A stretch of 64,000 bases of DNA. Origin: Buttiauxella selenatireducens (lineage in GTDB: Bacteria > Pseudomonadota > Gammaproteobacteria > Enterobacterales > Enterobacteriaceae). Within the stretch, counting starts at the first letter, position 1. Each line of letters starts with the position of its first letter. Where the stretch lies: NCBI RefSeq assembly GCF_031432975.1, contig NZ_CP133838.1, positions 1,178,001-1,242,000 on the forward strand, given 5' to 3'. The position numbers and the translations under genes are program-made. Below are positions 1 through 64,000 of this stretch, one piece after another. The notes under the pieces were generated by a model. That model was not told where the DNA came from, ran no database searches, and was given only the letters and a program-made list of their open reading frames with translations.

Positions 1-1
1 C

Positions 2-775
2 ACCCAATCCATACGCTGCAATGCTGAGGGTGAAAGTCACCACATTGACCCGGGCAGCTATCCCGAAGATTGGGATTTACTGCGTACCGATGTCCTCGAC
101 AAAACCTGGGCGCTCGATGGCGAACCCGGCAAGCGTATGAGCCTGATGGCCATGGCAGTGGACTCTGGTGGTGAGGATGGGGTTACCGATAATGCCTATG
201 CATTCTGGCGGCGTTGTCGCCGTGATGGGTTACAACGGAAAGTCCGCTTATTCAAAGGGGATGGCAAAGCTCGCGCCAAACTGATCACTGAAACCTTACC
301 GGATAACACGAACCGTTCTGCCCGACGTGCGCGAGTGGCGGGTGATGTTCCTCTCTATCTTCTTCAGACCAATGCTCTTAAGGACCGGATCAACAACGCG
401 CTATGGCGTGATGTGCCGGGGCCGAACTATGTGCATTTTCCGGACTGGCTGGGCAGCTGGTTCTACGACGAACTGACCTATGAGGAGCGCTCAGTTGATG
501 GGAAGTGGGAAAAGCCCGGTAAGGGCGCTAACGAAGCATTTGACCTTATGGTGTATGCGCACGCTCTGGTCATTTTGCATGGCTACGAAAAGATTAAATG
601 GCCTGATGCGCCAGAGTGGGCGCGTCGTGAAACCTATCTTGTGGATGAGTCCGCAACGGATGCGCCAGTTGTGGCATCAACTGCGAAACCGCTACCGGCA
701 GTATCTGCAACAAAGACAACGAAACCTGCCCGTGAATCGGCGTGGGCACCATCTAATTCAGGAGGCTGGGTGTGA
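2..775 (+). CDS. Phage terminase large subunit, C-terminal part (cut by window start)
   Basis: The reading frame is open from the first bases, so only the last 257 residues are present. The visible part is the nuclease half of a lambda gpA-type terminase, the motor that cuts concatemeric phage DNA and packages it into the prohead. The MAVDSGG segment (near residue 50 of this fragment) fits the first acidic strand of the RNase H-like nuclease, and a later EAFDLMVYA segment fits the last acidic residue of that fold. The C-terminal tail is Ala/Thr/Pro-rich and probably flexible, as expected for the portal-contacting end. The stop codon overlaps the GTG start of the next gene by four bases. The ATP-driven motor domain lies outside the window. 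Confidence 0.93.
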   Translation, partial: TQSIRCNAEGESHHIDPGSYPEDWDLLRTDVLDKTWALDGEPGKRMSLMAMAVDSGGEDGVTDNAYAFWRRCRRDGLQRKVRLFKGDGKARAKLITETLPDNTNRSARRARVAGDVPLYLLQTNALKDRINNALWRDVPGPNYVHFPDWLGSWFYDELTYEERSVDGKWEKPGKGANEAFDLMVYAHALVILHGYEKIKWPDAPEWARRETYLVDESATDAPVVASTAKPLPAVSATKTTKPARESAWAPSNSGGWV

Positions 776-990
776 CGCTTAATGATATTCAGGACATGAT
801 CCGACGCTACACCGAAGCAGAGATGGCAATCCTTCAGGGGAAATCCATCATCTTCAATGGTCAGCAGATGACTATGGAGAACCTCAGCGAGATTCGTAAG
901 GGTCGCCAGGAGTGGGAGCGTAAGCTTTCTATGGCTAACGCGACCAGTGGTGGTCGTAGTGGGTTCAAACTGGCGAGGTTCCCACGATGA
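772..990 (+). CDS. gpW-like head-tail joining protein
   Basis: A 72-residue protein placed exactly where lambda has gene W (68 residues), between terminase and portal. It is helical and charged, beginning with TLNDIQDMIRRYTEAEMAIL, as in the gpW family. gpW binds the portal after DNA packaging and prepares the head for gpFII and the tail. The start is GTG, overlapping the terminase stop, with an AGGAG ribosome site about seven bases before it. Its stop overlaps the portal ATG, so translation of the three genes is coupled. Confidence 0.88.
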   Translation: MTLNDIQDMIRRYTEAEMAILQGKSIIFNGQQMTMENLSEIRKGRQEWERKLSMANATSGGRSGFKLARFPR

Positions 991-2492
991 GTTCGCTCGA
1001 CAATCTGATTGGTTTGTTCTCTCCTGGCTGGAAAGCCGAAAGACTCAAATCCCGCATGATGATCCGGGCTTACGAGGCGGTACTACCTACCCGAACGCAC
1101 AAAGCGAAGCGTGAAAACCGTTCTGCCAATCAACTGACTCAGTTTGGTGGTCGCTCGCTGCGAGAACAAGCGCGCTGGCTCGACTGCAATCACGATTTAG
1201 TCATTGGCCTGCTGGATAAACTTGAAGAGCGCATTGTCGGGGCGAAAGGGATCATTGTTGAACCTCAGCCGTTACTTAAAAGCGGAGGCCTGGCCACAAC
1301 ACTTGCCACAGATATTCGTACCAGATGGGCAGAATGGTCAGTTTCACCCGATGTTACCGGGCAATTTACACGCCCCGTACTCGAGCGACTGATGGCGCGA
1401 ACCTGGTTGCGCGACGGGGAAGTCTTTGCCCAACTGGTTAGCGGTACCGGAACCGGATTAAGCCCGGTTGCGGGTATACCTTTCTGGCTGGAAGCGCTGG
1501 AGCCTGATTTTGTGCCGATGGATCGTAGCGACCCGGCTAACAAACTATGTCAGGGCGTCTACCTCAATAACTGGGGGCGACCAACCAAATATATGGTGTT
1601 CAAAAACCTCCCAGCAGAAGGCATGAAGCTGGGTGACACCAAAGATATTGGCGCAGACAGTATGCTCCACCTGAAATTCATGCGTCGTCTTCACCAGATC
1701 CGTGGGAATTCATTACTTGCAGGTGTACTGATGCGTCTTTCCGCGCTCAAAGAGTACGAAGATGCAGAGTTGACGGCTGCTCGTATTGCTGCGGCGTTGG
1801 GTATGTTCATCAAAAAAGGGGATGGGCAGTCTTATCCGGAAGATGGTGCTGGTGGTGAAAGAGAACTGAACATTGAACCGGGCATGCTGTTTGACGATCT
1901 GCGCCCCGGTGAAGATATCGGGATGATTAAATCTGATCGCCCGAACCCCAACCTCGAAACCTTCCGCAATGGTCAGTTGCGAGCTGTCGCCGCAGGCTCA
2001 CGCGGTAGCTTTTCCAGCATCGCCCGTAATTATGACGGTACCTACAGCGCGCAACGGCAGGAGCTGGTGGAGTCAACCGAAGGCTATTTCATTCTCCAGG
2101 ATGCCTTCATTGCCGCTGTGACCCGTCCCATGTACCGCGCCTGGCTGAGTATGGCCATTGCCTCCGGACAAATCACCGTTCCGGCTGGTGTGGATAAAGA
2201 ATCGCTCTACAGCGCAGTATTCTCCGGTCCGGTGATGCCGTGGATTGATCCGGTAAAAGAAGCGAACGCCTGGCGGATCCTGCTGCGGGGTGGCGCTGCA
2301 ACAGAAAGCGAATGGGTGCGTGCTCGAGGCGCTAACCCGGATGATGTGAAACGACGCCGTAAAGCGGAAGTCGATGAAAACCGCAAACAGGGGCTGGTAT
2401 TCGATACCGACCCGGCTAATGACAAAGGAGCCACCAGTGGCCAGGAAGAAAAACCGGGTAATGAACCGCCCGAAAGCCAGCGCAAAAAATAG
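987..2492 (+). CDS. Phage portal protein (lambda gpB family)
   Basis: At 501 residues this is close to lambda gpB (533). It forms the dodecameric ring at the unique capsid vertex through which DNA enters and leaves, and to which gpW attaches. Family features include the early SLREQARWLDCNHDLVIGLL region, the MHLKFMRRLHQIRGNSLLAG stretch shared by lambda_2-type portals (here with Leu before His), and the later SFSSIARNYDGTYSAQRQEL motif. The C-terminus is acidic and Lys-rich, ending in a disordered tail. Its last codons overlap the start of the protease/capsid gene, in a different frame. Confidence 0.95.
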   Translation: MSSLDNLIGLFSPGWKAERLKSRMMIRAYEAVLPTRTHKAKRENRSANQLTQFGGRSLREQARWLDCNHDLVIGLLDKLEERIVGAKGIIVEPQPLLKSGGLATTLATDIRTRWAEWSVSPDVTGQFTRPVLERLMARTWLRDGEVFAQLVSGTGTGLSPVAGIPFWLEALEPDFVPMDRSDPANKLCQGVYLNNWGRPTKYMVFKNLPAEGMKLGDTKDIGADSMLHLKFMRRLHQIRGNSLLAGVLMRLSALKEYEDAELTAARIAAALGMFIKKGDGQSYPEDGAGGERELNIEPGMLFDDLRPGEDIGMIKSDRPNPNLETFRNGQLRAVAAGSRGSFSSIARNYDGTYSAQRQELVESTEGYFILQDAFIAAVTRPMYRAWLSMAIASGQITVPAGVDKESLYSAVFSGPVMPWIDPVKEANAWRILLRGGAATESEWVRARGANPDDVKRRRKAEVDENRKQGLVFDTDPANDKGATSGQEEKPGNEPPESQRKK

Positions 2493-4458
2493 CTGGTTCC
2501 GGATGCAGGCCAGCAATGAAAGCGAAGCCGACATCTATATCTACGATGAAATTGGTTACTGGGGTGTGACGGCAAAGCAGTTTGTGGCCAACCTCAAAGC
2601 ACTGGGTGATATCACCCATATCAACCTTCACATTAACTCCCCGGGTGGTGATGTCTTTGATGGCATCGCCATTTTTAATGCCCTGAAACACCACGGCGCA
2701 TCGATTACCGCCTATATCGACGGTCTGGCTGCATCGATGGCATCGGTCATCGCCATGGTGGGTAATCCGGTTATCATGCCGGAAAACACCATGATGATGA
2801 TTCACAAGCCCTGGGGCTTCACCGGTGGTGACGCGAATGACATGCGCGATTACGCCGATTTGCTGGATAAGCTCGAAGGCGTACTTATCCCGGCATACAT
2901 GGCTAAAACCGGAAAGTCTCAGGAAGAGATTGCCGCCATGCTGGAGGACGAAACATGGCTATCCGGTGCTGAATGTCTGGCTCTGGGTTTTGCCGACGAA
3001 GTTACTCCATCCCTTCAGGCTATGGCCTGTATCCAGTCAAAACGTATTGAGGAATTCGAGAAGATGCCACGCACAATTCGCAACATGATCACCCCTCCAC
3101 GCAACACTGCAGCGCGTGAACCACAGCAAACTACCCCTGCGCAGACAACTACGGCGCCAGAAAACACTAACGCAACTGAAATTCGCCAGCAGGTGCTGGC
3201 GGAGCAGAAAGCCCGCGTAAACGGAATTAAGGATTTGTTCGCTATGTTTGGCGGCAAACACCAGGAGCTACAGGAGCAGTGTGTTTCTGATGTTGAATGC
3301 TCCATTGCTCAAGCCAAAGATAAGCTGCTGGCTGAACTGGGTAAGAGCGCAACACCTTCCAACAAAACCACCCAGACTCAAACGCAGGCGCATGTTTACG
3401 CCGGTAACGGTAACTTCGTTGGTGATGGTATTCGCCAGGCACTGATGGCGCGAGCAGGTTACGAAGACATGCAGCGTGATAACGTCTACAACGGTACAAC
3501 GCTGCGTGAGTTGGCCCGTATGTCACTGACTGAGCGTGGTTTTGGCGTGGCGTCCTATAACCCGATGCAAATGGTTGGCTTTGCACTGACCCACAGCACT
3601 TCTGATTTTGGCAATATCCTGCTGGATGTGGCAAACAAAGCGCTGTTGCAGGGTTGGGATGAAGCGGCAGAAACCTTCGAGCAGTGGACCAAAAAAGGCC
3701 AGCTCTCTGACTTTAAAACGGCTCACCGCGTCGGCATGGGCGGTTTCCCGTCTCTGCGCCAGGTGCGTGAAGGTGCAGAGTACAAATACATCACCACAGG
3801 CGATAAAGGCGAAACCATCGCGCTGGCCACTTATGGTGAAATCTTCTCTGTGACCCGCCAGGCCATTATTAACGACGATCTGAATCAGCTGACCGATGTG
3901 CCGATGAAGATGGGTCGCGCAGCCAAGGCTACTATCGGGGATCTGGTTTACGCCACACTGACGGCAAATGGCAAACTGTCCGATGGTAAAGGGCTATTCC
4001 ATGCTGACCACAGCAACCTTTCTAGTGGCGCTATCTCGACTGCATCTCTTGATGAGGGGCGTAAATTGATGCGCCTGCAGAAAGAAGGCAAGCGTGCACT
4101 TAATATTCGTCCGGCTTACGTTCTGGTGCCAGTGGCGCTGGAAACACTCGCAAACCAAACCATTAAATCAGCCAGCGTGAAAGGTGCTGATGTGAATGCC
4201 GGTGTGATTAACCCGATCCAGAACTTTGCTGAGGTTATTGCCGAGCCGCGTCTGGATGATGCTGATGCGGCTGCGTGGTATCTGGCCGCTGCACAGGGTA
4301 CTGACACCATCGAGGTGGCGTATCTGAATGGTGTGGATGCGCCATACATCGACCAGCAGGAAGGTTTCACCACTGACGGTATCGCGACGAAAGTGCGCAT
4401 CGATGCAGGTGTGGCGCCACTGGATTATCGTGGTCTGGTGAAATCCACCGGTAAGTAA
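2437..4458 (+). CDS. ClpP-like prohead protease / major capsid protein fusion
   Basis: One frame encodes what lambda splits into gpC (protease), Nu3 (scaffold) and gpE (capsid). I place the start at GTG 2437, which has an AAAGGAG ribosome site six bases upstream; an upstream ATG at 2374 lacks one. Residues 30-210 are a ClpP/S49-like fold with SPGG (68-71), the nucleophile Ser in GLAASMAS (about Ser100) and His in MMMIHKP (about 123). Residues 215-318 are Gln/Lys/Thr-rich and helical, a plausible scaffold with the cleavage site. From about residue 319 a Mu gpT-type major capsid domain follows. The 673-residue product should process itself into capsid subunits. Such fusions are known in lambdoid prophages. 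Confidence 0.93.
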   Translation: MARKKNRVMNRPKASAKNSWFRMQASNESEADIYIYDEIGYWGVTAKQFVANLKALGDITHINLHINSPGGDVFDGIAIFNALKHHGASITAYIDGLAASMASVIAMVGNPVIMPENTMMMIHKPWGFTGGDANDMRDYADLLDKLEGVLIPAYMAKTGKSQEEIAAMLEDETWLSGAECLALGFADEVTPSLQAMACIQSKRIEEFEKMPRTIRNMITPPRNTAAREPQQTTPAQTTTAPENTNATEIRQQVLAEQKARVNGIKDLFAMFGGKHQELQEQCVSDVECSIAQAKDKLLAELGKSATPSNKTTQTQTQAHVYAGNGNFVGDGIRQALMARAGYEDMQRDNVYNGTTLRELARMSLTERGFGVASYNPMQMVGFALTHSTSDFGNILLDVANKALLQGWDEAAETFEQWTKKGQLSDFKTAHRVGMGGFPSLRQVREGAEYKYITTGDKGETIALATYGEIFSVTRQAIINDDLNQLTDVPMKMGRAAKATIGDLVYATLTANGKLSDGKGLFHADHSNLSSGAISTASLDEGRKLMRLQKEGKRALNIRPAYVLVPVALETLANQTIKSASVKGADVNAGVINPIQNFAEVIAEPRLDDADAAAWYLAAAQGTDTIEVAYLNGVDAPYIDQQEGFTTDGIATKVRIDAGVAPLDYRGLVKSTGK

Positions 4459-4477
4459 TCAATACCTCCCTCCAGTG

Positions 4478-4496
4478 GCCCGAAAGGGCTTTTTTT
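4478..4496 (+). terminator. Small intrinsic terminator after the capsid gene
   Basis: A four-pair GCCC/GGGC stem with a GAAA tetraloop is followed by seven T residues, 19 bases after the capsid stop. The short stem suggests partial termination, which would lower tail-gene expression relative to capsid when no antiterminator is acting. Confidence 0.55.
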
Positions 4497-4540
4497 ATGT
4501 CTGAAATATGGCTCCCTGCCGGGGGCCATGGAGCTTACCG

Positions 4541-4864
4541 ATGAAAAATTATCTCCAGGATGGTCATACTATCACCCTTAAAAATACGGGAACTGATGCC
4601 ATTCTCAGTGGTACTCCCGTGCCTGTCGGCGATGTGCTGGCCGTGGCGATTGCCGATATTCCTGCAGGAGGATATGGCGAGGGGATTACCAGCGGTGTGG
4701 TCGTATTGCCGAAACTGGCTGCCGACAACATTCCCCAGGGAAAAGCGCTCAACATTAAAGACGGAAAAATCCAGATTGATGCAACGGGCGCGACTCCGGC
4801 CGGAAAAGCCTGGGAGGCGGCAGCGGCAAATACCACTACGGTTGCCGTTCGTCTGAATGGCTAG
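4541..4864 (+). CDS. DUF2190 family capsid decoration/cement-type protein
   Basis: A 107-residue protein starting at ATG 4541, with GGAG about seven bases upstream; an in-frame start at 4508 lacks a good ribosome site. It begins MKNYLQDGHTITLKNTGTDA and has the small, Gly/Ala/Val-rich beta composition of DUF2190 proteins. It sits just after the major capsid gene, where lambda-like phages carry head decoration genes. By position it probably binds the outside of the mature capsid lattice. It takes the slot of lambda gpD without being recognisably related. The last eight bases overlap the next gene. Confidence 0.78.
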   Translation: MKNYLQDGHTITLKNTGTDAILSGTPVPVGDVLAVAIADIPAGGYGEGITSGVVVLPKLAADNIPQGKALNIKDGKIQIDATGATPAGKAWEAAAANTTTVAVRLNG

Positions 4865-5132
4865 CCCTTTTGCCCGGTTTGCGGCGCGGATGGATGCGGC
4901 GACAGTGACCGTAATGGGGGAGCCGGTTCTGATAAACGGTGAATCTTCCAGTGCTGTAGAAAGTCAGTTTGTCGCCGAAATGGGACCGTTGATTGGTGAT
5001 GGCCTGTCGCTGGTGGTGTTCTCCACCACGCTGAAACCCCGAAAAGGTGACGAAGTCATCTGGCGAGAAAAGACCTATAAAGTCACTCGCCAGCAGCTCT
5101 TTAACGGGAAACCTCAAATCTGGATTGAGTAG
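4857..5132 (+). CDS. Putative head-tail joining protein (gpFII position)
   Basis: A 91-residue protein between the decoration protein and the gpZ homologue, the slot of lambda FII (117 residues), which forms the interface between head and tail. The sequence is beta-rich, with alternating charged and hydrophobic residues in its second half (KPRKGDEVIWREKTYKVTRQ), like head completion proteins of siphoviruses. The ATG lies inside the end of the upstream gene, so translation is coupled. Function is assigned mainly by position; similarity to FII itself is weak by eye. Confidence 0.65.
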   Translation: MASPFARFAARMDAATVTVMGEPVLINGESSSAVESQFVAEMGPLIGDGLSLVVFSTTLKPRKGDEVIWREKTYKVTRQQLFNGKPQIWIE

Positions 5133-5140
5133 GAGGCAGC

Positions 5141-5695
5141 ATGTCCATCAAAGGACTGGAGCAGGCCATTGCCAATCTCGACAGCATCAGTAAAACCGCC
5201 GTTCCCCGCGCATCCTCACAGGCCATCAACCGTATTGCTACTCGCGCCATCAGTCGTAGTACCCGTGAGGTGGCGAAGGACACAAAAGTACAGCGAAAGC
5301 TGGTGAACCAACGAGCCAGACTTAAAAAAGCGACGGTGAGGAAACCGCAGGCCACCATCAGGGTGAACCGCGGAAACCTGCCCGCCATCAAGTTAGGTCC
5401 GGCCAGTGTTCGCTTGTCCCGGCGTAAGCGGGATAAACACGGAGTGCGTAGCGAGTTACGGGTGGGGCGCTTCCGTTTCCCGGGGGCATTCATCCAGCAG
5501 TTAAGTAACGGTCGCTGGCATGTTCTGCAACGAACAACGGCGGCGCGCTATCCACTGAAAGTGGTCAGTATTCCGCTGGCTGAGCCACTGACCACCGCCT
5601 TTAAGGCGCAGAGCACCAGGCTGCTGGAAACGGACCTGCCAAAAGAACTGGGTGCCACGCTTCGCAATCAACTCCGACTGGTACTGATTAAATGA
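5141..5695 (+). CDS. Minor tail protein Z homologue
   Basis: 184 residues, against 192 for lambda gpZ, in the same gene position. The protein is very basic, starts MSIKGLEQAIANLDSISKTA and continues with an Arg/Ser-rich helix containing INRIATRAISRSTREVAK, the pattern of the minor tail protein Z family. Lambda gpZ is needed late in tail maturation, to make the head-proximal end of the tail competent and to position the DNA end. A GGAGG ribosome site precedes the ATG. The stop overlaps the following ATG by four bases. Confidence 0.85.
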   Translation: MSIKGLEQAIANLDSISKTAVPRASSQAINRIATRAISRSTREVAKDTKVQRKLVNQRARLKKATVRKPQATIRVNRGNLPAIKLGPASVRLSRRKRDKHGVRSELRVGRFRFPGAFIQQLSNGRWHVLQRTTAARYPLKVVSIPLAEPLTTAFKAQSTRLLETDLPKELGATLRNQLRLVLIK

Positions 5696-6090
5696 AACAT
5701 CCGCAAATCCGCTCGGCGATACTCGCTGCGCTAAAAAACGGAATTATCGAGCCCGTCACCTGGTTCGATGGCCGACCTGCCGTTCTCGATCCAGAAGACC
5801 TCCCCGCGCTGGCCGTTTACTTAACGGATGCGCAATCAACGGAAGATTCCATTGATGAGGATATGTGGAGTGCCATTCTGCATGTCGAAGTTTTCCTGAA
5901 AGCCACCGAGACAGACTCTGCTCTGGATGAGTGGATGGAAAGTCGCATTTATCCCAACTTAGAAAGCATCCCCGGCCTGAGTGACCTTGTTGAAACCATG
6001 TCACCGCAGGGCTACGACTACCAGCGCGATGATGAAATGGCGACGTGGGGCTCTGCTGATATGAAATATTCACTCTCTTACATAATGTGA
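5692..6090 (+). CDS. Tail terminator protein (gpU homologue)
   Basis: 132 residues, nearly the same as lambda gpU (131). It begins MKHPQIRSAILAALKN and contains the FDGRPAVLDPEDLPALAVYL segment typical of the minor tail U family. gpU forms a hexameric ring that stops tail-tube growth at the length set by the tape measure and presents the surface that meets the head. The gene overlaps the gpZ stop and is followed seven bases later by gpV. Confidence 0.88.
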   Translation: MKHPQIRSAILAALKNGIIEPVTWFDGRPAVLDPEDLPALAVYLTDAQSTEDSIDEDMWSAILHVEVFLKATETDSALDEWMESRIYPNLESIPGLSDLVETMSPQGYDYQRDDEMATWGSADMKYSLSYIM

Positions 6091-6097
6091 GGAATTT

Positions 6098-6835
6098 ATG
6101 CCTACCCCGAATCCGCTTGAGCCCGTAAAAGGTGCCGGTACCACACTCTGGATGTACACCGGCAGCGGTGATGCTTATGCGAACCCAACATCTGATACTG
6201 ACTGGACCCGAACGGCAAAAGTTAAAGAGCTGACGCCCGGTGAGTTAACCGCTGAATCTTATGATGATACTTACCTTGATGATCCGAATGCGGACTGGTC
6301 GAACACCGCGCAGGGGGAAAAGTCTGCCGGTGAAGCGAGCTTTACCCTGGCCTGGAAGCCAGGCGAGTCTGGCCAACAGAGTCTGGTGGACTGGTTCTAC
6401 GCCGGTGATGTCCGCGCATACAAAATTAAGTACCCGAACGGCACTGTCGATGTGTTCAAAGGGTGGGTAAGTAGCCTGGGTAAAACCATCCCGGCAAAAG
6501 AAGTGATCACCCGCTCGGTGAAAATCAGCAACAACGGTAAACCGTCACTCGCGGAAGAAACCCGTGCGCCGGTTGTCGCCGTCACGGGGGTAACCCTTGA
6601 TAAAACCACGTCCACGATTGCCGTGGGTGCGAAAGATACTGTTAACGTCACCGTCAACCCTGTGGGGGCCACCGATAAAACCTTCCGTGTATCCAGCTCT
6701 GACCCAACCAAAGCAACTGTCACGGTTAACGGCAACGTGCTGAGCATCACGGGTAAGGCAACCGGTGCGGCTGAAATCATTGTGATGACGAACGACGGCC
6801 TGTTCGTGGGTATCGACAAAGTCACCATTTCCTGA
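6098..6835 (+). CDS. Major tail tube protein (gpV homologue) with C-terminal Ig-like domain
   Basis: At 245 residues this matches lambda gpV (246). Residues 1-155 are the tube-forming domain, opening PTPNPLEPVKGAGTTLWMYT and including the FTLAWKPGESGQQSLVDWF region. From about residue 160 a separate bacterial Ig-like (Big_2) domain follows, starting VTGVTLDKTTSTIAVGAKD and ending in a typical ATGAAEIIVMTNDG strand. In lambda the corresponding domain projects from the tube surface and is dispensable for assembly. GAGGAATT precedes the ATG. Confidence 0.93.
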   Translation: MPTPNPLEPVKGAGTTLWMYTGSGDAYANPTSDTDWTRTAKVKELTPGELTAESYDDTYLDDPNADWSNTAQGEKSAGEASFTLAWKPGESGQQSLVDWFYAGDVRAYKIKYPNGTVDVFKGWVSSLGKTIPAKEVITRSVKISNNGKPSLAEETRAPVVAVTGVTLDKTTSTIAVGAKDTVNVTVNPVGATDKTFRVSSSDPTKATVTVNGNVLSITGKATGAAEIIVMTNDGLFVGIDKVTIS

Positions 6836-6840
6836 TGAAA

Positions 6841-6854
6841 GGGGCTGCGGCCCC
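6841..6854 (+). other. GC-rich hairpin between the tail tube and chaperone genes
   Basis: A perfect five-pair GGGGC/GCCCC stem with a four-base loop, five bases after the gpV stop, followed by a short T run. It could weakly terminate or protect the 3' end of gpV mRNA, fitting the need for far more tube protein than chaperone. The interpretation is inference. Confidence 0.4.
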
Positions 6855-6872
6855 TGTTTCCCGGAGTCACTC

Positions 6873-7280
6873 ATGTTTCTGAAATCTGCGCCGTTTGAAT
6901 TTAATGGCCATACCGTCACGCTCTACGAACTGTCCGCGTTGCAGCGAATTGAGCACCTGAAATACTTCGCCGAACTGAATAAAGACCTGCCTGATAATGT
7001 TGATGAAGCAGAACATTATCATTTGCTGGTGGCGCGAAATATTCACGCCGGGGCTCGGCTGGTCGCCATGTCTCTCTGGCAGGCTGACATTGCCGGTCCT
7101 GGTGTCGAAACCTTACATCAGCAGGTGATGTCTGGCTGGTCACCAGAAATGATTGGTGCGGCTGAATTTATGGTCAAAAAGCTATCCGATATGCTCCCGC
7201 CAGACCCGGTACCCGTTACTGATGATAATCAGGCGGAGCAGGAAGACATTACAGCGGAAAAGCCTACGCCGGTGAGCTGA
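6873..7280 (+). CDS. Tail assembly chaperone gpG homologue
   Basis: 135 residues (lambda gpG has 140), starting MFLKSAPFEFNGHTVTLYEL and largely helical, with the HLLVARNIHAGARLVAMSLW region seen in this chaperone family. gpG and its frameshifted form gpGT keep the tape measure protein soluble and recruit tube subunits; neither remains in the mature tail. The gene has a CCGGAG ribosome site and lies between tube and tape measure as in lambda. Near the 3' end is a GGAAAAG heptamer that probably directs -1 frameshifting into the next frame. Confidence 0.87.
   Translation: MFLKSAPFEFNGHTVTLYELSALQRIEHLKYFAELNKDLPDNVDEAEHYHLLVARNIHAGARLVAMSLWQADIAGPGVETLHQQVMSGWSPEMIGAAEFMVKKLSDMLPPDPVPVTDDNQAEQEDITAEKPTPVS
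7256..7262 (+). other. Candidate -1 ribosomal frameshift site for the G-T fusion
   Basis: GGAAAAG is the only homopolymer-like run in the 54 bases (7229-7282) where the G frame and the -1 frame are both open. Lambda uses GGGAAAG at the equivalent place. Here the zero-frame codons are GAA and AAG, so only the Lys tRNA re-pairs cleanly after the slip (AAG to AAA). Confidence 0.55.
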
Positions 7281-7288
7281 ATTTCGTT

Positions 7289-7603
7289 ATGAAGCTGGCG
7301 AGGGAGTTTAACCGTCCTGACTGGCGCAACATGCTCGCCGGCATGTCATCTTCTGAGTTTGCAGAGTGGGGCAACTTTTACAGCCATCAGTATTTTCAAA
7401 CTGATCAGCTCGATACCCACTTTTCTCGTCTGAGTCATCTTGTCGTGTCAATGCTCTGCAAAGACATCGATGTTACCCCTCGTGATTTTAGTCTTCTCGA
7501 TCTGCCTGTTGATATGCAAGCACCTGGTGAGATGGATGACGACACCATGATGTCACTCGCTGAAAGTTTAGGAGGTATGCGCTATGGCCCAGGCAGTGGG
7601 TGA
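7289..7603 (+). CDS. gpT-like tail assembly extension, expressed as a frameshift product
   Basis: This is the -1-frame continuation of the chaperone gene. The frame is open from 7229, and after a slip at 7256-7262 the product would read ...AYAGELNFVMKLAREFNRP. The first ATG is at 7289, but it lacks a convincing ribosome site, which argues for expression as a G-T fusion. The motif LAGMSSSEFAEWGNFY corresponds to the lambda gpT region that binds tube subunits. The 3' end overlaps the start of the tape measure gene by 20 bases. About 104 residues lie beyond the ATG. Confidence 0.8.
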   Translation: MKLAREFNRPDWRNMLAGMSSSEFAEWGNFYSHQYFQTDQLDTHFSRLSHLVVSMLCKDIDVTPRDFSLLDLPVDMQAPGEMDDDTMMSLAESLGGMRYGPGSG

Positions 7604-10085
7604 TCTGGTCGTCGACCTTAATCTGGATGCGGCAAAATTCCAGGAACAGGTTGAACGGGTCAAAAAGTCGTTTGGTGGAACCGGTAAGGCGGCGAATGAT
7701 GCTGCGCTTCAGGTGCAACAGTCATTTTCTAAACAGGAAGTTGCAGCGAAAAAAGCAGGCCTGTCTGTGGGGCAGTACAGCAACGCCATGCGGATGCTAC
7801 CTGCACAGTTTACCGACGTGGCCACGCAGCTGGCAGGTGGACAAAGTCCCTGGCTGATCCTGCTCCAGCAGGGCGGGCAGGTGAAAGACATGTTCGGCGG
7901 TATCAGGCCGATGTTTTCAGCTTTGCTGAGTACCATCTCTCCGGCTGCTCTGGGAATTGGCGCGCTGGCTGCCGCAACGGGCACGCTGGCATATTCGTTT
8001 TATCAGGGTTCTGCCACCCTTTCTAATTTCAATAAAACACTGGTGCTGTCGGGGAACACAGCAGGATTAACCGCGCTTCGTATGCAGAGTATTGCCGAAG
8101 CGGGTGAAAAGTCGGGTCTGACCTTCAACCAGACAAGCGAGGCATTAACCGCCCTGGTCAATTCGGGTGTGCGGGCCGGGGCAAACTTTGAAGATCTGGC
8201 GGTTTCCGTCGCGAAATTTACCAGCGCTTCCGGATTACCGGTTGAGAAGGTGGCTGAAGCCTTCGGTAAACTGGCAAATGATCCCGCTTCGGGTCTGCTG
8301 GCCATGGCGCAGCAATTCCATAATGTCACCGCTGAACAGGTTGCGCATGTTGCCGCACTCCAGCGTTCAGGTGATGCCGCGGGTGCGTTACAGGCGGCAA
8401 ATGAGGTAGCTACTGCCGGTTTTAACGAGCAGAGTAAGTCTATCCGCGACAACATGGGCACAATTGAATCCGCGGCTGACTCATTATCTAAAGCATTCAA
8501 ATCGATGTGGGATGCGGCGCTGGATATCGGGCGTCCGGATACCTCCGAGCAGATGCTGAAGAAAGCGCAGGATGCTTTCGATAAAGCAGACAAAATCTGG
8601 AGCCTGCGTAAGAACGACCCATTTGTTAAAGATGATGCCCGGGCGAGTTACTGGACTGACAGAGAGCAGGCTCGCGTGGCGCTGGATATGGCGCAACAAC
8701 AAGCCCGTAATTCCCAGTTGGGTCTGGAAAATGCAAAGCGTGAAGCGAACGCAGAAGCCGACAAACTGAAATACGCGCAGCAGGCGCAGGCGAATTACAC
8801 CAAATCACAGTCTGCGATTGAGAAGTACACCGCACGCCAGAACGAACTGAACAAGGCACTTAAAGAAGGGCGTATTGTTCAGGCTGACTACAACGTCAAC
8901 ATGGCTGCCGCCAAAAAAGAGTATGAGGATTCGTTAAAGAAGCCGACGAAAACACGTACGCCTGGCGGCACAAAACTGACGGATAGCACTAACGCTCAGA
9001 CCCTTGAGCTCCAGACCCAGCTTGAGGTGCTCAGCCAGCATTCTGGTATTAACGACAAAATCAGTCAGCAGCGCCAGGAGCTCTGGAAGCAGCAGGCCAA
9101 ATTCACCATTCTTGAACAGGCATCCCGTACCCGCACGCTCAGCGATGATGAAAAATCGCTGTTGGCCAATAAAGACAAGGTGCTGGCACAGGCTGAGATA
9201 AACGCGCGCCTGGGCGACCAGATTGTTATTCAGGAACGACTTAACCGCCTCCAGGATGCATCGCAGAAATATGTCACACAGATGGGAGAAAAGACCAAAG
9301 CGTTATCTGAAAGCGCTGGGCAGAACAGTCGTGCCATCCAGCGACGCCTGGAGGAAGCGCAACTGTTGCAGGGCTGGAAAAATGCCGGTGGTGCTGAAGG
9401 TGATCAAGGTTACCAGAATGAGCTGGTGGCGCTAAGAGGCTATTACGGTGAGCAGGATAAGCTGCGCAATGATTGGGTAGCGGGCGGGAAAACCGCCTGG
9501 GCTGATTACGTTGATTCGGCGGGTAATGCATACGGACAAATGCAATCAGTTGCCACTGCAACATTCGATGGTCTTGGTAAAGGGCTGTCAGACATGCTGA
9601 TGAGCAGTAAGTCGAATTTTGCTGATTTCACCAAATCTATCCTGAGTATGTTGACGCAGATCCTTATCAAGCAATCGCTGGTAAGCGGCGTGAACTCTCT
9701 TTTTGGATTAGAAGCCAATGCAAACGGGGGCGTTTATAACTCTGCCAGCCTCAGCGCATACAGTGGCAAGGTCGTCAGTAAACCCACATTATTTGCTTTT
9801 GCAAAAGGCGCAGGCGTTATGGGTGAGGCGGGTCCAGAGGCCATATTACCTTTACGTCGTGGAGCTAATGGTAAATTGGGTGTCGTCGCTGGTTCTTCTG
9901 GTGGTGGGATTCATATTGAAAGCAATGTGTATGTCCAGGGTGATAAATCAACGTCACAAACAACAGGTAGCGATGATGCTGTAGGTAGGGCATATCAGCA
10001 GACGATTGATTCCAGCATTCAGGAAGGTATCCGGAAGGCATTGCGGCCTGGCGGGATTATATGGAGTGCGAATCAGAAGCGATAG
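7584..10085 (+). CDS. Tape measure protein (gpH homologue)
   Basis: The 833-residue protein sets tail length and is later released with the DNA; lambda gpH has 853 residues, so a lambda-sized tail is expected. An AGGAGG site lies eight bases upstream of the ATG. Residues 55-125 (PAQFTDVATQLAGGQSPWLI and onward) are the conserved N-terminal tape measure domain. A hydrophobic segment follows at about 115-135 (LGIGALAAATGTLAYSFY). The middle is long alpha-helix rich in Ala, Gln and Lys. The C-terminal part carries GVMGEAGPEAILPLRRGANG, the usual end motif in lambda-type tape measures, which is removed during maturation in lambda. Confidence 0.95.
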   Translation: MAQAVGDLVVDLNLDAAKFQEQVERVKKSFGGTGKAANDAALQVQQSFSKQEVAAKKAGLSVGQYSNAMRMLPAQFTDVATQLAGGQSPWLILLQQGGQVKDMFGGIRPMFSALLSTISPAALGIGALAAATGTLAYSFYQGSATLSNFNKTLVLSGNTAGLTALRMQSIAEAGEKSGLTFNQTSEALTALVNSGVRAGANFEDLAVSVAKFTSASGLPVEKVAEAFGKLANDPASGLLAMAQQFHNVTAEQVAHVAALQRSGDAAGALQAANEVATAGFNEQSKSIRDNMGTIESAADSLSKAFKSMWDAALDIGRPDTSEQMLKKAQDAFDKADKIWSLRKNDPFVKDDARASYWTDREQARVALDMAQQQARNSQLGLENAKREANAEADKLKYAQQAQANYTKSQSAIEKYTARQNELNKALKEGRIVQADYNVNMAAAKKEYEDSLKKPTKTRTPGGTKLTDSTNAQTLELQTQLEVLSQHSGINDKISQQRQELWKQQAKFTILEQASRTRTLSDDEKSLLANKDKVLAQAEINARLGDQIVIQERLNRLQDASQKYVTQMGEKTKALSESAGQNSRAIQRRLEEAQLLQGWKNAGGAEGDQGYQNELVALRGYYGEQDKLRNDWVAGGKTAWADYVDSAGNAYGQMQSVATATFDGLGKGLSDMLMSSKSNFADFTKSILSMLTQILIKQSLVSGVNSLFGLEANANGGVYNSASLSAYSGKVVSKPTLFAFAKGAGVMGEAGPEAILPLRRGANGKLGVVAGSSGGGIHIESNVYVQGDKSTSQTTGSDDAVGRAYQQTIDSSIQEGIRKALRPGGIIWSANQKR

Positions 10086-10144
10086 TTACTTTTATTTCAC
10101 CCCTGGTTAGTATGTGCAAAATCATAACGCTCAAAGGGATGATA

Positions 10145-10543
10145 ATGAAGCGCTTATTAATTGCCTGTATTGTAATTGGCTTAACCGGCTGCGCTGATAG
10201 GCCGTTTGTTCCAACCTCTACAATTTATAATCATTCGTTCACTAAACAAACGGATGATTCCACACATATCCGCGTTCATAGAATCAAACAGCTTACTGGT
10301 TCTGGATTAGGTGAGGATTGTCCTCTTGTTTTAAAGGTAGACGATATTGAAGTTGCTGGTCTTCAGCAAAACCAATATATAGATTTTTACTTAACTCGGG
10401 GTGAACATGACATATCAGTTAGATTTTCATGCGCACTTACTGCGTGGAAAAAATCTTTAACGTTGAATGCAGATGGTAAATACAGGGAATACCAAACGGA
10501 GTTAGGAACGGCAGGACAATATAGATTGCTCCAAATAAATTAA
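10145..10543 (+). CDS. Small phage-encoded lipoprotein (likely moron)
   Basis: A 132-residue protein with a clear lipoprotein signal: MKRLLIACIVIGLTGC, giving an LTGC lipobox with Cys16 as the lipidated residue. ATG 10145 is chosen because the signal begins there and AAAGGG lies just upstream. The mature part is beta-like, with two further Cys residues (in GEDCPLVL and RFSCALTA) that could pair. It interrupts the conserved H-M order, is visibly more AT-rich than its neighbours and has its own terminator, all marks of a moron. Prophage lipoproteins often alter the lysogen's surface or block superinfection; that role is inference. I do not recognise the family. Confidence 0.8.
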   Translation: MKRLLIACIVIGLTGCADRPFVPTSTIYNHSFTKQTDDSTHIRVHRIKQLTGSGLGEDCPLVLKVDDIEVAGLQQNQYIDFYLTRGEHDISVRFSCALTAWKKSLTLNADGKYREYQTELGTAGQYRLLQIN

Positions 10544-10549
10544 TAAATG

Positions 10550-10574
10550 AAAAAGCCCTGATTGGGGCTTTTTT
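10550..10574 (+). terminator. Intrinsic terminator behind the lipoprotein gene
   Basis: An AAAAGCCC/GGGGCTTTT stem with a short loop and a run of T residues begins seven bases after the lipoprotein stop. It would end a lipoprotein transcript made in the lysogen while the antiterminated late transcript reads through. Confidence 0.75.
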
Positions 10575-10621
10575 GATTTAGAACTTCTTACAGGTTTGAT
10601 TTTCTTTATCTATGAGGGGTT

Positions 10622-10969
10622 ATGACAGTCGAAACTTTCAACTGGCCAATTCAGACAGCCACACAACCAACTCTCGACGTAAAAGACAGAATCCGCAAAG
10701 CGCAATTTGGCGATGGCTATGAGCAGGTAACGGGCGATGGACTGAATCCTTCGCAATTATCATTCCCATATTCTTTCACCGGTCCTTCAATGCGAGCGAT
10801 GGAAATCTATAACTTCCTTTCACGACATAAAACAAAGGCTTTTATTTTCACTCCACCCTATGGAGAGAAGGGGCTTTATCGGGTCGCAGCTGATTCATTA
10901 AAGAGAGCCGTGAAAGGAAAAACTTTGCTAATCGTGACTGCGACGTTTGAACAGGCATTTGCACCATGA
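10622..10969 (+). CDS. Minor tail protein M homologue
   Basis: 115 residues (lambda gpM has 109). It starts MTVETFNWPIQTATQPTLDV and includes RIRKAQFGDGYEQVTGDGLN, the hallmark of the gpM family. gpM is part of the tail tip, assembled after J, I, L and K and the tape measure, and is related in fold to the tube protein. A GAGGGG site precedes the ATG. The stop overlaps the L start by four bases. Confidence 0.9.
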   Translation: MTVETFNWPIQTATQPTLDVKDRIRKAQFGDGYEQVTGDGLNPSQLSFPYSFTGPSMRAMEIYNFLSRHKTKAFIFTPPYGEKGLYRVAADSLKRAVKGKTLLIVTATFEQAFAP

Positions 10970-11715
10970 TTAATAATGACGTTCAGAAACTTGAACCCGG
11001 CAATAAAATACGCCTGGTTGAAATTGATGGCTCGACCTTTGGTTCGGGCCATCTTTATTTTCACGCCAACACAATTCCTCACACCCCTGCTGAAATTGAT
11101 GCAGCTGGTGGTGATGAAAACAAACTACCTGCGAAATCCGTCTGGTTCGGCGGTCAGGAATTTAGCGCCTGGCCTTTCGAAATCACAGGCCTGGAATCCT
11201 CCAGTGACGGACAAACGGCAGAGCCCTCGCTGAAAGTAGCAAACCTTGATGGTGTGGTGACTGCTTTGTGTCTGCGATTTGATGATATGGCGCAGGCTAA
11301 AGTCACCGTTCTTGATACTTTCACTCATTATCTTGATGCGAAAAACTTCCCGAACGGTAACGCGACCGCTGATCCGCAACAGGTGAAAAAGCAGACCTGG
11401 TATATCGATTCCAAGACCAGTGAAGATGATGAGATTGTTGAGTTTCGATTGTCCAGCCCGATGGATTTGCAGGGGCTACTGATCCCAACAAGACAAATCA
11501 CAGCAATTTGCACATGGGCGTGCCGCAATAAATATCGCTCCGGTGATGGTTGTTCTTACAACGGTTCTGCGATGTTTGATCTCAAAGGTAACGCAGTGTC
11601 TGACCCATCTCAGGATAAGTGTTCTGGTTTGATGGTCGATTGTAAAAAACGGTTCGGGGCTGACAATCCACTCGACTTTGGCGGCTTTCCTGGTGCCAGC
11701 CTGTTACGGAGGTAA
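10966..11715 (+). CDS. Minor tail protein L homologue (Fe-S tail tip protein)
   Basis: 249 residues against 232 in lambda. The N-terminal two thirds are the tip structural domain. The C-terminal segment has four Cys residues in CTWACRNKY, GDGCSYNG and VDCKKRFG (a fifth, KCSG, is nearby). Lambda gpL relatives coordinate an iron-sulfur cluster in this region, and the spacing here fits. The end, NPLDFGGFPGA, is also typical. gpL acts in tail-tip assembly on the J-I complex. The gene is coupled to M by a start/stop overlap and to K by a two-base gap. Confidence 0.92.
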   Translation: MINNDVQKLEPGNKIRLVEIDGSTFGSGHLYFHANTIPHTPAEIDAAGGDENKLPAKSVWFGGQEFSAWPFEITGLESSSDGQTAEPSLKVANLDGVVTALCLRFDDMAQAKVTVLDTFTHYLDAKNFPNGNATADPQQVKKQTWYIDSKTSEDDEIVEFRLSSPMDLQGLLIPTRQITAICTWACRNKYRSGDGCSYNGSAMFDLKGNAVSDPSQDKCSGLMVDCKKRFGADNPLDFGGFPGASLLRR

Positions 11716-11717
11716 CC

Positions 11718-12425
11718 ATGCTTGATAAAACGCTGAATGACATTCTCTCCCACGCTGCCATCGAGTATCCGCAGGAATGCTGTGGTCTGGTTATTCAGAA
11801 GGGGCGGGTGGAGCGCTACGTTCCCTGCAGGAACATCACCGCGGTACCCACTGAACAATTTGAGCTCTGTCCGGAGGACTACGTGGCGGCAGAAGATAGG
11901 GGAACCATCACTGCCATTGTGCACAGTCATCCGGGGGATGGTGCAACAACACAACCAAGCGAACTGGATATGCTGCAGTGTGATGCACATGGTATCCCGT
12001 GGATTATTGCTTCATGGCCGGAAGGGGATATCCGCACTATATACCCACGTGGTGAGCGACAACTTGAAGGCCGCGGTTTCGTTCTGGGTCATGCTGATTG
12101 CTGGTCACTGATTATGGACTGGCACAAACAGCAAGGTATTGAACTTAGAAATTACAGCGTAGACCGACCCTGGTGGGAGTCTGGAGACGAAAATCTTTAT
12201 CTCGATAACTGGTACGCCGAAGGCTTTCGCGAAGTTGATACACCCCGGCAAGGCGACATGGTGTTGATGCAAGTTTCCGCACCGGTAGTCAATCATGCCG
12301 GTATTCTCCTTGAAAATAACCAGCTTCTTCATCATCTCTACGGGCAACTGTCCTGTAAAACTCCCTACGGTGGTTACTGGCGAGAGCGCACTGCTCTGAT
12401 TGTCCGGCATAAGGATTTACCATGA
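11718..12425 (+). CDS. Tail tip protein K homologue (JAMM plus NlpC/P60 domains)
   Basis: A 235-residue two-domain protein. Residues 1-120 form a JAB/MPN (JAMM) domain with VHSHPGDGATTQPSELDM, which supplies the two His and the Asp of the metal site. Residues 120-235 form an NlpC/P60 domain, with the catalytic Cys in GHADCWSLIMDW and the His in VNHAGILLEN. In lambda gpK the NlpC/P60 part is thought to open peptidoglycan or take part in tip assembly. GGAGG lies upstream of the ATG. Its stop overlaps the gpI start. Confidence 0.92.
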   Translation: MLDKTLNDILSHAAIEYPQECCGLVIQKGRVERYVPCRNITAVPTEQFELCPEDYVAAEDRGTITAIVHSHPGDGATTQPSELDMLQCDAHGIPWIIASWPEGDIRTIYPRGERQLEGRGFVLGHADCWSLIMDWHKQQGIELRNYSVDRPWWESGDENLYLDNWYAEGFREVDTPRQGDMVLMQVSAPVVNHAGILLENNQLLHHLYGQLSCKTPYGGYWRERTALIVRHKDLP

Positions 12426-13024
12426 ATCAGTATAAAACTATCTTGCTTAGCGGAAGTCTGGCAGCGATGTTTGGTCGCAAACACCGGTTGGTTATCGATA
12501 CGCCAGCAGAAGCGTGCCGTGCTTTGTCAGTCACGATTCCCGGATTTGAAGCGTTCATGCAAAACGCTCATCTCAAAGGGCTTCGCTTTGCCGTTTTCAA
12601 AGGTAAGCACAACATTACGAAAGAAGAGCTGAAGCATAACAGCGGTGATGACGTTATCCGTATTGTTCCGGTGATTGCCGGGAGTAAACGAGCTGGCGTG
12701 CTCCAGACTATTCTCGGGGCTGTGATGGTTGTGGCTGGCATTGTTGTTGGTGTTGTGGCCGGTTGGACGGGAGTGGGAGGTGTCGCTGCTTCAGGGATGA
12801 TTAAATTCGGTGCAGCCATGATGATCGGTGGTGTAGTGCAGATGCTTTCACCACAGGCAAAAGGGCTCGCTTCACGTCAGGATCCGGACAATATGCCGTC
12901 GTATGCTTTCGGTGGTCCGGTTAACACCGTCGCCATGGGGAATCCAATTGGCGTGGCATATGGTCTTCGTGAACGTGGCGGGGCCATTATCTCTGCCGGG
13001 ATTTACACCGACGATTATCAGTAA
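12422..13024 (+). CDS. Tail assembly protein I homologue
   Basis: 200 residues (lambda gpI has 223). The N-terminal part is a ubiquitin-like beta domain (LRFAVFKGKHNITKEEL, then DDVIRIVPVIAGSKR). It is followed by a Gly/Val-rich hydrophobic stretch (AVMVVAGIVVGVVAGW) and the conserved QDPDNMPSYAFGGPVNTV C-terminus. gpI interacts with gpJ at the start of tail-tip assembly. It overlaps K and is followed by a 53-base gap, with a weak hairpin and T run, before J. Confidence 0.9.
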   Translation: MNQYKTILLSGSLAAMFGRKHRLVIDTPAEACRALSVTIPGFEAFMQNAHLKGLRFAVFKGKHNITKEELKHNSGDDVIRIVPVIAGSKRAGVLQTILGAVMVVAGIVVGVVAGWTGVGGVAASGMIKFGAAMMIGGVVQMLSPQAKGLASRQDPDNMPSYAFGGPVNTVAMGNPIGVAYGLRERGGAIISAGIYTDDYQ

Positions 13025-13077
13025 CACTCTCCTTTCTCTACAGGGGCGCTCAGGCGGCCCTTTTTTGTGGGCGCAAT

Positions 13078-16000
13078 ATGGCAAATATCCAGGGACGCAA
13101 AGGTGGTGGCAATAACGCGTCGTCACCAAAAGAGTCGCCTGACTCGCTTCACTCCGTCGCAACGGCAAAAATCCTTCTGGCGTTAAGTGAAGGGGAGTGT
13201 GCTGGTGGGCTTACCGATAAAGATATCTATCTTGATGGCACTCCCGTTCGTGCACAGGACGGCACCCTAAACTTTCCGGGGGTGACATGGGAATACCGTT
13301 CCGGTACCCAGGCGCAGGAATATATTCAGGGTATTCCATCGGTTGAAAATGAAATCTCGATCAACACGCCGCTGAAACAATCCCAGCCATGGACCCGCGC
13401 CATCAGCAACATCCAGCTCTCCGCGTTGCGTATTCGCCTGGGGCTACCTGCACTGCAAAAACAGAAAGACAATGGTGACGTGGTCGGCTCACGGGTTGAG
13501 TACAAAATTGAGCTGGCCACCGATGGCGGCGCATACCAGATCGTTGTGAATGGTGCGTTCGATGGCAAGACCACGTCGCTGTATGAGCGTTCTCACCGCA
13601 TTGACCTGCCAAAGTCCACGACTGGCTGGCAGGTTCGCGTCACGCGTATCACCGCTGACTCCGTCTCTAACCGCGTGGCTGATGCCACCAATATTGAAGC
13701 GTACTCAGAAGTCATCGATGCCAAACTGCGCTACCCGAATACCGAGCTTTTGTTCGTCACTTTTGATGCAAAACAGTTCAGCAACATTCCACAAATCAGC
13801 GTTAAAGCACCTGGTCGACTGATTCGCGTACCGACGACTTACGATCCGGTTCAGCGTACTTACAGTGGTACCTGGGATGGCGCGTTCAAATGGGCATATT
13901 CCAACAATCCTGCCTGGGTGTTTTACGATACGGTTCTGAATCCCCGCTTTGGTCTGGGTGACAGACTGGATGCCACGCAGATCGATAAATGGGAGCTGTA
14001 CCGCATTGCGCAGTATTGCGATCAGCTTGTTCCCGACGGTCTTGGTGGCAGTGGTACCGAACCACGTTTCCTCTGCGATGTATACATTCAGAGCCAGAAT
14101 GAAGCCTTCAATGTGCTGCGCGATCTGGCCAGTATTTTCAGAGGGATGACGTACTGGGCAAACAATCAGCTTTTCGCCCTGGCTGACCAGCCCCGTGATA
14201 TGACCTATGTGTTTACGCGTGCCAATGTCATCGGCGGTAAGTTTGTCTATGCCGGTGGCAGCGAACGTAATCGCTACTCCACTGCCATGGTGTCCTGGTC
14301 GAATCCCGATAATCATTATGCCGATGAAGTGGAAGCGGTCGTTGAGCAGGATCTGGTGCGCCGTTATGGTGTACGGCAGACGGAAATTACCGCCATTGGG
14401 TGTGTGCGCCGCACCGAAGCAAATCGCCGTGGCCGCTGGGCTTTACTGACTAATGCGAAAGACCGTCTGGTGACCTTCTCCACAGGGCTGGAGGGGATGC
14501 TTCCCTTGCCGGGACATATCATCGGCGTGGCTGATCAGAGTCTGTCCGGGAAAGTGATGGGTGGGCGTATCAGTGCGGTGAATGGGCGCGTCATTACTCT
14601 CGATCGCGTTGCGGATGTGATAGCCGGTAACCGTCTGTTGATTAACCTGCCTTCAGGCATCTCCCAGGCGCGTACGGTTCAGTCTGTTAATAACAAAGTC
14701 ATTACTGTGACCACGGCATACAGCGAAACACCGGAAGTGCAGGCGGTGTGGTCTGTGGATGCCGATGATTTATTTGTTCAGCAGTATCGAGTCACCGGTA
14801 TTACTGACAATGACGACGGCACGTTTACCATCGCGGCCATTAACCACAACCCGGATAAATATGCCGCAATTGATACAGGAGCGCGGTTAGACGAGCGCCC
14901 GATATCTGCAATTCCGCCTGGCGTGCAGGCACCGCCCGCAAGCGTAGCCATTTCCAGTTACAGCCGGGTCGTTCAGAACATTAGTGTCGAAACGATGCGG
15001 GTGACATGGGATTCGGTACCGAACGCCATCGCGTATGAATGTGAATGGCGCAAAGATAACGGCGACTGGGTGAATGCACCGCGTACCAGTTCACTGGGGT
15101 TTGAAGTGCAGGGTATCTATGCCGGGCGCTATACCGCCAGGATCCGCGCTATCAATTCCAGTGACATTTCCTCTGTGTGGACTTCATCACTTGAAATTGA
15201 ACTGACGGGCAAGGTTGGACAGCCTCCTATGCCACAGAATTTCCGCACCTCGCCGCTGTTATGGGGTGTGCAGATTGACTGGGATTTTCCGGCTGATACC
15301 GCCGATACGCTGCAAACTGAGGTTCAGTATTCGACGACCGCAACGGGCGTTAGCCCGATGCTGCTCACGGATGTGCCGTACCCGCAGCATATGTATACCC
15401 AGATGGGGCTGAAAGCCGGACAGGGATTCTGGTACCGCGCAAGACTGACAGACCGCATTGGTAACCAGTCTGCATGGACGACGTGGATCGCCGGTAGTTC
15501 TTCTTCTGAGGCGGGCGATTACCTGGTTGATATCGACAACCAATTGCAGCAAACCGATTCGTACAAAAACCTCGTTAAAGAAATCACTGATCTGAGCGGG
15601 GATGTTCAGACGGCACAGGACGATATCGATGCTGTGACTACTGAGTCAGCCACCACAAAAGCAGGTCTGGCGCAGGAAGTTACTGACCGTACCAAAGCCA
15701 TTTCGGATGAGGCTACCGCACGTGGACAGGCATTGCTCACTGAGAAGAATGAACGCGTTGCGGACATCAGCAACGTCAATCAGTCGATTCAGACCAGTAC
15801 CGATTCTCTGGCACAACAAATCGCTCAGGTTTCAGCGGGGACCGGTTCGCAGTTTGACCCACTGAAAATCTGGTATTTCGATACTAACGCTGACGGCTGG
15901 AAAACGGGAGCAGGTACCGACCCGGTGTTTAACAATGGCTGGATCAAAAGTACCGATACAGCGCTGGTTTCCCCGGCAGTCGCAGTCAGTGGTAGCTCTT

Positions 16001-17964
16001 ATCGCTTTGTGAAATTGCGGATCCGTAAAACCGGAAACCAGACGAGTGCAACCTTCAAACTTGAATGGCGTGAGGGCGCCGAAACGGGCTTCCCGCATCA
16101 TGTTGATATTGCACCGCCGGTATTTGATTCGGGCGGAATTTCGACTGTTGAAATCGCTGATATTGCGTGGGGTACGGATGTTAAACAGTTCCGCATTGTT
16201 TCCAGCGTGGCACCGAGTCCAACGGATTACATTGAGGCAGACTGGATTGCGGTGGGGCGTCCGACTCCGGGCGCGGGCATGGCGGCGTTGCAACAGGAAT
16301 CGACAGCACGGGTGACGGGTGATCAGGCTGAAGCCACGGCGCGTGAAACGCTGGCCACACAGGTTCGCGGTGGTTATACCGGCGATGATCCGTCAAAACT
16401 GGCATCGGGCCTGCTGTACACCGAGCGTCAGGCTCGCATTACCGCGCAGGAAGCTGAAGTTACTGAGCGTAAAAAGCTCGAATCAACGGTGAACAGCAAC
16501 CATGCTTCCGTTACGCAGGAACTGGGGACGCTAACGACAGAGCAAAGTGCGCAGGCCAGCACACTGTCGGGGCTGCAGACTTCTGTTGGCAAGAACACCG
16601 CCGATATTACAGTGATCACCAAAGCAGTCACTGACAATGACCACGCACAGACCACAGCACTCAATGCCGTTAAGGCTACTACTGATAAAAATACCTCAGA
16701 TCTCAGTACCGAAACGACGGCCAGAACGGATGCAGACAGCGCGCTTGGTCGTCGCATTGATACGTTAAAGCTTGATGTGGACGGCAACACGGCGAGTGGG
16801 GAAAGTGGCATTGTTGCCAATGTTACCAACGCACTGGCTGCCTTCACATCTTTCTCCGTTCAGCGAGTGACCTTCGCCGATGGTGAAACGAAAACGCTGG
16901 CTGAAATTAATGATGTCCGGAAGACAGCTGCTGATGCGAATAGTGCACTCGCCGAGCAGGTCACCACACTCAAAGCCACGGTAGAGCATAACGGGGAAGT
17001 CAACACCGCAGCCATTACGCGTATTGATAAGGCTGTATCGGATCTGTCCAGCTCAACAGCGACAAGCATTGAACAGGTCACCGCGTCTATCGGAAAGACC
17101 AATGCCAATGTGCAGACAACCAGTCAGGCTGTTGCGGATATCAATGGCAAACTGAGTGCGCAGTGGGGTGTGAAAGTCCAGACGGAAGCCAACGGTGTGA
17201 AACGTATTGCGGGTATCCAGCTGGGCATCGATGCAACCGGTTCGTCAAACTTCCTCGTTTCGGCTGATACCTTCGCGGTTTACAACCCTTCCAGTGGTGG
17301 GCAGGACATCGTGTTTGCTGCAACAGGTGGGCAGTTGTTTATCCGGGATGCCTTCATTCAGAACGGAAGCATTTCAGACGCCAAAATCGGCAACGTCATT
17401 AAGTCCTATAACTGGGATTCTTCTGGCGGGGCACAGGGCTGGGCGATAGTGAAGGATGGCTGGGCTACGTTTAATAACGTCACTGTTCGTGGCACGGTTT
17501 ACGCCACTGACGGCTGGTTCCAGGGGACAGTCTACGCTGGGAAGATTGAAGGTGATATCGGTGATTTTATCATTGGCCAGAACGAAACGCGTGATGAGTC
17601 TGGTGGTATCGGGAAGTCGATGTCTGGCACGTTGTTCAGTGTCCGACAGCAGGTTTTTCCCACCAAAGTGGCTCTTATCAGCTCCGGTAGCATTTATGCG
17701 ATCGTGATGGGTTTATCTGCCAGCAGTGGTGGAGGCGATACGTACATGCGCATCCTGTTTAACGGTGCGGAAGTATGGCGCATGAATGGGGTTGGTACCG
17801 CGCAAGTGAGAGCCTTATCACTCAATGTCCCTGCCGGGTCAGGAGTTATGGCTCTGACCTATGAAATCAGGCATGGCGGTGGTGGTTCAGGGAGTGTCAG
17901 AACCACGATTGATGCCAATTACCATGTTTTTTTACAACGCAATGCGGGCTCGCTTTCACGTTAA
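13078..17964 (+). CDS. Tip attachment / host-specificity protein J homologue (extended)
   Basis: At 1628 residues this is about 500 longer than lambda gpJ (1132). Residues 1-620 are the conserved central-hub part (start ANIQGRKGGGNNASSPKES; GRWALLTNAKDRLVTFS in the middle). About 620-800 contain fibronectin III-like modules. Residues 820-900 and 1080-1360 are Thr/Ala/Asp-rich, coiled-coil-like repeats (TTDKNTSDLSTETTARTDAD). Between them is a beta-sandwich-like insert with many Trp residues. About 1370-1510 is the DUF1983 module (AQWGVKVQTEANGVKRIAGI). The last 100 residues are a separate beta domain, the likely receptor-binding end. A UUCG terminator follows. Confidence 0.95.
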   Translation: MANIQGRKGGGNNASSPKESPDSLHSVATAKILLALSEGECAGGLTDKDIYLDGTPVRAQDGTLNFPGVTWEYRSGTQAQEYIQGIPSVENEISINTPLKQSQPWTRAISNIQLSALRIRLGLPALQKQKDNGDVVGSRVEYKIELATDGGAYQIVVNGAFDGKTTSLYERSHRIDLPKSTTGWQVRVTRITADSVSNRVADATNIEAYSEVIDAKLRYPNTELLFVTFDAKQFSNIPQISVKAPGRLIRVPTTYDPVQRTYSGTWDGAFKWAYSNNPAWVFYDTVLNPRFGLGDRLDATQIDKWELYRIAQYCDQLVPDGLGGSGTEPRFLCDVYIQSQNEAFNVLRDLASIFRGMTYWANNQLFALADQPRDMTYVFTRANVIGGKFVYAGGSERNRYSTAMVSWSNPDNHYADEVEAVVEQDLVRRYGVRQTEITAIGCVRRTEANRRGRWALLTNAKDRLVTFSTGLEGMLPLPGHIIGVADQSLSGKVMGGRISAVNGRVITLDRVADVIAGNRLLINLPSGISQARTVQSVNNKVITVTTAYSETPEVQAVWSVDADDLFVQQYRVTGITDNDDGTFTIAAINHNPDKYAAIDTGARLDERPISAIPPGVQAPPASVAISSYSRVVQNISVETMRVTWDSVPNAIAYECEWRKDNGDWVNAPRTSSLGFEVQGIYAGRYTARIRAINSSDISSVWTSSLEIELTGKVGQPPMPQNFRTSPLLWGVQIDWDFPADTADTLQTEVQYSTTATGVSPMLLTDVPYPQHMYTQMGLKAGQGFWYRARLTDRIGNQSAWTTWIAGSSSSEAGDYLVDIDNQLQQTDSYKNLVKEITDLSGDVQTAQDDIDAVTTESATTKAGLAQEVTDRTKAISDEATARGQALLTEKNERVADISNVNQSIQTSTDSLAQQIAQVSAGTGSQFDPLKIWYFDTNADGWKTGAGTDPVFNNGWIKSTDTALVSPAVAVSGSSYRFVKLRIRKTGNQTSATFKLEWREGAETGFPHHVDIAPPVFDSGGISTVEIADIAWGTDVKQFRIVSSVAPSPTDYIEADWIAVGRPTPGAGMAALQQESTARVTGDQAEATARETLATQVRGGYTGDDPSKLASGLLYTERQARITAQEAEVTERKKLESTVNSNHASVTQELGTLTTEQSAQASTLSGLQTSVGKNTADITVITKAVTDNDHAQTTALNAVKATTDKNTSDLSTETTARTDADSALGRRIDTLKLDVDGNTASGESGIVANVTNALAAFTSFSVQRVTFADGETKTLAEINDVRKTAADANSALAEQVTTLKATVEHNGEVNTAAITRIDKAVSDLSSSTATSIEQVTASIGKTNANVQTTSQAVADINGKLSAQWGVKVQTEANGVKRIAGIQLGIDATGSSNFLVSADTFAVYNPSSGGQDIVFAATGGQLFIRDAFIQNGSISDAKIGNVIKSYNWDSSGGAQGWAIVKDGWATFNNVTVRGTVYATDGWFQGTVYAGKIEGDIGDFIIGQNETRDESGGIGKSMSGTLFSVRQQVFPTKVALISSGSIYAIVMGLSASSGGGDTYMRILFNGAEVWRMNGVGTAQVRALSLNVPAGSGVMALTYEIRHGGGGSGSVRTTIDANYHVFLQRNAGSLSR

Positions 17965-17980
17965 ATCACGCACTCAAATT

Positions 17981-18001
17981 AACCCGCTTCGGCGGGTTTT
18001 T
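17981..18001 (+). terminator. Strong UUCG-loop terminator after gene J
   Basis: AACCCGC-TTCG-GCGGGTT forms a seven-pair stem with a stable UUCG tetraloop followed by T residues, 16 bases after the J stop. It separates the conserved tail operon from the fibre cassette. Confidence 0.8.
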
Positions 18002-18023
18002 CATTTCATGGTGGATACGAAAT

Positions 18024-19634
18024 ATGGCAACAGTTGATGACGATTTAGCAAAGGCGGTGACGGAAGCTTTCCGCCAGGCGCGCATCGATATCAGTAACCA
18101 GGACAAACTGCTCACCGGTCCGGATGATGTTGAAATCGAGCTGGCAAACGGGCAAAAGAAAACAGGACCAAGCTGGCCTAAGCTTGTGAAGTTAGCCACT
18201 GATGCCGATCTTCCTGCATTTACTACTGTGGCGGCACAGGTGCACTCCGACGCCACACAAGTGGCAGCTGATAAAGTCACCGCTGGTGCATCAAAAGATG
18301 CGGCGAAAATCAGTGAAACCAACGCCAAAACCAGCGAAACAAATTCTGCCAGTCGGGCTGCAGCGGCATTAGCCAGCCAGAACGCGGCAAAGACCAGCGA
18401 GACAAATTCAGCAGCAAGCGCCGCAAGTGCAAAAGCCGATGCTGACCGTGCCCAGCTTGCCAATCCGGATAACTGGGAAAGTGCACCCTTTCCGGATGTC
18501 TGGATCCCCTTCAATGACAGTCTGCAAATGCTGGCAGGCAATGGGCCATATGATCGCATCACCATCGGCTCCGATTACTTAGAGCTACCGTCCCGCAGCG
18601 CGACATTTACCCGTGCCAGTACAGCGACATATATCGATAAATCGGGGGTTCTTCAAACAGCAGCGATTAATGAGCCTCGATTTGAGAAGGAGGGGCTTCT
18701 AATTGAGGGGCAGAGTACTAATTTGTTGCGGACAAGCTCATTTGCCAGCTCACTCGGTACTTGGGGCGAGCCCAATGCGACGGGTAACGTCAAAACCTTT
18801 GGTCAACTGGCACCGGATAGCACGAGTACGGCGTTAAAAATGACCGTCGCAGGTGACGGGATTAATACCAGTGATGCAAATCCGATGGTGGTGGGAACTA
18901 CCTACACGCTTTCATTTTGGGTAAAAAACGAATCTGACAGCGAGATCATCTTCTTTATTCGGTTTGGATCCGGGGATACCTCTGGCACTTTCGTAACTGT
19001 ACAAAATACCAGCACGTGGGCACGGTATGTAGTTACAAAGGCTTTTGCTACGGGTGACTCCATATTAAGACTCTATGTAAATACAAAAGGTAAGGAGTTT
19101 TCATTATGGGGAATTCAGCTTGAAGCCCTGTCATTCGCAACCAGTTACATCCCAACAAATGGAGCAGCAGCAACACGAGCGCCGGATAATTGTAACATTC
19201 AGTCAGCTTTGAATTTACCAGCGCTGGGGATGCCTTATACCGTCACGCTTGAGTGTAATTATATGGGAATAGGCTCAGGGTTCCGTGCTCACGCTTATGG
19301 AGATCAAGTTACATATATTTATACCGATGCTACTTCAGCAAATATCCAATTCTTTAGTAACGAAAAAGTAGCGCTGCTAACCCCTGCACAGGCCACTCCA
19401 GGGAGTATGCTTGTTCGTGGGGTAATGGCCGACAGAGATAATAATAACGCCAAGTATCTGAACAATGGCAGTGTCGGCAACATGAATGGGAACATGACTA
19501 AAACGCGTGTTTATTCTCAGAATGTGGGCATTGGTAATACAGGTTCAAATAACCAACACCTCTATGGTCACATCCGCAATTTCCGCATCTGGCACCGCGC
19601 ATTAACTGATGCACAACTAAAGAGCCTCCGCTGA
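18024..19634 (+). CDS. Tail fibre protein with N-terminal tail-binding and LamG-like C-terminal domain
   Basis: 536 residues. Residues 1-75 are a conserved attachment region (DDLAKAVTEAFRQARIDISN). Residues 85-145 are Ala/Ser/Thr-rich helical repeats (KISETNAKTSETNSAS; repeated KTSETNSA), the stalk pattern of lambdoid side-fibre genes. Residue 190 onward has RSATFTRASTATYIDKSGVL and EGLLIEGQSTNLLRTS, a common phage spike/fibre module preceding a concanavalin/laminin G-like jelly roll; the end RNFRIWHRALTDAQLKSL closes that fold. Such ends bind surface sugars. Base composition becomes more AT-rich in the second half, as expected for exchangeable receptor-binding parts. Confidence 0.82.
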   Translation: MATVDDDLAKAVTEAFRQARIDISNQDKLLTGPDDVEIELANGQKKTGPSWPKLVKLATDADLPAFTTVAAQVHSDATQVAADKVTAGASKDAAKISETNAKTSETNSASRAAAALASQNAAKTSETNSAASAASAKADADRAQLANPDNWESAPFPDVWIPFNDSLQMLAGNGPYDRITIGSDYLELPSRSATFTRASTATYIDKSGVLQTAAINEPRFEKEGLLIEGQSTNLLRTSSFASSLGTWGEPNATGNVKTFGQLAPDSTSTALKMTVAGDGINTSDANPMVVGTTYTLSFWVKNESDSEIIFFIRFGSGDTSGTFVTVQNTSTWARYVVTKAFATGDSILRLYVNTKGKEFSLWGIQLEALSFATSYIPTNGAAATRAPDNCNIQSALNLPALGMPYTVTLECNYMGIGSGFRAHAYGDQVTYIYTDATSANIQFFSNEKVALLTPAQATPGSMLVRGVMADRDNNNAKYLNNGSVGNMNGNMTKTRVYSQNVGIGNTGSNNQHLYGHIRNFRIWHRALTDAQLKSLR

Positions 19635-19915
19635 TGAAAGATATCTATCTGAAATTTCCAAGTGAAGAGCAGGCGAGGCAGGTGCTTATTCAGTTTGGTC
19701 TCGTGAAGGACGAAAGTGATGCCATTTACCATCCTGGTATTTGCATTGATGTCATCGGCACGATTTACACCACTGATGACTCGGAGGCCGAGGAACCAGA
19801 ATATAAACCTGAAGCGGGCTGGCACATTAATCTGCGTATTGTTGATGACATTGATACCGCCGAATTAGCGCCATTCATAGTTACCCCAGCTACACCTGCT
19901 CGCGTCTGGGCATAG
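19634..19915 (+). CDS. Small protein of the tail-fibre cassette, function unknown
   Basis: A 93-residue acidic protein (MKDIYLKFPSEEQARQVLIQ) whose ATG shares one base with the fibre stop (TGATG), so the two are translated together. Similar small proteins often follow fibre genes in lambdoid prophages and are sometimes called tail fibre or assembly proteins; I see no motif that proves this. It contains a GWHINLRIVDDIDTAELAPF stretch and ends in a Pro/Thr-rich tail. A chaperone for the adjacent fibre, or a second short fibre subunit, are the two reasonable ideas. Confidence 0.6.
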   Translation: MKDIYLKFPSEEQARQVLIQFGLVKDESDAIYHPGICIDVIGTIYTTDDSEAEEPEYKPEAGWHINLRIVDDIDTAELAPFIVTPATPARVWA

Positions 19916-19925
19916 GAGAAAGATT

Positions 19926-20837
19926 ATGGTTTTACGCAAAGACAGTATCAAACCAGCATTACCTGTCACCGCTGGTGGCACAGGCGCTGATACAGTGTCT
20001 GGGGCGCAGTCTGCCCTGGGACTTGTTCCGCAAACCGGACCAACCGACATCACATCAGGCAGAATTTTGAAAGTTGGCGCTTTTGGTCTGGGGACTCAGA
20101 CGCTACAGCAGCAAGCGCTAAGTTCCTCCCTGCCAGGTGGAACGTTCCTTACAAAAGCCCTGCTGGGAGGGATTGATAATAATGCGTCAATACTTGTCGT
20201 ACCGTTTAACGCGGATACGCAATACCAAATAATCTTCCCGACAATTGTTGGCGCAAAACCTCGTATACATCTCCGCCTTCAATCGGTTGATCCTCAGTAT
20301 AATGGGCAATTAAGTCAGGTTTATACCGATGCCAACACGACTAAAGCAGCGGACGGCACCCTGAAGGCAGCATCCCCCGTAATCAAGGTCTTTCATGATG
20401 GACGATCGGAGTCAAACGACGAGTCAGAGGGCGTAACGGTCGTTCGTAAGGGGATCGGTGAATACTTAATTCAGGGGTGCATAGGGCTGAATGCGGATGC
20501 TGCCTGGGGCGGCATTAATGGTGGTTTCGATGTTCCTCAGGACCGCAATCGACAGCCGCTTATCTGGCTCGATTTTGAAGTTAACCCTGATGGCTCGGTT
20601 CTTGTTAAAACTTATCATCGTACGCATCCTGCCGCCCCAGCGTTCGCTCGAAATCAAGTTGATGGCGTTGCTGATGGCGATCCTATAGATATCCCTGCGG
20701 ACCAGTTTATCTCTGTACGTGTGGAAATGCCCGAGGACAGTATTTATAACCAAAAGATAATGGCAACGAAAAAAGCGATGGAAGACGCTGAAAGAGCGGC
20801 AGCGGAAAAAGCCCACGAAGAATCAACCTCAGCGTAA
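19926..20837 (+). CDS. Second tail fibre protein
   Basis: 303 residues. The N-terminus carries VTAGGTGADTVSGAQSALGL, the recurrent GGTGA...ARxALGL-type module found in trimeric phage fibres. The middle (about 85-220) is a beta-rich domain containing AAWGGINGGFDVPQDRNRQP and the strand pair IWLDFEVNPDGSVLVKTYHR. The C-terminal 30 residues are a charged helix rich in Ala, Glu and Lys (KKAMEDAERAAAEKAHEEST). AGGAG precedes the ATG. Its place as the last structural gene, right after another fibre gene, suggests a second receptor-binding element or a cap. The exact role is unknown. Confidence 0.7.
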   Translation: MVLRKDSIKPALPVTAGGTGADTVSGAQSALGLVPQTGPTDITSGRILKVGAFGLGTQTLQQQALSSSLPGGTFLTKALLGGIDNNASILVVPFNADTQYQIIFPTIVGAKPRIHLRLQSVDPQYNGQLSQVYTDANTTKAADGTLKAASPVIKVFHDGRSESNDESEGVTVVRKGIGEYLIQGCIGLNADAAWGGINGGFDVPQDRNRQPLIWLDFEVNPDGSVLVKTYHRTHPAAPAFARNQVDGVADGDPIDIPADQFISVRVEMPEDSIYNQKIMATKKAMEDAERAAAEKAHEESTSA

Positions 20838-20931
20838 TCCTGAAAAATTTACACAACGTGTAATCCCTTCATCAGTAAAGCCCTTTCATATCTGAAGCTC
20901 AAAACGATGCCCGCCTGCCATGTCGGTTCGC

Positions 20932-20974
20932 TTGATCAGTTATTCAATTAGAATTACTGTATATAAATACAGTG
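20932..20974 (+). promoter_or_regulatory. SOS promoter with LexA box
   Basis: TACTGTATATAAATACAGTG (20955-20974) matches the LexA consensus at 18 of 20 positions, including the invariant CTG-N10-CAG. It overlies the -10 of a sigma70 promoter read as TTGATC (20932)-17 bases-TACTGT (20955). LexA binding would therefore occlude RNA polymerase, and the downstream genes should be induced by DNA damage. Confidence 0.9.
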
Positions 20975-20991
20975 CATTTTAAGGGGGAGTT

Positions 20992-21231
20992 ATGCCTCGT
21001 AAATCTGATATCGAGCAGGCGTTTCGTAACGCTATCAAACATGAACAGAGTGGGCGGCGCACAGTCACCACAGTTGATTTCGTCAAGGAACTGGCGAAGC
21101 TGAACTGGTACTGGAGTCAGAGGGAAGCGAACGTGTGGATTGAATATTATGTCACGACGTTCAAAGACATCTCTGCCGTGGAAGGCGAGGGCAGAACCTT
21201 CATGTTGTACAACTCTGATGGGTGGATTTAG
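20992..21231 (+). CDS. SOS-regulated 79-aa protein, function unknown
   Basis: First gene after the LexA box, with a GGGGGAG ribosome site directly upstream. The small, mostly helical protein (MPRKSDIEQAFRNAIKHEQS) has a basic N-terminal half and an aromatic, acidic C-terminal half (LNWYWSQREANVWIEYYVTT). It is not DinI or ImpC by sequence. The basic-to-acidic layout and the TVDFVKELAKLNW helix could suit DNA or protein binding, but I recognise no family. It ends three bases before the UmuD'-like gene, so the two form one SOS operon at the prophage edge. Confidence 0.75.
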   Translation: MPRKSDIEQAFRNAIKHEQSGRRTVTTVDFVKELAKLNWYWSQREANVWIEYYVTTFKDISAVEGEGRTFMLYNSDGWI

Positions 21232-21233
21232 TC

Positions 21234-21557
21234 ATGGGATTTCCTTCGCCAGCTGCTGATTACGTCGCCCGTCCTCTCGATCTTAATGATATCTGCGGTG
21301 TCACGCCGGGTGATTCGGTGCTTGTCACAACTGAGAATGGTTATGTTCTGCTCAGTAAAACCAGAAAACCCATGCAGGGTGACACGGTACTGATTCAGTT
21401 CTGTGGAAACTCTCAGTTCGCACGAATTCAGGGTAATGCTTTCATTACCGAAGATGGTGAGGCGATAGAGGGCGAAGCACTGGATGATGTGGTGATTATC
21501 GGCAAGGTCACGAAAACGATTTTATCGGTGCTGCAAGACGACAGGCCTGTCATCTAA
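21234..21557 (+). CDS. UmuD'-like (HumD-type) protein
   Basis: 107 residues, starting at ATG 21234 with GGTGGA about seven bases upstream. Its first residues, MGFPSPAADYVARPLDLN, copy host UmuD from exactly the RecA-stimulated cleavage point (Cys24-Gly25, then GFPSPAADYV). The protein is thus made directly in the processed, mutagenically active form, as reported for HumD of phage P1. About 13 residues of the UmuD core are missing. A PGDSV segment may hold the Ser60 equivalent, but the Lys97 region reads SQFARIQ, so protease activity is unlikely. It may pair with host UmuC to form a Pol V-like complex or modulate it. It is coupled to the LexA-controlled gene upstream. Confidence 0.82.
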   Translation: MGFPSPAADYVARPLDLNDICGVTPGDSVLVTTENGYVLLSKTRKPMQGDTVLIQFCGNSQFARIQGNAFITEDGEAIEGEALDDVVIIGKVTKTILSVLQDDRPVI

Positions 21558-22241
21558 CTATGCCGCTGGATTGCTTATCGGTTCAATGAGTTCCGGGCTC
21601 TGGTTCTTCACATTCCCAACGGCTCGCGTTACCGGGTGCCAGGTAAATTCATCGGCTGGCACCGCAGCGTCATGAGCCAGTTCGCTGGCTTGTGCCCCAG
21701 TAGTTTCCGGATCCATCCATTCCAGTGCTGCAGCAGGTGAGAAAACTAAAGGTCTGCGGTCGTGAATATCGACCAAGCCGTGATCGGCGGCTGCCGTCAC
21801 TATCAAAAATCCCTCTGCTTCATCTCCCACATCAAACGGCTGCTTGCCAATCGCGGCAAAGAACAGTGGCTTCCTGTCCTTCCGGTAGATGTAATACGGC
21901 TGCTTTTTGTCTCCTTCCTTTTTCCACTCATACCAACCATCAGCAAACACAATCGCCCGGCCATGATTCCACAGCGGCTTAAACATCCGGCTGGTGGCCG
22001 CAGTTTCTACCCTGGCATTTATCAGTGGTGCTTTGTCCCACCAACCAGGCGCGTATGACCAGATCACGGGATCGAGATGAAGGGAGTCTTCTCTGTTATT
22101 AAGGAGAAGAACTTTGGTGCCAGGCGCAACATTGAACCTGCCAATCGGTTCGGGGTCATAGGGGATACTGCTCTCGGCTTCTTCCAGAAGAAACTCGAGA
22201 TAGTCGTCGCGAGATTTAACTTGAGTGAATCTTCCACACAT
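21558..22241 (-). CDS. SRAP-domain abasic-site protein (YedK/HMCES family)
   Basis: 227 residues. The start is fixed at MCGRF, because Cys2 becomes the N-terminal residue after Met removal and forms the thiazolidine link to abasic sites in single-stranded DNA; GGAGG lies seven bases upstream. An upstream in-frame start would bury this Cys. Other active-site positions are visible: Asn in INARVET, Glu in DGWYEW and His in DIHDRRP. The protein shields abasic sites at stalled forks from error-prone processing. It converges on the SOS operon with no spacer between stop codons. It is probably prophage cargo, a second copy in addition to any chromosomal yedK. Confidence 0.93.
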   Translation of the reverse strand: MCGRFTQVKSRDDYLEFLLEEAESSIPYDPEPIGRFNVAPGTKVLLLNNREDSLHLDPVIWSYAPGWWDKAPLINARVETAATSRMFKPLWNHGRAIVFADGWYEWKKEGDKKQPYYIYRKDRKPLFFAAIGKQPFDVGDEAEGFLIVTAAADHGLVDIHDRRPLVFSPAAALEWMDPETTGAQASELAHDAAVPADEFTWHPVTRAVGNVKNQSPELIEPISNPAA

Positions 22242-22394
22242 GGACACCTCCGGTAGAACAGAAAGTATAGAACCCATATGCTGACGAGTTAGCCACTACA
22301 GTGTAATATGCACGCCAGTCGTTGATGGGGTAGTTACTGTGGAGTGTCCACCGCTGTGTCCATCAAAAAGAATTAATCCGCATAGCGAGCATAA

Positions 22395-22460
22395 AAAACC
22401 ATATTTATGAAGAATATAAGAAACTTTTCTATTATTGCCCACATCGACCACGGCAAATCG
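22395..22460 (+). other. Probable prophage right attachment junction at the lepA 5' end
   Basis: Phage-type genes stop at 22241 and lepA starts at 22407, whereas in E. coli rseC lies directly upstream of lepA. Gifsy-1 of Salmonella is known to insert at the 5' end of lepA. The fifth lepA codon is AGA, a rare Arg codon, in a gene that otherwise mainly uses CGT, suggesting that the first codons come from the phage. The exact core cannot be fixed without the other junction. Confidence 0.45.
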
Positions 22461-24206
22461 ACGCTGTCTGACCGTATTATCCAAATTTGCGGTGGCTTGT
22501 CCGATCGTGAAATGGAAGCCCAGGTTCTTGACTCCATGGATCTGGAGCGTGAACGTGGTATTACCATTAAAGCGCAAAGCGTAACGCTGGATTACAAAGC
22601 AAGCGATGGTGAAACTTATCATCTGAATTTCATCGACACCCCAGGCCACGTTGACTTCTCTTATGAAGTTTCCCGTTCTTTGGCTGCCTGTGAAGGTGCC
22701 TTGCTGGTCGTAGATGCTGGTCAGGGTGTTGAAGCTCAGACCCTGGCAAACTGCTATACCGCCATGGAAATGGATCTGGAAGTGGTTCCAGTCCTGAACA
22801 AAATTGACCTACCAGCAGCCGATCCTGAACGCGCTGCGCAGGAAATCGAAGATATCGTTGGCATTGATGCAACAGACGCTGTGCGTTGCTCGGCAAAAAC
22901 TGGCTTTGGTGTAACGGATGTTCTCGAACGTCTGGTCCGTGATATCCCTGGACCTGAAGGTGATCCGGACGCGCCCCTGCAGGCACTGATCATTGACTCC
23001 TGGTTCGATAACTATCTTGGTGTTGTCTCTTTGGTGCGTATTAAAAACGGCACTATGAAGAAAGGCGATAAGATCAAGGTGATGAGTACCGGCCAGGTTT
23101 ATAACGCTGACCGTCTGGGTATCTTCACGCCAAAACGTGTTGATCGTGATGTGCTGGGTTGCGGTGAAGTAGGCTGGTTGGTCTGTGCAATCAAAGACAT
23201 CCTCGGTGCACCAGTGGGCGATACCTTGACCCTTTCACGTAATCCGGCAGAAAAAGCGCTGCCAGGTTTTAAAAAGGTGAAACCGCAGGTATATGCGGGT
23301 CTGTTCCCGGTAAGCTCTGACGATTACGAAAACTTCCGTGATGCGTTGGGCAAACTCAGCCTGAATGATGCGTCTTTATTCTTTGAACCAGAAAGCTCTA
23401 CCGCGTTAGGCTTTGGCTTCCGCTGCGGCTTCCTGGGTCTGCTGCACATGGAAATCATTCAGGAACGTCTGGAACGTGAATACGATCTTGATCTGATTAC
23501 CACAGCACCTACCGTAGTTTACGAAGTCGAAACCACCAGTGGTGAGACGATTTATGTAGATAGCCCATCCAAGCTGCCAGCATTGAATAACATTGCTGAG
23601 CTGCGTGAGCCGATTGCTGAGTGTCATATGCTGATGCCTCAGGAATATCTGGGTAGCGTTATCACGCTGTGTATCGAGAAGCGTGGCGTGCAGACCAATA
23701 TGGTTTACCACGGTAACCAGGTTGCGCTGACCTATGAAATCCCAATGGCTGAAGTGGTACTCGACTTCTTCGACCGTCTGAAATCAACGTCCCGCGGGTA
23801 TGCTTCCCTGGACTACAACTTCAAGCGTTTCCAGACGTCAGACATGGTGCGTGTTGATGTACTGATTAACGGCGATCGCGTTGATGCCCTGGCGTTAATT
23901 ACTCACCGTGGTAATTCGCAGTTCCGTGGACGTCAGCTGGTCGAGAAGATGCAAGAATTGATCCCTCGCCAACAGTTCGACATTGCAATTCAGGCGGCGA
24001 TCGGCGCACATATCATTGCGCGTTCTACTGTTAAACAGTTACGTAAAAACGTATTGGCAAAATGCTACGGCGGTGACGTAAGCCGTAAGAAAAAGCTGTT
24101 GCAGAAACAGAAAGACGGTAAAAAGCGTATGAAGCAAGTCGGCAACGTCGAACTGCCTCAGGAAGCCTTCCTCGCCATTCTGCATGTTGGCAAAGACAGC
24201 AAATAA
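22407..24206 (+). CDS. lepA: Elongation factor 4 (LepA), ribosomal GTPase
   Basis: 599 residues, the same length as E. coli LepA. It is an EF-G-like GTPase that acts on the ribosome, affecting initiation and 30S biogenesis. GTPase motifs are AHIDHGKST (G1), RGITI (G2), DTPGH (G3), NKID (G4) and SAKTG (G5). The LepA-specific C-terminal domain ends [20 protein letters not shown]. The encoded N-terminus [13 protein letters not shown] is normal although the prophage boundary is here, so the gene stays intact. The ribosome site before the ATG is poor. lepB follows after 14 bases, as in E. coli. Confidence 0.98.
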
Positions 24207-24220
24207 ATTAAGGAGTTGGC

Positions 24221-25195
24221 ATGGCGAATATGTTTGCGCTAATCCTCGTGATAGCGACGCTGGTAACAGGTCTTCTATGGTGTATTGATAAATTTATCTT
24301 TGCGCCAAAGCGTCGGGAAAAACAGGCGGCAGCGCAAGCTGCCACTGGCGATGCACTTGATAGCAAAACGCTAAAAAAAGTCGCACCGAAACCAGGTTGG
24401 TTAGAAACGGGGGCATCCGTATTCCCGGTGCTCGCTATTGTCTTGATCGTGCGCTCGTTTATTTACGAACCGTTCCAGATTCCATCAGGATCAATGATGC
24501 CAACGTTATTAATTGGTGATTTTATTCTGGTGGAAAAATTTGCATACGGTATTAAAGATCCGATTTACCAGAAAACGCTAATTGAAACGGGTCATCCTAA
24601 ACGTGGCGATATTGTGGTGTTCAAATATCCACAAGATCCGCGTCTTGATTACATCAAGCGTGCAGTCGGTTTGCCGGGTGATCGTGTCAGCTACGATCCT
24701 GTCGCTAAAGAAGTGACTGTTCAGCCAAATTGTAGTTCTGGCCAGGCATGTGATAACGCACTGCCAATCACTTATAGCCATGTAGAGCCAAGTGATTTTG
24801 TGCAGACTTTTGCGCGTCGTAACGGTGGTGAAGCAAACTCTGGTTTCTTCCAGTTGCCGTTGAACCAGACCAAAGAAGACGGTATCCGCCTGTCTGAGCG
24901 CAAAGAAACACTGGGTGATGTATCTCACCGCATTCTGACCGTGCCAATTGCACAGGACCAACTGGGGATGTACTACCAGCAACCTGGTCAACAACTGGCG
25001 ACGTGGATAGTACCGCCGGGTCATTACTTCATGATGGGTGATAACCGCGATAACAGCGCTGATAGCCGTTACTGGGGCTTTGTTCCTGAGGCGAATCTGG
25101 TGGGTAAAGCGACTGCAATCTGGATGAGTTTTGATAAACAAGAGGGTGAATGGCCAACGGGTGTTCGTTTAAGCCGTATTGGCGGAATTCATTGA
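24221..25195 (+). CDS. lepB: Signal peptidase I
   Basis: 324 residues, identical in length to E. coli LepB. The enzyme removes signal peptides from exported preproteins at the periplasmic face of the inner membrane. Two N-terminal membrane segments (about 4-22 and 62-77) flank a basic cytoplasmic loop. The Ser/Lys dyad is Ser91 in PSGSMMP and Lys146 in DYIKRAVGLPGD. The later GDNRDNSADSRYWG box is conserved in the family. AAGGAG precedes the ATG. It is cotranscribed with lepA. Confidence 0.98.
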   Translation: MANMFALILVIATLVTGLLWCIDKFIFAPKRREKQAAAQAATGDALDSKTLKKVAPKPGWLETGASVFPVLAIVLIVRSFIYEPFQIPSGSMMPTLLIGDFILVEKFAYGIKDPIYQKTLIETGHPKRGDIVVFKYPQDPRLDYIKRAVGLPGDRVSYDPVAKEVTVQPNCSSGQACDNALPITYSHVEPSDFVQTFARRNGGEANSGFFQLPLNQTKEDGIRLSERKETLGDVSHRILTVPIAQDQLGMYYQQPGQQLATWIVPPGHYFMMGDNRDNSADSRYWGFVPEANLVGKATAIWMSFDKQEGEWPTGVRLSRIGGIH

Positions 25196-25263
25196 TCAAT
25201 TAAATCCATTCAAGTGACGACATACCTTGTCGTTGCGTATAGAATATCCCCCCGTATTAGGTT

Positions 25264-25281
25264 GGCTCCCGAAAGGGAGCC
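25264..25281 (+). promoter_or_regulatory. Leader hairpin upstream of rnc (probable RNase III autoregulation region)
   Basis: GGCTCCC-GAAA-GGGAGCC forms a perfect seven-pair hairpin in the 169-base leader between lepB and rnc. In E. coli, RNase III cleaves a hairpin in this leader and so destabilises its own mRNA. The downstream leader sequence, including a T-rich run, resembles the E. coli rnc leader as I recall it. Confidence 0.65.
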
Positions 25282-25334
25282 ACGGCAAACGAAACAGCGT
25301 TGGTTCTTTTTTTCAGGTCTGTTCCGTGTGCTGA

Positions 25335-26044
<710 letters not shown>

Positions 26045-26045
<1 letters not shown>

Positions 26046-26953
26046 TGAGCGAAGAACAAACCTTTTGCGGATTCGTGGCCATCGTTGGTCGCCCAAATGT
26101 CGGCAAATCCACGCTGCTAAACCAGTTGCTTGGGCAAAAAATCTCTATCACTTCTCGTAAAGCGCAGACCACTCGTCACCGCATTATGGGTATCCATACC
26201 GAAGGCCCGTATCAGGCGATTTACGTTGATACCCCAGGGCTGCATATGGAAGAAAAGCGTGCTATCAACCGTTTGATGAACAAAGCGGCCAGCAGTTCTA
26301 TCGGTGACGTTGAGCTGGTTATCTTTGTGGTTGAAGGGACTAAGTGGACCGCAGATGATGAGATGGTGCTCAACAAGCTGCGTGACGCTCGTGCGCCGGT
26401 TATTCTGGCGGTCAACAAAGTTGATAACGTCCAGGATAAAGGCGTTTTGCTGCCACATCTACAGTTCCTTGGCAGCCAGATGAACTTCCTCGATATCGTA
26501 CCGATCTCTGCTGAAAACGGTATGAACGTGGACACTATTGCCAGCATCGTTCGTAAACGTCTGCCAGAAGCGACCCATCACTTCCCGGAAGATTACATCA
26601 CCGACCGTTCACAGCGCTTTATGGCATCTGAAATCATCCGTGAAAAACTGATGCGTTTCCTCGGTGCTGAACTGCCGTATTCTGTGACTGTTGAAATCGA
26701 GCAGTTCGTGTCTAACGCCCGTGGCGGTTATGACATTAACGGCCTGATTCTGGTCGAACGCGAAGGCCAGAAGAAGATGGTGATTGGCAACAAAGGCGCC
26801 AAGATCAAAACCATCGGTATCGAAGCACGTAAAGATATGGAAGAGATGTTCGAAGCCAAAATCCACCTTGAACTGTGGGTTAAGGTGAAATCCGGATGGG
26901 CAGATGACGAGCGCGCGCTGCGTAGCCTGGGTTACACCGACGATTTGAAATAA
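26045..26953 (+). CDS. era: GTPase Era
   Basis: 302 residues (E. coli Era has 301). It is a GTPase that binds the 3' end of 16S rRNA and supports 30S maturation. GTPase motifs are GRPNVGKS (G1), DTPG (G3) and NKVD (G4). The C-terminal KH domain contains the [13 protein letters not shown] loop that grips RNA. It is encoded in the rnc operon with a one-base overlap; the sequence after the start differs from E. coli in a few residues only. Confidence 0.98.
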
Positions 26954-26957
26954 GAAA

Positions 26958-27695
26958 ATGGAAGGCTGGCAACGGGCTTTTGTCCTGCATAGTCGCCCCT
27001 GGAGCGAAACCAGCCTTCTACTTGATCTCTTTTCTGAAGAGTCCGGGCGTGTTCGCCTCATTGCGAAAGGCGCTCGTTCTCGCCGTTCTAACCTCAAAGG
27101 GACGCTACAACCCTTTACCCCCTTGCTGGTTCGCTGGGGCGGTCGTGGTGAAGTCAAGACACTGCGAAGCGCCGAAGCTGTCTCACTGGCACTCCCTCTA
27201 AGTGGTATCACGCTCTACAGCGGCCTGTACGTGAATGAACTGGTTTCACGCGTGCTGGAAGATGAAACGCGCTTTTCCGAATTATTCTTCGACTACCTCC
27301 ACTGTATCCAGGCATTAGCGGGAACCAGCGGTTCACCGGAACCGGCTTTGCGCCGTTTTGAATTGGCGCTGCTGGGGCACCTGGGTTATGGCGTGGATTT
27401 CTTACACTGCGCAGGCAGCGGGGAAGAAGTCAGCGACACCATGACTTACCGCTATCGTGAAGAAAAAGGGTTTATCGCAAGCCTGGTGGTGGATAACCGC
27501 AGTTTCACCGGGCATGAATTAAAAGCTCTCGCGAACCGTGAATTTCCTGATATCGCAACCTTACGGGCTGCGAAACGCTTTACTCGTATGGCTTTGAAAC
27601 CCTATCTGGGTGGCAAACCCCTCAAAAGTCGCGAGTTATTCCGTCAGTTTGTGCCCAAAAAACCACCACTTAAATCACCTCAAGACCCGCAATAA
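26958..27695 (+). CDS. recO: DNA repair protein RecO
   Basis: 245 residues (E. coli 242). RecO works with RecR (and RecF) to load RecA on SSB-coated single-stranded DNA in gap repair. The N-terminal OB-fold begins [20 protein letters not shown]. The helical middle and C-terminal domain includes [20 protein letters not shown]. The C-terminal tail is Lys/Pro-rich. The ATG is five bases after the era stop without a clear ribosome site, so translation probably depends on ribosomes finishing era. Confidence 0.97.
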
Positions 27696-27772
27696 CGCCT
27701 GGTCGTAGCCATGCTTTCCTTACCGGGTGTAAACTGCCGGAACTCAAACCTATTCTGAACTCGAGGATTGTC

Positions 27773-28504
27773 ATGGCTGAATTACTGTTAGGCGTAAACA
27801 TTGATCACATCGCAACTTTGCGTAATGCACGCGGCACGGCATATCCAGACCCGGTGCAGGCGGCATTTATCTGCGAGCAAGCAGGCGCTGACGGTATTAC
27901 GGTTCACCTGCGAGAAGATCGCCGCCACATCACCGACCGCGATGTCCGCATTCTGCGCCAGACCCTCGATACGCGTATGAATCTGGAAATGGCCGTCACT
28001 GAAGAGATGCTTGGGATTGCTTGTGAAACCAAACCACATTTTTGTTGCCTGGTGCCTGAAAAGCGTCAGGAAGTGACGACTGAAGGTGGGCTGGATGTCG
28101 CTGGTCAGCTCGATAAAATGCGTGATGCCTGCAAACGCCTGGCGGATGCCAATATTTTGGTTTCCCTGTTTATTGATGCTGACCACGCACAAATTGATGC
28201 CGCTGTAGCCGTTGGCGCACCGTATATCGAAATTCATACGGGTTGCTACGCCGATGCAAAAGACGAAGCGACTCAGGCGAAAGAACTGGCTCGAATCGCT
28301 GAAGCGGCAACTTACGCAGCAGGTAAAGGCCTGAAAGTGAATGCCGGACACGGTTTGACTTATCACAATGTTAAAGCCATTGCTCGCCTGCCTGAAATGC
28401 ATGAGCTGAATATCGGTCATGCGATTATTGGCCGTGCGGTCATGAGCGGTTTGAAAGAAGCAGTGGCAGAAATGAAACGTCTGATGCAGGAAGCGCGTAG
28501 CTAA
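27773..28504 (+). CDS. pdxJ: Pyridoxine 5'-phosphate synthase PdxJ
   Basis: 243 residues, as in E. coli. It joins 1-deoxyxylulose 5-phosphate with 3-amino-1-hydroxyacetone phosphate to make pyridoxine 5'-phosphate, the closing ring step of vitamin B6 synthesis. The TIM-barrel start [17 protein letters not shown] and the [17 protein letters not shown] and [12 protein letters not shown] segments contain the conserved His and Glu residues. GAGG precedes the ATG. The stop overlaps the acpS ATG by one base. Confidence 0.98.
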
Positions 28505-28884
28505 TGGCTATTCTCGGCCTTGGTACTGATATCGTTGAGATAGCGCGTATTGAAAGCGTTATCTCGCGTTCGGGTGACCGACTGGCGAAGCGTGTGCTCA
28601 GTGCCAACGAATGGCTGCAATACCAGGCGCACCAGCAACCGGTGCGCTTTCTTGCTAAACGTTTTGCTGTAAAAGAAGCGGCGGCCAAAGCCTTTGGCAC
28701 CGGGATACGTAACGGTCTTGCGTTTAATCAGTTCGAAGTATTTAACGACCCGTTGGGTAAACCGCAGTTACGCTTTTGGGAAGAGGCCGAGCGAGTCGCG
28801 CAAAGAATGGGCGTCCGTTCGGTGCATGTGACGCTTGCCGATGAACGGCACTATGCGTGCGCTACAGTGATCATTGAAAGTTAG
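28504..28884 (+). CDS. acpS: Holo-[acyl-carrier-protein] synthase
   Basis: 126 residues, as in E. coli. It moves the phosphopantetheine arm from CoA to apo-ACP, the activation step for fatty acid synthesis. Motifs: [14 protein letters not shown] near the N-terminus (metal-binding Asp) and [14 protein letters not shown] around residue 60 (catalytic Glu and Lys). The stop overlaps by three bases with the converging yfhL stop, so both 3' ends are antisense to each other. Confidence 0.98.
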
Positions 28885-29141
28885 AGCTTATCGGCATGGT
28901 GCAACTGGACAAACTTATCCCACAGTTGCTCTTCGTTTTCGATGCGCTCAGGATCGCTGATGATGGTGTTAGGGATCGGGCAAACTTTCTGGCAGGTAGG
29001 TGTTTCGTAGTGTCCGACGCACTCGGTGCAACGATCGGCGTTGATCTCATAAATGCTGTCCCCCATGGAAATGGCTTCGTTCGGGCACTCCGGCTCGCAC
29101 ATATCGCAGTTAATACATTTTTTGGTGATGAGCAGCGCCAT
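28881..29141 (-). CDS. yfhL: Ferredoxin-like protein YfhL (two 4Fe-4S clusters)
   Basis: 86 residues. Cys residues in [12 protein letters not shown] (cluster 1) and [18 protein letters not shown] (cluster 2, with an enlarged loop between the second and third Cys) define an alkaline 2[4Fe-4S] ferredoxin of the Allochromatium type. It transfers electrons at low potential in the cytoplasm; its partner cannot be read from the context. It is transcribed opposite to acpS and has no operon partner downstream. Confidence 0.95.
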
Positions 29142-29196
29142 GGGAAGATCTCAGAAACAACAGAAACAGGGCGGGCATTATACGCCCAATCTCTGA

Positions 29197-30045
29197 TCAA
29201 ACCAGTTTTTTTACCAGGGCTTCACTGTGGCGAATACGCTTCGGTGCGTGTTCCAGATCCCGTTGTACCAGCGCCATAAATAGCAAATCGGTCAGCATCA
29301 TCTGCGCACTGGTCGATGAAATTGCCGCACTACGCGTCGCTTGTTCTTCGGCGATGGTATACAAGCACAGCGTTGCACGTTGTTGTAATGCGTTGGGGGT
29401 AAAGCCGGTAATGGCGAGGATTTTTGCCCCGGTGCGCAAGGTTTCGTCAGCGGCGAGATTTATCTCACGCCGTTCACCAGAATAGGAAATCGCCAACAGC
29501 ACATCGTCACTATTTGAGGCTTGCGCCGTTGCCAGTAATGCGTGCATGTCTTGCTCCGCCACGGCATTAATGCCAATTTTCATCAGCTTCCAGGCAAAAT
29601 TCTTAGCGACCAGGCCGGACGCGCCAATTCCTACCAGCAGCACGCGTCGTGCATTTCGCAACATGTCCACGCTCGCCAGCAGCTTTTCTTCGCTGTTGAC
29701 ATCAAGCGTGGCGTGCATCGCCGCCAAATTATCCTTAATGAGCTTTTCACCCACTAAACGCAGCGGGTCATCACCCAAAATCAGATTATGAACTGGGACG
29801 GATTGTCGTTCAGGATTGCTGGCGAGCGCCTCACTGATTGCCAGTTTGAGGGCAGGAAAGCCTTTGAAACCCAGCTTTTGGGAAAACTTCACCACGCTGG
29901 ACTGACTTACACCCGCTTCGGCGGCGAGCTGCTGTGAACTTAAATGACGCGCGTAGTCGGGCTTCTCCAGCAAAAAGTCAGCCAGTCTACGGTCGCTTTG
30001 TGCCAGGGTTGGGTAGCGGCTTCGAATACGCAGTAAGCAGTTCAT
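29197..30045 (-). CDS. yfhH: MurR/RpiR family transcriptional regulator YfhH
   Basis: 282 residues from ATG 30045, which has GAGAGG just upstream; a longer frame begins with TTG and is not needed. Residues 1-75 are the RpiR helix-turn-helix domain (AAEAGVSQSSVVKFSQKLGF). Residues 120-255 are a SIS sugar-phosphate isomerase fold (VLLVGIGASGLVAKNF; ISYSGERREI), which in this family binds a phosphosugar effector. The ligand and targets are unknown. It has the same position as E. coli yfhH and faces away from pgpC. Confidence 0.94.
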   Translation of the reverse strand: MNCLLRIRSRYPTLAQSDRRLADFLLEKPDYARHLSSQQLAAEAGVSQSSVVKFSQKLGFKGFPALKLAISEALASNPERQSVPVHNLILGDDPLRLVGEKLIKDNLAAMHATLDVNSEEKLLASVDMLRNARRVLLVGIGASGLVAKNFAWKLMKIGINAVAEQDMHALLATAQASNSDDVLLAISYSGERREINLAADETLRTGAKILAITGFTPNALQQRATLCLYTIAEEQATRSAAISSTSAQMMLTDLLFMALVQRDLEHAPKRIRHSEALVKKLV

Positions 30046-30206
30046 TTCCTCTCCAGTCAGTCGGGGCAATTATGTGAGCGACGCCATAGTAACGTAAATT
30101 TTGCTTGCCATGATATCGGTGCATGCTTGGGCGGTGCTAATCAGTTACTGGAAAGTGGCGATGGTGGTGACCTTTAGCATTTCAGGTTAATGTTGCCGGA
30201 AAAGTG

Positions 30207-30293
30207 ATGTTCTATCTGTTAGGCTTTCTGATAGCGGTAATCGCCGGGTTCTTATTTACATGGTTTATGGGCTTTAATGATCCAGAGGAGTAA
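30207..30293 (+). CDS. 28-residue single-pass membrane protein ORF upstream of pgpC
   Basis: The ORF begins MFYLLGFLIAVIAGFLFTWF and ends MGFNDPEE, one hydrophobic helix with a short acidic cytosolic-type tail. The stop is three bases before the pgpC TTG start, and the pgpC ribosome site lies inside its last codons, so translation would be coupled. The ribosome site before its own ATG is modest (GGAAAAG). Composition and placement resemble known enterobacterial small membrane proteins that accompany a larger membrane partner. I do not recognise a named family; coding status is inferred. Confidence 0.55.
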   Translation: MFYLLGFLIAVIAGFLFTWFMGFNDPEE

Positions 30294-30296
30294 CGT

Positions 30297-30935
30297 TTGG
30301 CAATTCAGAGTGAGCGTCGGGTGGTTTTTTTCGATTTAGATGGCACCTTGCATCAGCAGGATATGTTCGGCAGTTTCTTGCGCTACCTGCTGCGCCATCA
30401 ACCCCTCAATCTGTTACTTGTCGCGCCGCTCCTGCCGGTGATAGGTGGCGCGTTGCTGATAAAAGGACGCGCCGCTCGCTGGCCGATGAGCCTGTTATTG
30501 TGGGGCGCAACCTTTGGTCACAGTGAAACGCGCCTCAAGCAGTTGGAAACAAATTTTGTGACATGGTTTCGCAGCCGCGTTACCGCTTTTCCCGTGGTAC
30601 AGCAGCGCCTGACCGATTACCTCACCAGTTCAGATGCTGATGTGTGGTTGATTACCGGTTCTCCGCAACCGTTGGTGCAGCAGGTTTATTTTGATACCCC
30701 GTGGCTACCAAAAGTTAAGCTTATCGCCAGCCAAATCAAGCGCTCCCACGGTGGGTGGGTACTCACATTGCGTTGCCTGGGACATGAAAAAGTATCACAG
30801 CTCGAACAGCAAATTGGTACGCCATTGCAACTCTACAGCGGGTATAGCGACAGCAATCAGGACAACCCCTTGCTCTATTTCTGCCAACACCGCTGGCGCG
30901 TCACGCCACAAGGGCAATTGCAGCAGTTGGAATAA
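30297..30935 (+). CDS. pgpC: Phosphatidylglycerophosphatase C
   Basis: 212 residues, matching E. coli PgpC (YfhB). It removes phosphate from phosphatidylglycerophosphate to give phosphatidylglycerol in the inner membrane. The HAD motif VVFFDLDGTLHQQD lies at the N-terminus. A hydrophobic stretch follows (about 35-60, NLLLVAPLLPVIGGALLIKG), and the second HAD motif is in WLITGSPQPL. The start codon is TTG with AGAGGAG six bases upstream. A 123-bp palindromic repeat follows directly. Confidence 0.95.
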   Translation: MAIQSERRVVFFDLDGTLHQQDMFGSFLRYLLRHQPLNLLLVAPLLPVIGGALLIKGRAARWPMSLLLWGATFGHSETRLKQLETNFVTWFRSRVTAFPVVQQRLTDYLTSSDADVWLITGSPQPLVQQVYFDTPWLPKVKLIASQIKRSHGGWVLTLRCLGHEKVSQLEQQIGTPLQLYSGYSDSNQDNPLLYFCQHRWRVTPQGQLQQLE

Positions 30936-30936
30936 T

Positions 30937-33055
<2,119 letters not shown>

Positions 33056-33220
33056 ATAGTTAATCTGCGATAAGGCGTCGAGTCTTAGCTAACAACAGGC
33101 TTCAAAAATGGAGGTTATACAATAAGGTGTGGCGCATTTTGCTTAACAAAACGCCACTGTGCAACTTATTCAACATTTTTGGTTAATGTTTCATCAACGA
33201 AAACTAATCCAACTATTTAT

Positions 33221-33259
33221 ACGCAAACGGTTTCGTCATGGCGGAGGATTATCTATAAT
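33221..33259 (+). promoter_or_regulatory. purL promoter with PurR operator
   Basis: ACGCAAACGGTTTCGT (33221-33236) is a PUR box, and TATAAT lies at 33254-33259. With 17-base spacing the -35 hexamer falls inside the operator, so PurR with hypoxanthine or guanine would block polymerase binding directly. Confidence 0.88.
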
Positions 33260-33325
33260 GGCGCCCGTTTTCCCCTTGCGCCCACTGAAGCGTCCCCCTG
33301 GCGTTTCGAAGACGAGAGATCTTTG

Positions 33326-36300
33326 ATGATGGAAATTCTGCGTGGTTCGCCCGCTTTATCGGCATTTCGTATTAACAAATTACTGGCCCGTTTTAATGAC
33401 GCCAACCTTCCGGTCAGCGACATTTATGCCGAGTATGTTCACTTTGCCGATCTCGATGCGCCGCTAACGGCTGAAGAGCACGCCCGTCTGCAACGGTTGT
33501 TGAAATATGGTCCAACCCTTGCCGACCACGCCCCGACCGGCCACTTAATTCTGGTCACGCCGCGTCCTGGTACCATCTCACCCTGGTCCTCTAAAGCGAC
33601 TGATATTGCCCACAACTGCGCGCTTGCCAATGTTAAGCGACTGGAACGCGGTGTGGCGTACTATGTAACGGGCAGCACGCTGACACAGGCGCAGTGCCAG
33701 GACGTTGCCGCACTTTTGCATGACCGCATGATGGAAAGCGTGTTTGACTCGCTTAATGATGCGCAGCAACTGTTCTCACATCATCAGCCTGCACCTGTGC
33801 AAAGCGTTGACCTGTTATCTCAAGGTCGTGAAGCACTGGTTGAAGCCAACATTCGTCTGGGGCTTGCCCTGGCAGAAGACGAAATCGATTATTTGCAGGA
33901 TGCGTTCACCAAACTGGGACGCAACCCGAACGACATTGAGCTGTATATGTTCGCGCAGGCGAACTCTGAGCATTGCCGTCACAAAATCTTCAACGCCGAC
34001 TGGATTATCGATGGCGTTGAACAGCCTAAATCGCTGTTCAAAATGATTAAAAACACCTTTGAGAAAACCCCGGACTACGTGTTATCGGCTTACAAAGATA
34101 ACGCCGCAGTTATGGAAGGTTCGGTGGTTGGGCGTTTCTTTGCCGATCACGAAGCAGGCCGCTACGACTTCCACCAGGAAGATGCGCATATCCTGATGAA
34201 GGTCGAAACGCATAACCACCCAACGGCTATCTCTCCATGGCCGGGTGCCGCGACCGGTTCCGGTGGTGAAATCCGTGATGAAGGTGCGACAGGCCGTGGT
34301 GCTAAACCCAAAGCGGGTCTGGTCGGATTCTCTGTTTCCAACTTACGTATTCCTGGCTTTGAACAGCCGTGGGAAGAAGATTTCGGTAAGCCTGACCGCA
34401 TTGTGACGGCGCTGGATATCATGACTGACGGCCCATTGGGCGGTGCAGCATTTAACAACGAATTCGGTCGTCCGGCGCTGACGGGTTACTTCCGTACTTA
34501 CGAAGAACAAGTCAACAGCCATAACGGCGTAGAACTGCGTGGCTACCATAAGCCCATCATGCTGGCAGGCGGTATCGGTAACATTCGTGCTGACCATGTT
34601 CAGAAAGGCGAAATCACCGTTGGCGCAAAACTGATTGTCCTCGGCGGCCCATCCATGAACATCGGTTTGGGTGGCGGTGCGGCTTCTTCTATGGCTTCCG
34701 GCCAGTCAGATGCCGATCTGGATTTTGCCTCTGTACAGCGCGACAACCCAGAAATGGAGCGTCGTTGCCAGGAAGTTATCGATCGTTGCTGGCAGTTAGG
34801 TGATGCCAACCCAATCCTGTTTATTCATGATGTGGGGGCCGGCGGCCTTTCTAACGCGATGCCAGAACTGGTGAATGACGGTGGCCGAGGCGGGCGCTTC
34901 GACCTGCGTAAAATTCTCAACGACGAACCTGGCATGAGCCCGCTGGAAGTGTGGTGTAACGAATCCCAGGAGCGTTATGTTCTCGCCGTTGCACCTGACC
35001 AGTTGCCACTGTTTGATGAACTCTGCCGCCGCGAACGTGCGCCGTACGCCGTTATCGGTGAAGCCACCGAAGAAAAACATCTGACGCTCAGCGACAGCCA
35101 TTTCGACAACCAGCCGATTGATATGCCGCTGGACGTTCTGCTCGGTAAAACCCCGAAAATGGAACGTAACGTTGAAACCCTGAAAGCGAAGGGCGATGCG
35201 CTGGATTGCCGAAATATCACTATTGCTGATGCGGTAAACCGTGTGCTGCACTTGCCTACAGTGGCTGAAAAAACCTTCCTGGTGACCATCGGTGACCGCT
35301 CAGTAACCGGTATGGTTGCTCGCGATCAGATGGTTGGGCCGTGGCAGATCCCGGTGGCTAACTGTGCGGTCACCACCGCAAGCCTGGATAGCTACTACGG
35401 CGAAGCGATGTCTCTGGGCGAACGTGCACCGGTTGCGTTGCTGGACTTTGCAGCATCAGGCCGTCTGGCGGTCGGTGAAGCGCTGACCAACATTGCTGCT
35501 ACGCAAATTGGCGCACTCAATCGCATCAAGCTTTCAGCAAACTGGATGTCAGCAGCCGGCCATCCGGGTGAAGACGCGGGTCTGTACGAAGCCGTGAAAG
35601 CCGTCGGTGAAGAACTTTGCCCGACGCTTGGCCTGACGATTCCAGTGGGCAAAGACTCAATGTCGATGAAAACCCGCTGGCAGGAAGGTAACGAGCAGCG
35701 CGAGATGACCTCTCCACTGTCACTGGTTATCACGGCGTTTGCCCGTGTCGAAGATGTACGTCGCACCGTGACACCACAACTGCACACCGAAGATAACGCC
35801 CTGTTGCTGATTGATTTGGGGGCTGGCCATAACGCATTGGGCGCAACGGCGCTGTCTCAGGTTTACCGTCAGTTAGGCGACAAGCCTGCTGATGTTCGCA
35901 GCGCAGAACAGCTTAAAGGCTTCTTTAATGCGATTCAGGCGCTGGTGGCGGAACAGAAATTACTGGCTTACCACGACCGTTCCGACGGTGGCCTGTTGGT
36001 GACGCTGGCAGAAATGGCGTTTGCCGGTCACTGTGGCGTGGAGGCGAATATCGCCACGCTGGGTCACGATCATCTGGCAGCACTGTTCAACGAAGAGTTG
36101 GGTGCGGTGATTCAGGTGAAAGCGGCGGATCGCGCAGCCGTTGAGAAAACCCTGGCAGATCACGGTCTGGCGGAGTGTGTTCACTTCCTCGGTAAAGCCG
36201 TTGCCGGTGACCGTTTCACGCTGACAGCCGATGGCCATGCCGTGTTTAGCGAAAGCCGCACTCAGCTTCGTATGTGGTGGGCAGAAACCACCTGGCAGAT

Positions 36301-37213
36301 GCAGCGTCTACGTGACAACCCGGCCTGTGCTGATCAAGAACATGAAGCAAAAGCCAATGACAACGATCCTGGCCTGAACGTTAAACTGAGCTTCGATATC
36401 AAAGAAGATATTGCGGCGCCGTTTATCGCTAAAGGTGCTCGCCCTAAAGTTGCCGTGCTGCGTGAGCAGGGGGTTAACTCTCACGTTGAAATGGCTGCGG
36501 CCTTCCATCGTGCGGGCTTCGATGCCATCGATGTTCACATGAGTGATTTGCTGGAAGGTCGTCGCGGTCTGGAAGATTTCCAGGCGCTGGTGGCGTGTGG
36601 CGGTTTCTCTTACGGTGACGTTTTGGGCGCGGGCGAAGGCTGGGCTAAGTCGATTCTGTTTAACTCACGCGTGCGTGACGAATTCGAAACCTTCTTCCAT
36701 CGTCCACAAACCCTGGCATTGGGTGTGTGCAACGGTTGCCAGATGATGTCGAACTTACGTGAACTTATTCCTGGCAGCGACCTGTGGCCACGCTTTGTGC
36801 GTAACCATTCAGATCGCTTTGAAGCACGCTTCAGCCTGGTAGAAGTGACCTCCAGCCCGTCATTGCTGTTACAGGGCATGGTTGGTTCACATATGCCAAT
36901 CGCGGTTTCTCACGGTGAAGGTCACGTTGAAGTACGCGATGCGGCGCATCTGGCTGCACTGGAAAGCAAGGGGCTGGTGGCGCTGCGCTTTATCGACAAC
37001 TTCGGCAAAGTCACGCAAGACTACCCGGCTAACCCGAACGGTTCACCAAACGGCATAACGGCGGTTACTAACGAAAGCGGGCGCGTCACCATTATGATGC
37101 CGCATCCAGAGCGTGTGTTCCGTACAGTCAGCAACTCCTGGCACCCATCTGATTGGGGCGAGGACAGCCCGTGGATGCGCATTTTCCGCAATGCGCGTAA
37201 GCAGCTTGGTTAA
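33326..37213 (+). CDS. purL: Phosphoribosylformylglycinamidine synthase
   Basis: 1295 residues from ATG 33326, equal to E. coli PurL. It makes FGAM from FGAR, glutamine and ATP, the fourth step of purine synthesis. The N-terminal PurS-like region is followed by two AIRS/GAR-type ATP domains ([20 protein letters not shown] near 296; [14 protein letters not shown] further on) and a C-terminal class I glutaminase (Cys in [10 protein letters not shown]; His and Glu in MPHPERVF). Upstream in-frame codons would begin at or before the promoter and are excluded. Expression is controlled by the PurR box. Confidence 0.98.
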
Positions 37214-37228
37214 AAAACCGTATGATTT

Positions 37229-37265
37229 CTCCCTCTCCTGCGGGAGAGGGTTGGAGTGAGGGCGC
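37229..37265. repeat. REP-type palindrome
   Basis: CCCTCTCCTGCGGGAGAGGG, a palindrome followed by GGAGTGAGGGCG, belongs to the same family as the elements near 41,722 and 57,365. It lies between the purL stop and its terminator. Confidence 0.7.
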
Positions 37266-37282
37266 ACGGCATTAATGAACAC

Positions 37283-37311
37283 ATCCCTTCGCTGAGCGAG
37301 GGGATTTTTTT
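37283..37311 (+). terminator. purL terminator
   Basis: ATCCCTTCGC-TGA-GCGAGGGGAT is a stem of about ten pairs followed directly by seven T residues, a textbook intrinsic terminator. Confidence 0.9.
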
Positions 37312-37328
37312 GTCACCGATTCCCGACA
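37311..37328 (+). promoter_or_regulatory. GlrR binding box 1
   Basis: TGTC-N10-GACA, the consensus reported for the response regulator GlrR upstream of glmY. It lies about 210 bases before the glmY start, typical of an enhancer site for a sigma54 activator. Its first base shares the purL terminator T run. Confidence 0.75.
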
Positions 37329-37343
37329 TGTGGCAAATATAAC

Positions 37344-37361
37344 TGTCTCAAATAGGTGACA
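37344..37361 (+). promoter_or_regulatory. GlrR binding box 2
   Basis: TGTC-N10-GACA, 33 bases (about three helical turns) downstream of box 1 and in the same orientation. The spacing suits cooperative binding of GlrR oligomers. I did not find a third perfect copy. Confidence 0.75.
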
Positions 37362-37513
37362 CCTAACTGATTGATTTTGTGATATATAAAAAATAGATGT
37401 TTAAAGCGTTGCTAAATGGCGACGTTAAGAGCGAAAAGTAGTCAATCCAGCAAATAAGCCATACAGTAAATAAACATAATAAAAACATTAATATATAAAC
37501 TTAATAGCAAACA

Positions 37514-37533
37514 TGGCACGCATGCTGCATAAT
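37514..37533 (+). promoter_or_regulatory. Overlapping sigma54 and sigma70 promoters of glmY
   Basis: TGGCACGCATGCTGCA fits the sigma54 -24/-12 pattern. CATAAT (37528-37533) overlaps it as a sigma70 -10 box. Both predict a start at about 37541, as described for glmY of E. coli. Confidence 0.85.
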
Positions 37534-37540
37534 ACTGCGC

Positions 37541-37738
37541 AGTGGCTCATTCACCCTCTTATGTCAGCCCCCGCAAGGGTTGTGCTACATAAACCTTAGA
37601 ATGACGCACACAAGGTGCCTGCCGTCCGACTTTTGATTATCGCCAGTCTCGTACTGCTTTATCATGCTCCGGGCGAAACGTTGAGTAAGGCGCCGCCTAA
37701 TTCCAGAACAAAGGCAGAGATTATTCTCTGCCTTTGTC
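37541..37738 (+). ncRNA. glmY: Small RNA GlmY
   Basis: The sequence from AGTGGCTCATTCACC to the terminator (CAAAGGCAGAGA/TCTCTGCCTTTG stem, 37709-37738) matches glmY in position, promoter type and 5' sequence. The transcript of about 197 bases contains an early hairpin (TTATGTCAGCC...GTGCTACATAA) and the conserved CGGGCGAAACGTTGAG block. In E. coli, GlmY titrates the adaptor RapZ so that GlmZ survives and activates glmS translation, raising glucosamine-6-phosphate synthesis. It lies just before glrK, whose partner GlrR drives it. Confidence 0.88.
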
Positions 37739-37801
37739 GTTTCTGAACTTTAAACTCCCTCCAATCCCCGCTAGCATCGAATAACTCGCAATCCCAATGA
37801 G

Positions 37802-39241
37802 ATGAAGCTTTTGAACCAGTGGCACTTTTTCCCGCGCTCTTTACGCCAGCTTGTGATAATGGCTTTTTTGTTGGTGCTGGTTCCGCTGTTGGTTCTGGCC
37901 TGGCAAGCCTGGCAAAGCCTTAATGCGTTAAGCGATCAAGCGGCGCTCACCAACCGTACAACGCTTGTCGATGCTCGTCGCAGCCAGGCCATGACGAACG
38001 TGGCACTGGAAATGGAGCGTAGCTACCGGCAGTACTGCGTGCTGGATGACGCCACGCTCGCCACGCTTTACCAGGGCCAGCGTAAGCGTTACGCGCAGAT
38101 GCTTGAAGCCCATGCGGGTGTCTTGCCTGACAATCAACTTTATGACGTTCTGCGCAAGTCGCTAAACGACCTTGCCGACATAAAATGCAAAAATAGCGGG
38201 CCCGATACCGCCGCCGCTGCAAATCTTGAAACCTTTGCCAATAAAAATGCTGAGATGGTGCAAGCCACTCGGGCGGTCGTCTTTTCCCGTGGGCAGCAAC
38301 TTCAGCAAGAAATTGCCGAGCGTGGACAATACTTTGGTTGGCAGGCGCTGGTGTTATTCCTGTTGAGTTTCGCGCTGGTCATTATCTTCACGCGCATGAT
38401 CATCGGCCCGGTAAAAGGCATTGAACGGATGATTAACTTGCTTGGGGAAGGGCACTCGCTGGGCAACACGGTGTTATTCAAAGGTGGGCCACGCGAATTG
38501 CGTTCGGTGGGGCAGCGGATTGTCTGGCTAAGCGAGCGCCTCTCGTGGCTTGAATCCCAGCGTCATGAGTTTTTACGCCATATTTCCCATGAACTAAAAA
38601 CCCCTCTTGCCAGCATGCGAGAAGGCACCGAACTGCTTGCCGATCAGGTCGTCGGCCCATTGACGAACGATCAAAAAGAAGTCGTAGAAATTCTGGATAG
38701 CAGTAGCCGTCACTTACAAAAATTGATTGAACAATTATTGGATTACAACCGCAAACTGGCAGACGTACCGGTCGAACTGGAGAAAGTTGAGCTCGGGCCA
38801 CTCATGGATGCGATTATTGCCGCTCACAGTTTGCCAGCACGGGCTAAAATGATGCGTACCGAGTGCAATTTAAGCCCGATGGCTTGCCTGGCTGAACCCA
38901 TGTTGTTAGCGAGCGTGCTGGATAATCTCTACTCCAATGCGGTGCACTATGGGTCTGAATCCGGTACCATTTATCTACGAAGCTCGCAGAGGGGTAACAT
39001 GCTCCAGATTGATGTCGCAAATACTGGCGACCCCATTCCACGTGCAGAGCGAGAGATGATCTTTGAACCTTTTTATCAGGGAAGCCACCAGCGAAAAGGT
39101 GCAGTAAAAGGTAGCGGTCTGGGTCTGAGTATTGCCCTGGATTGTATTCGTCGTATGCATGGCGAATTGCACCTGATTGACGATGAAACGGCAGATGTTT
39201 GCTTCCGTATCGAGTTGCCTGTATTTCCCGAGAAAAAATAA
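37802..39241 (+). CDS. glrK: Sensor histidine kinase GlrK (QseE)
   Basis: 479 residues (E. coli 475). An inner-membrane sensor of cell-envelope or amino sugar state that phosphorylates GlrR. TM1 is about residues 17-36 and TM2 about 178-200, enclosing a periplasmic helical domain. A HAMP segment follows, then the phospho-acceptor His in RHISHELKTPLASMREG. The ATPase domain has LDNLYSNAVHYG (N box) and GSGLGLSIA (G2 box). It is first in the glrK-qseG-glrR-glnB cluster, immediately after glmY. Confidence 0.97.
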   Translation: MKLLNQWHFFPRSLRQLVIMAFLLVLVPLLVLAWQAWQSLNALSDQAALTNRTTLVDARRSQAMTNVALEMERSYRQYCVLDDATLATLYQGQRKRYAQMLEAHAGVLPDNQLYDVLRKSLNDLADIKCKNSGPDTAAAANLETFANKNAEMVQATRAVVFSRGQQLQQEIAERGQYFGWQALVLFLLSFALVIIFTRMIIGPVKGIERMINLLGEGHSLGNTVLFKGGPRELRSVGQRIVWLSERLSWLESQRHEFLRHISHELKTPLASMREGTELLADQVVGPLTNDQKEVVEILDSSSRHLQKLIEQLLDYNRKLADVPVELEKVELGPLMDAIIAAHSLPARAKMMRTECNLSPMACLAEPMLLASVLDNLYSNAVHYGSESGTIYLRSSQRGNMLQIDVANTGDPIPRAEREMIFEPFYQGSHQRKGAVKGSGLGLSIALDCIRRMHGELHLIDDETADVCFRIELPVFPEKK

Positions 39242-39244
39242 AAA

Positions 39245-39964
39245 ATGAAAGTGACAATTTTTAGCGTGCTGCGTAACGGCTGGTTATCTCGCCCTGGCAG
39301 CTCTGTTTCGATTCGCCCAATCTCAGCGTTGTTAGTGCCGTTATTACTGGCGAGCTGTGTACAAAACACGGCACCGAAAGACGTAAAACATCCACAAATC
39401 GTCGAAGAGCCGGAGCATCAACTGGCTGATTACTTGTCGACGAATTGTGAAGATATCTGGCAAAACCAGAACCATGACTCCACCACCAACCCGCTGTACT
39501 GGCTGCGTGCGATGGATTGCTCCGAACGTTTAGCGCCTGCTCAGGCACGAGCGGAAGCCCGCCGCTGGCCATCCGATAACTGGCGCGACACCTTCAAGCG
39601 CGGCATTTTGCTCTCTAACGCCAAAATTACACCTACCGAACGTCGTCGTTACATGACTAAGCTGGATGCCATGACCGCTGACGTCCCGGCGCAAGTGCGT
39701 TCGTTGTTCCAGGTCTGGCGCGATGGACAGGCTTCATTGCTGGCGCTTTCTGACGAACGCACGCGCTACAGCAAATTACAGCAAAGCTCTGACAATGAGC
39801 TCGATACGCTGCGCGAGCAGCAGCAGCGCCTCAGAAGCCAGTTAAGTTTGACTACCCGAAAGCTGGAAAACCTCACGGATATTGAACGTCAGCTTTCCAA
39901 CCGTAAACCGGCCACTGCCGAGTTACCGGACAACACCAAACCCGCGCAGGAGGCGAAACCATGA
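39245..39964 (+). CDS. qseG: Outer-membrane lipoprotein QseG
   Basis: 239 residues. The signal region ends in the lipobox LLASC (Cys about 38), with the mature part starting CVQNTAPKD. The core has the QseG patterns QLADYLSTNCEDIW, NPLYWLRAMDCSERLAPAQA and a C-terminal helix TTRKLENLTDIERQLSNRKP. QseG is reported to contact the GlrK periplasmic domain and is needed for its signalling. The gene lies between glrK and glrR, overlapping glrR by four bases. The N-terminal segment before the lipobox is longer than usual, so a later start remains possible. Confidence 0.9.
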   Translation: MKVTIFSVLRNGWLSRPGSSVSIRPISALLVPLLLASCVQNTAPKDVKHPQIVEEPEHQLADYLSTNCEDIWQNQNHDSTTNPLYWLRAMDCSERLAPAQARAEARRWPSDNWRDTFKRGILLSNAKITPTERRRYMTKLDAMTADVPAQVRSLFQVWRDGQASLLALSDERTRYSKLQQSSDNELDTLREQQQRLRSQLSLTTRKLENLTDIERQLSNRKPATAELPDNTKPAQEAKP

Positions 39965-41298
39965 CGCAGCGTAAACCCGCCAGATTGTTGCTGGTTGATG
40001 ATGATCCGGGGCTGTTAAAACTCCTTGGTATGCGCCTGACGAGCGAAGGTTACACGGTCTCAACGGCGGAAAGTGGTGCAGAAGGGTTGCGTCTGCTGGG
40101 GCGTGAAAAAATTGACCTGGTGATCAGCGATCTGCGGATGGATGAAATGGATGGCATGGCATTATTTGCCGAAATCCAGAAAGTGCAGCCAGGTATGCCG
40201 GTCATCATTCTGACCGCTCACGGTTCCATACCTGACGCGGTTGCCGCGACGCAACAGGGTGTTTTTAGCTTCCTGACCAAACCCGTTGATAAAGACGCGC
40301 TCTACAAAGCCATTGACGAAGCGCTGTCACATTCGCAAATCGCCGGGGATGACATGTGGCGAGATACTATCGTCACGCGCAGCCCCATCATGCAGCGTTT
40401 GCTGGAACAAGCCCGTATGGTGTCGCAGTCTGATGTCAGCGTGCTGATTAACGGGCAAAGCGGCACCGGCAAAGAGATCCTCGCTCAGGCCATTCATAAC
40501 GCCAGCCCGCGTAACAAAAAAGCCTTTATCGCCATCAACTGCGGTGCATTACCGGAACAACTGTTGGAGTCCGAACTGTTTGGCCATTCGCGTGGTGCAT
40601 TTACCGGCGCGGTCAGCAGCAGAGAAGGTTTGTTCCAGGCCGCAGAAGGTGGAACGTTATTCCTGGATGAAATTGGCGATATGCCGATTCCTTTGCAGGT
40701 CAAATTGTTGCGCGTGTTGCAGGAGCGTAAAGTGCGCCCATTGGGCAGCAATCGCGACCTCGATATCGACGTGCGTATTCTGTCTGCAACGCACCGGGAT
40801 TTGCCCAAAGCGATGGAGCGGGGCGAGTTTCGTGAAGACTTGTTCTACCGTCTGAATGTGGTGAGCCTCAAGATCCCGGCTTTGCATGAGCGTGCTGAAG
40901 ATGTGCCGTTGTTGGCTAATCATCTGTTACGGCAATCTGCTGACCGCCATAAACCCTTCGTGCGCAGTTTTTCGACCGATGCCATGAAACGCCTGATGGC
41001 GGCGAGCTGGCCGGGTAACGTGCGTCAATTGGTCAATGTGATTGAACAATGTGTGGCACTCACCTCCGCTCCTGTTATCAGCGAAGCGCTGGTTCAACAG
41101 GCACTGGAAGGGGAAAATACTGCGCTGCCAACTTTTGTCGAAGCGCGCAATCAGTTTGAGCTGAACTATCTACGCAAATTGCTGCAAATGACGAAAGGAA
41201 ATGTCACGCAAGCGGCACGTGTAGCGGGGCGTAATCGCACTGAATTCTACAAATTACTCTCGCGGCATGAACTCGATGCCAATGACTTTAAAGAGTAG
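39961..41298 (+). CDS. glrR: Sigma54-dependent response regulator GlrR (QseF)
   Basis: 445 residues, close to E. coli GlrR (444). The receiver domain (1-120) carries the phospho-acceptor in DLVISDLRMDEMDG. The AAA+ domain has Walker A GQSGTGKE, the sigma54-contact loop GAFTGAV and Walker B GTLFLDEIG. The C-terminus is a Fis-type helix-turn-helix (GNVTQAARVAGRNRTEFYKL). It binds the two TGTC-N10-GACA boxes upstream and activates glmY, so the operon controls the sRNA beside it. Confidence 0.97.
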   Translation: MTQRKPARLLLVDDDPGLLKLLGMRLTSEGYTVSTAESGAEGLRLLGREKIDLVISDLRMDEMDGMALFAEIQKVQPGMPVIILTAHGSIPDAVAATQQGVFSFLTKPVDKDALYKAIDEALSHSQIAGDDMWRDTIVTRSPIMQRLLEQARMVSQSDVSVLINGQSGTGKEILAQAIHNASPRNKKAFIAINCGALPEQLLESELFGHSRGAFTGAVSSREGLFQAAEGGTLFLDEIGDMPIPLQVKLLRVLQERKVRPLGSNRDLDIDVRILSATHRDLPKAMERGEFREDLFYRLNVVSLKIPALHERAEDVPLLANHLLRQSADRHKPFVRSFSTDAMKRLMAASWPGNVRQLVNVIEQCVALTSAPVISEALVQQALEGENTALPTFVEARNQFELNYLRKLLQMTKGNVTQAARVAGRNRTEFYKLLSRHELDANDFKE

Positions 41299-41313
41299 TC
41301 TGTGGTAATTTGA

Positions 41314-41709
<396 letters not shown>

Positions 41710-41721
41710 TTCGCATTGTTT

Positions 41722-41798
41722 GCCCTCACCCTAACCCTCTCCCTGAGGGAGAGGGGATAAACTCCTTCTCCCTCAGGGAGAGGGTCGGGATGAGGGTT
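41722..41798. repeat. Paired REP-type palindromes (BIME)
   Basis: CCCTCACCCTAACCCTCTCC followed by GAGGGAGAGGGG, then the inverted partner CTTCTCCCTCAGGGAGAGGG with GGGATGAGGG. The head-to-head pair lies between the converging glnB and hmp genes and can form large stem-loops, useful as an mRNA 3' end or gyrase/IHF site. Confidence 0.8.
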
Positions 41799-41824
41799 GT
41801 TCTCCCCATCCCATATGCCCCAAA

Positions 41825-43015
41825 TCACATCACTTTATGTGGTCCAAAGCACTCGTAATGAATCTTGTCCTGCGCAACACCCAAATTCACTAACTGCTCC
41901 GCAGCAAATCGCATAAAGACGACCGGACCGCAGAGGTAAAACTGCATATCTGGCGCGCTGATTTTGCTTTCCAGTGCGAGTAAATCCATCAAACCTTCAC
42001 TGTCGAATTTTGACTGCGCACGGCAGTTTTCGCCCGGCGTGCGATACCACACATGACGCTCAAAACGCGGTAACAGCTTACCAAGTTGATTCACTTCGTC
42101 GGCAAACGCATGCACATCGCCGTGTTCAGCGGCATGGAACCAGTTTACCTGCGCGCTATGGGCATTTTTCGCCAGCGTATCCAGCATCGCCAGCATTGGT
42201 GTTTGACCGACGCCAGCAGAAATCAGCGTCACTGGGGTTTGGGCTTTGACGTCCATAAAGAAATCACCGGCCGGTGCGGCAAGATGCACTTCGTCACCCA
42301 CTTGTGCGTGATTGTGCAGCCAGCTTGAAACCTGACCTGAATCTTCACGTTTCACCGCAATACGATAGGTTTTGCCATCTGGACGACGGGTAAGTGAATA
42401 CTGTCGGATTTCCTGATGCGGGAATCCTTCAGGTTTTAGCCACACGCCAAGATATTGACCAGGCTGATAATCAGCAACGGCTTCACCATCAATCGGGGCA
42501 AATTCAAAACTGGTGATCAGCGAACTTTGCGGCTCTTTTGCCACAATGCGGAATGCACGAGTGCCTTCCCAGCCACCATTTTTTGCCGCGTTATCCTGGT
42601 AAATTTCTGCTTCACGATTGATAAATACACCCGCCAACACGCCGTACGCCTTACCCCATGCATCCAACACTTCCTGGCCCGGACTGAACATTTCATCCAG
42701 TGTTGCTAACAGATGACCGCCGACAATGTCGTACTGCTCAGGTTTTATCTGGAAGCTGGTATGCTTTTGGGCGATTTTTTCTACCGCAGGCAACAGTACT
42801 GCAAGATTCTCAATATTGCTGGCGTAGGCACAAATTGCGTTGAACAGCGCTTCACGCTGATCGCCATTGCGCTGGTTGCTCATATTGAAGATCTCTTTCA
42901 GCTCAGGATTATGGCTGAACATGCGATCGTAAAAGTGTGCGGTAAGTTTTGGGCCCGTGGCGGCGAGTAGGGGAATGGTGGATTTCACGACAGCGATGGT
43001 TTGGGCGTCAAGCAT
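41825..43015 (-). CDS. hmp: Flavohemoprotein, nitric oxide dioxygenase
   Basis: 396 residues from ATG 43015 (AAGGAG upstream), the E. coli length. The N-terminal globin domain ([20 protein letters not shown]; haem His in [12 protein letters not shown]) oxidises NO to nitrate with O2. The ferredoxin reductase-like FAD domain has [11 protein letters not shown], and the NAD(P)H domain has [14 protein letters not shown]. The C-terminus ends FGPHKVM. A 23-base NsrR site lies 31 bases upstream of the ATG, so induction by nitric oxide is expected. Confidence 0.97.
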
Positions 43016-43045
43016 GGTGGCTCCTTGATTTAACATTGAAAGTTA

Positions 43046-43068
43046 ATGTTGTATTTTAAATGCATCTT
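43046..43068 (-). promoter_or_regulatory. NsrR operator of hmp
   Basis: One half, AAATGCATCTT (43058-43068), is a perfect match to the 11-base NsrR half-site. The other half, ATGTTGTATTT, matches at 8 of 11 positions, with the standard one-base spacer. Confidence 0.83.
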
Positions 43069-43142
43069 ATAAGAGTGCAATGTTAAATAAAAGCACTACT
43101 TTGTAAATGGGTACATGGCGTGTCGATGTAGCTCACAGAACA

Positions 43143-43155
43143 TGAATTTTCTTCA
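43143..43155 (+). promoter_or_regulatory. MetR binding site in the hmp-glyA intergenic region
   Basis: TGAATTTTCTTCA fits TGAA-N5-TTCA exactly. MetR with homocysteine activates glyA and also influences hmp in E. coli, where the same intergenic region carries MetR sites. The 341 bases between the two starts hold this, the NsrR site and the PurR site; I see no gene in them. Confidence 0.75.
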
Positions 43156-43222
43156 TCATCGATGAAGAAAACTCCTGAAAGCTTCTGTAGGGCTTTTGCC
43201 ATCAATCCCTTATTCCATGCCA

Positions 43223-43238
43223 AGCCAATCGTTTGCGT
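43223..43238 (+). promoter_or_regulatory. PurR operator of glyA
   Basis: AGCCAATCGTTTGCGT reads ACGCAAACGATTGGCT on the other strand, close to the PUR box consensus. It links one-carbon supply from serine to purine demand, as for glyA in E. coli. Confidence 0.78.
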
Positions 43239-43356
43239 AAAAACCTCTGCCAAGGCCTATTACCCAGCGGTATTTCGGTTTACACTGTTGCCCGTTGTAT
43301 TTATGGCAGCATTAAAGCTGTTAAATATTTACTGTTAGCTGAGTCAGGAGATGCGG

Positions 43357-44610
43357 ATGTTAAAGCGTGAAATGAACATTGCCGATTATGATGCCCAATT
43401 GTGGCAGGCTATGGAGCAAGAAAAAGTACGTCAGGAAGAGCACATTGAACTGATCGCCTCCGAAAACTACACCAGCCCGCGCGTAATGCAGGCTCAGGGT
43501 TCTCAGTTAACCAACAAATACGCTGAAGGTTACCCAGGCAAACGCTACTACGGCGGTTGCGAATATGTTGATGTGGTTGAACAACTGGCTATCGACCGTG
43601 CAAAAGAGCTGTTCGGCGCTGATTACGCTAACGTGCAACCGCACTCCGGTTCACAGGCTAACTTCGCGGTATACACCACTCTGCTGGAACCAGGCGATAC
43701 CGTTCTGGGTATGAACCTGGCACACGGCGGCCACCTGACTCACGGCTCCCCGGTCAACTTCTCCGGTAAGCTGTACAACATCGTTCCTTACGGTATTGAT
43801 GAGTCTGGTCATATCGATTACGCAGACCTGGAAGCACAGGCCAAAGCACACAAACCGAAGATGATTATCGGTGGTTTCTCTGCTTATTCAGGCGTAGTTG
43901 ATTGGGCAAAAATGCGTGAAATCGCAGACATGGTTGGCGCATACCTGTTCGTGGACATGGCGCACGTTGCCGGTCTGATTGCCGCTGACGTTTACCCGAA
44001 CCCAGTTCCGCACGCACACGTTGTGACGACCACAACGCACAAAACGCTGGCTGGCCCTCGCGGTGGTTTAATCCTCGCTAAAGGTGGCAGCGAAGAGCTG
44101 TACAAAAAACTGAACTCCGCAGTATTCCCAGGCGCACAGGGCGGCCCATTGATGCACGTCATCGCGGGTAAAGCTGTTGCACTGAAAGAAGCGATGGAAC
44201 CAGAGTTCAAAACTTACCAGCAGCAGGTTGCCAAAAACGCGAAAGCAATGGTCGCCGTCTTCCTGGACCGTGGCTACAAAGTGGTGTCTGGCGGTACTGA
44301 CAACCACCTGTTCTTGCTGGATTTGGTTGATAAAAATCTGACGGGTAAAGAAGCCGATGCCGCGCTGGGTCGCGCAAACATCACCGTGAACAAAAACAGC
44401 GTACCAAACGATCCGAAGAGCCCATTTGTGACTTCTGGTATCCGTATCGGTACACCTGCGGTAACGCGTCGTGGCTTCACCGAAGCTGACGTTCGCGAGC
44501 TGGCTGGCTGGATGTGTGATGTGTTAGATAACATCAACGACGAAGCGGTCATCGAACGCACTAAGAAGAAAGTTCTGGATATCTGCGCCCGCTTGCCGGT
44601 TTACGCGTAA
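43357..44610 (+). CDS. glyA: Serine hydroxymethyltransferase
   Basis: 417 residues from ATG 43357, the E. coli length; CAGGAG lies six bases before this ATG, while an ATG two codons earlier abuts it. It converts serine and tetrahydrofolate into glycine and 5,10-methylene-THF with PLP. The PLP Lys is in [14 protein letters not shown]. The [20 protein letters not shown] segment and [20 protein letters not shown] are typical. MetR and PurR sites upstream link it to methionine and purine control. Confidence 0.98.
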
Positions 44611-44631
44611 TCCTTAGCTTGTAAGATCTTC

Positions 44632-44660
44632 AAAAGCCCACGTTATGTGGGCTTTGTTGT
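44632..44660 (+). terminator. glyA terminator
   Basis: AAGCCCAC-GTTAT-GTGGGCTT forms an eight-pair stem followed by TGTTGTTTT. It lies just before the converging small lipoprotein gene. Confidence 0.85.
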
Positions 44661-44668
44661 TTTATGTC

Positions 44669-44842
44669 CTACCGCCGATCGCGCGTCACCAAACTACAGT
44701 TCTTCGCCGCCCCGGCCGTATCATTGTTTTTGGTCGCCTGGATACATTCATCCATCGGCGATAAAGGGGGAGGCGTGTTAACGGTTTGAGCTGCACATCC
44801 TGCCAATAAAAGCCCACAAAAAATCAATGCTGCCTGGGTCAT
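44669..44842 (-). CDS. 57-residue lipoprotein behind the ROK regulator gene
   Basis: A short gene reading MTQAALIFCGLLLAGC, with lipobox LAGC and lipid Cys16. The mature 42 residues include a Pro-rich linker (TVNTPPPLSP) and two Cys (DECIQATK, KNCSLVTR) that may form a disulfide. The start is three bases after the ROK gene stop, and GAGG inside the end of that gene serves as ribosome site, so the two are coupled. The basic C-terminus ends RDRR. Function is unknown; I do not recognise a family. Confidence 0.7.
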   Translation of the reverse strand: MTQAALIFCGLLLAGCAAQTVNTPPPLSPMDECIQATKNNDTAGAAKNCSLVTRDRR

Positions 44843-44845
44843 GTC

Positions 44846-46042
44846 TTATTCCTCACTTAGCGCGGCTTCTACATACAAATAGCCAATTCCCATCACTTGC
44901 TGCGGTCGTGTGAGTTGCCCAAAGCTAATCTGGGTGGCATTCACTTTTAGCGCATCGCCGTGATCAAATGGATTAAAGCCAATCTGCCGAGCGACGGTCG
45001 CAAGCCACTCATCCCCAAACCCACAACTTCTTCCATAAAACCAAATCTGGTTGATATTGAGGATGTTGAGGAAGTTATACAAACTCAGTCCAATGGCGTT
45101 GGCGGCACTCTCAACCCAGCGACGTACCTGCTCGTTACCTTCGTGCCAGGCGGTAATTAACTGCGTTGAAGTTAATGTTTCAGGGTCGAGTTTTGGCGAG
45201 ATGGGTTGTGATTTTAGCCAGATCCGCGCCTGTTTTTTTAGCGCAGTGAGTGAGGCTACAGTCTCAAGGCATCCGTATCTTCCACAGTCGCACGCCATGC
45301 CGTCGGGGTTCACAATCGTGTGGCCAATTTGGCCGCTGCCATAGAGGCTACCGCGATAAATCTGCCCATTTATCACAAACGAAGAACCGATACCGTAATC
45401 CACATTGATGACGCAAAAATCCTGGCGGCTGCTGGGGTTTTGCCATTTTTCCGCCAACGCTAACATCACACAGTCGTTATCCACCCGCACTGAGATCCCA
45501 AGCTTTTCTTCTAGCAGATATTTAATTTCTATCGGTTCGCGCCACGGTGCTTGCGGCATCGTTTGTGATACGCCGGTTATCGGGTCGACCTGCCCGTGAA
45601 TACCTAAAGCGAGATTAATGGTCTTTTTCGGCCAGATTTTACCCTGGTTGCGCCAGACACTCTCTATGGCAGCCAGCAATGCTTGCGGTGTTGAGGCGTG
45701 GGTATGAATGGTTTCAAATTCCCCGAGCGGCGAAAGCTGGGCGTCGCAAAGTTGGCTCTCAATGCTGGTCGGGGTCACATTCATGCAAAGAATGAAATCA
45801 CCGTCGGGCGGGATTTGGTAGCTGCCGCTGTTGATCCCCCGATTGCTGAGATTTTCATGGGAATGGCTGAGTTTTCCATCCGCGACCAGCTCTTCAAGGA
45901 TCTTACTCACCGCCGGGATCGAAAGACCGGTGTACTGGGAAAACTGTGACTTACTGAGCCGCTTATGTTGCCACACCAGCTTCATCATGGTCTGGCGATT
46001 TATCTGTCGCACCCGTTGGTTATTCAACCCTGAAGTCTGCAT
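44846..46042 (-). CDS. yphH: ROK-family transcriptional repressor (YphH-like)
   Basis: 398 residues (E. coli YphH has 397). Residues 15-75 are a winged helix-turn-helix (LSKSQFSQYTGLSIPAVSK). The rest is a ROK sugar-kinase-like fold with the Zn motif CDCGRYGCLE and a VDNDCVMLALAEKW region. ROK repressors release DNA on binding a sugar, phosphosugar or PTS protein. It is divergent from yphG with a 115-base gap that has repeated GTTAAC-type sites. By context it controls the adjacent sugar genes; the ligand is unknown. Confidence 0.9.
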   Translation of the reverse strand: MQTSGLNNQRVRQINRQTMMKLVWQHKRLSKSQFSQYTGLSIPAVSKILEELVADGKLSHSHENLSNRGINSGSYQIPPDGDFILCMNVTPTSIESQLCDAQLSPLGEFETIHTHASTPQALLAAIESVWRNQGKIWPKKTINLALGIHGQVDPITGVSQTMPQAPWREPIEIKYLLEEKLGISVRVDNDCVMLALAEKWQNPSSRQDFCVINVDYGIGSSFVINGQIYRGSLYGSGQIGHTIVNPDGMACDCGRYGCLETVASLTALKKQARIWLKSQPISPKLDPETLTSTQLITAWHEGNEQVRRWVESAANAIGLSLYNFLNILNINQIWFYGRSCGFGDEWLATVARQIGFNPFDHGDALKVNATQISFGQLTRPQQVMGIGYLYVEAALSEE

Positions 46043-46046
46043 TTCA

Positions 46047-46061
46047 CTTAACTCCGTTAAC
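46047..46061. promoter_or_regulatory. Candidate operator copy 1 (yphH side)
   Basis: CTTAACTCCGTTAAC contains two TTAAC units and a GTTAAC palindrome, starting four bases before the ROK regulator ATG. A related sequence lies near 46,125. Confidence 0.4.
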
Positions 46062-46124
46062 TATATTGCGTGAGCATTAAGCATTTTAAGCCGTGATGAG
46101 TCAAATACACTGCAAACATATCCT

Positions 46125-46138
46125 GGTTAACTGTTAAT
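46125..46138. promoter_or_regulatory. Candidate operator copy 2 (yphG side)
   Basis: GGTTAACTGTTAAT has GTTAAC followed by GTTAA, like the copy near 46,047 in inverted order. Two copies about 75 bases apart in a divergent promoter region suggest repression by looping or dual binding. Not proven. Confidence 0.4.
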
Positions 46139-46157
46139 TTTTTACTGGAGAGTCGAA

Positions 46158-49100
46158 ATGTACGGAGCCGTTAACGTCTGGCAAGAGACCATTGCTTTAC
46201 CCACCTGGACTGCCGGTGCGGAAGACCCGAATCCGATGTTTTTGGAAAACCGTGTGTATCAGGGATCTTCAGGTGCCGTTTATCCTTACGGTGTCATTGA
46301 CACTCTCACCGGCCAGCGTGAGATGCGTAATTACAAAGCCGTGTGGATTGAAAACGATTTTATCCGCGTCATGTTGCTGCCTGAATTGGGCGGTCGTATT
46401 CACCGCGCATATGACAAAGTGATGGAGCGTGACTTCGTTTACTACAACGAAGTGGTGAAACCGGCGTTGGTGGGGTTAGTGGGACCATGGATTTCCGGCG
46501 GCATTGAATTTAACTGGCCACAGCACCATCGCCCAACCACCTTCATGCCGGTCGATGTGACGTTCCAGAAACATGAAAGCGGTGCGCAGACCGTCTGGTT
46601 GGGTGAAGTGGAACCCATGCGCGGCTTGCAGGTGATGACCGGTTTTACGCTGTATCCTGAAAAAGCGCTGATCGAAATTACCGGCAAAGTGTTCAACGGC
46701 AACGCGACACCACGTCATTTCTTATGGTGGGCGAACCCCGCAGTTAAAGGCGGCGATGAGCACCAAAGCGTGTTCCCACCGGATGTCACTGCGGTATTTG
46801 ATCACGGCAAACGCGATGTTTCTGCCTTTCCGGTTGCCCAGGGGACGTACTACAAAGTCGACTATTCCGCGGGTGTCGACATCTCACGCTACAAAAACAT
46901 CCCCGTTCCGACGTCGTACATGGCGGATAAATCAGATTACGATTTTGTCGGCGCATACCATCACGGCGAGCAGGGCGGGCTGTTGCACATCGCCGATCAC
47001 CATGTTTCACCTGGCAAAAAGCAGTGGACATGGGGTAACTGCGATTTCGGCCAGGCCTGGGACCGCAATTTGACCGATGAGAACGGTCCATATATCGAAT
47101 TGATGACCGGCGTCTTCACCGACAATCAGCCGGATTTCACCTGGATTGCGCCCTATGAAGAGAAAATCTTCGTACAGAATTTCCTGCCATATAGCCAGCT
47201 TGGCACATTGCAGAATGCCAACACCCAGGCGGCAATAAAACTGGAGCGCCACGGTGGTGACCTGCACCTTGGTGTCTATGCAATCGCGCCGCTGACTGAC
47301 GCCTCGCTTGAAATTGAATCGGCTGGAAACCTGCTTTGGAAAACGTCGCTGACGCTGCAACCGGCACAGGCGTGGCAAGATACCCTCGAAGACAACTGGC
47401 CGCAGCGTTTGACGCTGAATCTTCGTGACGCACACGGCAACCTCATTCTCAGTTACTGCGAGCACATTCCAGAAGATTTACCTCTGCCGCAACCGGCCTG
47501 CGTTCCCGCTAAACCGCATGAAATCACAAACTGCGACGAGCTGTATTTTATCGGCCAGCACCTGGAGCAGTACCTGCACGCCAGCCGCTCGGCATTCGAT
47601 TACTACCAGCGCGCGCTGGCGCTCGACCCCGAAGATTACCGCTGCAACGTCGCACTCGGACAGCTTGAATTTAACCGTGCTAACTGGGCGCTTGCTGAAC
47701 AGTTGGCGGATGCGGCGTTGAAACGTGCCCATCGCCTGAACAAGAACCCACAAAATGGTGACGCCAGCATGCTGCGCGGTGCAGCAAAAGAGAAACAAGG
47801 AGACTGTGACGGGGCGTTTGATGATTACTTCAAAGCAAGCTGGAGTGGTAACTGCCGCGATGCTGCATTTTACGCGCTGGCACGTCTGGCTTTACGAAAA
47901 GGTGATGCGGTCCAGGCGCTGGTGTTTGTGAATCAAAGCCTGAAGTTTAATGGCGGTAATAATCTGGCAATGGGGCTGAAAGCCCTGGTTTTGCACCAGA
48001 CAGGGGCTTCGCAGCAGGCACAGCGGTGGATTACACAGCAGCTTGAAGAGTATCCGCTGAGCTACGTGCTGCATTACGCACGCTGGGCCATCACGCAAAA
48101 CGAAACTGACAAAGCTGAACTGGTGCGAGTCACCGGGCGGCGCGGCGTCAATGCCAGTGTTCTGGCGGGATGGCTGGTGAGCCTGGGTCTGGACACTGCC
48201 GCCAAAAAGATGTTGAGCGTTCTCGATTCACAAGAAGCGATGCCGATGCTGTGGCGAGCGGCTTTAGAAAGCGACCACGCACAGCAACTTGCTTTCGTGA
48301 AACAAGCGCAGGACTGCTTTGCTCGCAAAGTGCGTTTCCCTAACACGCTCGATGAAGTACAGATGTTGCAATGTCTGCCGCACGATGGCTTCGCGCAATA
48401 TCTGTTGGGCTGTTTCTGGTACAGCAAACGCCGTTATTCCGAAGCGGTCGCTTGTTGGGAATTTGCAGCGCAGCAGTTGCCTGAGTTTGGTGCGGTGCAG
48501 CGTGTTTTGGGGATCCATGCCTGGAATAAGCAACACGATGCGCAAATGGCGGAACAGTATCTGCAACGGGCGGTTGAGCGTGAACCGGAAAATGCCCGCT
48601 TCCTGTTTGAACTCGATTATCTGCAAAAACTCACCGGGCGCTCAACCGAGCAGCGTCTGGCGAACCTCGCTGCGCACCGCGATGTAGTACTCAAACGTGA
48701 CGATCTGACCGCTGAGTTACTCAGCTTATGGAACATTCATGGTGAAACTGATGCCGCAGCTCAGGTGTTGGCTCAACGTAAATTCCACCCATGGGAAGGC
48801 GGGGAGGGCAAAGTGACCGGGCAGTATCTGATTAACCTGCAACGTCGGGCACTGGAGGCGATTGCCGATAAGCAGTTTGGCAAAGCGGAAGCGTTACTTC
48901 AGCAGGCGCTGAGCTACCCCGAAAACCTCGGTGAAGGGCGCTTAGTGGGCCAAAGCGATAACGATATCTGGTATCTGCTCGGCTGGTGTGCGCAGCAACT
49001 GCAACAGACAGAACGTGCGCAGCACTATTTTGAACGCGCGCTGGAAGGCGGCTCCACTCTGGAGGCGGGGCGTTACTACAACGATCAGCCTGTCGACTAC

Positions 49101-49436
49101 CTGTTCTATCAAGCGATGGCGTTGGCGCGAATCGGCGACAAGACCCTGGCTCAGCAGAAATTCCGCAGCTTTATTACCTGGGCAGATGAGCATTTTAACG
49201 ATCGCTCAGAACCTGACTTCTTCGCGGTCTCGCTACCTGATTTAGTCGCGCTGGATGCTGACCGTCAATCCGCTCATCAGCAGCATTGCCTGTTTGTTGC
49301 CGCGCTTGGGCATCTCGGACTGGAGGAATATCCCGAGTTTGAATTAGCACTGAAAGCCTTGTTGTCGCAAAACCCTGCTCATGACAAAGCCCATCTCTTG
49401 AGGCTTGCCATGCAGCGTGGTGTGTTTATCCAATAA
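46158..49436 (+). CDS. yphG: DUF5107 and TPR-repeat protein (YphG-like)
   Basis: 1092 residues (E. coli YphG has 1124). Residues 30-330 are DUF5107, related in fold to aldose epimerases and sugar-binding beta-sandwich proteins (ENDFIRVMLLPELGGRIHRA; WISGGIEFNWPQHHRPTTF). Residues 490-1090 are TPR-type helical repeats (e.g. SAFDYYQRALALDPEDYRCN; AEQYLQRAVEREPENARFLF). No signal peptide is seen, so it is likely cytoplasmic. CTGGAGAG precedes the ATG. The biochemical role of YphG is not established. It is the first gene of the operon divergent from the ROK repressor and precedes a sugar transporter. Confidence 0.9.
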   Translation: MYGAVNVWQETIALPTWTAGAEDPNPMFLENRVYQGSSGAVYPYGVIDTLTGQREMRNYKAVWIENDFIRVMLLPELGGRIHRAYDKVMERDFVYYNEVVKPALVGLVGPWISGGIEFNWPQHHRPTTFMPVDVTFQKHESGAQTVWLGEVEPMRGLQVMTGFTLYPEKALIEITGKVFNGNATPRHFLWWANPAVKGGDEHQSVFPPDVTAVFDHGKRDVSAFPVAQGTYYKVDYSAGVDISRYKNIPVPTSYMADKSDYDFVGAYHHGEQGGLLHIADHHVSPGKKQWTWGNCDFGQAWDRNLTDENGPYIELMTGVFTDNQPDFTWIAPYEEKIFVQNFLPYSQLGTLQNANTQAAIKLERHGGDLHLGVYAIAPLTDASLEIESAGNLLWKTSLTLQPAQAWQDTLEDNWPQRLTLNLRDAHGNLILSYCEHIPEDLPLPQPACVPAKPHEITNCDELYFIGQHLEQYLHASRSAFDYYQRALALDPEDYRCNVALGQLEFNRANWALAEQLADAALKRAHRLNKNPQNGDASMLRGAAKEKQGDCDGAFDDYFKASWSGNCRDAAFYALARLALRKGDAVQALVFVNQSLKFNGGNNLAMGLKALVLHQTGASQQAQRWITQQLEEYPLSYVLHYARWAITQNETDKAELVRVTGRRGVNASVLAGWLVSLGLDTAAKKMLSVLDSQEAMPMLWRAALESDHAQQLAFVKQAQDCFARKVRFPNTLDEVQMLQCLPHDGFAQYLLGCFWYSKRRYSEAVACWEFAAQQLPEFGAVQRVLGIHAWNKQHDAQMAEQYLQRAVEREPENARFLFELDYLQKLTGRSTEQRLANLAAHRDVVLKRDDLTAELLSLWNIHGETDAAAQVLAQRKFHPWEGGEGKVTGQYLINLQRRALEAIADKQFGKAEALLQQALSYPENLGEGRLVGQSDNDIWYLLGWCAQQLQQTERAQHYFERALEGGSTLEAGRYYNDQPVDYLFYQAMALARIGDKTLAQQKFRSFITWADEHFNDRSEPDFFAVSLPDLVALDADRQSAHQQHCLFVAALGHLGLEEYPEFELALKALLSQNPAHDKAHLLRLAMQRGVFIQ

Positions 49437-49522
49437 CTGAATAAATAAAAAATGGCGGGTGGCATTTTAAAAACGGCACACCCGTCCCTCTGTATCTCTA
49501 CAAGTACAAATGAGGATTCACA

Positions 49523-50962
49523 ATGAATACTGTGCAGACACAATTACGCATGGGCTATGTCTGGACTATCTGTCTGGTCGCCGCCTGTGGAGGTTTGCTG
49601 TTTGGTTATGACTGGGTTGTGATTGGTGGCGCGAAACCGTTCTACGAAGCCTATTTTTCAATTACCGATCCTGCACAGTCCGGCTGGGCCATGAGTTCCG
49701 CGCTGGCGGGATGTGTTTTTGGCGCACTGATTTCTGGCTGGAGCGCGGACAAATTTGGACGCAAAGTCCCACTGATTATGTCGGCTATTTTATTTAGCGC
49801 ATCGGCCTGGGGGACGGCGATAGCCAGCAACTTCGACATGTTTGTGGTGTTCCGTATCGTTGGAGGAGTGGGTATCGGCCTGGCTTCGGCACTAAGCCCG
49901 ATGTATATCGCGGAGGTCAGCCCGGCAGAAAAACGCGGTAAGTTTGTTGCCATCAACCAGTTAACTATTGTTGTGGGCGTGCTGGCTGCACAGCTGATTA
50001 ACCTGATGATTGCCGAACCGGTTAGCTCTGCGGCAACGATGCAGCAAATCACGGAAAGCTGGAATGGGCAGGTCGGTTGGCGCTGGATGTTTGGTGCAGA
50101 ACTGGTGCCGGCACTGGTGTTTTTAGTGCTGATGTTCTTTGTGCCGGAATCACCGCGCTGGCTGGCTCGTGCCGGTAAAAATGAACGTGCTCACCAAATG
50201 CTTAAACGCATCGGTAACCAGCAATATGCCGATGAGACACTTAATGACATTCTGCAAACTCTGGACAAAGACACGCAAAAAGTCTCCTGGAGTGCGTTGT
50301 GGCAGCCGCAGGTCAAACCGATCATTATCATCGGCATGGTGTTGGCTGTGTTCCAGCAGTGGTGCGGGATTAACGTTATCTTCAATTATGCGCAGGAAAT
50401 TTTTGCCTCCGCCGGGTTTGATATTAACAGCACCCTGAAATCCATTGTGGCAACCGGTTTGATTAACCTTATCTTCACCCTTGCCGCATTGCCTTTAGTC
50501 GACAAAATTGGTCGTCGTAAGCTGATGCTGTTTGGTGCGGCGGGATTAACCATTATCTATGCGCTAATCGGTGCGGCATATGGCCTGGGTATTTTGGGGC
50601 TCCCGGTATTGATCCTCGTTCTGGCGGCGATTGCGATTTATGCACTGACGCTGGCACCGGTGACCTGGGTTCTGCTTTCAGAGATTTTCCCGAACCGTGT
50701 GCGAGGACTTGCGATGTCATTAGGGACGCTGGCGTTGTGGGTGGCGTGCTTCCTGCTGACTTACACCTTCCCGTTATTGAACGCAGGCCTGGGCGCTGCT
50801 GGTAGCTTCCTGTTGTACGGTGTGATTTGTGCGGCGGGCTTTGTTTATGTGCGTCGTTATGTGCCTGAAACCAAAGGCGTCAGCCTCGAAGCGCTGGAAA
50901 AACGCATGGCGGATCAATTCGGTGCTGAGGCGAAAGCCCGTGCACAACGCGCGGCGCATTAA
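49523..50962 (+). CDS. Sugar porter family MFS transporter
   Basis: 479 residues with twelve predicted membrane helices. Sugar-porter hallmarks are all present: GLLFGYDWVVIGG in helix 1, GWSADKFGRK between helices 2 and 3, PESPRWL after helix 6, QQWCGINVIFNYAQEIF in helix 7, DKIGRRK in loop 8-9 and PETKGVSLEALE at the end. Relatives such as XylE and GalP are proton-coupled sugar symporters. It takes the place of the yphD-E-F ABC transporter genes of E. coli between yphG and yphB. GAGGATT is the ribosome site. The substrate cannot be read from sequence. Confidence 0.93.
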   Translation: MNTVQTQLRMGYVWTICLVAACGGLLFGYDWVVIGGAKPFYEAYFSITDPAQSGWAMSSALAGCVFGALISGWSADKFGRKVPLIMSAILFSASAWGTAIASNFDMFVVFRIVGGVGIGLASALSPMYIAEVSPAEKRGKFVAINQLTIVVGVLAAQLINLMIAEPVSSAATMQQITESWNGQVGWRWMFGAELVPALVFLVLMFFVPESPRWLARAGKNERAHQMLKRIGNQQYADETLNDILQTLDKDTQKVSWSALWQPQVKPIIIIGMVLAVFQQWCGINVIFNYAQEIFASAGFDINSTLKSIVATGLINLIFTLAALPLVDKIGRRKLMLFGAAGLTIIYALIGAAYGLGILGLPVLILVLAAIAIYALTLAPVTWVLLSEIFPNRVRGLAMSLGTLALWVACFLLTYTFPLLNAGLGAAGSFLLYGVICAAGFVYVRRYVPETKGVSLEALEKRMADQFGAEAKARAQRAAH

Positions 50963-50965
50963 GAT

Positions 50966-51787
50966 ATGGAAACCTTGTTACTCGAAAATGAATGTCTGCG
51001 TTTAACCGTCGCCCCGCAAGGGGCGGCAATTCACAGTCTGGATTCGAAGAAACATCAGCAGCCGATCCTGCATGCGGGTGAAAAAGCGCTGTTCCCGATG
51101 TTGCCGCTGGCAAATCGCGTTGCAGGGAATGCTTTCATGCTTCATGGCGAAAACATCGAACTGCCTGACAGCGAGGCTGATGCGCAATTCTTCCTCCATG
51201 GGGATGGCTGGCTGAAAAGCTGGCGGGTAGAAACGCATGATGCTTCGCAAATCACGCTCTCGCTTGAAAGCCGCCACTCCTGCGGTTTTGATTATCAGGC
51301 CAGGCTTACTTATCGGTTGAAAGGGCCGCACTTTATGGCTGAGCTGGAGTTGACTCACCTGGCTAACAAACCGATGGTTTACGGCCTGGGTTTCCACCCC
51401 TTTTTCCATCTCACGCCAGCGACCCGTGTGCAGTTTTCAGCCACCGGATTCTGGCCTGAAGGTGAAAAACATTTACCTAAAGAATGGCGCGGTGAGCTCA
51501 CAGCGCAAACGAATTTCATCAAGCCCAAAATCCCGGATAACCAGTGGCTGAACGTGGGTTATTCCGGCTGGAGCGGAAGCGCGCTGATTGAGCGCGACGA
51601 CATGCGTATCCAGTTAACATGCCCCACGCCGTATTTGATGGTGTTCCGCATGCCTGATGAACCGTTTATTTGCCTGGAGCCGCAAAGCCACCCGGTGAAC
51701 GCCCATAATATGGCTGGGCAGCCGGGGTTGGTGCTACTGGAACGTCAGCAGTCAACGGTGATGAAAATGGAAATTGCGATTGTGTAA
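50966..51787 (+). CDS. yphB: Aldose 1-epimerase family protein (YphB-like)
   Basis: 273 residues (E. coli YphB has 290), three bases after the transporter stop. It has the beta-sandwich mutarotase fold. Conserved acid/base residues are visible as His in FFLHGDGWLKSW, His in GLGFHPFFHL and Glu in FICLEPQSHPVNA. It likely interconverts anomers of the sugar imported by the adjacent transporter or binds a related sugar. The weak ribosome site implies coupling to the upstream gene. No obvious terminator lies between it and the converging barrel gene. Confidence 0.88.
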   Translation: METLLLENECLRLTVAPQGAAIHSLDSKKHQQPILHAGEKALFPMLPLANRVAGNAFMLHGENIELPDSEADAQFFLHGDGWLKSWRVETHDASQITLSLESRHSCGFDYQARLTYRLKGPHFMAELELTHLANKPMVYGLGFHPFFHLTPATRVQFSATGFWPEGEKHLPKEWRGELTAQTNFIKPKIPDNQWLNVGYSGWSGSALIERDDMRIQLTCPTPYLMVFRMPDEPFICLEPQSHPVNAHNMAGQPGLVLLERQQSTVMKMEIAIV

Positions 51788-51820
51788 GTAGTCGTACGCA
51801 AGGACCTTTAATCACGGGGA

Positions 51821-52960
51821 TCAGAAACTGTATCCCATCTTTAAATAGATCCCCTGATTGTCATCTTTCCCCATCGCGTACTCGAGATTAACCACAATAC
51901 CGGCTTCGGGTTTGAGCAAGTACTGGATGCCAGCACCCCACGCAGGGTAGAGGTTTTCACTGTCACCGCAGTTGAGTTGCTCCCCACTGGTCGAGTCGCC
52001 GTAAAGACAGGCGGCACCGGCAAATACCGTTGCGGTCCAGCGATCGGCCAGTTTGTAACGCTCCTCAATTTCAATTGAAGACATGTGCTGAGCGAGATAT
52101 TCACCCGGTGTATAGCCACGCAGATAAACCGGAGAATAAGCCCCCGCGGGCGCGTTGTTGGAGAACTGGTGGCGGCTACGCACGGCAAAAACGTTGCCAT
52201 CGCCATGTTGCCAATATCCCCGATAATCGACGCGCCAGATATCGAAGTCTTGTTCTCCACCCAACGCTTCCCGATAAGCCATGTTATTGACGTTGAGATA
52301 CCAGCCTTTGGTGGCTTTAAAGTCGTTGTCGCGGGAGTCATGCATAACGACCGCACCCAGCCCACCGGACTTGTAACCGACCAGACCCATTTCATCGAGG
52401 ATTTCGTTGGAGGTGGGATCTTGCCCTTGCAATTCATAGTTGGAATAAGCGCCTTGAGCCCCGATGAACCAGTCACCCTCAACACGATAGAGATAACGTA
52501 AAAAGGCGAAACTGTAGTTGTCGTTGGTGCTTAATGGCTTGCCGGAGCCCAAATAGTTTTCATAGTCGTTGTTAATATCACCGACCATCATGCCACCCAG
52601 AATACGGTGGTGATCTTCACCAAAAGAGGTTTTGGCAAACGCATTGGCAATAAGTGATTCGGAGGTGGTGTATTTGGCCGAAATCCCGAACAGCGAAGGA
52701 CGAGACTTCTCATCGAAGCGGTGCATGTAGCCCACCATCATGCCTGCTGCGGTATCGAGTTTTGGGCTGGAACTGAATAGCGGAACAAACAACCAGGGAG
52801 AGGGCGCAGCCTTTTTGTTTTTGTCTGACTCGCTTCCTTCATGACTTTCTTCAATCATGTCGTTTTTTGCTTCAGTAGTGGATGTCTCAGCGGCAGCAAC
52901 CGGTAACGTGAGCATCGACAATATCAGGGTTAAGCCCCTGAAGAGACGGGTATTAGACAT
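51821..52960 (-). CDS. BamA/TamA-type outer-membrane beta-barrel without POTRA domains
   Basis: 379 residues. A signal peptide ends at about VAAAE (residues 21-25) and is followed by a short charged linker (EESHEGSESDKNKKA). The rest is about 16 amphipathic strands (e.g. SPWLFVPLFSSSP; VYLRGYTPGEY, the L6 (V/I)RG(Y/F) motif of Omp85 proteins; final GIYLKMGYSF ending in Phe). The barrel thus belongs to the BamA/TamA (D15) superfamily but lacks periplasmic POTRA repeats, so a direct role as an insertase is uncertain. Two Cys lie close together near the end (AACLYG, LNCGDS). It stands alone, divergent from hcaT. Confidence 0.83.
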   Translation of the reverse strand: MSNTRLFRGLTLILSMLTLPVAAAETSTTEAKNDMIEESHEGSESDKNKKAAPSPWLFVPLFSSSPKLDTAAGMMVGYMHRFDEKSRPSLFGISAKYTTSESLIANAFAKTSFGEDHHRILGGMMVGDINNDYENYLGSGKPLSTNDNYSFAFLRYLYRVEGDWFIGAQGAYSNYELQGQDPTSNEILDEMGLVGYKSGGLGAVVMHDSRDNDFKATKGWYLNVNNMAYREALGGEQDFDIWRVDYRGYWQHGDGNVFAVRSRHQFSNNAPAGAYSPVYLRGYTPGEYLAQHMSSIEIEERYKLADRWTATVFAGAACLYGDSTSGEQLNCGDSENLYPAWGAGIQYLLKPEAGIVVNLEYAMGKDDNQGIYLKMGYSF

Positions 52961-53021
52961 GACAACTATAAACTTTTCATTCGATTTAACGGTGGGGGAT
53001 TTTAATAGAAATGAATTTGGG

Positions 53022-53064
53022 TTTTATCTAACTATTTAATTTAAAAATAAATAGTTAGATAAAA
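53022..53064. other. Perfect 17-bp AT-rich inverted repeat
   Basis: TTTTATCTAACTATTTA and its exact reverse complement are separated by nine bases, between the divergent barrel gene and hcaT. As both neighbours start here rather than end, it is not an ordinary gene terminator. It may be an operator or an mRNA leader hairpin. Confidence 0.8.
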
Positions 53065-53173
53065 TGTTGGAAGGAAAAAACACGCTTGTTTGTCTGTGTT
53101 ATTGGTCTGTTAATGATTGCTTGCGTGCTCGCCACCGCTCGGCGACACTAACGCCTCCAAAACGGGAGGGATC

Positions 53174-54325
53174 ATGGTTTTGCATTCAACGCGCTGGCTT
53201 GCGCTCAGTTATTTTACCTACTTCTTTAGCTACGGGATTTTTCTACCATTCTGGAGTGTTTGGTTAGCTGGAGTCGGCCTGGCACCCGAAACCATTGGGT
53301 TGCTGTTAGGCGCAGGGTTAATCGCCCGTTTCCTCGGCAGTTTGCTACTGGCTCCTCGTGTTACCGATCCTTCCCGACTTGTTTTTGCCTTGCGGTTACT
53401 TGCCTTACTTACCCTCATTTTTGCTGTCGCTTTCTGGTTCGGGCAAACCGCAACCTGGCTGCTGATTGTGATGGTCGGCTTTAACCTGTTCTTCTCACCT
53501 CTGGTGCCGCTTACTGATGCGTTGGCCGGAACCTGGCAGCGCCAAATCACCATGGATTATGGCCGCGTGCGGCTATGGGGATCGCTGGCGTTTGTTATCG
53601 GTTCTGCCATGACCGGCAAACTGGTCAGTCTGTATAGCTATCAGGCGATTCTGGTACTGCTGAGTATTGGTGTTGCATCGATGCTTATCGGCATGATGCT
53701 GCGTCCATCTGTGATGCCGCAGGGTGAAGCCCGTCATAGCGAAGGCGCGGGTTGGCCTGCCTGGAAGAAACTGGTTCTCGGCTCGTGGCGTTTTCTTGCC
53801 TGTGTCACTTTGCTGCAAGGTGCGCATGCGGCTTACTACGGATTCAGTGCGATTTACTGGCAAGGTGCGGGATATTCCGCTTCGGTGGTGGGCTACTTGT
53901 GGTCGCTTGGCGTGGTCGCTGAAATTGTGATTTTTGCACTCAGTAACAAGCTGTTCCGCAAATGGAGCGCCCGTGATTTACTGCTGCTTTCTGGCGTAAC
54001 CGGTATTCTGCGCTGGAGCCTGATGGCGTATACGACCGATTTACCGTGGCTGATTGCCGCGCAAATCCTGCATTGTGGTAGCTTCACTGTTTGCCACCTG
54101 GCGGCGATGCGTTATATCTCCGCGCGTGAAGGCAACGAAGTGATACGGTTGCAAGCCGTTTATTCCGCAGTGGCGATGGGCGGTGGTATTGCCATTATGA
54201 CCATGTTCTCCGGCTACCTTTACCAGCATATGCAGGGCGGGGTGTTCTGGATTATGGCGTTAGTCGCCGTTCCAGCATTATTCATTCGCCCGCGCCCCGT
54301 TTCATACTGCGTTAACACTCGATAA
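53174..54325 (+). CDS. hcaT: MFS transporter HcaT (3-phenylpropionate type)
   Basis: 383 residues from ATG 53174 (GGGAGG upstream), close to E. coli HcaT (379). It starts MVLHSTRWLALSYFTYFFSY and has twelve membrane helices, with the family segment LLQGAHAAYYGFSAIYWQ in the second half. E. coli HcaT is a putative 3-phenylpropionate importer; no hca catabolic genes are in this window. The 3' end overlaps the converging csiE by 14 bases. Confidence 0.94.
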   Translation: MVLHSTRWLALSYFTYFFSYGIFLPFWSVWLAGVGLAPETIGLLLGAGLIARFLGSLLLAPRVTDPSRLVFALRLLALLTLIFAVAFWFGQTATWLLIVMVGFNLFFSPLVPLTDALAGTWQRQITMDYGRVRLWGSLAFVIGSAMTGKLVSLYSYQAILVLLSIGVASMLIGMMLRPSVMPQGEARHSEGAGWPAWKKLVLGSWRFLACVTLLQGAHAAYYGFSAIYWQGAGYSASVVGYLWSLGVVAEIVIFALSNKLFRKWSARDLLLLSGVTGILRWSLMAYTTDLPWLIAAQILHCGSFTVCHLAAMRYISAREGNEVIRLQAVYSAVAMGGGIAIMTMFSGYLYQHMQGGVFWIMALVAVPALFIRPRPVSYCVNTR

Positions 54326-55598
54326 TCTTGCGGATCTGCTGCTGCTGGTGGTCACCCAGCGGCAGCGTGACGTGAATCAGCGGCGGAGAGTAGAGCGGCA
54401 GCGTGGTGGAGTAGGGCGTGATCACCAGCACCACCTCTTTTGGCGCTCCCTCTTTTTGATAGCTGTGTATCGTCAGATGTTTAATATTGAGCGGCAGCAA
54501 GGTGAGCTCGCGTAGCTGCTGTTCAATATTTTGCTCAAGTTCAAGATTGTTACCCGTCAGCAACAATACCTGCTTCTCATGCAGGTCATTTTCCTGCATT
54601 AACCACGCGCCAAAAATGACCGCCACCAGACCCACTTCTTCGTCAGAAAAACGCATTTCATAGTGAGATTCAAAATCACTGAAGACTTCACGCGTGGTGC
54701 GCATCAGACGCGGATACAGTCGGGTAATTTCTTCCGGCAAACTGTTATCAATGCCGATACAGAACTGGCAGCGATCCAGCGCCTGAGCAAGATGAATATA
54801 TAACTGGTCGCTCAAACCTTGTTCGTCGCTAAACGACATGCCCGCTTGTTCACGAAAGCGCGCAATCATTCCTGAAATCGCAGTACGCAGCCGGAAGTCT
54901 TGTTGATGGTTATCGTGAATCGGGTCGGGCATGCGTAATAATAGGAATAACAGTGCCAGGAACAATTGCTCGTTTTCATTGGCCGATTGCAAAACACGAC
55001 GTTTCCAGTGGCGGGCAATCTCAAGCGCGGCTAAAAACTCCGGGCGCGTCTGAGTCCATGCCCGTTGCTCCTCGGTAAATTCAGGCGTAATCCCCGCATG
55101 ATGCTGATGCAAACAGTACTGCAAAAACAGCGTTAAAAACTGCATGTCACGACTGTCAAACTGCCGCTGCAAACGTCTTGCACACAGGCTAATCAACGCA
55201 TGGAGATTCTTTTCATCGTACAACGCGGTCAAGATCCCTTGCTGTTTAAGCTGGGTTTTTAGCGTCGGAGTAAAATGCTGCTGCACAAAGTGCGGGCATA
55301 AGCGCAATGCACGACGCAACCAGTGCAATAAACACAGGCGGCGATTCAGAGGCGTGCCCTCAATCCGATAGCTTCCATCCTGCTGGGTGATAAGCCTCAG
55401 CCGGTGATAGCGCTGGATTTCATCGCCCGTGTCGGCTATATCTTGCAGGGCTTTGGTGTCATCAACCCCGTTGAGCCTCGCGAGGATCTCTGGGGTGACC
55501 GTCTGGCCCGGTAAATAAAGCAACAAAAGCAGGTGACAGCGGCGCTGCGGACTGGAGAGTACAGATGGTGGTGGGGAAAGCAGTGTCATCATCCGCAT
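54312..55598 (-). CDS. csiE: Stationary-phase inducible protein CsiE
   Basis: About 428 residues (E. coli 426). The N-terminus has a helix-turn-helix-like segment (VLSSPQRRCHLLLLLYLPGQ). The remainder is two PRD-like helical modules, including SDEEVGLVAVIFGAWLMQEN and ENDLHEKQVLLLTGNN. In E. coli, csiE is induced by carbon starvation under sigmaS and cAMP-CRP; its target is unknown. Several ATG codons cluster at the start and none has a good ribosome site, so the exact start is uncertain. Confidence 0.9.
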   Translation of the reverse strand: MRMMTLLSPPPSVLSSPQRRCHLLLLLYLPGQTVTPEILARLNGVDDTKALQDIADTGDEIQRYHRLRLITQQDGSYRIEGTPLNRRLCLLHWLRRALRLCPHFVQQHFTPTLKTQLKQQGILTALYDEKNLHALISLCARRLQRQFDSRDMQFLTLFLQYCLHQHHAGITPEFTEEQRAWTQTRPEFLAALEIARHWKRRVLQSANENEQLFLALLFLLLRMPDPIHDNHQQDFRLRTAISGMIARFREQAGMSFSDEQGLSDQLYIHLAQALDRCQFCIGIDNSLPEEITRLYPRLMRTTREVFSDFESHYEMRFSDEEVGLVAVIFGAWLMQENDLHEKQVLLLTGNNLELEQNIEQQLRELTLLPLNIKHLTIHSYQKEGAPKEVVLVITPYSTTLPLYSPPLIHVTLPLGDHQQQQIRKIIEC

Positions 55599-55718
55599 AA
55601 CCAAGTCAAAGGTGATTAATGCTAAGAGTAGCTAAACCTTTTGTCGTAGAGAGTCACATTTGAGCTTTTTAATTACGGAATTCTGACTGGCTCACAGAAT
55701 TTTAAGTTCGAGAGAATA

Positions 55719-56366
55719 ATGAGCGGGAAAATGTGTAACAAAATTGCGTTTTTTGCCCTATGTACGGCACTCTTTAGCCCGATGGCTTTAGCTCATCCGC
55801 ACAGCTTTATCACGCTCGTGACCACGGTCATGGCCGAAAACGACCAGCTAACCGGTCTGAAAATGCAGTGGACGATGGATGAAATTACTTCAGCGGATCT
55901 ACTGTATGACGCCGGTGACGCGAAGCCGGATTCACCGGTCTGGAAGAAGCTTGCTGCCGAGGTGATGGCGAATGTTTTAGGGCAACATTACTTCACTGAA
56001 CTGTGGCACAAAGGCCAGAAAGTGACGTTTAACAATTTGCCTCCAGAGTATGGGCTCGCACGGGTAGGGCATCAGGCAGTGTTAACCTTTATTTTACCGC
56101 TGGCGCATCCGCAACCGTTAAAAGGGCAAACCTATCAGTTAGCGACCTTCGACCCAACCTATTTTGTCGATATGAGTTACGACCATCCCGCTGACGCCAG
56201 TGTGCCGAAAACATTAGCGTCGCAATGCAAAATCTCAGTTAAAACACCGCAACCCACTGAGGATATGCAGGCGTTTGCCTTGTCATTAGATAAAGCCGAT
56301 GCACCACCTGAAGATATGGAACTGGGTAAACAATTTGCTCAACAGGTGACGTTGCAATGTCAGTAA
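55719..56366 (+). CDS. DUF1007 periplasmic protein, partner of the NicO metal exporter
   Basis: 215 residues. The signal peptide ends ALFSPMALA, and the mature protein begins HPHSFI, a His-rich N-terminus that could bind Ni or Co. Further conserved family segments are MQWTMDEITSADLLYD and FDPTYFVDMSY. DUF1007 proteins are nearly always next to NicO-type nickel/cobalt transporters, and here the gene overlaps one by ten bases. It probably hands metal to or from the transporter in the periplasm. GAGAGAATA precedes the ATG. Confidence 0.9.
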   Translation: MSGKMCNKIAFFALCTALFSPMALAHPHSFITLVTTVMAENDQLTGLKMQWTMDEITSADLLYDAGDAKPDSPVWKKLAAEVMANVLGQHYFTELWHKGQKVTFNNLPPEYGLARVGHQAVLTFILPLAHPQPLKGQTYQLATFDPTYFVDMSYDHPADASVPKTLASQCKISVKTPQPTEDMQAFALSLDKADAPPEDMELGKQFAQQVTLQCQ

Positions 56367-57340
56367 TTCCTTCCTCCACACCCCATTCACGCCGATGGTT
56401 ACAACTGTGGCCGCTGGCGTTTTTCCTGATTATCTGCGCGATTGGGCTCTACAGCCTGTGGCACTACTGGCCGCAAATCATCCTTAATAGTGCGATGTGG
56501 CAGAAATCCATTAACCAGCAAATGAGCGCGCTATTGCGTGAGGTTGTCGAAAACCCAGCGCGAGCGGGTTGGTCGCTGCTGTCATTTAGTTTTGTCTATG
56601 GTGTGCTTCACGCGTTGGGGCCGGGGCATGGCAAGGTCGTCATTACTACCTGGCTTGCAACCCATCCTTCGCGTTTGAAAAGCAGCCTTAAACTGACTTT
56701 TGCCGCGTCCTTATTACAAGGGCTGGTGGCGATTGGGCTGGTGACGGTCGTGTTGGGAATATTGGCGTTACCGTCGCGGCAATTGCATATGAGCAGTTTC
56801 TGGCTGGAAAAAGGCAGTTATTTGCTGGTGGGCATATTGGGCCTGATGCTGTGTGGCCGCGCCTTACGCAAATTACAACACGTTCTGAGAAAACCTCAGC
56901 GTTTTACCTCGTTCACGCCACTTCATGTGCATGATGAAAAATGCGGTTGTGGTCATCAGCATTTGCCGACAGAAAAACAGCTTGAGGCAGGGGAGGACTG
57001 GCGCGCCAGGGCCATGATCGTTTTGTCTATGGGCATGCGCCCGTGCTCTGGCGCTATTATGGTGCTGTTGTTTAGCAAAGTGATTGGCGTCTATAGCTGG
57101 GGAATGTTGTCTGCGTTGACGATGGCTGCGGGAACGTCCATGACTATTTCCGGGTTGGCGTTTTTGGTACACGGATTCCGTACTTTAGCTGTGCGCATGA
57201 GCGGTAACAAAGCACCGGTGTTATGGCGACAGGTCGCCTGGGCAACATTGGCGTTAGCGGGTGGGGGCATTTTGGTATTAGCGGCGATGGTGATGTGGCT
57301 GAGTGCTCAACCGGTCGTTCGCGGGATTCGGCCTTTTTAG
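56357..57340 (+). CDS. NicO-family nickel/cobalt transporter (RcnA-like)
   Basis: 327 residues with six or seven membrane helices. The first helix is LWPLAFFLIICAIGLYSLW. The signature HALGPGHGKVVITT lies after a periplasmic segment, and a second metal motif MGMRPCSGAIMVLLF follows. Between them is a His/Cys-rich cytoplasmic loop (FTPLHVHDEKCGCGHQH) suited to metal sensing or loading. NicO proteins either import or export Ni/Co; the His-rich loop and DUF1007 partner favour efflux, as for RcnA. No metal-responsive regulator gene is seen next to it. Confidence 0.9.
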   Translation: MSVIPSSTPHSRRWLQLWPLAFFLIICAIGLYSLWHYWPQIILNSAMWQKSINQQMSALLREVVENPARAGWSLLSFSFVYGVLHALGPGHGKVVITTWLATHPSRLKSSLKLTFAASLLQGLVAIGLVTVVLGILALPSRQLHMSSFWLEKGSYLLVGILGLMLCGRALRKLQHVLRKPQRFTSFTPLHVHDEKCGCGHQHLPTEKQLEAGEDWRARAMIVLSMGMRPCSGAIMVLLFSKVIGVYSWGMLSALTMAAGTSMTISGLAFLVHGFRTLAVRMSGNKAPVLWRQVAWATLALAGGGILVLAAMVMWLSAQPVVRGIRPF

Positions 57341-57364
57341 CGTTAATTTTTCGCTTTTAAAACA

Positions 57365-57513
57365 ACCCTCACCCCGGCCCTCTCCCTGAGGGAGAGGGGG
57401 GAGTTCCAGCTAAGGGAGAAAAGAACATCCCCTCTCCTGGGGGAGGGGGGGAGTTCCAGCTATGGGAGAAAAGAACATCCCCTCTCCAGGGGGAGAGGGC
57501 TAGGGTGAGGGCG
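57365..57513. repeat. REP-type cluster with 50-bp tandem duplication
   Basis: CCCTCACC...CCCTCTCCCTGAGGGAGAGG-type ends flank two direct 50-bp units (57391-57440 and 57441-57490) that differ at only a few positions; each unit holds GAGTTCCAGCTA and ends in CCCTCTCC. It lies between the converging NicO and suhB genes. Confidence 0.85.
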
Positions 57514-57528
57514 TACAACGATCAGAGA

Positions 57529-58332
57529 TTAACGCTTCAGCGCTTCGCTCAGCTCATCACGCATCGTTGCCAGCATGGCTTTAACGACGCGCGGGTTACC
57601 TGCAACGATGTTGCCGGTCAAAAGGTGGTTATGGCCGCCGGTGAAATCACATACCAGGCTACCGGATTCGCGAGCAATCAGTTCGCCTGCTGCAAAATCC
57701 CAAGGCTTCAGACCAATCTCGAAGAAACCATCAACGCGGCCAGCCGCAACGTATGCCAGATCCAGCGCAGCTGAACCGGTACGACGGAAGTCTGCACACT
57801 GGGTGAACAGTTTAGCGACGATGTTGATATAAGGAGTGGCGTGTTGCTTCAGTTTGAATGGGAAGCCAGTTGCCAGAATAGTGCCGTCGAGGTCACGTGC
57901 ATTGCTGCCGCGCAGACGGTAACCGTTCAGCTGTGCGCCTTGGCCACGAACAGCGCTGAACAACTCGTTACGCATTGGGTCATAAACCACAGCAACTTCG
58001 GTGCGGCCTTTAACACGAACAGCGATTGATACCGCGAAGTGCGGCAAACGTTTGATGAAGTTAGAAGTGCCATCCAGAGGATCGATAACCCATTGCACAT
58101 CCTGCTCGGTACCCGCCAGCTCGCCTGATTCTTCAGCGATAATGGTGTGTTGCGGGTAGGATTTGCGGATAATTTCGATAATCAGACGCTCAGCGTCTTT
58201 ATCTACGTTAGTCACAAAATCGTTGCTGCCCTTTTGGCTCGCTTCTACAGCGTCTGGGGTTTCGTAGTTCTTGGCAATTAAATTGCCCGCCTTGCGCGCA
58301 GCGCGCACGGCGATGTTGAGCATCGGATGCAT
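57529..58332 (-). CDS. suhB: Inositol-1-monophosphatase SuhB (Nus factor)
   Basis: 267 residues, as in E. coli. It dephosphorylates inositol phosphates in vitro and is part of the rRNA antitermination complex in the cell. The Mg2+/Li+ site is in DPLDGTSNFIKRL, with EESGEL upstream, and the second family motif WDFAAGELIARESG lies near the C-terminus. It is divergent from trmJ with a 118-base gap. Confidence 0.98.
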   Translation of the reverse strand: MHPMLNIAVRAARKAGNLIAKNYETPDAVEASQKGSNDFVTNVDKDAERLIIEIIRKSYPQHTIIAEESGELAGTEQDVQWVIDPLDGTSNFIKRLPHFAVSIAVRVKGRTEVAVVYDPMRNELFSAVRGQGAQLNGYRLRGSNARDLDGTILATGFPFKLKQHATPYINIVAKLFTQCADFRRTGSAALDLAYVAAGRVDGFFEIGLKPWDFAAGELIARESGSLVCDFTGGHNHLLTGNIVAGNPRVVKAMLATMRDELSEALKR

Positions 58333-58450
58333 CGGTCTCTCTCTGGATGTTAAAGAACGGAAAACGCGGCGGAGTATAGCAGAGCGTTCGGAATATGTCC
58401 CAGGGTTATGATAGGATATCGCGATAATCTTTTCAGGCTATGAGTCAAGA

Positions 58451-59191
58451 ATGCTGCAAAACGTACGTATAGTGCTGGTTGAAACCTCTCATACCGGCAA
58501 CATGGGCTCTGTAGCTCGTGCGATGAAAACCATGGGGCTGACCAATCTTTGGCTGGTAAATCCGCTGGTTAAACCTGACTCTCAGGCAATCGCCCTTGCT
58601 GCGGGTGCCAGTGATGTTATTGGTGAAGCTAAAATTGTCGACACGTTGGATGAAGCGTTGGCGGGATGCAGCCTGGTGGTTGGCACCAGCGCACGTTCTC
58701 GTACGCTGCCATGGCCGATGCTTGACCCACGCGAATGTGGTTTAAAGAGCATTTCCGAAGCGCAACATGCGCCAGTCGCCATTGTTTTTGGCCGCGAGCG
58801 CGTAGGCTTAACGAATGACGAATTGCAGAAATGCCACTACCACGTTGCGATTCAGGCAAACCCAGAATACAGCTCGCTGAACCTGGCGATGGCGGTGCAA
58901 ATCCTTGCCTATGAAGTGCGAATTGCCTGGCTTGCCACCCAAGAAGAAGGTAAAGAAACCGTCGTTGTGGAAGACCAGACTCAGTATCCATCGGCTGACG
59001 ATCTCGAGCGTTTTTACGTTCACCTGGAACAAGTATTGCTGAAAACCGGCTTTATTCGTACCAGCCATCCGGGCCAGATAATGAGCAAATTGCGCCGCTT
59101 GTACAACCGTGCACGCCCGGAAACTCAAGAACTTAACATCCTGCGCGGCATGCTTTCTTCTATTGATAACGAGAAAAAATCAGGCAAATAA
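58451..59191 (+). CDS. trmJ: tRNA (cytidine/uridine-32-2'-O)-methyltransferase TrmJ
   Basis: 246 residues, as in E. coli. The SPOUT methyltransferase modifies the 2'-hydroxyl of nucleotide 32 in tRNA. Motif 1 is [16 protein letters not shown], motif 2 is [14 protein letters not shown] and motif 3 is [16 protein letters not shown], forming the knotted SAM site. The C-terminal helix [14 protein letters not shown] follows. The iscR promoter begins immediately after the stop. Confidence 0.98.
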
Positions 59192-59240
59192 TACTTGAGT
59201 AAATTGGTGGGTTAAATAGTTGACCAATTTACTCAGGAAT
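59191..59240 (+). promoter_or_regulatory. Two type-1 IscR sites in the iscR promoter
   Basis: ATACTTGAGTAAATTGG... (59191-59215) and ATAGTTGACCAATTTACTC... (59216-59240) each resemble the 25-base type-1 IscR site and lie back to back. The second includes a -35-like TTGACC (59220). Holo-IscR binding here would repress the operon, giving feedback by Fe-S status. Confidence 0.8.
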
Positions 59241-59321
59241 GTCAGACTTGCGACCTGCTATGTGACAATCACATTTATAAAAAACCCCCGGTTCGAGGGG
59301 CGATTTGAGGTTAAGTAAGAC

Positions 59322-59810
59322 ATGAGACTGACATCGAAAGGACGTTATGCCGTGACCGCAATGCTTGACGTTGCGTTGAACTCCGAATCAGGTCCAGTGC
59401 CGTTGGCTGATATTTCAGAACGTCAGGGAATCTCTCTCTCCTACCTGGAGCAGTTATTCTCCCGCCTGCGTAAAAATGGCCTGGTTGCCAGCGTACGCGG
59501 TCCTGGCGGTGGTTATCTGTTAGGTAAAGAAGCAAACAGCATCGCGGTTGGCGAAGTTATCAGCGCCGTAGATGAATCTGTTGATGCGACGCGTTGCCAG
59601 GGTAAAGGTGGTTGTCAGGGCGGCGATAAGTGCCTGACTCACGCACTGTGGCGCGATCTGAGCGATCGTTTGACCGGTTTTTTAAATAACATCACCTTGG
59701 GTGAACTGGTGAATAACCAGGAAGTGTTGGATGTCTCCGGCCGCCAGCATAATGAAAACCATCGCAGTACGCGCTCTCAAGACGCTATCGACGTTAAACT
59801 GCGCGCATAA
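59322..59810 (+). CDS. iscR: Fe-S cluster regulator IscR
   Basis: 162 residues. The Rrf2 winged helix is at the N-terminus ([37 protein letters not shown]). Cluster ligands are Cys92, Cys98 and Cys104 in [20 protein letters not shown], with the following His as the likely fourth ligand. With a [2Fe-2S] cluster it represses its own operon; apo-IscR still binds type-2 sites. The 130-base leader carries a small GC-rich hairpin (CCCCGGTTCGAGGGG). Confidence 0.98.
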
Positions 59811-59842
59811 GCACAACAAAAACGAATTTTAGAATCAGACCC

Positions 59843-59859
59843 GGGAGCCCGTCGCTCCC
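59843..59859 (+). other. Stable hairpin between iscR and iscS
   Basis: GGGAGC-CCGTC-GCTCCC forms a six-pair stem 33 bases after iscR. In E. coli a structured iscR-iscS spacer protects iscR mRNA when RyhB triggers decay of iscSUA. The same arrangement is likely here; the RyhB pairing site was not mapped. Confidence 0.6.
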
Positions 59860-59916
59860 ATTTAAACAGGTTTGGTTTTTTGCATTGAAGTAGTGATGTA
59901 CGGAGCTTAAAGAGCA

Positions 59917-61131
59917 ATGAAATTACCGATTTATCTCGATTACTCTGCGACTACGCCGGTTGATCCACGCGTTGCGCAGAAAATGATGCAGTGTTTGACT
60001 ATGGACGGAACCTTCGGTAACCCGGCTTCTCGTTCTCACCGTTTCGGTTGGCAGGCGGAAGAAGCTGTTGATATCGCCCGTAACCAAATCGCTGAACTGG
60101 TTGGTGCAGACCCGCGTGAAATCGTCTTTACCTCCGGCGCTACTGAATCTGATAACCTCGCAATTAAAGGTGCCGCTAACTTCTATCAGAAGAAAGGCAA
60201 GCACATCATCACGGTAAAAACCGAACACAAAGCGGTGCTGGATACTTGTCGCCAGCTTGAGCGTGAAGGTTTTGAAGTGACTTACCTGGCACCACAGAGC
60301 AACGGTATCGTTGACCTGAATGTGCTGGAAGCTGCGATGCGTGACGACACCATTCTGGTTTCTATCATGCACGTGAACAACGAAATCGGCGTGGTGCAAG
60401 ATATCGCGGCAATCGGCGAAATGTGCCGTGCGCGTGGCATTATCTATCACGTTGATGCGACTCAAAGTGTAGGCAAACTGCCTATCGACCTGAGCACGCT
60501 GAAAGTTGACCTGATGTCCTTCTCTGGTCACAAAATCTATGGCCCGAAAGGGATCGGCGCGCTGTATGTTCGCCGCAAACCACGTATTCGTATCGAAGCA
60601 CAGGTACACGGTGGCGGCCATGAGCGCGGCATGCGTTCTGGTACTCTGCCTGTTCACCAGATTGTCGGCATGGGCGAAGCTTACCGTATCGCGAAAGAAG
60701 AGATGGAAACAGAAATGTCCCGTCTGCGCGCGCTGCGTAACCGTCTGTGGAACGGCGTGAAAGATATGGAAGAAGTGTATCTGAACGGCGACCTGGAAAA
60801 TGGGGTTCCAACGATCCTGAACGTAAGCTTTAACTACGTTGAAGGTGAGTCCCTGATCATGGCGCTCAAAGACCTCGCGGTTTCTTCTGGTTCTGCCTGT
60901 ACTTCAGCAAGTCTTGAGCCATCCTACGTGCTGCGTGCGCTGGGTATGACTGATGAACTGGCACACAGCTCCATCCGTTTCTCTTTAGGTCGTTTTACTA
61001 CTGAAGAAGAGATCGACTACACCATCGAATTGGTACGTAAGTCCATTGGCCGTTTGCGCGACCTTTCTCCACTGTGGGAAATGTTCAAGCAGGGCGTGGA
61101 TCTTAATTCCATCGAATGGGCTCATCATTAA
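59917..61131 (+). CDS. iscS: Cysteine desulfurase IscS
   Basis: 404 residues, as in E. coli, so standard numbering applies. A PLP enzyme that takes sulfur from cysteine and passes it to IscU, TusA and ThiI. The PLP Lys206 is in [12 protein letters not shown]. The mobile persulfide Cys328 is in [13 protein letters not shown]. The N-terminus is [20 protein letters not shown] precedes the ATG. Second gene of the isc operon. Confidence 0.99.
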
Positions 61132-61158
61132 TCGGTATCGAATTCAGGAGAATTAAAA

Positions 61159-61545
61159 ATGGCTTATAGCGAAAAAGTAATCGATCACTACGAAAACCCA
61201 CGCAACGTTGGCTCTTTTGATAACAGCGATGACAGCGTCGGTTCCGGTATGGTGGGTGCGCCTGCTTGTGGTGACGTGATGAAGTTGCAGATTAAAGTCA
61301 ACAATGAAGGTATTATTGAAGACGCTCGCTTCAAAACCTACGGCTGTGGCTCTGCCATTGCTTCCAGCTCGCTGGTAACCGAATGGGTTAAAGGTAAATC
61401 TTTGGATGAAGCGCAAGCCATCAAAAACACCGACATTGCAGAAGAACTTGAACTGCCACCGGTGAAGATTCACTGCTCAATCCTTGCAGAAGACGCTATC
61501 AAAGCGGCAATTGCGGATTACAAAAGTAAGCGTGAAGCTAAATAA
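61159..61545 (+). CDS. iscU: Fe-S cluster scaffold IscU
   Basis: 128 residues, as in E. coli. Clusters assemble on Cys37 (GAPACGDVMKL), Cys63 (KTYGCGSAIASS) and Cys106 (KIHCSILAEDA). The LPPVK motif just before Cys106 is the sequence HscA recognises. AGGAG precedes the ATG, 27 bases after iscS. Confidence 0.99.
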   Translation: MAYSEKVIDHYENPRNVGSFDNSDDSVGSGMVGAPACGDVMKLQIKVNNEGIIEDARFKTYGCGSAIASSSLVTEWVKGKSLDEAQAIKNTDIAEELELPPVKIHCSILAEDAIKAAIADYKSKREAK

Positions 61546-61569
61546 TTATTGTTGAGTTGAGGTCGTTGT

Positions 61570-61893
61570 ATGTCGATTACCCTTAGCGACAGTGCTGCTG
61601 CACGCGTGAATGCCTTTCTTGCCAACCGTGGTAAAGGTTTTGGTTTGCGCTTAGGCGTTCGCACCTCTGGCTGCTCTGGCATGGCTTATGTTCTGGAATT
61701 TGTTGATGAACCGATGGATGAAGACACCGTGTTCGAAGACAAAGGCGTGAAAGTGGTCGTCGATGGTAAAAGCCTGCAATTTTTGGACGGCACTGAGCTC
61801 GACTTCGTCAAAGAAGGTCTGAACGAAGGGTTTAAATTTACTAACCCGAACGTGAAAGATGAGTGCGGCTGCGGCGAAAGCTTCCACGTCTGA
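61570..61893 (+). CDS. iscA: A-type Fe-S carrier IscA
   Basis: 107 residues. Metal or cluster ligands are Cys35 in [13 protein letters not shown] and Cys99/Cys101 in [11 protein letters not shown]. It receives clusters or iron and passes them on, especially to [4Fe-4S] proteins under aerobic growth. Fourth gene of the operon. A strong hairpin lies between it and hscB. Confidence 0.98.
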
Positions 61894-61901
61894 TTTCAGC
61901 T

Positions 61902-61933
61902 CATTCCCCGCGAGCTAAGGCTTGCGGGGAATG
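61902..61933 (+). other. Strong hairpin between iscA and hscB
   Basis: CATTCCCCGC and GCGGGGAATG form a perfect ten-pair stem, extended by three more pairs inside. There is no T run, so it is more likely an mRNA-stability or partial attenuation element separating iscA from hscB-hscA expression. Confidence 0.65.
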
Positions 61934-61963
61934 GCGCTTTACCACGTTAACCCTGAGTCTGTT

Positions 61964-62479
61964 ATGGATTACTTTACCCTCTTTGGGTTACCGGTAGGCT
62001 TCACTGTCAACACTGAGCTGCTGGCGACCCGTTACCAGGAGCTGCAACGCCAGTTCCATCCGGATAAATACGCCAGCCGCCCTCAGGCGGAACAACTGCT
62101 GGCGGTCCAACAATCTGCGACCATCAACCAGGCCTGGCAAACGCTGCGTCATCCGTTGCTGCGTGCCGAGTATATTCTCTCCCTCAACGGTTTTGATCTG
62201 GCGAATGAACAGCATACCGTGCGCGACACCGCGTTTTTGATGGAACAACTCGAATTGCGCGAAGAGCTTGATAACATCGAGCACGCCAAAGATAGCGACC
62301 GCCTGGAATCCTTTAGTGCCAACGTCAATGCGATGGTGAAAACCCGCATGGCGTTAATGGTGCAACAACTGGATAATCAGGATTGGACGCAGGCGGCGGA
62401 TACTGTGCGTAAACTGCGTTTTCTCGATAAACTGCGCAGCCAAATAGAACAACTCGAAGAAAAGCTGCTCGATTTTTAA
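61964..62479 (+). CDS. hscB: Co-chaperone HscB
   Basis: 171 residues from ATG 61964, the E. coli length; a longer in-frame start at 61922 falls in the hairpin and is unlikely. The J-domain ([19 protein letters not shown] in QFHPDKYAS) stimulates the HscA ATPase. The C-terminal three-helix bundle ([16 protein letters not shown]) binds IscU. hscA begins 14 bases later. Confidence 0.96.
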
Positions 62480-62492
62480 CTGGAAGCTCAAT

Positions 62493-64000
62493 ATGGCGTT
62501 ATTACAAATTAGTGAGCCGGGTCTGAGTGCGGCCCCCCATCAGCGTAAGCTGGCGGTGGGCATCGATTTAGGCACCACCAATTCACTGGTTGCAACAGTT
62601 CGGAGTGGGCAAGCCGAAACGCTGCCTGACCATGAAGGGCGTCACCTGTTACCTTCTGTGGTGCACTATCAGCAACAAGGTTTGAACGTGGGCTGGGATG
62701 CGCGTGCGCAAGCCGCAACAGATCCAGCAAACACGATCAGTTCGATAAAACGTCTGATGGGCCGTTCCCTTGCTGACATTCAGGCACGCTATCCGCATCT
62801 GCCTTATTCACTCCAGCCGAGTGAAAATGGCCTGCCGATGATCAACACCCCGGCCGGGCTGCTGAACCCTATTCGTATTTCATCCGACATCCTCAAGGCT
62901 CTTTGTGCACGCGCGACCGAAGCGCTCGAAGGCCAACTTGATGGTGTGGTCATTACCGTTCCTGCTTATTTCGATGATGCACAGCGTCAGGGCACCAAAG
63001 ACGCGGCGCGTCTGGCTGGGCTGCATGTCCTGCGTCTTCTGAATGAGCCGACCGCAGCGGCTATCGCTTACGGTCTGGATTCCGGTAAAGAAGGTGTGAT
63101 CGCCGTTTACGATTTGGGCGGCGGCACTTTTGATATCTCTATTCTGCGTTTAAGCCGTGGCGTGTTTGAAGTGCTGGCAACCGGCGGTGATTCTGCGCTG
63201 GGCGGCGACGACTTCGACCACCTGCTGGCCGACTGGCTGCGTGAACAAGCGGGCGTTGCTGACCGTAGCGACGATCGCGTCCAACGCCAGTTACTGGATG
63301 CCGCAATCGCTGCGAAAATTGCGTTAAGCGATGCACAAAGCACCACTGTTGAAGTGGCGGGCTGGACAGGCACCGTGACTCGCGAGCAGTTCAACGAACT
63401 GATTGCAGCCCTGGTTAAGCGTACTTTGCTGGCCTGTCGCCGTGCGTTGAAAGACGCCGGTGTCGAGGCTAACGAGGTGCTGGAAGTGGTGATGGTCGGT
63501 GGTTCAACGCGCGTGCCATTAGTGCGTGAACGTGTGGGCGAGTTCTTTGGCCGCACCCCACTGACATCTATAGACCCGGATAAAGTTGTCGCTATTGGCG
63601 CGGCGATTCAGGCCGATATCCTGGTGGGCAACAAGCCAGACAGCGAAATGCTGCTGCTGGATGTTATCCCGCTGTCGCTCGGTCTTGAAACCATGGGCGG
63701 TCTGGTGGAAAAAGTGATTCCGCGTAACACCACCATTCCAGTGGCACGTGCGCAGGATTTCACCACCTTCAAAGATGGTCAAACTGCGATGGCGATTCAT
63801 GTCATGCAGGGCGAACGTGAGCTGGTGCAGGATTGCCGTTCTCTCGCACGCTTTACGCTGCGCGGCATTCCAGCGATGCCTGCTGGCGGCGCGCATATCC
63901 GCGTGACCTTCCAGGTTGATGCTGACGGCTTGCTGAGCGTGACCGCCATGGAGAAATCCACGGGTGTGGAAGCGTCTATTCAGGTGAAGCCTTCTTATGG
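62493..64000 (+). CDS. hscA: Fe-S chaperone HscA (cut by window end)
   Basis: The frame is open to the window end, giving about 502 of the usual 616 residues. This specialised Hsp70 binds the LPPVK site of IscU and drives cluster release with HscB. The N-terminus is [20 protein letters not shown]. Nucleotide-site motifs are [21 protein letters not shown] and [14 protein letters not shown]. The substrate-binding domain is mostly present (ending [12 protein letters not shown]); the helical lid is missing because of the edge. GGAAG precedes the ATG. Confidence 0.98.

What the first reader, a model, noticed from the sequence alone, without database searches (positions are those of the whole stretch)
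20932..21557. SOS-controlled two-gene module at the right end of the prophage
A LexA box matching the consensus at 18 of 20 positions sits on the -10 of a sigma70 promoter and drives a 79-residue unknown protein and a UmuD'-like protein. This places a damage-induced module outside the usual lambdoid layout, beyond the tail fibres, so it can be expressed from the lysogen independently of prophage induction.
Basis: partly seen in the sequence, partly recalled or inferred. Interest (0 to 1): 0.72.

Follow-up and report, generated by a model that had tools for sequence, protein, structure and literature searches.

The report
SOS-switched prophage Pol V helper genes
At the edge of a sleeping virus in a bacterial chromosome, two small genes behind a DNA-damage switch appear to supply helper parts for the host's error-prone repair polymerase; one is a ready-cut, protease-less version of a known subunit, and the arrangement turns up in many phages and plasmids.

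Summary
Observation confirmed. A LexA box (18/20) at 20955-20974, the only site with <=3 mismatches in the window (0 in 100 shuffles), covers the -10 of a umuDC-like promoter and precedes gene A (79 aa) and gene B (107 aa, UmuD'-like). The control is conserved: box in 156 of 160 related modules against 12 of 979 control regions.

The place is not unusual: HK140, mEp390, N15 and phiES15 carry UmuD-like genes past the tail fibre; P1 humD is the studied precedent.

New here: B starts where cleaved UmuD' starts and models as UmuD', but 115 of 115 short forms lack Ser60 and Lys97 while keeping the N-terminal arm. Elsewhere A, B or both lie in operons with umuC (L089, L086, L188, L212, L228). Best reading: a Pol V accessory module without its own umuC that lends A and B to host UmuC. 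The prophage has a Gifsy-like repressor and a second LexA box, so its own induction probably answers to LexA too. New variant of a known kind; moderate interest.

The parts
20932..20937 (+). -35 hexamer TTGATC
   Evidence: sequence; 126 of 145 related promoters have TTGA 16-19 bp before the box, 85 at 17 bp
20955..20974 (+). LexA box (SOS operator) covering the -10 hexamer TACTGT (20955-20960)
   Evidence: 18/20, 0 in 100 shuffles; box in 156 of 160 related modules versus 12 of 979 control regions
20981..20989 (+). Shine-Dalgarno-like AAGGGGGAG
   Evidence: sequence
20992..21231 (+). gene A, 79 aa, phrog_3893, predicted winged helix; putative Pol V-associated protein
   Evidence: operons with umuD and/or umuC in L188, L089, L212, L228
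21234..21557 (+). gene B, 107 aa, UmuD'-like (phrog_3469), starts at the position of UmuD Gly25, no Ser60/Lys97 dyad
21558..22277 (-). SRAP (YedK/HMCES-type) gene, last phage gene, convergent with B
   Evidence: PF02586 7.6e-51; lies left of the attR-like repeat
22389..22447 (+). attR region: start of lepA, 88% repeat of G000:C1:1157254-1157312 at the left end; Gifsy-1 attachment site

Best explanation
The module is a LexA-repressed accessory operon for DNA polymerase V carried by a Gifsy-like prophage at lepA. On DNA damage LexA is cleaved and the umuDC-type promoter fires (sequence and conservation shown; binding not tested). A and B are made from one message, two bases apart. B is a UmuD' that needs no RecA-driven cleavage, because it starts at Gly25 and has no protease dyad, so it can join host UmuC at once. 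It keeps the conserved N-terminal arm that a published model places near the UmuC active site. A is a small protein, probably a winged helix, that travels with umuC, umuD or UmuD'-like genes and is probably a second Pol V accessory or regulator. The module looks like a cut-down form of A-B-umuC operons present elsewhere. Net effect (inferred): earlier or altered translesion synthesis in damaged lysogens or during phage growth.
Confidence: 0.68

Rival explanations
1. B is a dominant-negative or buffering UmuD': it pairs with host UmuD or UmuD' and lowers Pol V activity, protecting phage and lysogen from mutation; A assists.
For: Arm and fold kept while the cleft is lost; few modules have umuC beside them; a DinI gene, annotated as a RecA-filament binder, is divergent beside the module in HK140 and mEp390.
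Against: Short B sits in an operon with an apparently intact umuC in L089 and L086, which is odd for an inhibitor; P1 HumD helps mutagenesis (record annotation; title of McLenigan 1999 as cited).
Confidence: 0.17
2. A, or A with B, is a transcription regulator or antirepressor (Gifsy GftA type, or a split LexA-like pair of a winged helix and a UmuD-like dimer domain) that helps induce this or other prophages.
For: LexA-driven small genes are antirepressors in Gifsy phages (passages of PMC3121763); A is predicted to be a winged helix; in a group of B-only loci the upstream gene is a methyltransferase-type gene (DNA methyltransferase families in 7 of 51 scanned), like a gene in the early region of the own prophage shortly before its second LexA box.
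Against: The own prophage has a better antirepressor candidate; A shows no alignment to the Gifsy-1 ORF; A and B are found with umuC and A on 1,090 plasmid records; 20 of 39 carrier phages scanned have an S24-type match, so the modules are not confined to phages without one.
Confidence: 0.1
3. A decaying remnant of a umuDC operon without function.
For: B lost the catalytic parts and umuC is absent in the window; a broken umuC follows A in L187; an A gene with an internal stop in L215 and a B gene with one in L260.
Against: Box, spacing and both reading frames are conserved across many phages, genomes and plasmids; low dN/dS in the two non-saturated pairs; short forms make one large clade (100/98).
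Confidence: 0.05

Closest known systems
Phage P1 HumD and the N15 gp26 / HK140 gp28 UmuD-like proteins
   Same: phage-borne; P1 HumD starts M-GFPSP like B; LexA site annotated for P1 humD; HK140 has the order tail fibre - DinI(-) - A - UmuD-like - attP
   Different: those are 128-129 aa and fall in a separate clade (100/98); window B is 107 aa and aligns with P1 HumD by BLASTP only over the first 18 residues
umuDC / impCAB mutagenesis operons
   Same: LexA box close before the first ATG (15 bp for Salmonella umuD, passages of PMC8072944; 21 bp for impCAB, passages of PMC12211044); in impCAB a small gene comes first, then a UmuD-type gene
   Different: no umuC in the window; A shows no match to HK140 DinI or to any Pfam family, whereas ImpC is called DinI-like in PMC12211044; ImpC itself was not compared
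Gifsy-1 LexA-controlled dinI-antirepressor operon
   Same: LexA-controlled small genes in a prophage at the same lepA site, with a 77% identical repressor
   Different: different genes and a different place in the phage; A is not similar to the Gifsy-1 antirepressor-position ORF
SRAP next to UmuD-UmuC
   Same: published gene-neighbour association (passages of PMC3765255); seen here beside B
   Different: here convergent with a UmuD'-like gene that has no umuC

Membership tests
LexA (SOS) regulon | near-consensus LexA box over the promoter | tested here: met
   conserved
LexA (SOS) regulon | LexA binding and damage induction | not testable with these tools
   bench assay needed
UmuD' superfamily | full-length sequence and fold relation to UmuD' | tested here: met
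UmuD' superfamily | starts at the cleavage-site glycine (pre-cleaved) | tested here: met
   M-GFPSP start aligned to host UmuD C-GFPSP; 62 of 71 distinct ORFs following A in loci found through A have GFPSP within the first residues
UmuD autoprotease | Ser60/Lys97 dyad | tested here: not met
   Ser60 column empty in 115 of 115 short forms, no Lys at position 97 in any
HumD equivalog (NCBIfam NF051876) | score over the curated cut-off | tested here: not met
   20.7 bits against 120
HumD equivalog (NCBIfam NF051876) | complements UmuD' in SOS mutagenesis | not testable with these tools
   bench assay needed
umuDC / impCAB operon | umuC-type polymerase gene in the operon | tested here: not met
   B abuts SRAP at 21557/21558; umuC present only in some relatives
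DinI / ImpC family (for A) | DinI-domain similarity | tested here: not met
   no Pfam family listed at E<=10; hhalign probability 0.1 to HK140 DinI; ImpC itself not compared
Gifsy-type antirepressor (for A) | similarity to the Gifsy-1 antirepressor-position ORF | tested here: not met
   no alignment at E<=100
winged-helix DNA-binding proteins (for A) | fold match standing above background | tested here: inconclusive

The most novel reading that the evidence does not exclude
Short B is a one-sided UmuD': it keeps the arm that enters the UmuC active site but has lost the cleft that is modelled to hold the UmuC C-terminus. It would work as the arm-giving half of a mixed dimer with host UmuD', making a hybrid Pol V that needs only one cleaved host UmuD subunit; A would be a third, previously unnamed Pol V accessory. 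These natural variants would separate the two UmuD'-UmuC contacts of a complex whose structure the 2025 modelling paper calls unknown.
Probability: 0.25. Interest if true: 0.7.

Novelty: new variant of a known kind. Interest (0 to 1): 0.46.

Why it matters
Temperate phages and conjugative plasmids appear to carry damage-switched parts that feed into the host's mutagenic polymerase. A protease-less UmuD' clade that keeps the arm gives a natural test of how Pol V is put together, and gene A, found on 1,090 plasmid records and labelled hypothetical protein in most of the 60 rows listed there, gains a testable role.

Tried and rejected
Rejected: (1) A as ImpC/DinI. (2) A as the Gifsy antirepressor; the 71-aa ORF in the early region fits better. 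(3) 'Outside the usual layout'. (4) A defence-system label: no PADLOC match at E<=1 for A, B or SRAP. (5) A tie between the module and phages without a cleavable repressor: S24-type match in 20 of 39 records that I chose; some hits may be stand-alone UmuD-like genes, and the records may be fragments. (6) Profile of A against PDB sequences: nothing credible. LexA was not among the listed fold matches for A, which excludes nothing.

Limits and results against: one search used only the MGFPSPAA pattern, so arm conservation in that set is biased; the less biased set is (62 of 71; of the 9 others, L187 is followed by umuC, L188 by full-length UmuD, and the rest are mostly variants of the motif). 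Modules are distinct by sequence but not independent; their 156 boxes are 71 different sequences, and the box test allowed up to 6 mismatches with CTG and CAG fixed. One search dropped loci whose first gene lay within 80 bp of an end. Its 4 misses are L016, L077, L148 and a second B-like ORF in L188; the A-umuD-umuC operon of L188 is counted separately and has a box. Box-to-ATG distance is 14-21 bp in 143 of 156. Control ORFs were called mechanically. Upstream-gene scans used 69 of 94 A-B loci and 51 of 57 B-only loci. dN/dS: synonymous change saturated in 4 of 6 pairs. Generic promoter scan negative. The tree had few columns and its bootstrap had not settled. umuC near the module: 4 of 181, 0 of 29. 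Box misses in later sets: 1 of 32 (L215, a stop inside A) and 4 of 29 (L246, L249, L254, L260); these sets are the best-scoring loci only, and the own locus was left out. Long B forms are mixed: Ser60 in 5 of 25, Lys97 in 11 of 25.

Papers: PMC3121763, PMC12211044, PMC10286972, PMC12418781 (irrelevant), PMC7092418, PMC8072944, PMC3765255, PMC11791011, PMC6511836, PMC5342242, PMC11541004, PMC12029707: passages only; others seen as search listings. Ten library searches showed no description of the short UmuD' clade or of gene A in their listings; I do not claim that none exists, since most subscription papers are not held. Recalled, not from a call: E. coli UmuD residue numbers and the Ser60/Lys97 dyad, Gly25 as cleavage site, catalytic role of UmuC D6/D101/E102, sigma70 consensus, YedK/HMCES names.

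Full report
WHERE IT IS. The window is G000:C1:1178001-1242000 of a 5.22 Mb genome. A prophage ends in the window: its right end carries a 59-base repeat (88%) of the lepA start found at the left end beside an integrase, and this is the Gifsy-1 attachment site. It spans about 43 kb. The host genus is probably Buttiauxella: the locus of a same-genus genome, L196, is 100% identical to Buttiauxella izardii L001 over 3,237 bases.

OBSERVATION. The LexA box at 20955-20974 is real and alone in the window at that stringency. TTGATC-17 bp-TACTGT resembles the host's own umuDC promoter: a 44-base stretch there is 84% identical to the phage promoter, with TTGATC 18 bp before the host's LexA box. A strong Shine-Dalgarno sequence, gene A, 2 bases, then gene B follow.

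CONSERVATION. From one genome-collection scan and two viral-contig scans, 160 distinct modules were tested: 96 A-B, 60 B only, 4 A only. 156 have a LexA box, 143 of these 14-21 bp before the first ATG, whichever gene comes first; the control is 12 of 979 upstream regions in the same loci. The consensus of the 156 boxes is exactly TACTGTATATATATACAGTA. Among the best-scoring loci from 392 genomes of the same family, a box was found in 28 of 29 found through A, and in 3 of 3 plasmid loci (31 of 32), and in 25 of 29 found through B.

GENE B. Alignment to the host's UmuD shows B starting at the residue after the cleavage-site cysteine, then an 11-column gap where UmuD has its GDSM loop. Of 140 B proteins, 139 lack a G[DEN]SM motif; the exception is a Pseudomonas outlier. 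Of 115 short forms all lack Ser60, none has Lys97 (Ala in 88), and F26-A30 of the arm is invariant, with the search bias noted. In the set found through gene A, 62 of 71 following ORFs have GFPSP within the first residues. The AlphaFold2 model (pLDDT 83.8) matches UmuD' best. The short forms, with two slightly longer relatives, are one side of a 100/98 branch; P1 HumD, N15 gp26, HK140 gp28 and UmuD are on the other.

THE LINK TO POL V. L188: box - A - full umuD with GDSM - umuC. L089: box - A - short B - umuC, with the end of B overlapping the start of umuC. L086: box - short B - umuC - SRAP convergent. L212 and a Pantoea plasmid (L228): box - A - umuC with no UmuD gene between. The five polymerases keep D6, D101, E102 and similar C-terminal tails. 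The window resembles L086 without umuC and with A added: B runs directly into SRAP. This is the main ground for reading A and B as Pol V parts that now use host UmuC; the host has two umuC genes. Against it, such operons are few among the loci seen (4 of 181 by position, two of them weak; 0 of 29; 1 of 29).

MECHANISM. Shown: homology, fold by prediction, operator conservation, operon links. Inferred: derepression by LexA cleavage, binding to UmuC, effect on mutagenesis. A published in silico Pol V model places one UmuD' arm near the UmuC active site and the UmuC C-terminus at UmuD' S36, E69, T71 and K73, and cites that armless UmuD' fails in mutagenesis (passages). With an offset of 24 those are S60, E93, T95 and K97 (my mapping). 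Short B keeps the arm; S60, T95 and K97 are absent in 115 of 115 and E93 is kept in 15 of 115. It could thus fill only one of the two roles, hence the one-sided dimer idea.

CONTEXT. The repressor of this prophage is 137 aa with an HTH and no S24 match listed and is 77% identical to that of Gifsy-1 LT2. Gifsy repressors are not cleaved and are lifted by LexA-controlled antirepressors (passages of PMC3121763). A second LexA box at G000:C1:1168393 precedes a 71-aa ORF that is 33% identical over 52 residues to the Gifsy-1 antirepressor-position ORF. So module and induction probably answer to the same LexA signal.

KNOWN OR NEW. Place, LexA control and UmuD' identity have precedents: UmuD-like genes past the tail fibre in N15, HK140, mEp390 and phiES15 and a LexA-controlled humD in P1. 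The protease-less short clade, its operons with umuC, and the Pol V link of gene A are what I add; they were not seen in the listings of the ten library searches.

Noticed in passing
window 21558-22277 (-): SRAP (YedK/HMCES-type) gene is the last phage gene, convergent with B; no near-consensus LexA box lies before it. SRAP lies downstream of related modules in 8 of 181 loci, some from the same contigs, and 4 of 29 genome loci.
   Followed up: partly
L025 5393-5412 and 5597-5812 (G000:C1:1168393 onwards): Second LexA box in the same prophage, before a 71-aa ORF (phrog_4847) like the Gifsy-1 antirepressor-position ORF.
   Followed up: partly
L027 1489-3161 (G000:C1 near 1548653): A second LexA-box umuD-umuC operon in the host: its UmuD starts without the usual N-terminal part and its UmuC has a changed C-terminal tail.
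   Followed up: no
L187 4001-5097: Gene A followed by broken umuC pieces in a viral contig.
   Followed up: no
L229 (pKPN5047, IncX3) 3001-3599: An A gene and an S24-annotated gene in tandem on an IncX3 plasmid beside IS26 and a beta-lactamase gene.
   Followed up: no
L011 3805-5321: A Pantoea locus with two UmuD'-like genes about 1 kb apart, each with a LexA-like site before its module, the first with A.
   Followed up: no
L015 4765-5321 and beyond: Erwinia rhapontici locus with an A-B module next to a lepA-like 599-aa gene, as in the window.
   Followed up: no
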